IMG/VR virus record: IMGVR_UViG_3300026083_000004
Location: 1 to 24,148 of that record
Strand: one strand, 5' to 3'
Source of the DNA: a virus
Length of the DNA stretch: 24,148 bases
Part shown: positions 1 to 24,148 of the stretch, one piece after another
Numbering within the stretch: the stretch's first letter is position 1
Layout of the letters: each line of letters opens with the position of its first letter
Notes under the pieces: generated by a model
What the model saw: only the letters and a program-made list of their open reading frames with translations
Told to the model about the DNA's origin: nothing
The model's database searches: none
Translations under genes and position numbers: made by a program

Positions 1-91
1 CTTCTGATAAGTAAGAAAAAGAAATGCTAAACGGACCAGCAGTACCATTGCCTGTGTGGTTTGTAAAAGATGCAGTAGTGTTAGTAGCCAT
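1..91 (-). CDS. Tail fibre protein, N-terminal fragment (T7 gp17-like)
   Basis: The gene starts with ATG at 91 and runs off the left edge, so only 30 residues are visible. They begin MATNTTASFTNHTGNG and continue with a PFSISFSYLSE-type stretch. This resembles the start of T7-type tail fibres, where an N-terminal domain anchors the fibre to the tail (T7 gp17 has a comparable FNIPFEYL stretch near its start). It lies directly after the gp16-like gene, which is the T7 position for gene 17. The receptor-binding part is outside the window. The identification rests on a short N-terminus plus gene order. Confidence 0.8.
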   Translation of the reverse strand, partial: MATNTTASFTNHTGNGTAGPFSISFSYLSE

Positions 92-97
92 GATTAA

Positions 98-3000
98 TTA
101 AAATGTAGAATCAGACTCGGATAAAGTCTGGTCATACTGTTTTCTATAATTATCCTTTGTTTCATTTAATATTTCAACTCGTTTGTCTAAAAATTCATCG
201 CCTTGTTCTTTTAACCAAAGATCCTGACCTTTTTCTATATAAAAACTATTTATACCTCTAAGCCCTAATCCTAAAACACCTCTATCTCCTGGTTTGCCAT
301 TCATAATTCTGCTAATAGCTATTTCTGCATTATCACGACCAACTCTTTTTACTATGTCATAATTGTTTTTAAAATAATCTGTTTCCATATATTTATTTAA
401 AGCTTGTTTTAATGTTAACCCATCAATTAATTTTTGATTGTTTATTATTTTTTGAACTTCTTCATATTGATTTGTATTTAATGGTACTGGTTCAATTTTT
501 GAACCTTTTGAACTACCAACAATAACGTCAGAAGGTTCTGGTAATGTTTTTCCTAAATCTCCTAAAACTGTTAATATTTTATAATTTTTAGTTTCACTTT
601 TACCAATCCAACTTACCAAATCTGGACCAACCTTTTCTGGAAATGTTTTAAAATCATCAGTTATATGCTGTCGTGAAGGAGGTAAATTCATGCTATAGCC
701 TGGCACTCTTTCAGAAAACTTATTTAACATTTCTCTCAGTTCTTTTATTAATTGATTATCTTTGGCTTTTATTTTAAACAATTTATCCCCTGCTCTAACT
801 TCAGTATCTCGTCTTACATCAAGTATTTCTGATTCTTTTTTGGGTACACCCATCATGTCAGCAATATCTCCTGGTAATCTATTTCCTTGAACCACTAAAT
901 TAGGAACAACACCAGTTAATATGTCAGCAAAGTGACTACGACCTCTTGCTGGATCACTTGAAAATATTGCAAAATCTCTTAAGTCTGATAAGTAAGAACG
1001 GTCAAAGATATTACGACTAAAAGCATATAAATATTTTGTAATAAATTCGTCTGTTTCTCCTTGAGTTAAATAACCTGTAATTCTTGAGAAATCAGTCATC
1101 AAACCAATCCAACCTGATAATGGATCTAATCTTTGATAAGAATAATAATCAAACATTTTTTTACCATCTTCACCATATATGTAATTACCATCTGCATCTT
1201 TCTTTGCATATCCAATGCTATATGGCCTCCACTTGTTATCCCATTTCTTTTTAAATTCAACTCTGCCATCTGGTGTAAATAAATTAGGACCACCACCTGT
1301 TAAATGAACATCTGCATCTTCATTTAGTTTGTTATATGCCAATCCTAAAAATATAAGACCTGCTCCTTTACTAAATCGTAATTGACCTCTAGCTTGTTGC
1401 CTAACTATTGGGTCAAGACTATTTAAATCATTAGCAAGTTCTCCCATAAGATTATTTAACAGTGGAGTTCTTCTTGCTTGCCTTTTAAAAATATTATTTG
1501 GTGTTCTAACAAAAGACATATATGTTCTTGCTATAGGTACTTGATTTGCAAAACTATTTAAAACTTTTGCAGTCTTACCAATCATTAAACCATCAGTTCT
1601 AATATCTTCTGTATAAGTTGATCTTCTACCAAATTCTTTTGCATATTTTAAAATTTTTGATTGAGTTCTAGTAAGACCTTTTGTGCTGCCAGTTGAAAAA
1701 GTATCTATTACTGCCTTAACATTTTCTGTAATAAAATCTGTTCTAGATTGACCTTTTAATCCTTTTTTACTAGCTTCCATATAAGCTTCAAAATGAGCAG
1801 AACTTATAATGTTTCTGCTTTGTATAAGAGCATCATTAGCTGTCATTAATCTACTTGGTATTCTTATAGTTTTACCTGCTCTATTTACCCATTTTGCTGT
1901 TGTTGAATCCCCTTCCATTGACACAGCAAATCTATCGCTATAATCTGTTTTCAAAGAACCTGGATTTACAAAATTATCTTCTAAGTTCCAAGATTGTTTC
2001 CATGCTTTAGATGAAAAATTAAAATCGCTTATTAATGCAGTCATGTGTGCCATTGCAGCATCAAATTCTGTTTTATTAGTAGCACCTAAAGCCAATTCAA
2101 AAGAACTTTGGAATGTTTCTAATACTCCTGATATAAGGTTTATTTCTTGTGTGCCAGGTCCAGATAGCATAGCATTTATTCTTATCTCATTAAAAAGTCT
2201 TACAGCAGGGTCAACTTTGTCTAAAATTCGATGCATTAAACCTGTTTTATATAAATTTTCTAACTTTTCAACTTTACCTTCAGTTCTTTTTATTACGTTT
2301 GTAAGTTTATTTAATTTTGAAAAATCTCCTGTAGTTTTACCTTCTTCTAAATTTCGTAACAACAACTCTCTTAATTGCTCACCTCTTAATTGTAAATCAT
2401 CAGAAGACATTACTATGTCTGTTTGATTTAACCTAGTCATTTTGAACCTTTCAGCAGGTGTTAAATTTGCTAACTGTTCTGGTGACAATCCTGTTGTAGG
2501 AATTTGCATTGCACTTAAAGCTCTAGCAGGTTCTGTTCTTAATGGAATACCAAGACGTAACCAATCATCAAGTTCTAAAAGATTATCCGTAATTTCTAAA
2601 ACATCTTGTTCAATTATTTTTGGATCTTTAATAACTTGTATAGAATTAATTAGTTTTTGATTTGTTTCTGCTATTTGTTGTGTTGCATATGTAATCTTTT
2701 CAGCTAGTGCATATGTCAATTCATCAGTAGGAACTTCGTTATACATGGCAGCATAAGCTTTTGCATATTCTCTTAATTTTGGTGTATCAGCTAATAGTTT
2801 AATTGCACCTGCTACAGTGTCTTGTCTACTTTTAACAGCAGAATAAGTTCCTTCTTCTTTGATAACTCTTGCTCTACTAAAAGTAAATTCAGCATTTCTT
2901 TGTGAATTAGCAACTTGCTCTGGATTAATTTGATTCGGTGTAATTTCTGGATCACCACCTGGTCGATTATTAAATTTTCTTTTTTTTGAAGTACGTTTAT

Positions 3001-3982
3001 ACTTTTTATTATCCTTAATATTATTTACTTTTTTTATTGTAGTTACATCAAGATCGTCAGCATTACTTGGAAGAGTTTTTTGCAGTGTAAAACCATCTCT
3101 TCTGTCTAATTCATTTACTATCGTATCTTTTAATTTTTTATCTGCTTTTACTGCATCTAATTGACTTTTCAAATTAGAAATAATTTTTTCTGATGTTTTT
3201 AAAGTTTTTATTCCAGTAGTTAATTCTTTACCTGTTAAAGCAACATCAACAGGATTTAAAGTTGCACCTAAAAATTGTCTTAATTTTCTATCAGCAAAAT
3301 TAAAATCTTCAGTTTGTTCATCTGCTCTTAAATATTCATATATCGGATTAGATAAATTAGGAAACTTTGCTACTAAAGGATCAAATAAATTATAAAAATT
3401 ATTTTCAGTTGGTTTAAAAGCTAAAGTTTCTGCTACCCCTGCTTGTATTGGATTTTTTAAAACATTAAATGCAACTTTTGCTTTTTTAGCTTTTACTAGA
3501 TTACTGGTAATGCCAATAGCTTGCGACCCTTTTCCAATAGCTCCAAAAGGTATTAAAAACTGTACAAATACTTTTGGTAATTCATAAGCAGTATCACCTG
3601 CATATTGTTCTTCTATAGAACTTATATCAAATATATTTGTTTCTTTATAAGGTTTACCCCTTGTGTAATCATATATTCCTTTACCTGTGTCAGCTATACC
3701 GTTTACAAAGGCAGGTACACCAGTTGCAGCACCGATTGCAATTTTAGCTGCTGTTTTAACATCTTCACCATCAATAGTAGCTTTTTCAATAGCTTTCTCA
3801 GTAATTTGCTGTGGAAGAACAGTTGCTCCTGTTTGATTTTTAAGACTATCCAAAATCATTTTTGGTACGTCTTTTACACCTGTATTTCTTAGTTTTTCGT
3901 TTTTTGTAAAATCATCAGTTTTTTTAGATCCAATGCCAAAAGCACCTTCTGGTACTGTATTTTGTAAGTTAGAGTCTGTCAT
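98..3982 (-). CDS. Large internal virion protein (T7 gp16-like, ejection protein)
   Basis: This is a 1294-aa protein, close to the 1318 aa of T7 gp16, and it occupies the gp16 position between the gp15-like gene and the tail fibre. In T7 the protein is part of the inner core and is ejected into the cell envelope to help form the DNA-entry channel. Small, hydrophobic residues dominate around 72-100 and 132-157, which could contact membrane; the rest is largely charged and helical in character. I see no lytic transglycosylase motif in the first 200 residues, unlike T7 gp16; that activity appears to sit in the neighbouring gp15-like protein. The start follows the upstream stop by only two bases. 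The assignment is by size and synteny; no signature motif was found. Confidence 0.75.
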   Translation of the reverse strand: MTDSNLQNTVPEGAFGIGSKKTDDFTKNEKLRNTGVKDVPKMILDSLKNQTGATVLPQQITEKAIEKATIDGEDVKTAAKIAIGAATGVPAFVNGIADTGKGIYDYTRGKPYKETNIFDISSIEEQYAGDTAYELPKVFVQFLIPFGAIGKGSQAIGITSNLVKAKKAKVAFNVLKNPIQAGVAETLAFKPTENNFYNLFDPLVAKFPNLSNPIYEYLRADEQTEDFNFADRKLRQFLGATLNPVDVALTGKELTTGIKTLKTSEKIISNLKSQLDAVKADKKLKDTIVNELDRRDGFTLQKTLPSNADDLDVTTIKKVNNIKDNKKYKRTSKKRKFNNRPGGDPEITPNQINPEQVANSQRNAEFTFSRARVIKEEGTYSAVKSRQDTVAGAIKLLADTPKLREYAKAYAAMYNEVPTDELTYALAEKITYATQQIAETNQKLINSIQVIKDPKIIEQDVLEITDNLLELDDWLRLGIPLRTEPARALSAMQIPTTGLSPEQLANLTPAERFKMTRLNQTDIVMSSDDLQLRGEQLRELLLRNLEEGKTTGDFSKLNKLTNVIKRTEGKVEKLENLYKTGLMHRILDKVDPAVRLFNEIRINAMLSGPGTQEINLISGVLETFQSSFELALGATNKTEFDAAMAHMTALISDFNFSSKAWKQSWNLEDNFVNPGSLKTDYSDRFAVSMEGDSTTAKWVNRAGKTIRIPSRLMTANDALIQSRNIISSAHFEAYMEASKKGLKGQSRTDFITENVKAVIDTFSTGSTKGLTRTQSKILKYAKEFGRRSTYTEDIRTDGLMIGKTAKVLNSFANQVPIARTYMSFVRTPNNIFKRQARRTPLLNNLMGELANDLNSLDPIVRQQARGQLRFSKGAGLIFLGLAYNKLNEDADVHLTGGGPNLFTPDGRVEFKKKWDNKWRPYSIGYAKKDADGNYIYGEDGKKMFDYYSYQRLDPLSGWIGLMTDFSRITGYLTQGETDEFITKYLYAFSRNIFDRSYLSDLRDFAIFSSDPARGRSHFADILTGVVPNLVVQGNRLPGDIADMMGVPKKESEILDVRRDTEVRAGDKLFKIKAKDNQLIKELREMLNKFSERVPGYSMNLPPSRQHITDDFKTFPEKVGPDLVSWIGKSETKNYKILTVLGDLGKTLPEPSDVIVGSSKGSKIEPVPLNTNQYEEVQKIINNQKLIDGLTLKQALNKYMETDYFKNNYDIVKRVGRDNAEIAISRIMNGKPGDRGVLGLGLRGINSFYIEKGQDLWLKEQGDEFLDKRVEILNETKDNYRKQYDQTLSESDSTF

Positions 3983-3984
3983 TG

Positions 3985-6705
3985 TTAATCAAGAAATTGT
4001 TTGTATCTAGCGTTTGGGTCTTCTGTTTTACCGTCTTTAGAGTAAACCCCCCAAGCTAAATAGCCATTACCTCTTTGTGCTTGTGTTTCATCAAACACTA
4101 ATTTAGCAGCTATAGCATTAAGTACAGGATCATATAAAGCGTTGTTATTGTCTATACCTAGTTTAGGTCTTCTATCATTTCCTAACTCCATACCTTTGTA
4201 GTTAAACATATTTATTTGAAATAAACCATAAGATTCTTCTGGTTCTTCTTCTGTACCACCATAAAAAGCATTTGCTCTGTTAGCTGATTCAGCCATAGCT
4301 ATAGCTGTCATTACTTTTGCCTGTTCTTGTGTAAACCCTGCATTAATTAGTATTTTGTTTATTTGTTGTTTTGTTAAAGGTTGATCATTATCTGTTTGTA
4401 CTTTTATCTGTTGTTTTAATTCGTTTAATTCTGATTCTGGTAACATATTTTGCATTGGTAATGATTCATTTGATCTCATATCAACCATTGGCACAACCAA
4501 TTCTTGACCTGCTCTTATTAAATCTGCATTAGTTATATTGTTTGCTTCCATAAAAGCTTGTAATGGTACACCAAACTGTTCTGCTAATTCACCTAATGTG
4601 TCACCTGCTTCAACAGTGACAGTAGTTGGTGTATCGTCATCGCTAAAACCACTAGCTTCTAAATTATTTGAATCTACTAATAGTTTTAAAGGTTCATATG
4701 TTTTAGGACCGCCAAAACCAAAACCATATTCACCTGTTTGTAAAAATTTAATTATAGAATCTGCTTGTGATTTACCTGCAATATTGGTTACGTTCATTTT
4801 TTCTTTTTCTTCTATTACTTGTTCAATTAACTTATTTCTATTTTCTCTTGTTACACCTCCCATACTTGTTAGTTCTTGTATAACTCTTGATTCTATTTGA
4901 GGTAAATCATCTTTTCTCCCAATAATTTCAAAAAAACTTTTACCAGATCCACCAGGTTCATTATCTGTGTTTATTTCTTCTGTATTTGTTTCTGTCATAT
5001 TGTTAGGTCCAATTACTGTTTCCATTCCTTCTTCACTTAATATTTGTTTTATTTGGTCTATAGATAACCCAGAATCATCTGATAAAGCTTGAATTTCTTG
5101 TTCTTTTGCAACTTCTTCTTTTGTTTTTCCTAATCCAATTCTTTGTGCTTCTGCAATATAAGCATCTTTTAAAATTCTAAATTTATTCTCTTTCTCTTCA
5201 TTTGATAAACCTGTTGTGTTTTGTATCTGATCTATTACGTTTCTGGTAAATTCGTTTTCTAATTCTATTGCTTGCATACCTTTAGTATTGTCCTCAAAAG
5301 TATAACCATACTCATCATATTTACCACCTAATAATGAATTAGCTTGGTTAACTGCTTTACCAATTCGTGTGTTGTAATTAATAGGTGCAGCTTTTTTAAA
5401 ATTTTGAATTACAGAAAATGTTTTATCATAATTATTTTTATCTTCTGGTGTAGCAGTACCACCATGACTATCCCAAATTTCTTTTAATTCTTCTAAAGCT
5501 TCATCAGGTCTATTAGCGTATAAGCCTGATCCTACATCTAATTGTAGATCTTGATATCTAGAACTTCTATCTGTTTCAAATATTTCTATTGTTTCTAAAA
5601 CTTTCTTTTTTCTAAAAGGAAAGAAATCTAACAAAGCATTAGCACGTTCTACATCATTTGGGTATTTTTCAAGAATTCTTTCTATTGTTTGATCTTCAGC
5701 AGCTTTAATTTTTTCTAATTCTCTTTTATCATTTTTATCTTTTGAGTCAGCTAATGAATCTTTTAACTTCAAAAAGGTTGTTTCAAATTTAGGATGATTT
5801 TTAAATTTTGATGTACCATTTGGTCCATAATTTATGTCACCTATCATCTCTATAGCACTATCAATATCAGAAATTTTACCAGTTGTGTCATACAATCTTG
5901 TAATTGAACTTTTACCAATATCAAGTAAAGAATCAAAAAATTTTATATTTTTATCACTAGCTAAACCAAGCGTTACATTATCTTCTATATATTCATTTAC
6001 ATTGGCTAAAGCTGTTTCTTTGTCACCATCAATATAAGTTTCTAAATTATTAAATATTGTTGGTAATGCTTGGTTTTTTGTTCTTTGGTAACTAAATTCA
6101 TTAAAATTTTTAATTTGATCTTCTGTAATTTTTTCTAAAGCTAAAGCTTGTTTTGGTAAAAAATATTTATTTAAATAACTTTTTCTAATACCTTCTAATT
6201 TTTCGGTTTCATAACTTGCAGCTTCATCTAAAAAAGTTTGATACTCTGGCGATCCAACATCAAAATGACTTATTGGAATTGAAATCTCTTGACCGTTTTT
6301 TATTTGCTGTACAGTATAAGTATTATGAAAAGTTTTTATTTTTCTACTTACACTGTCACCTGCTAAAATAGCTTTTTGTTTTTCATACCCTGCTTTTGCA
6401 AGAAAACTTCCACCTATTAACTGCCTAACTGCTTCGTCACCTTCATCTTTTCTAATATTTGTTAGTGTATTTTTTAAATTTTTTTTAGATTGTTCTATAG
6501 CTATTTCCATTCCTCTTTCAAATTCTTCTTCAGCTTTATCTTCTATCTTTTGTCCAATAAATGCTTGTAGACCTGGATTTACTGCTTGCAATATTTCAGC
6601 TAATTCCTCTGCACCACTTTTAGGTTGTACAGTTACAGGTTGCACAAAAGTATCTACAGGGCTTGTAGCAGATTGAAAAGCTGTACTTTGAAAACTGTTA
6701 GTCAT
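3985..6705 (-). CDS. Internal virion protein (gp15-like) with LysM and lytic transglycosylase domains
   Basis: This is a 906-aa protein at the T7 gene 15 position. Residues 1-690 are charged, Glu/Lys/Gln/Asn-rich and probably helical. Residues about 696-742 form a LysM peptidoglycan-binding repeat (AGDTLGELAEQFGVP followed by an IRAGQELVVP end). The last ~125 residues form a lysozyme-like lytic transglycosylase domain: catalytic Glu near 806 in IAMAESA, then SYGLFQIN at 825-832, a YDP..N.IAAKL segment, and a final AWGVYS. The likely role is local cell-wall opening during DNA ejection. T7 gp15 is 747 aa and has neither domain; T7 carries its transglycosylase at the N-terminus of gp16. The start overlaps the stop of the gp14-like gene by one base, indicating translational coupling. 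Confidence 0.85.
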   Translation of the reverse strand: MTNSFQSTAFQSATSPVDTFVQPVTVQPKSGAEELAEILQAVNPGLQAFIGQKIEDKAEEEFERGMEIAIEQSKKNLKNTLTNIRKDEGDEAVRQLIGGSFLAKAGYEKQKAILAGDSVSRKIKTFHNTYTVQQIKNGQEISIPISHFDVGSPEYQTFLDEAASYETEKLEGIRKSYLNKYFLPKQALALEKITEDQIKNFNEFSYQRTKNQALPTIFNNLETYIDGDKETALANVNEYIEDNVTLGLASDKNIKFFDSLLDIGKSSITRLYDTTGKISDIDSAIEMIGDINYGPNGTSKFKNHPKFETTFLKLKDSLADSKDKNDKRELEKIKAAEDQTIERILEKYPNDVERANALLDFFPFRKKKVLETIEIFETDRSSRYQDLQLDVGSGLYANRPDEALEELKEIWDSHGGTATPEDKNNYDKTFSVIQNFKKAAPINYNTRIGKAVNQANSLLGGKYDEYGYTFEDNTKGMQAIELENEFTRNVIDQIQNTTGLSNEEKENKFRILKDAYIAEAQRIGLGKTKEEVAKEQEIQALSDDSGLSIDQIKQILSEEGMETVIGPNNMTETNTEEINTDNEPGGSGKSFFEIIGRKDDLPQIESRVIQELTSMGGVTRENRNKLIEQVIEEKEKMNVTNIAGKSQADSIIKFLQTGEYGFGFGGPKTYEPLKLLVDSNNLEASGFSDDDTPTTVTVEAGDTLGELAEQFGVPLQAFMEANNITNADLIRAGQELVVPMVDMRSNESLPMQNMLPESELNELKQQIKVQTDNDQPLTKQQINKILINAGFTQEQAKVMTAIAMAESANRANAFYGGTEEEPEESYGLFQINMFNYKGMELGNDRRPKLGIDNNNALYDPVLNAIAAKLVFDETQAQRGNGYLAWGVYSKDGKTEDPNARYKQFLD

Positions 6706-7247
6706 TAGTTAAATGCCTCACTTCCATAAACTGATCCAAAGGTAGAAAGTCCTTGGGAAGCTGCTCCCAAGATAACTGAACTTAAAGAAGGTATCTGATT
6801 ATATGCTTGATTTATCTGACTTTGTATTTGATTACGTCTATTGTCTCGTTGTGCTACAAGACCTTGTACATTTCTTCTGTACTGACGAGTTGCCGATTCT
6901 AAACTTTGATTTATAGCTTCTCTTGCATTAGCTGTTTGTCTTTCTGAATCCGCTAATATCAATCTAGCAGTTATACCTGTTATACCACTTGTTCTTGCAG
7001 TTCCTCTTGCTTGCAATCCTTGTATTGTTTTTGCTAATTTTTGTTGTGCTGCTATTGCTTGATTTTCTCTCTGTCTAAATCCTAAAGCTGATTGTTGATT
7101 ACCAAATGACTCTTCTGCTGATTGGTTTGCTCGTAATCCCATTTTATATGTTTGTCTAGCATTTTCTTTGGCAGCACCACGCATAGCAAGACCCGAAAAC
7201 AGGTTTAACCCTGCCGAACCTACTACCATAGCTGGTACTGAACACAT
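6705..7247 (-). CDS. Internal virion protein B (T7 gp14-like)
   Basis: This is a 180-aa protein at the gene 14 position (T7 gp14 is 196 aa). The N-terminus is MCSVPAMVVGSAGLNLFSGL, a small-residue hydrophobic segment that could insert in a membrane. The remainder is rich in Ala, Gln, Arg and Asn, with long predicted-helical stretches around 30-150. In T7 this protein is one of three core proteins ejected before the DNA and is thought to form the outer-membrane pore. The neighbours are the gp13-like gene upstream and the gp15-like gene downstream, overlapping by one base. The call rests on size, composition and order. Confidence 0.75.
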   Translation of the reverse strand: MCSVPAMVVGSAGLNLFSGLAMRGAAKENARQTYKMGLRANQSAEESFGNQQSALGFRQRENQAIAAQQKLAKTIQGLQARGTARTSGITGITARLILADSERQTANAREAINQSLESATRQYRRNVQGLVAQRDNRRNQIQSQINQAYNQIPSLSSVILGAASQGLSTFGSVYGSEAFN

Positions 7248-7700
7248 TTAGGCTATCCTCAGAAATTCATAAAAGGGTTTCTCTTGCTCTCCATATTTTT
7301 CGTGATAGTTTACAAATGTAAACCCAAGAGCTTTTAACCACTTAATAGCAGAATCGTTCTCTGCATATACAAAATTATATAGGATTTTGTAATTTTTCAA
7401 TAGGCCATCTACCCATTTTCTACCTTTTCTTACAAGTTGTATTTTATATTTTTTATTAGTAAATAATTCATCAGTACATATCATCCATATACAACCATCT
7501 CTAATAACTCCACATAAGCCCATAGGTTGATCGTCATCACCAGCTATTGTTAAGACTTGTTCCCCTGCTAGATATGTAAGACGTAAGGCATCTGCTGGTT
7601 CTTGTCCTGTTTGATATACAGCTTCAAGACGATCCATTTCTCTCATGTTTTCACATACATAATTAAGATCTTTTAAATTAGCTTTTCTTAAATAACCCAT
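7248..7700 (-). CDS. gp13-like internal virion protein with GNAT-acetyltransferase-like fold
   Basis: This is a 150-aa protein (T7 gp13 is 138 aa) between tail tubular protein B and the gp14-like gene, the T7 order. The sequence looks like a GNAT acyltransferase: an N-terminal LRKANLKDLNYV strand-helix, a central PMGLCGVIRDGCIWMICTD beta region, and a C-terminal YAENDSAIKWLKALGF segment matching the GNAT end (N..a...L..lGF). T7 gp13 has the same general pattern and is needed for assembly but is not proven to be an enzyme. Whether acetyl-CoA is bound here is unknown; the usual R/Q-x-x-G-x-G/A loop is not clear. The start overlaps the last base of the gp12 gene. Confidence 0.75.
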   Translation of the reverse strand: MGYLRKANLKDLNYVCENMREMDRLEAVYQTGQEPADALRLTYLAGEQVLTIAGDDDQPMGLCGVIRDGCIWMICTDELFTNKKYKIQLVRKGRKWVDGLLKNYKILYNFVYAENDSAIKWLKALGFTFVNYHEKYGEQEKPFYEFLRIA

Positions 7701-10375
7701 TAAGTACGTCTAGATCTTAAATGAAACATAGCTTCATATTCAGCACTTGCCAGTTGTGTAGGTAAGAATGTGTCATTCTTTACATCTATATCTACTCTAT
7801 CTGCTCTTGACATTATTGGCACTTTAAAAGTCCCTGACTCTAAAGTTATGTTTCCTAATGTAGAAGAAGTTAAACCAAGAAAACGACCAGTAAATTTATG
7901 TGTAGATGTACTTCTATTTTCTGGGGTGACTTCTACTTTAAAAAATCCTGTATCTTCAAACTTTATATAAAAATGATGTAGTTGCAATCTACCACTTAAA
8001 ATTTCATCCCTACCTTGTCCTCCTTGATTCAATCTTCTTTGACTAAACCTATAGTGCATTTCGTATGGTTCACCAATAATAAATTTACTATTTCTAAAAT
8101 CACCACTAGCTGTAATAGTAGATGTTGATCCATCTGTAGAATTTGACGTAGGGATAAGCCTACCTGGTTTTAAAGTCTTGGTATTACCTTGCGTATCAAC
8201 AAATGTACTTGTTTCTCCACTGGCTAAATATCTACCAACTACATTCATATTTGCTCTTAATCTATAAGGAACAGTAAACGTAGAAATATCAGTAGTAGCG
8301 TTGTAAGCTACTGATACGCCTGTAGTGTCTTCTGTGACCTTATGGTCTAGGCAGAATTTAAAAGTTGCATTAGCTTCTTTTACATCTGCTTCAAATGGTA
8401 TCTTTTCAATAGTTGTACCATTAGTTTCTTGTATTACTAAAAATAAATCAGTACCAATAAAATCTGCATTTAGTATGGTTCTATTTGAATTGATTGTGTA
8501 AGTAGACCAAGAGTTAAGAATTTTTGTTCCTTGAGGACCAAATAACCATCTGTTAACAAATAATTGATTAGGATTATCAGTTCCTAAACAAATTAAAACA
8601 TCTTCACTTGTTGAAATAGCTAACTTAAATATATTTACTGGAATTAATCTTGGAACATGAACAGTTATATTAGCTGCTTCTCTTATTGTTAAATCTTCTT
8701 GTGTAATATATTCTCTTACACCGGCAAAAGTTCCTTTCTTAGTTAGATAATAAATACTATTACCAGAAGCTACAGGTGCTGCTGCATCACTACTTTCAAA
8801 TTCTGTTGCAACTACAACCGTAGCTGTTTTAGGTGTAAGAGTAAGAACAGATGATGATGTAAGAATAAATTGTGTTTGGTCAGAAAACAATATTAATTGT
8901 TCTGCCATTGGTACAGCGTGTTTTAATATTGATACTTTTGTATGTGAAGCTGATACATCTATAGGATCGCTATCAACAATAGTTAAAACTGTTTCTCTAA
9001 AGAATTGAAAGAACTCAGATACTGTTGTAAGTATGACATTATCATCAGCTAATACTCCTAGTCTGCTTCTATAGAAAAATACATTATTTATAGCCTTACC
9101 AATAAATGAAGGATCAGGTGCAGAAACAATATCACCTACAGTTCTTTCTCCCCATTTAGGTAAGGTTGAATTATTTACTTTACCAAAAGCTACATTACCA
9201 GTTGTTGTTAAAGAACCTGCTGCTGTAAACGTAAACGTATTTGCATTTGTGACCGTTACTGTAAAAGTACCATCAACAGCGTTGCCAGAAACAAAATCAA
9301 ATTGTACTGAATCACTACTTGATAATCCATGATTAGCAGAAGTTACAGTAACAGTAGTTCCTGATTGACTGTAAGTTCCAGCAGTACTTAGATCTGTAAA
9401 TGAATCACCATCAACTCTTGCAAATCTAAAATCACCATCACTTTGCCTTATAAGAATATGTGGCATTGTGTCGTAATTAAATTTAAAAGGAATACCTGAT
9501 TCAGCACATTCTTCCCAATGCCCTTCTTCTAACGTACCTGTAGTGGTGCTGTTGTTAGCAACAAACTTAACGTAGTAATTATCAAAATCTGTTGTATCAT
9601 CTCCATTTATTTCCACTACATAACCATGAGGTGAAACTGTTGGCAAGTCAGAAAATCTTTGAATACTATTTTTTACTATTACTAAATCTTGATTACCTTG
9701 TGTGTCATTTCCATCTATAGAAAAATCAGATCCATCTGTTTTTTTTACATGAACAACAGGACCATTTTGTTGAAATGTAAAACCTGTTAAACCAGCAGCT
9801 AAACCTGTCCTTAAATCAGTTGCAACTTGTGTAGTGCTTAAAGTTGAATCATTAGCTGTATTGTCAGAAACTGTTACTCCATCAATCGTGACTGAATATG
9901 TCGTGCTATTTGATACTTGACTTACAAAAATTATGGCCTGTGTAATATTTCCACTGGTTAAAGTGCTGGTATCCATTGCAGTTACTACACTTTTATTAAC
10001 AACAAAAGTAAAGTCTGCAATAGTAACAGTTTTTATATCATCTCTAGGATTTGTTGTATTTAAATATGTTGTACCATCAGGTTTTTGTACCGTTCTTTCT
10101 GTTCCATCTAACTCAAAAACTCTTACATTTCCATTACTAAAAACAGAAATAAATCTTCTGTTTACATCTCTGTTAATAGTATGAATATGTACATTACCTA
10201 AAGTTGTATTAGAAATAGTTGATACATATTCAAGACCTGACCTTTTTGTAAGACCTAAGACAGGATTGCTATCAGCATTGTCTTGCAAATCAGCATGGTC
10301 ATCTTGCTTAGTTGCATCTGAAGCTTGTGATATACCTCTTAATAAAGTTGGTATAGCTCTTGAGATTAAACCCAT
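7700..10375 (-). CDS. Tail tubular protein B (T7 gp12-like nozzle)
   Basis: This is an 891-aa protein; T7 gp12 is 794 aa. It begins MGLISRAIPTLLRGISQASD, the characteristic start of gp12-type proteins, and contains the conserved PDPSFIGKAINNVFFYRSRLG block near residues 420-440. In T7 six copies form the tail nozzle. The extra length is partly explained by a Thr/Val/Ser-rich beta segment at residues about 333-398 (positions 9182-9379) with a HGLSSSDSVQF...DGTFTVTVTNANTFTF pattern, which looks like an inserted FCCH-type or Ig-like domain. Another Thr/Ser-rich segment lies near 150-230. It lies immediately downstream of the gp11-like gene with a two-base gap. Confidence 0.92.
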   Translation of the reverse strand: MGLISRAIPTLLRGISQASDATKQDDHADLQDNADSNPVLGLTKRSGLEYVSTISNTTLGNVHIHTINRDVNRRFISVFSNGNVRVFELDGTERTVQKPDGTTYLNTTNPRDDIKTVTIADFTFVVNKSVVTAMDTSTLTSGNITQAIIFVSQVSNSTTYSVTIDGVTVSDNTANDSTLSTTQVATDLRTGLAAGLTGFTFQQNGPVVHVKKTDGSDFSIDGNDTQGNQDLVIVKNSIQRFSDLPTVSPHGYVVEINGDDTTDFDNYYVKFVANNSTTTGTLEEGHWEECAESGIPFKFNYDTMPHILIRQSDGDFRFARVDGDSFTDLSTAGTYSQSGTTVTVTSANHGLSSSDSVQFDFVSGNAVDGTFTVTVTNANTFTFTAAGSLTTTGNVAFGKVNNSTLPKWGERTVGDIVSAPDPSFIGKAINNVFFYRSRLGVLADDNVILTTVSEFFQFFRETVLTIVDSDPIDVSASHTKVSILKHAVPMAEQLILFSDQTQFILTSSSVLTLTPKTATVVVATEFESSDAAAPVASGNSIYYLTKKGTFAGVREYITQEDLTIREAANITVHVPRLIPVNIFKLAISTSEDVLICLGTDNPNQLFVNRWLFGPQGTKILNSWSTYTINSNRTILNADFIGTDLFLVIQETNGTTIEKIPFEADVKEANATFKFCLDHKVTEDTTGVSVAYNATTDISTFTVPYRLRANMNVVGRYLASGETSTFVDTQGNTKTLKPGRLIPTSNSTDGSTSTITASGDFRNSKFIIGEPYEMHYRFSQRRLNQGGQGRDEILSGRLQLHHFYIKFEDTGFFKVEVTPENRSTSTHKFTGRFLGLTSSTLGNITLESGTFKVPIMSRADRVDIDVKNDTFLPTQLASAEYEAMFHLRSRRT

Positions 10376-10377
10376 TG

Positions 10378-10986
10378 TTACCTAATCAAAGCACTAGAAG
10401 GTGAATAAGTATCAAAGACACTTGTTAAAGAAGGATCTCCTCTAAGAACATTATGATCTCCATTAGCTAAGTCTGTCTCCATCAAGATAGCTCTTGCTCT
10501 AGTTTCATCTTGTTGTGTATAAGTTCTTAATCCATCATCACTAACTAATCTATCAACAAAAATACGAGCAGCTTTTATTGTTATATATCGCCTAGCAGGT
10601 TCTGTAATCTCATTAAAATCTCTAAAGTAAACAATAGTACAAATAAGATCTTCATCAAATTCATATTTATTATTTAATCTGTCATACAATTTTAAAGATC
10701 TTTGTATTGCATCTATCGTAGGGTGTTGATGAATATTAGGATCAACTCTTAAAACATCTGTTGAAAGAGATATGTGATTAGATACATCTCTAGTAAGAGT
10801 TACATCTATTTCAGTATTAAAAGACCACCCTTCCGATTGAACTTCTTTGCTTACTTCTGTAAGGGTTGATTGTGCTAGTCGAGCATCAACAGGAAGAGTA
10901 CCTGTAAGACTGTTGATAGGAGCTTCGCCTATAGCAGCCAACATAATGTTAATGCTTTCTAATTCTGTTGTTGCAGCTACAGCCAT
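10378..10986 (-). CDS. Tail tubular protein A (T7 gp11-like adaptor)
   Basis: This is a 202-aa protein, matching T7 gp11 (196 aa) in size and position. The N-terminus (AATTELESINIMLAAIGEAPINSL) is the standard opening of this family, followed by the typical VSKEVQSEGWSFNTE and a C-terminal helical region with RRYITIKAARIFVDRLV. In T7 twelve copies form the ring joining the portal to the nozzle. An AAGAGGT ribosome-binding sequence lies just upstream of the ATG, supporting this start. Confidence 0.93.
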   Translation of the reverse strand: MAVAATTELESINIMLAAIGEAPINSLTGTLPVDARLAQSTLTEVSKEVQSEGWSFNTEIDVTLTRDVSNHISLSTDVLRVDPNIHQHPTIDAIQRSLKLYDRLNNKYEFDEDLICTIVYFRDFNEITEPARRYITIKAARIFVDRLVSDDGLRTYTQQDETRARAILMETDLANGDHNVLRGDPSLTSVFDTYSPSSALIR

Positions 10987-10999
10987 AAGTACCTCTTAA

Positions 11000-11182
11000 T
11001 TAATACTGGTTTAATTGTTTTAAGGCATCTTCTCTAGCTTTTCTACCTTTAGAGATGATACCAAATTTACTAACTTCTTTTGGATTGTCATATTTCTTTT
11101 TTAATTGTTTTACAAACCATGAGCTAGGAGTCTGTTTATTTTTTGATGCTTTAATTTGTAAAGACTTTCTTCCTTCTTCCAT
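11000..11182 (-). CDS. Small basic protein, unknown function
   Basis: This is a 60-aa protein, very rich in Lys (MEEGRKSLQIKASKNKQTPS start). It contains a FVKQLKKKYDNPKEVSKFG segment and ends DALKQLNQY. It has no recognised domain. The ATG is preceded by AAAGGA at a good distance, so it is likely translated. It sits between the capsid terminator and tail tubular protein A, where T7 has no gene. Size and charge resemble the small basic proteins upstream of the capsid gene. Confidence 0.7.
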   Translation of the reverse strand: MEEGRKSLQIKASKNKQTPSSWFVKQLKKKYDNPKEVSKFGIISKGRKAREDALKQLNQY

Positions 11183-11184
11183 TT

Positions 11185-11265
11185 TTAATATCCTTTCTTT
11201 TTCATTTTAAGGGAGTCTCTTCCACCTTTCATTTTCTTCTTTTTTTTCTTTGTTGAATGATACAT
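11185..11265 (-). CDS. Possible 26-aa Lys/Gly-rich peptide
   Basis: ATG at 11265 opens 26 codons (MYHSTKKKKKKMKGG, then RDSLKMKKKGY) ending in TAA two bases before the next ATG at 11182. The tight junction and the composition, similar to neighbouring small basic proteins, argue for a real gene. Against it, there is no clear ribosome-binding site and the ATG lies only a few bases past the terminator U-tract, so it would be read only on readthrough transcripts. Confidence 0.4.
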   Translation of the reverse strand: MYHSTKKKKKKMKGGRDSLKMKKKGY

Positions 11266-11271
11266 GGGTAT

Positions 11272-11303
11272 AAAAAAAAGGGTATCTAATAATAAGATAC
11301 CCT
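11272..11303 (-). terminator. Rho-independent-type terminator downstream of capsid gene
   Basis: On the minus strand a perfect 9-bp stem AGGGTATCT/AGATACCCT with a 7-nt loop is followed by a run of T (7-8). It starts 12 bp after the capsid stop codon. T7 has its major terminator at the same place, after gene 10, where it shapes high capsid expression relative to the tail genes. Confidence 0.88.
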
Positions 11304-11314
11304 ATAAATTGAAA

Positions 11315-11986
11315 TTAAGAAGCAGCAAGTTTAATTGTTGCAGCACATTCTGGTCTTAAGATGCCATGACCTAACGCATACTTAGCAACCATTAAGGTTC
11401 CTTGATACATTATGCCATAATCTGAACCAGAGATTTCAGTTGTCATATCCATAAGTTTTACTGTACCAACAGCAGACTTGTGGAAGACAAGACCAATAGT
11501 TTTACTATCGTCACCTGAGTAAGTGTTGTTCGCACCACTTGGGTTAGAAGATACGTTACTCTGAGGTACGTTGTTACTCATCATCACAGGGATGCCAGCA
11601 ACTTGCTGTACCTTACCAGAAGCAAACGAACCATTGCCACCAGGGTTGAAGTCAACATCTACAGTTCTTGTAGCTGATTCAGCTAACTTGTAGTACTCAG
11701 CAGGTGGTAATACACAGAAGCGATCTGTTGGAGGGATGTCTCTCTCATCAAATGCTTGTGCAATATCATAGATAGCACCAGCTAGTTCATCACCAGTAAT
11801 ACCAGCAGAAGTTGTGTTACCAGCACCAGTTGGGAAACTAGATACGATACCACCTTGTCCACCTGATAATGTAGTAGATGCTCTAGAAGCATTTGCTATC
11901 ATCTTCGCTACGTTTTGATCGTACGTACGAGCCAGAGCTTTACCAAGCTCATCAGCATAAGTAGCACGAACATCATAGTGATTCTT
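11315..11986 (-). CDS. Major capsid protein, exon 2 (C-terminal 223 aa; T7 gp10-like)
   Basis: This encodes the C-terminal two thirds of a T7 gp10-type HK97-fold capsid protein. It opens KNHYDVRATYADELGKALA, aligning with T7 MNHYDVRSEYTSQLGESLA, and ends with an HKSAVGTVKL block and YALGHGILRPE, aligning with T7 HRSAVGTVKL and YAMGHGGLRPE. The frame stays open upstream only to TTG at 11989, with no ribosome-binding site, so it is unlikely to be an independent gene. Joined to exon 1 (12581-12261) by removal of the intron 12260-11987, it gives a 330-aa protein (T7 gp10A is 345 aa). A terminator follows the stop. Confidence 0.93.
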   Translation of the reverse strand, partial: KNHYDVRATYADELGKALARTYDQNVAKMIANASRASTTLSGGQGGIVSSFPTGAGNTTSAGITGDELAGAIYDIAQAFDERDIPPTDRFCVLPPAEYYKLAESATRTVDVDFNPGGNGSFASGKVQQVAGIPVMMSNNVPQSNVSSNPSGANNTYSGDDSKTIGLVFHKSAVGTVKLMDMTTEISGSDYGIMYQGTLMVAKYALGHGILRPECAATIKLAAS

Positions 11987-12260
11987 CAAGATTGTTATCC
12001 TAAAGGCTCTTTATCCTTTAGTTCTGCATCTTTGCCATTAATGCAGTTCAGACTATATCTTCACCCCCTTGTTAATACTGGTTGGGTGCAAGGCACTCGT
12101 GTCTCCGTTACTTAGTTTCCTATCGGGAGTTAGTCGTTGAACCTTCCAGTTGGTGTACTGGCTTGGCTGCTGATTGTCCTTGTTTTATGGAGGAGTTCCA
12201 GCAATTCACCTTGTTATCTATTTGTTGTTACCAACAAAAGGCTCTAATCACTTTAGAAAA
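11987..12260 (-). ncRNA. Group I self-splicing intron in the major capsid gene
   Basis: This is a 274-nt segment interrupting the capsid ORF. In minus-strand order it carries the conserved elements: P (AATTGCTGGAACTCC, 12206-12192), Q (AATCAGCAGCCAAG, 12175-12162), R (GTTCAACGACTA, 12142-12131) and S (AAGATATAGTC, 12061-12051). Pairings visible: P4 TGCTG 12203-12199 with CAGCA 12172-12168; P6 CCAGT 12161-12157 with ACTGG 12150-12146; P7 GACTA 12135-12131 with TAGTC 12055-12051; P8 CACCC 12088-12084 with GGGTG 12066-12062; P9 CTGCAT 12046-12041 with ATGCAG 12029-12024; and a 7-bp CTAAAGG/CCTTTAG hairpin 12021-12000. The upstream exon ends in U, pairing with G of GAGC (12244-12241) in P1, and the intron ends in G. 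The layout resembles subgroup IA (T4 td-like). There is no homing-endonuclease ORF. Exact splice points could shift by a few bases; the S, R and Q elements are unambiguous. Confidence 0.93.
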
Positions 12261-12581
12261 AAGCTCCTCTAAGTTACTTACGAAGGCTTGAGAAATTAGA
12301 AGATCATCAATGTTGATAATCTTTTCGTTTGCCTTGATTTGGTTCGCTCCAACGAGGGGGGTGCCTACGGTATGATACGCCGCCGTTGCAGTTCCTAATA
12401 CTGGGAACTGTGCTGACTTACCACTTGTGATAGTACGAACTGAATGAAGTTGCTCGTTGAAAATGTTATTTCTGGCAAACGCTGTTAGCACCTCTCCTGA
12501 AAATACTTTAAGGAAAAGAGCGTCAAACGCTGTACCAGTGTTATTAACCAAACCAAGGCGTGAGACTGTGGCGTTAGCCAT
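12261..12581 (-). CDS. Major capsid protein, exon 1 (N-terminal 107 aa; T7 gp10-like)
   Basis: ATG at 12581 follows a strong AAGGAG at 12594-12589, seven bases upstream. The 107 residues include FLKVFSGEVLTAFARNN and SGKSAQFPVLGTATAAYH, aligning with T7 FLKVFGGEVLTAFARTS and SGKSAQFPVLGRTQAAYL. They end at SNLEEL, just where T7 continues to MNHYDVR. Without splicing, translation reads ten intron codons (ending in AFCW) and stops at 12228, giving a 117-aa truncated product that lacks most of the capsid fold. The spliced junction is codon CTT (Leu107) followed by AAG (Lys). Confidence 0.93.
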
Positions 12582-12699
12582 AGAAAGACTCCTTGATTAA
12601 TGTTTACAAATTTGAGTAACTAACTTCGTTTCAATCCTTTCTCTCAAGTGGTATCTGACGCATCAGGCACTTAGATATTTAGATTTCTACTTTGTTAAT
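12582..12699 (-). promoter_or_regulatory. Capsid leader region, candidate phage promoter
   Basis: This is a 118-bp non-coding gap before the capsid gene, one of only a few sizeable gaps in a tightly packed genome. It holds a CTGATGCGTCAG inverted repeat (12667-12656) followed by ATACCACTTGAGAGAAAGG. The preceding CTAAGTGCCTGAT resembles CTTAGTTGCCTGGAT in the gap after the exonuclease gene. In T7 a strong phage promoter precedes gene 10. The recognition sequence of this RNA polymerase is unknown, so a promoter here is inferred from position. Confidence 0.35.
12589..12594 (-). promoter_or_regulatory. Strong ribosome-binding site of the capsid gene
   Basis: AAGGAG on the minus strand lies seven bases before the capsid ATG and fixes its start. 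It is one of the clearer Shine-Dalgarno sequences in the window, which fits a highly expressed gene. Confidence 0.75.
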
Positions 12700-12963
12700 T
12701 TATACAGACCCACAATTCCACTTTCTTAAGGCAAGGGCTTTGCGAGTTAGCTTGCCATCTTTTTTTAATGGTCCTTTTACCTTAGACATTCTGGCACAAA
12801 AAGATTTTCTTCTGCCTTTCTCTGTCTTGGTTAGACCTGTCTTTTTAGTAACAGGAGCTTGCAAGTTTCCACCTGTTGCTCGGTTGTATTTTCTACGACC
12901 AGAAGCAGTAAGACCACCTGTGGGGTCTTTATCCTTCTTGGTCATTGATACGCCCTTAGACAT
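12700..12963 (-). CDS. Small basic protein, DUF6321-like
   Basis: This is an 87-aa protein. A GGLTASGRRKYNRATGGNLQ block at 16-35, a later GRRKSFCARM motif and a C-terminal GKLTRKALALRKWNC form the pattern I associate with DUF6321, a family of small basic proteins found in marine phages and other aquatic viruses. Function is unknown. Two invariant-looking Cys (in SFCARM and KWNC) and many Lys/Arg suggest a nucleic-acid-associated or virion protein, but this is inference. It lies just before the capsid leader, and its position among structural genes points to late expression. Confidence 0.75.
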   Translation of the reverse strand: MSKGVSMTKKDKDPTGGLTASGRRKYNRATGGNLQAPVTKKTGLTKTEKGRRKSFCARMSKVKGPLKKDGKLTRKALALRKWNCGSV

Positions 12964-12995
12964 AAAAAATGTAAGCTATTTAAAATATAACACCT

Positions 12996-13250
12996 TTACG
13001 CAATCTTTAAACTATTTCTTTTTTTTCTTCTGTGTTGGTAACTAATTTTTTTTGAGCCTGTCTTTTCTCTTTTAAATCTAGATTTTTCCTTGCTACTCAT
13101 TTCTCCTGTAGTTTTTGGAGTCTTACTACTAACTCTTTTTGATGGTCTGCAAGCAGGGTAAGGTCTACCTTTTTCATCTTTACCTCTACCACAGTCTTTG
13201 CCTGTTTTGACATCAACCCATTTTTCTTTAAACCATCTAGTAAGACTCAT
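12996..13250 (-). CDS. Small basic protein, DUF5872-like
   Basis: This is an 84-aa protein. It begins MSLTRWFKEKWVDVKTGKDC and continues GRGKDEKGRPYPACRPSKRV, the Trp-Val-Asp...Cys-Gly-Arg...Tyr-Pro-x-Cys-Arg-Pro pattern that I associate with the DUF5872 family of small basic proteins in aquatic viruses. The second half is a Lys/Ser/Arg-rich tail. The two cysteines and conserved aromatic positions suggest a small folded unit with a disordered basic tail. Function is unknown. Its ATG overlaps the TGA of the preceding 50-aa gene (ATGA), so the two are translationally coupled. Confidence 0.75.
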   Translation of the reverse strand: MSLTRWFKEKWVDVKTGKDCGRGKDEKGRPYPACRPSKRVSSKTPKTTGEMSSKEKSRFKREKTGSKKISYQHRRKKRNSLKIA

Positions 13251-13399
13251 TTGCCTACATCTTTTTGTGCTTTTTTATGTGCAGCTTTGAATGAAGAACC
13301 TTCACGCATAAGCTTCTTCATCATATCCATATGTTTTTTAGAATGATGCTCTGAATGTTTTTTCAGAGTTCTCATCTGACTAAGACTAAGCTTTGCCAT
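13247..13399 (-). CDS. 50-aa His/Lys/Met-rich protein
   Basis: ATG at 13399 opens 50 codons (MAKLSLSQMRTLKKHSEHHS, then KKHMDMMKKLMREGSSF and KAAHKKAQKDVGK) ending in TGA. It is probably two helices separated by a Gly-Ser-Ser turn and is rich in His, Lys and Met. Similar tiny KKH..MMKKLM..G.SF..AH..A proteins occur in marine podoviruses and myoviruses as far as I recall; no function is known to me. It overlaps the preceding gene by 14 bases and the following one by four. Confidence 0.75.
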   Translation of the reverse strand: MAKLSLSQMRTLKKHSEHHSKKHMDMMKKLMREGSSFKAAHKKAQKDVGK

Positions 13400-13505
13400 T
13401 TTTCTTTTTCTTCAATCTACGAAGAAGTAAAAAATCTTCTTTACTGATTTTACCATCACCAGTTTTATCAAGATTCTTTTTTTGTTTGTCTGTTAGTTTT
13501 TTCAT
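13386..13505 (-). CDS. 39-aa single EF-hand-like protein
   Basis: ATG at 13505 opens 39 codons, ending TAG at 13386. The core DKTGDGKISKED (residues 13-24) fits an EF-hand calcium loop: Asp1, Thr3, Asp5, Gly6, Ile8, Ser9, with Asp rather than Glu at 12. It is flanked by MKKLTDKQKKNL and FLLLRRLKKKKNGKA helices. So the protein is essentially one EF-hand with basic flanks. It may dimerise or decorate another protein; calcium binding is inference. Its stop lies within the start of the next gene and its ATG is two bases after the upstream stop. Confidence 0.75.
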   Translation of the reverse strand: MKKLTDKQKKNLDKTGDGKISKEDFLLLRRLKKKKNGKA

Positions 13506-13507
13506 AA

Positions 13508-13654
13508 TTAAGTTTTACGATAACCACCGCCACGTTTTTTATAGGTTCTCACCAACCAGGCATTAGCGTATGCAGAAGGATAAACATCAAACTTCTTTTT
13601 GGCTTCTGCCTTAACTCTTGAATAAAGTTCTGGATTAGTTGGTTTGTTAGCCAT
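13508..13654 (-). CDS. 48-aa small protein, unknown function
   Basis: ATG at 13654 opens 48 codons (MANKPTNPELYSRVKAEAKK, then KFDVYPSAYANAWLVRTYKK and RGGGYRKT) ending TAA. The PELYSRVKAEAKKKFDVYPSAYAN pattern is compact and looks conserved, with aromatic residues at regular spacing and a Gly-rich basic tail. Small proteins with this KAEAKKKFDVYPSAYANAW pattern occur in many aquatic viruses, as I recall. Function is unknown. It lies two bases downstream of the scaffold stop, so it is probably co-translated with structural genes. Confidence 0.78.
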   Translation of the reverse strand: MANKPTNPELYSRVKAEAKKKFDVYPSAYANAWLVRTYKKRGGGYRKT

Positions 13655-13656
13655 AA

Positions 13657-14454
13657 TTAACGACCAGTGTTGAATACGTCACTACCACCTAAACGTCTTT
13701 GTACGTCTTCAGTGTATGTTACATCTTTACCATAGCGAGGATCAGACATAGCAGTAACTACCTCATTTGTAGATCTAAATGGTGTAGGTCCACCTTGAGA
13801 AGCACGACCTGATACTAAATTTGGTTCAATTCCCATAGCGTTATTGTATTGTGAGTAGATACCTTGAACAGCTAACTTAATAGCAGGTCCATCTCCTGTA
13901 TCGGTAAGCTTATTAAAAGCTTGTATATCTTCAGCAGGTAAATTTTCCATAGCCCAAGAAACCATCTGACCATAGCTTTCATCTCCACCAACTGATTCTT
14001 TGATACCCTCTGCATCTACTTCACCTGCAATACCAGCATTGCGAACACCATCTAAATATAAATCAACAACTTGTTTTGAAAACCCTGCTTCTGCAAGCTT
14101 GCTGTAATCATCTTCAGAAATTTCATCATTTTCTAAAAAACGATTTGATATGTCTTCTGCATCAATACCAACTTCTTCTAAAACAGAAGCAAGACCATCT
14201 CCATAATATTCTTCTGCATTAAATTCAGAATCATTGACTTCTTGTTCTTCTGCTTGCTCTTCTACATTGCCTTCTGGTTCTTCTCTGGTTTGATCTATAG
14301 CTCCAAGCTTACCTTCAAGTTCTTTGTAGCTTCCTACAAGATCCTCAACAGATTTAAACTTACCAGCATATAAACCATTTTCATCTTTTAAACCTTCCAA
14401 GTCATTAGCAGACATTGGTGGTGTTTCTGAAATGTTTACTTGTGATGAAGTCAT
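13657..14454 (-). CDS. Capsid assembly scaffolding protein (T7 gp9-like)
   Basis: This is a 265-aa strongly acidic protein between portal and capsid genes, the T7 gene 9 position (T7 gp9 is 307 aa). Residues 15-50 (SANDLEGLKDENGLYAGKF, then an SVEDLVGSYKELEGKLG block) match the common N-terminal pattern of marine phage scaffolds. A long Glu/Asp-rich stretch follows, and the C-terminus is more basic with Arg residues that could bind the capsid shell. It organises procapsid assembly and then leaves. Assignment is by order, acidity and the N-terminal block. Confidence 0.88.
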   Translation of the reverse strand: MTSSQVNISETPPMSANDLEGLKDENGLYAGKFKSVEDLVGSYKELEGKLGAIDQTREEPEGNVEEQAEEQEVNDSEFNAEEYYGDGLASVLEEVGIDAEDISNRFLENDEISEDDYSKLAEAGFSKQVVDLYLDGVRNAGIAGEVDAEGIKESVGGDESYGQMVSWAMENLPAEDIQAFNKLTDTGDGPAIKLAVQGIYSQYNNAMGIEPNLVSGRASQGGPTPFRSTNEVVTAMSDPRYGKDVTYTEDVQRRLGGSDVFNTGR

Positions 14455-14465
14455 AATTTTTTTGG

Positions 14466-14618
14466 TTAGTTATAAGTCATTGTACGACCATTTTTAGTTT
14501 CGACCACTTTTGGTTTGTTCGGTTCGGGTGTATCGTTTACACCTAATTCGCTAACAATAGCTTTTGCAGAGACAAATTTGCCATCTTCATCTCTTGCTCT
14601 AGACTTCTTCGCTGCCAT
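14466..14618 (-). CDS. 50-aa small protein, unknown function
   Basis: ATG at 14618 opens 50 codons (MAAKKSRARDEDGKFVSAKA, then IVSELGVNDTPEPNKPKVV and ETKNGRTMTYN) ending TAA. A basic RARDEDGKF start is followed by a Pro/Lys linker and a TKNGRTMTY end. It overlaps the portal stop by 20 bases and sits 11 bases before the scaffold ATG. No function is known to me; it fills the whole gap between portal and scaffold. Confidence 0.65.
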   Translation of the reverse strand: MAAKKSRARDEDGKFVSAKAIVSELGVNDTPEPNKPKVVETKNGRTMTYN

Positions 14619-16188
14619 CATCTACCTCCATTGGTTGTTGTGAATTTGCATTTGCATTTTTTTGTGGATCAAGTAATGGTGATCCAAGAGCAGCAGGTCC
14701 AAGATGTTGAATAAGCTGCTGCTGTTGCATAGCTTCCATCTCATCCTGGATCTCTTCTTGCGTCTTAACTAAGTTTACAGTATCTATACCAATAGAGTTT
14801 GCAAGTCGTTTTATGGCTTCATCCACATTCATGTACTGACGCATTATATCTGGACCTAAAGCTTGTGAAACCGTTCCAATAAATTCAATAAGCTTATTAC
14901 GATCATTACCACGACCAAGCCCTTGAACACCAGTAACGATCTTAGGTTTGACTAATCTCTCTGGTAGCTTTGGTGCTTTACCAGAACGAACAAGCATATG
15001 CATCCTTCTCTTCAAATATTTAAGTTGAAATTCTTGAGTCAAAATGCTGTATATACCACCCAAAGAATTTTCTAACTCATTAGCCATCATAGTGACTTCT
15101 GCTGCTGTTACTCTTTCAGCATCTCTCTGAACAGATCTTGCCATAAGAAAAGCATATTCAAGTCTTGATTCAATACGTTGTATCGCAGAAAATGACACAT
15201 TAAAATCTGCTCCCTTGTTTACCTGCATTACAGATATATCATTAGCAGTTCCTTCCCTTATTGCACCATTGGGAGCTTTGGCTAAAGTAGCTGCTCTTGT
15301 TACACCATTAGGATTTACAAGAAATATTGTTTTAGCTGAAGCTGCTGCACCTTCTATAATGGCTTGCATTAAAGCTTCTAAACTAATCAAGTCTCCTCTG
15401 TATTCTTCTACATAACCTCTTCCATAATCTTCACCATCAATACGAACAAACCTAAGAGTAATCCAAGGTGATACTTCTACCTTTGATCTGCCATCAGTGC
15501 CTGGTATCTTTTCTCCTTTACATTCTTGATGCCAAAAATGTTCATCATTAATTCTTTTAATGTATGTGTATATATCAAGATCTCCTTCCATTGTTTTTTC
15601 ATCATAGTTTTCTTTCTTTTTTATTTGTTCTAAAAACTGTGGTGAAAGTGCATTAGGGTTGACTGATTCTTTTGTAATAATTTCTAAGACATTACCTACT
15701 GCATCACGTTTACATACAAACTTAGATAGTGGATATACTTTCAGTCCGTCATCTGTGAGATAGAGAAGAACATTCCCTCCAACAATTAGATGCTTTAGTG
15801 CTTCAAACATTGCAACCCTATCGTTAGAGATCTCTATCTCATTCATCAAGGCTGATTCTATTGTTCGTAATCCTTTATCTATTTCTGACTCAAGACCTTC
15901 TTGACCTTGTTTTAAAAGTTCAAGACTATCAATACTTAATTTAAAAAATGCAGTTGATGGAGGTAGTAATGCAAATAAAAGTTTAGATGCCAAACTATTG
16001 ACACCTCTTGCTCCTACCGCTTGGAAGGGGGTTTTTATTTTTGATCTAGTGCCTGTTGTACTTTCAGGAATGAGGCTAGGTATGGTTAGCTTTGATGATT
16101 CTTTTGCTTCTCTGTCAAAAGTAGACCTTGCACTTTCTAATTGTGCATACCTACCAGCAGCAGTTTGCCCTTGTCCAGAATAAACCAT
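14599..16188 (-). CDS. Head-tail connector / portal protein (T7 gp8-like)
   Basis: This is a 529-aa protein (T7 gp8 is 536 aa). It contains the family-typical N-terminal ARGVNSLASKLLFALLPPSTAFFKL block (about residues 58-82), a central WITLRFVRIDGEDYGRGYVEEYRGDL region, and later MARSVQRDAERVTAAEVTMMANELE with LGGIYSILTQEFQ. The C-terminal tail is Gln-rich. Twelve copies form the ring through which DNA is packaged and ejected. The order after it (scaffold, capsid, tail tubular A and B) matches T7. The stop overlaps the next small gene. Confidence 0.95.
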   Translation of the reverse strand: MVYSGQGQTAAGRYAQLESARSTFDREAKESSKLTIPSLIPESTTGTRSKIKTPFQAVGARGVNSLASKLLFALLPPSTAFFKLSIDSLELLKQGQEGLESEIDKGLRTIESALMNEIEISNDRVAMFEALKHLIVGGNVLLYLTDDGLKVYPLSKFVCKRDAVGNVLEIITKESVNPNALSPQFLEQIKKKENYDEKTMEGDLDIYTYIKRINDEHFWHQECKGEKIPGTDGRSKVEVSPWITLRFVRIDGEDYGRGYVEEYRGDLISLEALMQAIIEGAAASAKTIFLVNPNGVTRAATLAKAPNGAIREGTANDISVMQVNKGADFNVSFSAIQRIESRLEYAFLMARSVQRDAERVTAAEVTMMANELENSLGGIYSILTQEFQLKYLKRRMHMLVRSGKAPKLPERLVKPKIVTGVQGLGRGNDRNKLIEFIGTVSQALGPDIMRQYMNVDEAIKRLANSIGIDTVNLVKTQEEIQDEMEAMQQQQLIQHLGPAALGSPLLDPQKNANANSQQPMEVDDGSEEV

Positions 16189-16454
16189 TACCTAAGCCTT
16201 GCTTTATTACTTGATTGGCCTCTCGCAGGTGTTCCTGTTATTTTAAGGTCATTTGGCGACCTTCCTTTTGCACTCATATTTTTAAGACCTTGAGCATATC
16301 TTTCATCTGATCTTCTTTTCTTTAAACGTGCTGTTACTTTTGAAGTATCAATAGGATCTGTAACTCCTCTTTGTCTGCCAGTAACAGTGGGAGCATCATT
16401 CCTTGGTGCTTGGCTTTGTACAACAGCTGGAAATGCTTGCCTTCCTATGCACAT
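16188..16454 (-). CDS. 88-aa Arg-rich protein, unknown function
   Basis: The protein starts MCIGRQAFPAVVQSQAPRND and is Arg/Lys/Ser/Pro-rich, with a central DTSKVTARLKKRRSDERYAQ segment and a C-terminal TPARGQSSNKARLR tail; it is likely disordered. Its final base overlaps the portal ATG. Small proteins beginning Met-Cys in this position are frequent in marine podoviruses, as far as I recall, but I cannot assign a role. A virion or assembly role is suggested only by position. Confidence 0.6.
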   Translation of the reverse strand: MCIGRQAFPAVVQSQAPRNDAPTVTGRQRGVTDPIDTSKVTARLKKRRSDERYAQGLKNMSAKGRSPNDLKITGTPARGQSSNKARLR

Positions 16455-16456
16455 AA

Positions 16457-16660
16457 TTAATACCTCAGATCACTAGACATTGTTACTGGAATCCTTAATG
16501 TATCTGTACCAGTAGGCTTTCTTTTGCGTTCAGTTTTAGTTTTAGTACCTTGCCCTCTGTCTGAACCAACCTTTACAGTTTGTGCAGTTCTTTCTGGTGC
16601 AGGTGCTATTGGCCTTGGAGGTGGTAAAGCTGGTGGCCTTGGTCTTCTTGGTGGACACAT
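16457..16660 (-). CDS. 67-aa Pro-rich protein, unknown function
   Basis: It begins MCPPRRPRPPALPPPRPIAP, a polyproline-arginine stretch, then a Lys/Thr/Arg-rich middle and a TLRIPVTMSSDLRY end. It is clearly low-complexity and probably disordered. It is packed two bases from both neighbours, which supports expression as part of the portal operon. It shares a Met-Cys start with the next gene and with the gp14-like protein. No function is recognised. Confidence 0.6.
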   Translation of the reverse strand: MCPPRRPRPPALPPPRPIAPAPERTAQTVKVGSDRGQGTKTKTERKRKPTGTDTLRIPVTMSSDLRY

Positions 16661-16662
16661 AG

Positions 16663-16866
16663 TTAGTTTTCCAAAACTGAATTAGTGAGCATGGTTTCTT
16701 TCTGTCTTGATTGTTGCTCAATTAAATAATCAACAACATATCGTTGCCCTGCCCTATACCATATCTCTCTATCAGATAAAGACAAGTCAGGATGACGATT
16801 AGGAAAGATTTGATCTAAAGCAAAAATCAATTCATCTGTGATAACTGGTAGTTTTTCAGATGCCAT
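16663..16866 (-). CDS. 67-aa protein, unknown function, first gene of the portal operon
   Basis: It contains LIFALDQIFPNRHPDLSLSD and REIWYRAGQRYVVDYLIEQQ, an amphipathic helical protein with conserved-looking aromatic and charged positions. Similar proteins occur upstream of the portal in marine T7-like phages, as I recall; T7 gp7.3 and gp6.7 occupy a comparable position but similarity is not evident. It is the first gene after the 140-bp gap that follows the exonuclease. Confidence 0.65.
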   Translation of the reverse strand: MASEKLPVITDELIFALDQIFPNRHPDLSLSDREIWYRAGQRYVVDYLIEQQSRQKETMLTNSVLEN

Positions 16867-17007
16867 GCTTTAAAACATTTACTAATAGTATAGTTCAAGT
16901 TTAGTAATAAAGTACAGCAAGTTTATATTTGTGTGATAAGGTTGATATGCTTATCCAGGCAACTAAGAAATACCAACAGCCCATGCTACTGCGTTGTTGG
17001 TATTTTT
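16867..17007 (-). promoter_or_regulatory. Non-coding gap before the portal operon, candidate promoter region
   Basis: About 140 bp without a gene separates the exonuclease and the portal operon. In minus-strand order it holds the 11-bp hairpin described separately, then CTTAGTTGCCTGGAT, which resembles a sequence in the capsid leader, a GATAAG/CTTATC inverted repeat (16955-16935), and a pair of 10-bp near-direct repeats on the plus strand, TTTACTAATA and TTTAGTAATA. T7 places class III promoters near this boundary. A phage promoter is plausible, but its consensus is unknown. Confidence 0.35.
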
Positions 17008-17009
17008 TT
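16968..17009 (+). terminator. Terminator-like hairpin facing the plus strand
   Basis: A perfect 11-bp inverted repeat, AAATACCAACA (16968-16978) and TGTTGGTATTT (16995-17005), with a 16-nt loop is followed on the plus strand by a run of T up to 17009. All genes run on the minus strand, where the hairpin is preceded by A residues and followed by the weaker CTTAG. It sits right after the exonuclease stop. It could stop antisense transcripts, act weakly in both directions or stabilise the 3' end of the early mRNA. Confidence 0.6.
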
Positions 17010-17739
17010 ATGGAGTCCAGAGAGACACTTCACCTGTATCAAAATCAAAGTCTCCATCTCTCAATATCCTTGCAAGCTGTGCATTAAGAACAGCATCAGC
17101 AAAATTATATTTCTTTTTTTCATAAGCTTCTACTACTTTCTCCCACATCTGTTCAAGTGTCTTAGCTTCACCTAATATCTTTTCTGCTGTTACTGGCCCT
17201 ACTTTATCTATTCCAAAGTAGTTATCTGTACTATCTCCTGTAAGAGCCTGTATCATCCAATGCCTATCAGCTTTACGTTTGGTTATAAGTTCCATGTCAT
17301 CACCTGCGAGAAGGGTACAAGGCACAGATCTCATATCCTTATCGACTGAAACTATTATCGGGTTGTCATATTTTTTTGATGTTGCAAGAATAGACATCAC
17401 ATCATCACCTTCTAAACCTGCATAACTTTCAGACGTATATCTTTCTCTTACCCCTTCAATAATTTTACGAAGACCTAAAGGTTTTCTTTTGTGTTTTCTA
17501 TTAGCTTTGTATTCTGGATATATTGTATGTCTAAATGTTGGATACTCAGTAAAGCACATAACAACATTCTTATCACCTTCAGCAATGGTTTGATAATGTG
17601 CAACTCTACCATCAACCATTTCATGCACATCTCTTTCATCTGCATGAAGTGTGTGTAAGTTACTATCCCACTGTATATCCTGTTCACAGGCACAGCATGA
17701 AGAATAGATAAGCCAATCAGCGTCAATAAGTAAAGTCAT
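17008..17739 (-). CDS. 5'-3' exonuclease (T7 gp6-like)
   Basis: This is a 243-aa protein (T7 gp6 is 300 aa). N-terminal LLIDADWLIYS gives the first metal-binding Asp residues (6, 8). A basic YKANRKHKRKP arch lies at 77-87, EGDDVMS near 110, SVDKDM (Asp133, Asp135), and GDSTDNYFGIDKVGPVTAEK at 168-187, which combines metal-binding Asp with the helix-3-turn-helix DNA-binding element of the FEN family. It removes RNA primers and degrades host DNA in T7. Its ATG shares a base with the primase-helicase stop (TAATG). In T7 the DNA polymerase gene lies between these two, but here it is absent. Confidence 0.93.
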   Translation of the reverse strand: MTLLIDADWLIYSSCCACEQDIQWDSNLHTLHADERDVHEMVDGRVAHYQTIAEGDKNVVMCFTEYPTFRHTIYPEYKANRKHKRKPLGLRKIIEGVRERYTSESYAGLEGDDVMSILATSKKYDNPIIVSVDKDMRSVPCTLLAGDDMELITKRKADRHWMIQALTGDSTDNYFGIDKVGPVTAEKILGEAKTLEQMWEKVVEAYEKKKYNFADAVLNAQLARILRDGDFDFDTGEVSLWTP

Positions 17740-19346
17740 TAGTTTCCAAAATAAGTTTCCATAGGTACTACAAGTCTTCCTGTCTTTTCGTCATACAATA
17801 ATTTATCTACTGGTCCTGTCATTCCTGTGTGTCTATTTTTCAATACTCTTAACTGTAGTTCTGCTCTTTCTGCATAGCTTTCTGATTGTTGATTTCTTTC
17901 ACAGGCAACAACCAAATCGCTCAACTGAGCTATGCTATGTGACGATCTCAAATGGTTTAAAGAAACTTTATTACCCTCCTCATGTCCTTTACCTTCTGGC
18001 CTACGCAAGTGAGAAACAATAATCAAACCTATTCCAGTAGATTCAACTACCTGCCTAAGTTTTGTACAGACTACATCCAAAGCTCTTCTCTCATCAAGAT
18101 CACTGATGCCAGAAACAACTATTGTTAGATGATCCAAGATAACAACATCTACACCTTCTGCTGTTGCAAGATACTGTATCTGTTCGACTAATCTATCTGG
18201 ATCAATAGATCCAAAGTGATCATATAAGAATAGTTTTCCTGTACCAAACAGCCTATCAAAGGATTGTCTTAGCCCTTCTGTTTCTTCTACATTATCCTCA
18301 AGATGCAGGGGTTTATTCATCTCTACACCGAGTATCCCCTGCATTGTTCTTTGTACCGATTCTTCAAGAGCTATATAACCTACGGTCAGACTATTCTTCA
18401 TAAAGTGATGTGCTAGTTCACGACATATAGTTGACTTACCTGTACCACTACCTGCTGCTATACAAAGCATCTGCTGTTTACGAAACCCTTTACAGAACTT
18501 ATCTAGTTCTGGAAAAGGAAAAGAACAGATACTGTTGCTGCCTTTCTTTGTTAGTTCTGTCCAGAGGTTAGAGGCGTTAAGGATTCCATCTGGTCTAACA
18601 GGTGTTGCTTTCCATAGGAGATCTCTAAGTTCTTCCCCTTCACCTGCGATGAGCATTTCATTAGCGTCTTTTCTAGGTAATCTACATATTGCTGCCTTAC
18701 CAGGAGGTAAGATTTTAATTGCTTTTTCGGCAGCAACCATGCCAGGCTCGTCACTGTCAAAACAAATTACTATCCGTACAAATTGAGATAACCATTTTAA
18801 ATTCGCAGCTATATATTTATTAGCCGACTGTGATCCCGAAGGCAAACTTACTACAGGGTACTTGTTATTTTGTGCTTGCGAGACTGACATACAATCAATC
18901 TCTCCTTCTGTAATAGTGACAAACATATTACCTGTATTAACTTGTCTCCATAATCTTTGACCCCATAGCTGTAGATCACCTACATCACCAAGCCAAATAA
19001 ATTTTTTATTCTGAAATCTAATATGCTGTGCGACTTGCCTACCTAATTTATCTTCATAGGTAGCAACTTGTACTGGCTGACCATTATGTTCAGATGTTCC
19101 GTAGTTAAAGAGTTCACAAGTTTCTTTTGTGAGCGCACGTTTAGGTAATGCTTTTGGTGTAACAAATTTTAGTAATGGTTTCTTCACTGATTTAACAAAA
19201 GATTTTCTGGGTTTATCTTTCTGTGGTTGCTGCGTGTAGCCACAACCGAAACAGTAACCATGACCATCATCATAGATAGCTAAGTTATCTTTGCTACCAC
19301 ACTTAGGGCAAGGTTCTTTTCTGACGTATTTACTTTTGGTTTCCAT
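17739..19346 (-). CDS. DNA primase-helicase (T7 gp4-like)
   Basis: Using ATG at 19346 the protein is 535 aa (T7 gp4A is 566). The zinc-binding primase domain has Cys13, Cys16, Cys32 and Cys35 (CPKC...CFGC). The TOPRIM domain shows EGEID at 147-151 and DSDEPG at 197-202. The RecA-type helicase has Walker A GSGTGKST at 299-306, Walker B VVILDH at 401-406, SHLRRP near 445 and LKNRHTG near 502. The frame is open to an ATG at 19409, but the extra 21 hydrophobic residues overlap endonuclease I by 80 bases and lie outside the zinc domain; ATG 19346 has AGAAG upstream and overlaps by 17 bases. It unwinds the fork and lays primers. Confidence 0.94.
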   Translation of the reverse strand: METKSKYVRKEPCPKCGSKDNLAIYDDGHGYCFGCGYTQQPQKDKPRKSFVKSVKKPLLKFVTPKALPKRALTKETCELFNYGTSEHNGQPVQVATYEDKLGRQVAQHIRFQNKKFIWLGDVGDLQLWGQRLWRQVNTGNMFVTITEGEIDCMSVSQAQNNKYPVVSLPSGSQSANKYIAANLKWLSQFVRIVICFDSDEPGMVAAEKAIKILPPGKAAICRLPRKDANEMLIAGEGEELRDLLWKATPVRPDGILNASNLWTELTKKGSNSICSFPFPELDKFCKGFRKQQMLCIAAGSGTGKSTICRELAHHFMKNSLTVGYIALEESVQRTMQGILGVEMNKPLHLEDNVEETEGLRQSFDRLFGTGKLFLYDHFGSIDPDRLVEQIQYLATAEGVDVVILDHLTIVVSGISDLDERRALDVVCTKLRQVVESTGIGLIIVSHLRRPEGKGHEEGNKVSLNHLRSSHSIAQLSDLVVACERNQQSESYAERAELQLRVLKNRHTGMTGPVDKLLYDEKTGRLVVPMETYFGN

Positions 19347-19800
19347 ACCATTCTTCTGGAATAGAGCCATGACTCCAAAGAAACCCATGCTTAGAAGCCC
19401 AAGCACCATAGGTTAAACTTCTTTTGCCACGACTCAATTTTGCTTTGCTGTTTTGAAAACAGAACCTAATATCTAGGTCGGGTCGTTGCGTCTTGATCGC
19501 AATATGTTTTCTGCGGTCTTCTTTTGAGAAGAAGCCTTTAGTTTCAATACAGATGCCGTTGTCAAGGATGAAATCAGGCTTATAAACGCAACTGATTTGG
19601 TAGCTAACATCAAGTGTTTCATAGGTGTAAGGAACTTTATTTGTTTGTAATGTAGCTGCTATTGCAGCTTCAAACTTACTTCTAAAATTCGTCTGCTCCG
19701 ACTGTTTCAAACCCTGCTTTCGCTTTGGGCTTCTCCTCTTCGATGGTTGCTTCTTCTGTTTCAAAGCCGTAGGCTTGTGCGGTTTTTGTGTATTCGACAT
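19330..19800 (-). CDS. Endonuclease I, Holliday-junction resolvase (T7 gp3-like)
   Basis: The frame from ATG 19800 gives 156 aa (T7 gp3 is 149). FRSKFEAAI carries Glu44, and YKPDFILDNGICIETKG carries Asp76, Glu86 and Lys88, matching T7 catalytic Glu20, Asp55, Glu65 and Lys67. Later SKEDRRKHIAIKTQRPDLDIR aligns with T7 DDRKKHLLIREQHPELDIR. It resolves branched DNA before packaging. The first ~40 residues overlap the ssDNA-binding gene by 119 bases, are very Lys/Arg-rich and have no ribosome-binding site before the ATG. A start at TTG 19710 (126 aa) is an alternative, so the N-terminus is uncertain while the nuclease core is secure. Confidence 0.9.
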   Translation of the reverse strand: MSNTQKPHKPTALKQKKQPSKRRSPKRKQGLKQSEQTNFRSKFEAAIAATLQTNKVPYTYETLDVSYQISCVYKPDFILDNGICIETKGFFSKEDRRKHIAIKTQRPDLDIRFCFQNSKAKLSRGKRSLTYGAWASKHGFLWSHGSIPEEWYGNQK

Positions 19801-20308
19801 GGTTGTGAATGATTGCAGCTTCTGGTTGAATAGTTACTCCGACACCGAAGCTAGGGTTTTCCCAACCTTTGCAACGCAAATTAACTTGACCAGTTGTGCC
19901 AGGTCCACATTTATTAACAGCCTCTTTTTCCTCTTCAGACATTGGTACACCATCTGATTTAAATAAAGCTGGCGGTCTGTTCTTTCTAACAGTTCCATCT
20001 GAATAAGTAACAGTAGTTTTTAATTTGCTTTTTATTTTAAAAAATGGCTTACCATCAACCTCTGTGTACTCCCATTGCATAGGTGCAAGCTTGTATTTTT
20101 TTTGAGGATTAGCAGATTTAAGTTGGGTCTTCCATCTTTCTAAATAAGCTGTTAATTGTTCTTCAATTTCTTGTGATTTTTCTGGATCAATAAGACACTC
20201 AACTTGCCAAATGCCAGCAGGGTCAAATTTTGTATCAGGTTCTACCAGCCATGCGAATTGAAATTGACACACTGGTGTCGTGATGTTCATTGGTTCTGAT
20301 TTGATCAT
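19682..20308 (-). CDS. Single-stranded DNA-binding protein (T7 gp2.5-like)
   Basis: This is a 208-aa protein (T7 gp2.5 is 232) between RNA polymerase and endonuclease I, the T7 position. The core shows CQFQFAWLVEPDTKFDPAGI, then KFDP..W..E..IDPE, KLKTTVTYSDGTVRKNRPP, and GTTGQVNLRCKGWENPSFGVGVTI, typical of phage OB-fold ssDNA-binding proteins. The C-terminus is Glu-rich and ends GADEF; T7 gp2.5 also ends in an acidic tail with terminal Phe that contacts DNA polymerase and helicase. The ATG has only an A/G-rich leader and no clear Shine-Dalgarno sequence. Confidence 0.85.
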   Translation of the reverse strand: MIKSEPMNITTPVCQFQFAWLVEPDTKFDPAGIWQVECLIDPEKSQEIEEQLTAYLERWKTQLKSANPQKKYKLAPMQWEYTEVDGKPFFKIKSKLKTTVTYSDGTVRKNRPPALFKSDGVPMSEEEKEAVNKCGPGTTGQVNLRCKGWENPSFGVGVTIQPEAAIIHNHVEYTKTAQAYGFETEEATIEEEKPKAKAGFETVGADEF

Positions 20309-20399
20309 TTAGTTTTTCTTTTAAGTTTTTCTTTTAATTGCATCCATGTTGGATGTATCACTGATATTACCGTAAGAAAATCACTTGTCACGTTTTTCT
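20309..20399 (-). promoter_or_regulatory. Non-coding gap between RNA polymerase and ssDNA-binding genes
   Basis: This 91-bp gap contains a perfect 13-bp tandem duplication, AGTTTTTCTTTTA twice at 20311-20336 on the plus strand, with a degenerate third copy near 20391-20403. It also has a CATCC/GGATG hairpin at 20341-20355. It could hold a promoter or processing site for the replication genes, but no consensus can be recognised. Confidence 0.3.
20311..20336. repeat. Tandem 13-bp duplication
   Basis: AGTTTTTCTTTTA occurs twice in direct succession. On the transcribed strand it reads as A-rich TAAAAGAAAAACT units immediately before the ssDNA-binding ATG, so it may act as an unstructured A-rich translation enhancer in place of a Shine-Dalgarno sequence. 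Confidence 0.8.
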
Positions 20400-22799
20400 T
20401 TAATTAAACACATATGGTGCTAATAAAACTTCACACACATCAAAATCCCCTATGTCTGGTGGTATGGGTAGCTTGCTTGGATCATCTAATTGTTCAACTG
20501 CTTGCTGATATAAATCTTCTAATAAATTTTTTTTATACATATCAACAAAGCTTTCTTTTACATAGCCTATAAACTCTTCTATATGTGCAGCAGTCGAACC
20601 AAAACAATCGTGAATAGTGCAGAACTGATTAAGACCACTAGCTTTACTTTTTGTCAATGCTAAATGTACATTAGCAGCATCTAAACTATGAACAAAGTTT
20701 GCAGCAAAACTCTGTGTAGATTTTCTTTTGTCAACTTCTTTTGTGTCAGTAAGAAGTGACAACTGTACAGTGCTAGTGTGCAGTTTCGTGCGTATTCTTT
20801 TCATATTAAAGTTGTAATATTGCTGCTTAACATAAAAATTAGATGGTGTAATCCATGATATATTTTTATCTTCCTGACCAAAACATCTTGCAATGTCTGA
20901 TAAATATTTCATAACTGTTATACATTTAGGGCAAATATTATTTACACTTTTCTCTATAATTTTTGCAAGATAATGGTTATGTAAGAAGCAGTCTTTATCC
21001 CAAGACAACTCTTCATCACTGCTTACAAAATAATCTCGAACAGCAGTTGCAATCCCAAAAGTTTTACCACTGTACGGTATCATCATCACAGGTTTTTTTA
21101 TCATCTTTCTTGTAATTAATTCGTGATGCTTATACCAATCTTCAGCTAGACATTGTTCATAACTAAGATCACGAAGCTCTTTTATAACTTGATCTTTTAC
21201 ATCTTCATATAAGTCCTCTACCTGGTCATAATTTTTTAGGTTTACTTTTGCTGCAAGATCATCATCAAGAGACATGGCTGCAAAATGTTGGAAGCCATTG
21301 TTTGTACCATCAAGTAACACAGGATGCTTGCTTACATAGCCATAGCCCTGTTCTAATAGCTCGTTGAAGTCTAAACACCAACTAAGAAACTGCCAAGGCT
21401 CGTCTGCCTTACTCCATATACTGATGTAAGATTCTGGATTGCTTGCTATCTGCCTAGCTAAAGCTTCACCCTCTGTCTTAGACCATTCGATACGTTCTTC
21501 ATAACTGCATTTGCTCAAACCCCATGAGTTAGCACCTGCAATACCCAACCAATTCTTTGCTTTCTCATCTGTTATTGCTGCACCCTCTGCAAATCTATGT
21601 AAAGATCTAGCTAAATCATTACCCTGTGGGTTAAAAATACCAGATATATAATAGATTCTGCCTGTAAAATCTGCCTGTGTAACGTGATAAAAAGGTTCTT
21701 CTGCAAACTTAGTAGCAGTATCAAGCAACATGATACATTGATACCTTTTCATTCGATCATGTGCATTTTGATCATGTCTTAATACTTCTTCTCTTCTCCA
21801 CCAAGATCTTGAGTCTTCATTAGTATCAATATCATATGGCTTTGGAGTTTGTGGCAGTGGTTCAGCATCTATTAGACAACCTACTTCTATACCTCTATCC
21901 CAACAGCTTTGAGCAATATCTAGAACAGTTGTATTTATCTCCCACTTTGTTTGTTGAAGACAATTCAGTGCTGTATAAAGTGCTGTTGGTTCTCTTTTTG
22001 TTACTTCTTCATGGTAAGTAAGGTCTTTTGATTTGATTGCTTTGATATGTCTAAGTCTTTTTGTATGGAAACCACCTTCAGTGGTGCTAGTCCAATCAAT
22101 CGGTTGTTCTACGCATGGTTCATACAGTGGATAACAAGCTAATCTATTTTTGCGTTGTCGTTTTATCCAATCCATAGTGCCTTGCGTAAATTCAATATAT
22201 GTTTTTGATTGTTTACCTAATCTGGTAGTAGAAAGTTTTACCATGCCAACGGCACTAATCATTATATCTATAAGCTTCAAACCAACCTTAAGTTTGTCCT
22301 CCTTTGACCACGATTTAAAAACAAAACCTCTGTTTCTCATGTGACCTATCATCATATTGCGTCTGTACCTCTGATGATTGGTATCTGATATATGCTGCTT
22401 GACGTTTGTAAAATGTTTTTTATCTTGCTGTTCAAACAAAGTAAACCTCTGTTCATCTTCAAGCATATGCCCTACTTGTAGTGCTGCCTGTGTGGCTGTT
22501 TTCTTTTGGGAAGCACCATCAATAACACCTTTAAAAGTAATAAAAGCAATAACATCTACATCTTTAAATTCATGTAGCTTGATTGCCGCTGTAGCTTTTA
22601 CTCCTGGTGTACCTCTCCAAGCTCTATCAAGGAACTGTTGTATAGCATCAACAAAAGGTAGAAGACCAGCTTTGATCATGGTTTTTGCATAATCTGTTTC
22701 TGATTCTGTACCTTTAGATAAGTTGTTGTTGATGTTGCGTTGCCGTCTGTCAAACCCACGACTCCACATCCGATCTTCTAAATCAGTTTGCTTACTCAT
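20400..22799 (-). CDS. Single-subunit DNA-directed RNA polymerase (T7 gp1-like)
   Basis: This is a 799-aa protein (T7 RNA polymerase is 883). The catalytic core is intact. Motif A is LLDGTNNGFQHFAAM with Asp497, matching T7 Asp537. Motif B is ITRKMIKKPVMMIPYSGKTFG with Arg564, Lys568 and Tyr576, which keep the spacing of T7 Arg627, Lys631 and Tyr639. Motif C is TIHDCFGS with Asp731, matching T7 Asp812. SFAANFVHSLDAANVHLAL precedes motif C. It is shorter than T7, mainly in the N-terminal domain. It should transcribe the replication and virion genes from phage promoters. The ATG overlaps the preceding small gene by eight bases, with AAGGAT upstream. Confidence 0.97.
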   Translation of the reverse strand: MSKQTDLEDRMWSRGFDRRQRNINNNLSKGTESETDYAKTMIKAGLLPFVDAIQQFLDRAWRGTPGVKATAAIKLHEFKDVDVIAFITFKGVIDGASQKKTATQAALQVGHMLEDEQRFTLFEQQDKKHFTNVKQHISDTNHQRYRRNMMIGHMRNRGFVFKSWSKEDKLKVGLKLIDIMISAVGMVKLSTTRLGKQSKTYIEFTQGTMDWIKRQRKNRLACYPLYEPCVEQPIDWTSTTEGGFHTKRLRHIKAIKSKDLTYHEEVTKREPTALYTALNCLQQTKWEINTTVLDIAQSCWDRGIEVGCLIDAEPLPQTPKPYDIDTNEDSRSWWRREEVLRHDQNAHDRMKRYQCIMLLDTATKFAEEPFYHVTQADFTGRIYYISGIFNPQGNDLARSLHRFAEGAAITDEKAKNWLGIAGANSWGLSKCSYEERIEWSKTEGEALARQIASNPESYISIWSKADEPWQFLSWCLDFNELLEQGYGYVSKHPVLLDGTNNGFQHFAAMSLDDDLAAKVNLKNYDQVEDLYEDVKDQVIKELRDLSYEQCLAEDWYKHHELITRKMIKKPVMMIPYSGKTFGIATAVRDYFVSSDEELSWDKDCFLHNHYLAKIIEKSVNNICPKCITVMKYLSDIARCFGQEDKNISWITPSNFYVKQQYYNFNMKRIRTKLHTSTVQLSLLTDTKEVDKRKSTQSFAANFVHSLDAANVHLALTKSKASGLNQFCTIHDCFGSTAAHIEEFIGYVKESFVDMYKKNLLEDLYQQAVEQLDDPSKLPIPPDIGDFDVCEVLLAPYVFN

Positions 22800-22998
22800 T
22801 TATTATCCTTATCATTTCTTCTAGTTCTTCTAATTTTTGTACTGCATATTCAATCATCTTTCTCATGCCATTTTTAAGTTGTATGTTGTTTTCTTTTTCA
22901 GCTTTATCTGTCCAATATTTTATGAGTATTTCTTTGTTAGTAATCTCAGTGGTAAGAGAATCAAGAATAAAATCTTTCTGACTATCAGTAAATTTCAT
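22792..22998 (-). CDS. 68-aa helical protein, unknown function
   Basis: It starts MKFTDSQKDFILDSLTTEIT and is almost entirely charged and helical, with a heptad-like MIEYAVQKLEELEEMIRII end suggesting a coiled coil. It has no recognised domain. A strong GGAGG lies eight bases before the ATG, within the end of the upstream gene. It overlaps the RNA polymerase start by eight bases and is therefore likely co-translated with it. Confidence 0.65.
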   Translation of the reverse strand: MKFTDSQKDFILDSLTTEITNKEILIKYWTDKAEKENNIQLKNGMRKMIEYAVQKLEELEEMIRIINE

Positions 22999-23240
22999 TA
23001 TTTAACCTCCTCCTTCATAGTTTCCCTACAAGTCTTTAGGAATCTGTCTTGAGATTTATTTAATTTTTTACATAATTCTTCGTTCTTTTTTCTCTTTTCT
23101 TTTTTCCACTCACAATCTTTACCTCTTATTGGTTTTGGATATTGCGTAGCCAAAAAAATTACTGCAAGTCCATAAGCCTTAAGGATAAATCCGTAGTCTT
23201 CCATTGTTAATTTTATCCAATATTCTTTTTTATCCATCAT
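22998..23240 (-). CDS. 80-aa Lys-rich early protein, unknown function
   Basis: The N-terminal half (MMDKKEYWIKLTMEDYGFIL, then KAYGLAVIFLATQYP) is hydrophobic enough for a short membrane-associated helix around 17-33. The C-terminal half is strongly Lys/Glu-rich and helical. No family is recognised. The ATG follows a strong AAGGAGG in the end of the upstream gene, and its own stop shares a base with the next ATG. Its position among early genes suggests a host-takeover role, but that is inference. Confidence 0.6.
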   Translation of the reverse strand: MMDKKEYWIKLTMEDYGFILKAYGLAVIFLATQYPKPIRGKDCEWKKEKRKKNEELCKKLNKSQDRFLKTCRETMKEEVK

Positions 23241-23503
23241 TATTTAACCTCCTTACTATTTGAGTATTGAGAGATTAGAACCTGTAGATCACTTAGCAAT
23301 TCATCACAGTGACCACGCATAATATCAAGAGATTCTTTACCTTCATCAATCAGTTTGGCAAGTTCTTCCAAACTGTACTCTCTTGTACTGAAGTTCTTAC
23401 CACATTCCTTACAGGTTCTAGACCTCCAAAGATATGCAGCTTCCCTTTCTCTTGTATGTAAGACAATAGTATTGTCGCTGTTGCAGTTAGGACATTGAAT
23501 CAT
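23240..23503 (-). CDS. Zinc-ribbon protein, NrdR N-terminal-like
   Basis: This is an 87-aa protein. It opens MIQCPNCNSDNTIVLHTRER and continues to WRSRTCKECGKNFSTRE, a four-Cys zinc ribbon (Cys4, Cys7, Cys33, Cys36) whose layout, including the Arg-rich WRSRTC..CG..F.T.E part, matches the N-terminus of NrdR, the repressor of ribonucleotide reductase genes. The ATP-cone that follows in NrdR (~150 aa) is missing; a helical ~45-residue tail replaces it. It may bind host or phage DNA. It overlaps the upstream gene by 17 bases. Confidence 0.72.
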   Translation of the reverse strand: MIQCPNCNSDNTIVLHTREREAAYLWRSRTCKECGKNFSTREYSLEELAKLIDEGKESLDIMRGHCDELLSDLQVLISQYSNSKEVK

Positions 23504-23711
23504 TATTGTCCTCCTTTGTTAAACAATCATCATTAAATAAAGTTTTTTTAATACGATACTGGCTGTCCATTTGAAGGTATTTAGATTCAAGCTTTTCAAT
23601 ACAAAGATCCCAGGCATCCTGTTCACTTATGTCTAGTTTTTTAGCAATAGACCTTGCAAGATCCCTTAAATGAGTAGCTATTGCTGTAAGGTTGTATGGA
23701 TAATCACTCAT
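23487..23711 (-). CDS. 74-aa early protein, unknown function
   Basis: It starts MSDYPYNLTAIATHLRDLAR and continues SIAKKLDISEQDAWDLCIEK, giving amphipathic helices, then a polar C-terminus (NDDCLTKEDNNDSMS). No family is recognised. A GGAG sequence lies upstream of the ATG, within the end of the previous gene, whose stop shares one base with this start. Confidence 0.6.
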   Translation of the reverse strand: MSDYPYNLTAIATHLRDLARSIAKKLDISEQDAWDLCIEKLESKYLQMDSQYRIKKTLFNDDCLTKEDNNDSMS

Positions 23712-24040
23712 TACTTTTTCTCCATCCTAAAATTGTCTAAAAGAAATTGATAGTAAGGCTCAGATAAAGTAGGCCATGATAAACCCGCTTGTGCTGATTG
23801 TTTAATTAAACCTGGGCCACCATTACAAGATGTAATAGTGCGTACATCAGGAAATTTAAAAGGATTTCTACCACTTGCTGACAAGCATTGAAAAATTTTT
23901 GAAGGAAAAGATTCTTCAAAGTCAAAAGCTTCAATGGCATGACAGAACAAAGTAATTGTTTCAGAATCATTTTTATGTGGTTCAAGTTTACTTTTAATAA
24001 ACTCCCATCTTTCTATTGGTAAATCTAATTTAAGTTGCAT
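23711..24040 (-). CDS. 109-aa early protein, unknown function
   Basis: This is a mixed alpha/beta-like protein starting MQLKLDLPIERWEFIKSKLE. It contains a SGRNPFKFPDVRTITSCNGG segment with a Cys near residue 72 and a C-terminal PYYQFLLDNFRMEKK. I do not recognise a family. The start immediately follows the stop of the edge gene (TAGATG), and a strong GGAGGGG ribosome-binding sequence lies 8-14 bases before the ATG. Confidence 0.62.
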   Translation of the reverse strand: MQLKLDLPIERWEFIKSKLEPHKNDSETITLFCHAIEAFDFEESFPSKIFQCLSASGRNPFKFPDVRTITSCNGGPGLIKQSAQAGLSWPTLSEPYYQFLLDNFRMEKK

Positions 24041-24148
24041 CTAGCTATCCCCTCCTTCATGTTTAACAATTTCCTTTTCTAAATTTGCTGCCATAAGTGA
24101 TGCTTCAAACAACTTTTCAATTTGCTCGGCAGTTCTCCATAATGGTTG
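24041..24148 (-). CDS. C-terminal fragment of an early gene cut by the window edge
   Basis: An open frame enters from the right edge and runs 35 codons (QPLWRTAEQIEKLFEASLMA, then ANLEKEIVKHEGGDS) to TAG at 24043-24041. It reads as an amphipathic helix. It directly abuts the next ATG. Too little is visible to assign a function. Confidence 0.6.
   Translation of the reverse strand, partial: QPLWRTAEQIEKLFEASLMAANLEKEIVKHEGGDS

Follow-up and report, generated by a model that had tools for sequence, protein, structure and literature searches.

A small group I intron, apparently mobile, interrupts the major capsid gene of P-SCSP2-like marine podoviruses

In this work, a 24,148-base virus record (hereafter the window) was analyzed, and its major capsid gene is interrupted by a complete group I intron of 274 nt that is very probably removed by splicing, a reading based on the anatomy of the element and its comparison with relatives. 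The carrier is a marine T7-like podovirus resembling Prochlorococcus phage P-SCSP2. The intron is found at a single capsid site in a minority of related phages, and its patchy distribution makes horizontal homing a likely explanation.

The interrupted capsid gene and the intron boundaries

The T7-like gene order of the window is read on the minus strand and comprises RNA polymerase, endonuclease I, primase-helicase, 5'-3' exonuclease, portal, scaffold, capsid, tube, nozzle and internal virion proteins. The exonuclease gene directly follows the helicase-primase gene (17008-19409) and no DNA polymerase gene lies there, the window being a partial genome; MPP-C cyanopodoviruses likewise have no DNA polymerase gene between these two genes (PMC9860041). 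Two small basic proteins of unassigned function (DUF6321, DUF5872) are encoded between the scaffold and capsid genes (12700-13250), and several small hypothetical genes occupy the same place in P-SCSP2. In the region 19330-20308, the reading frame of endonuclease I shares about 80 bases with that of the helicase and, as listed, about 119 bases with the upstream frame at 19682-20308. The P-SCSP2 record OM416780.1 (locus L082) contains a clear Phage_endo_I match at 5257-5622 (E 1e-38), although the describing paper reports no recognizable endonuclease gene (PMC9860041).

The major capsid gene is present in two pieces (12581-12261 and 11986-11315, minus strand), which are separated by the intron:

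12261..12581, minus strand: 5' exon of the capsid gene, 107 codons (MANATV...NLEEL) with a final U; Pfam Gp10A-like, directly joined to the 3' exon in loci that have no intron
11987..12260, minus strand: group I intron, 274 nt, beginning UUUUCUAAAG and ending AACAAUCUUG with the terminal G at 11987; assigned from RF00028, the empty site and same-site homologues
11315..11986, minus strand: 3' exon of the major capsid gene (KNHYDVR...KLAAS, stop); Pfam Gp10A-like, contiguous with the 5' exon in intronless loci

The T7-type identity of the capsid is given by PF21703, which matches across both exons: the open reading frame 12581-12228 covers positions 1-50 of its 279 positions, and the open reading frame 11989-11315 covers positions 52-279. 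These matches, together with the contiguity of the gene in intronless loci, bear out the earlier note, which had named a gp10-type major capsid gene as the interrupted one. Joining 12261 to 11986 puts LEEL next to KNHYDVR and restores the reading frame, the joined exons reading GAGCTTAAGAATCAC around the junction. In the isolate P-SCSP2, the capsid gene is intact, with 91% protein identity over the 3' exon.

The only Rfam match between the capsid pieces is the group I intron model RF00028, which aligns over its full length (1-253 of 253) with 12259-12024 on the minus strand at 74.9 bits (E 1.3e-17; gathering score, 50 bits). A protein scan of viral contigs yielded 80 loci. Wherever a locus holds both sides of the site, the capsid pieces adjoin and the insert is absent, except in L066, where an insert lies at the same place as the window intron. 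The nearest intronless relatives, L002 and L003, align gap-free with the joined exons across 993 nt at 94.5% nucleotide identity, and the empty site in intronless relatives is GAGCTT|AAGAATCAC. L003 and L002 read ...GACGAGCTT|AAGAATCAC, and the window reads ...GAGGAGCTT[274 nt]AAGAATCAC. The boundaries 12260..11987 are exact because neither edge slides: the exon ends in T and the intron in G, and the intron starts with T and the 3' exon with A. An alternative placement, with the exon ending at 12258, the intron ending at G11984 and the junction LEELF-NHYDVR, was rejected, as intronless relatives read CTT AAG or CTT ATG.

The earlier note had placed a group I intron at 11987-12260, with U as the last base of the 5' exon and G as the last base of the intron. 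The two comparisons it had proposed, with the Rfam group I model and between intronless and intron-bearing capsid genes of related podoviruses, gave the score above the gathering value and the unambiguous empty site described here; the placement is right to the base, including U12261 and G11987. Its description of the intron as endonuclease-free also holds, since no open reading frame lies within the 274 nt, which leave no room for an intron-encoded homing endonuclease.

Ribozyme structure and predicted splicing

Fifteen helices were written by hand on an alignment of seven intron copies. They include all those listed previously (P4, P6, P7, P8, P9) and ten more (P1, P2, P3, P5, P6a, P7.1, P7.2, P9.0, P9.1, P10), and comprise the P3-P8 core with interleaved P7 and P3:

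12240..12266, minus strand: P1, exon GGAGCUU(U) with guide AGAGCC and one bulged A; six pairs kept in every copy
12222..12237, minus strand: P2 hairpin with a GUAA loop; one U-A to C-G compensatory pair
12089..12213, minus strand: P3, 12213-12207 with 12095-12089
12168..12203, minus strand: P4 (12203-12198 with 12173-12168) enclosing P5 (12194-12191 with 12180-12177)
12141..12167, minus strand: P6 and P6a (P6a, 12161-12157 with 12150-12146); three two-sided compensatory pairs between the window and relatives
12051..12135, minus strand: P7, the guanosine-binding helix, 12135-12131 (GACUA) with 12055-12051 (UAGUC)
12103..12129, minus strand: P7.1 (CUCC/GGAG) and P7.2 (UAG/CUA, GAAA loop), a 33-nt insertion relative to the Rfam model
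12062..12088, minus strand: P8, with a compensatory change from C-G to A-U; the 261-nt copies have a loop shorter by 12 nt
12000..12048, minus strand: P9.0 (with 11989-11988), P9 (12046-12041 with 12029-12024) and P9.1 (12021-12015 with 12006-12000)
11978..12251, minus strand: P10, guide GUGAUU (12251-12246) with 3' exon AAUCAC (11983-11978)

Across the seven copies, 99.6% of the cells of the 75 pairs can pair, and six pairs show a two-sided compensatory change (three in P6a and one each in P2, P8 and P10). When the partners were slid by 1 to 3 columns as a control, pairing fell to 30-50% and no two-sided changes remained. The pairs of P3, P4 and P7 never vary, so that the support for these helices comes from the Rfam match and not from covariation. 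In P10, five pairs are invariant, and the outer pair is G-C in three rows, A-U in one and mismatched in two. The splice-site wobble U12261.G12244 falls within P1, exactly at the end of the 5' exon. Plain minimum-energy folding gave a z-score of -3.0, a calculation in which the pseudoknotted core does not appear. Stems such as P7.1 and P7.2, lying between P7 and P3, are typical of subgroup IA, and their presence suggests that the intron may be IA-like.

From this anatomy we infer that the intron is spliced. In the late transcript, the guide sequence would pair with the exon end GGAGCUU to form P1, and a guanosine held in P7 would attack at U12261. The freed 5' exon would then attack after G11987, with P10 aligning the 3' exon, and the joining of LEEL to KNHYDVR would give the full-length capsid protein. 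On unspliced RNA, ribosomes would read ten intron codons and reach the in-frame stop at 12230-12228, inside P2, which by the open reading frame corresponds to a 117-residue fragment.

If splicing did not occur, the insertion would leave the capsid as two polypeptides, each translated on its own, and an open reading frame starting from a TTG codon is indeed available for the 3' part. That TTG, however, overlaps the intron end and is preceded by no visible typical ribosome-binding site, and separate translation leaves the frame-restoring exact site, the complete ribozyme and the compensatory changes unexplained; we regard it as extremely unlikely.

The earlier note had further suggested that splicing links capsid output to GTP level or late timing. 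An intron kept because it gates capsid synthesis in this way, by GTP level or infection stage, would be well placed in a late gene whose expression is very high, and the ten codons that translation enters before the P2 stop make interference between splicing and translation possible. However, the intron is absent from close relatives with 94.5% identical capsid genes, its occurrence is scattered and rare, and the core helices account for the 274 nt with no aptamer-like extra domain. The suggestion is not supported, as most close relatives have no intron, and a regulatory role is very unlikely.

Distribution and mobility of the intron

DNA scans for the intron core identified six further viral contigs with a homologous intron, all at the same capsid site; the copies are 274 or 261 nt long and 87-100% identical. 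Searches for the core in other genes and in bacterial genomes gave only this capsid site or nothing. Among the relatives, at least 120 sites are intact and the intron pattern occurs in six contigs. Since most close relatives do not have it, the intron is an optional one, with the behavior of a mobile element. Its distribution on a tree of 109 capsid genes, in which six carriers were placed, is patchy: at least five changes of state (gains or losses) are required, all of them forced by well-supported branches.

The introns are more similar than the genes around them. Those of the window and L089 are 96% identical, compared with 56% at fourfold-degenerate exon sites; for L089 and L087, the values are 99.6% and 80%. 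Constraint on the ribozyme partly explains this contrast but does not readily account for intron loops that are nearly identical on different backgrounds. The 14-base target GAGCTTAAGAATCA is present in all seven intron alleles versus 31 of 172 intronless sites, which may reflect a splicing requirement rather than co-conversion. The upstream tract was compared for the three carriers that have close relatives without the intron (the window, L088 and L085), and the 27 nt 5' of the site, with seven differences, form the most divergent bin. Two of 29 close intronless pairs reach six differences in this bin, about as in other bins, as do 10 of 70 close intronless comparisons, which are not independent, and two of the three cases have one tract in common. 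The signal, weak and from a small sample, suggests co-conversion of a short upstream tract of about 25 nt of exon.

The patchy tree, the intron similarity above that of silent exon sites and the upstream exon carried along together point to horizontal homing, which we consider likely. The intron would spread among capsid alleles of P-SCSP2-like phages, probably through double-strand-break repair initiated by a trans-acting endonuclease or through ordinary recombination during co-infection. No match to HNH, HNH_3, GIY-YIG, LAGLIDADG_1 or Endo VII was found in the seven carrier contigs, which are incomplete, and these contigs have no open reading frame that is common to carriers and confined to them. 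An enzyme, if any, would thus act in trans or be encoded outside the sequenced parts. T7-type endonuclease I was rejected as the partner of the intron, since 13 of 18 records have it, carriers as well as non-carriers.

A genuine spliced intron could also have become patchy purely by recombination and loss of capsid genes, with no homing. The capsid genes of these phages look mosaic, recombination between them could by itself scatter the intron, and such a history fits the finding of no endonuclease in the carrier contigs. It accounts poorly for introns that are almost identical although the exons flanking them on both sides are strongly divergent within tens of bases, and for a tree that forces at least five changes, and we consider it unlikely.

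Known phage introns and implications for marine podoviruses

Capsid-gene group I introns are not unprecedented, since mycobacteriophage LittleE has a probable one in its major capsid gene, with splicing demonstrated by RT-PCR and protein sequence, and the same paper cites a capsid-gene intron in lactococcal phage Tuc2009 (PMC3706429). As in the window, close relatives of LittleE are intronless, the 5' exon ends in U and the intron in G; the LittleE element, however, has 819 bp with a putative LAGLIDADG endonuclease and lies in an unrelated siphovirus capsid gene, whereas the window intron is ORF-free and lies in a T7-like one (PMC3706429). Cyanophage S-PM2 offers a marine parallel, its psbA group I intron being associated with the free-standing endonuclease F-CphI, a model for 'collaborative homing'; there, however, the phage is T4-like, the gene photosynthetic and the endonuclease adjacent, and none was found in carriers of the window type (PMC6083498). 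The T7-like cyanophage Pf-WMP3 also has a group I (IA2) intron, but in the DNA polymerase gene, encoding the HNH nickase I-PfoP3I, and in a phage of a freshwater host (PMC3428280). In the phage collection, the introns most similar in sequence, at about 67% identity across some 220 nt, are those of crAss-like phages (BK010471, MT774380), which differ in lying beside HNH endonuclease genes, in other genes and hosts.

The earlier note had known of no capsid-gene intron in this type of marine phage. For marine T7-like phages this stands within our literature search, which found no description and whose scope left out most subscription journals; the paper on the P-SCSP2 lineage names introns only in a reference title (PMC9860041). 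For capsid genes in general, LittleE provides the precedent (PMC3706429). The window intron is an endonuclease-free and apparently mobile addition to a class that is well known, and the gene it occupies is an unusual one for phages of this type.

The ribozyme sits in the gene of the most abundant virion protein, where splicing should need very high efficiency, and its host lineage, P-SCSP2-like and MPP-C-like, consists of very common marine phages (PMC9860041). Tentatively, an endonuclease-free intron may be homing actively from one capsid allele to another in abundant marine phages of Prochlorococcus, with a putative nuclease in trans, protecting the capsid gene of its bearer and deciding which capsid allele wins in co-infection. 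For annotation, the finding is a warning that a capsid marker gene from a marine phage can be recorded as two broken genes. As near-identical phages exist with and without the intron, its cost and its endonuclease-free spread are directly testable.
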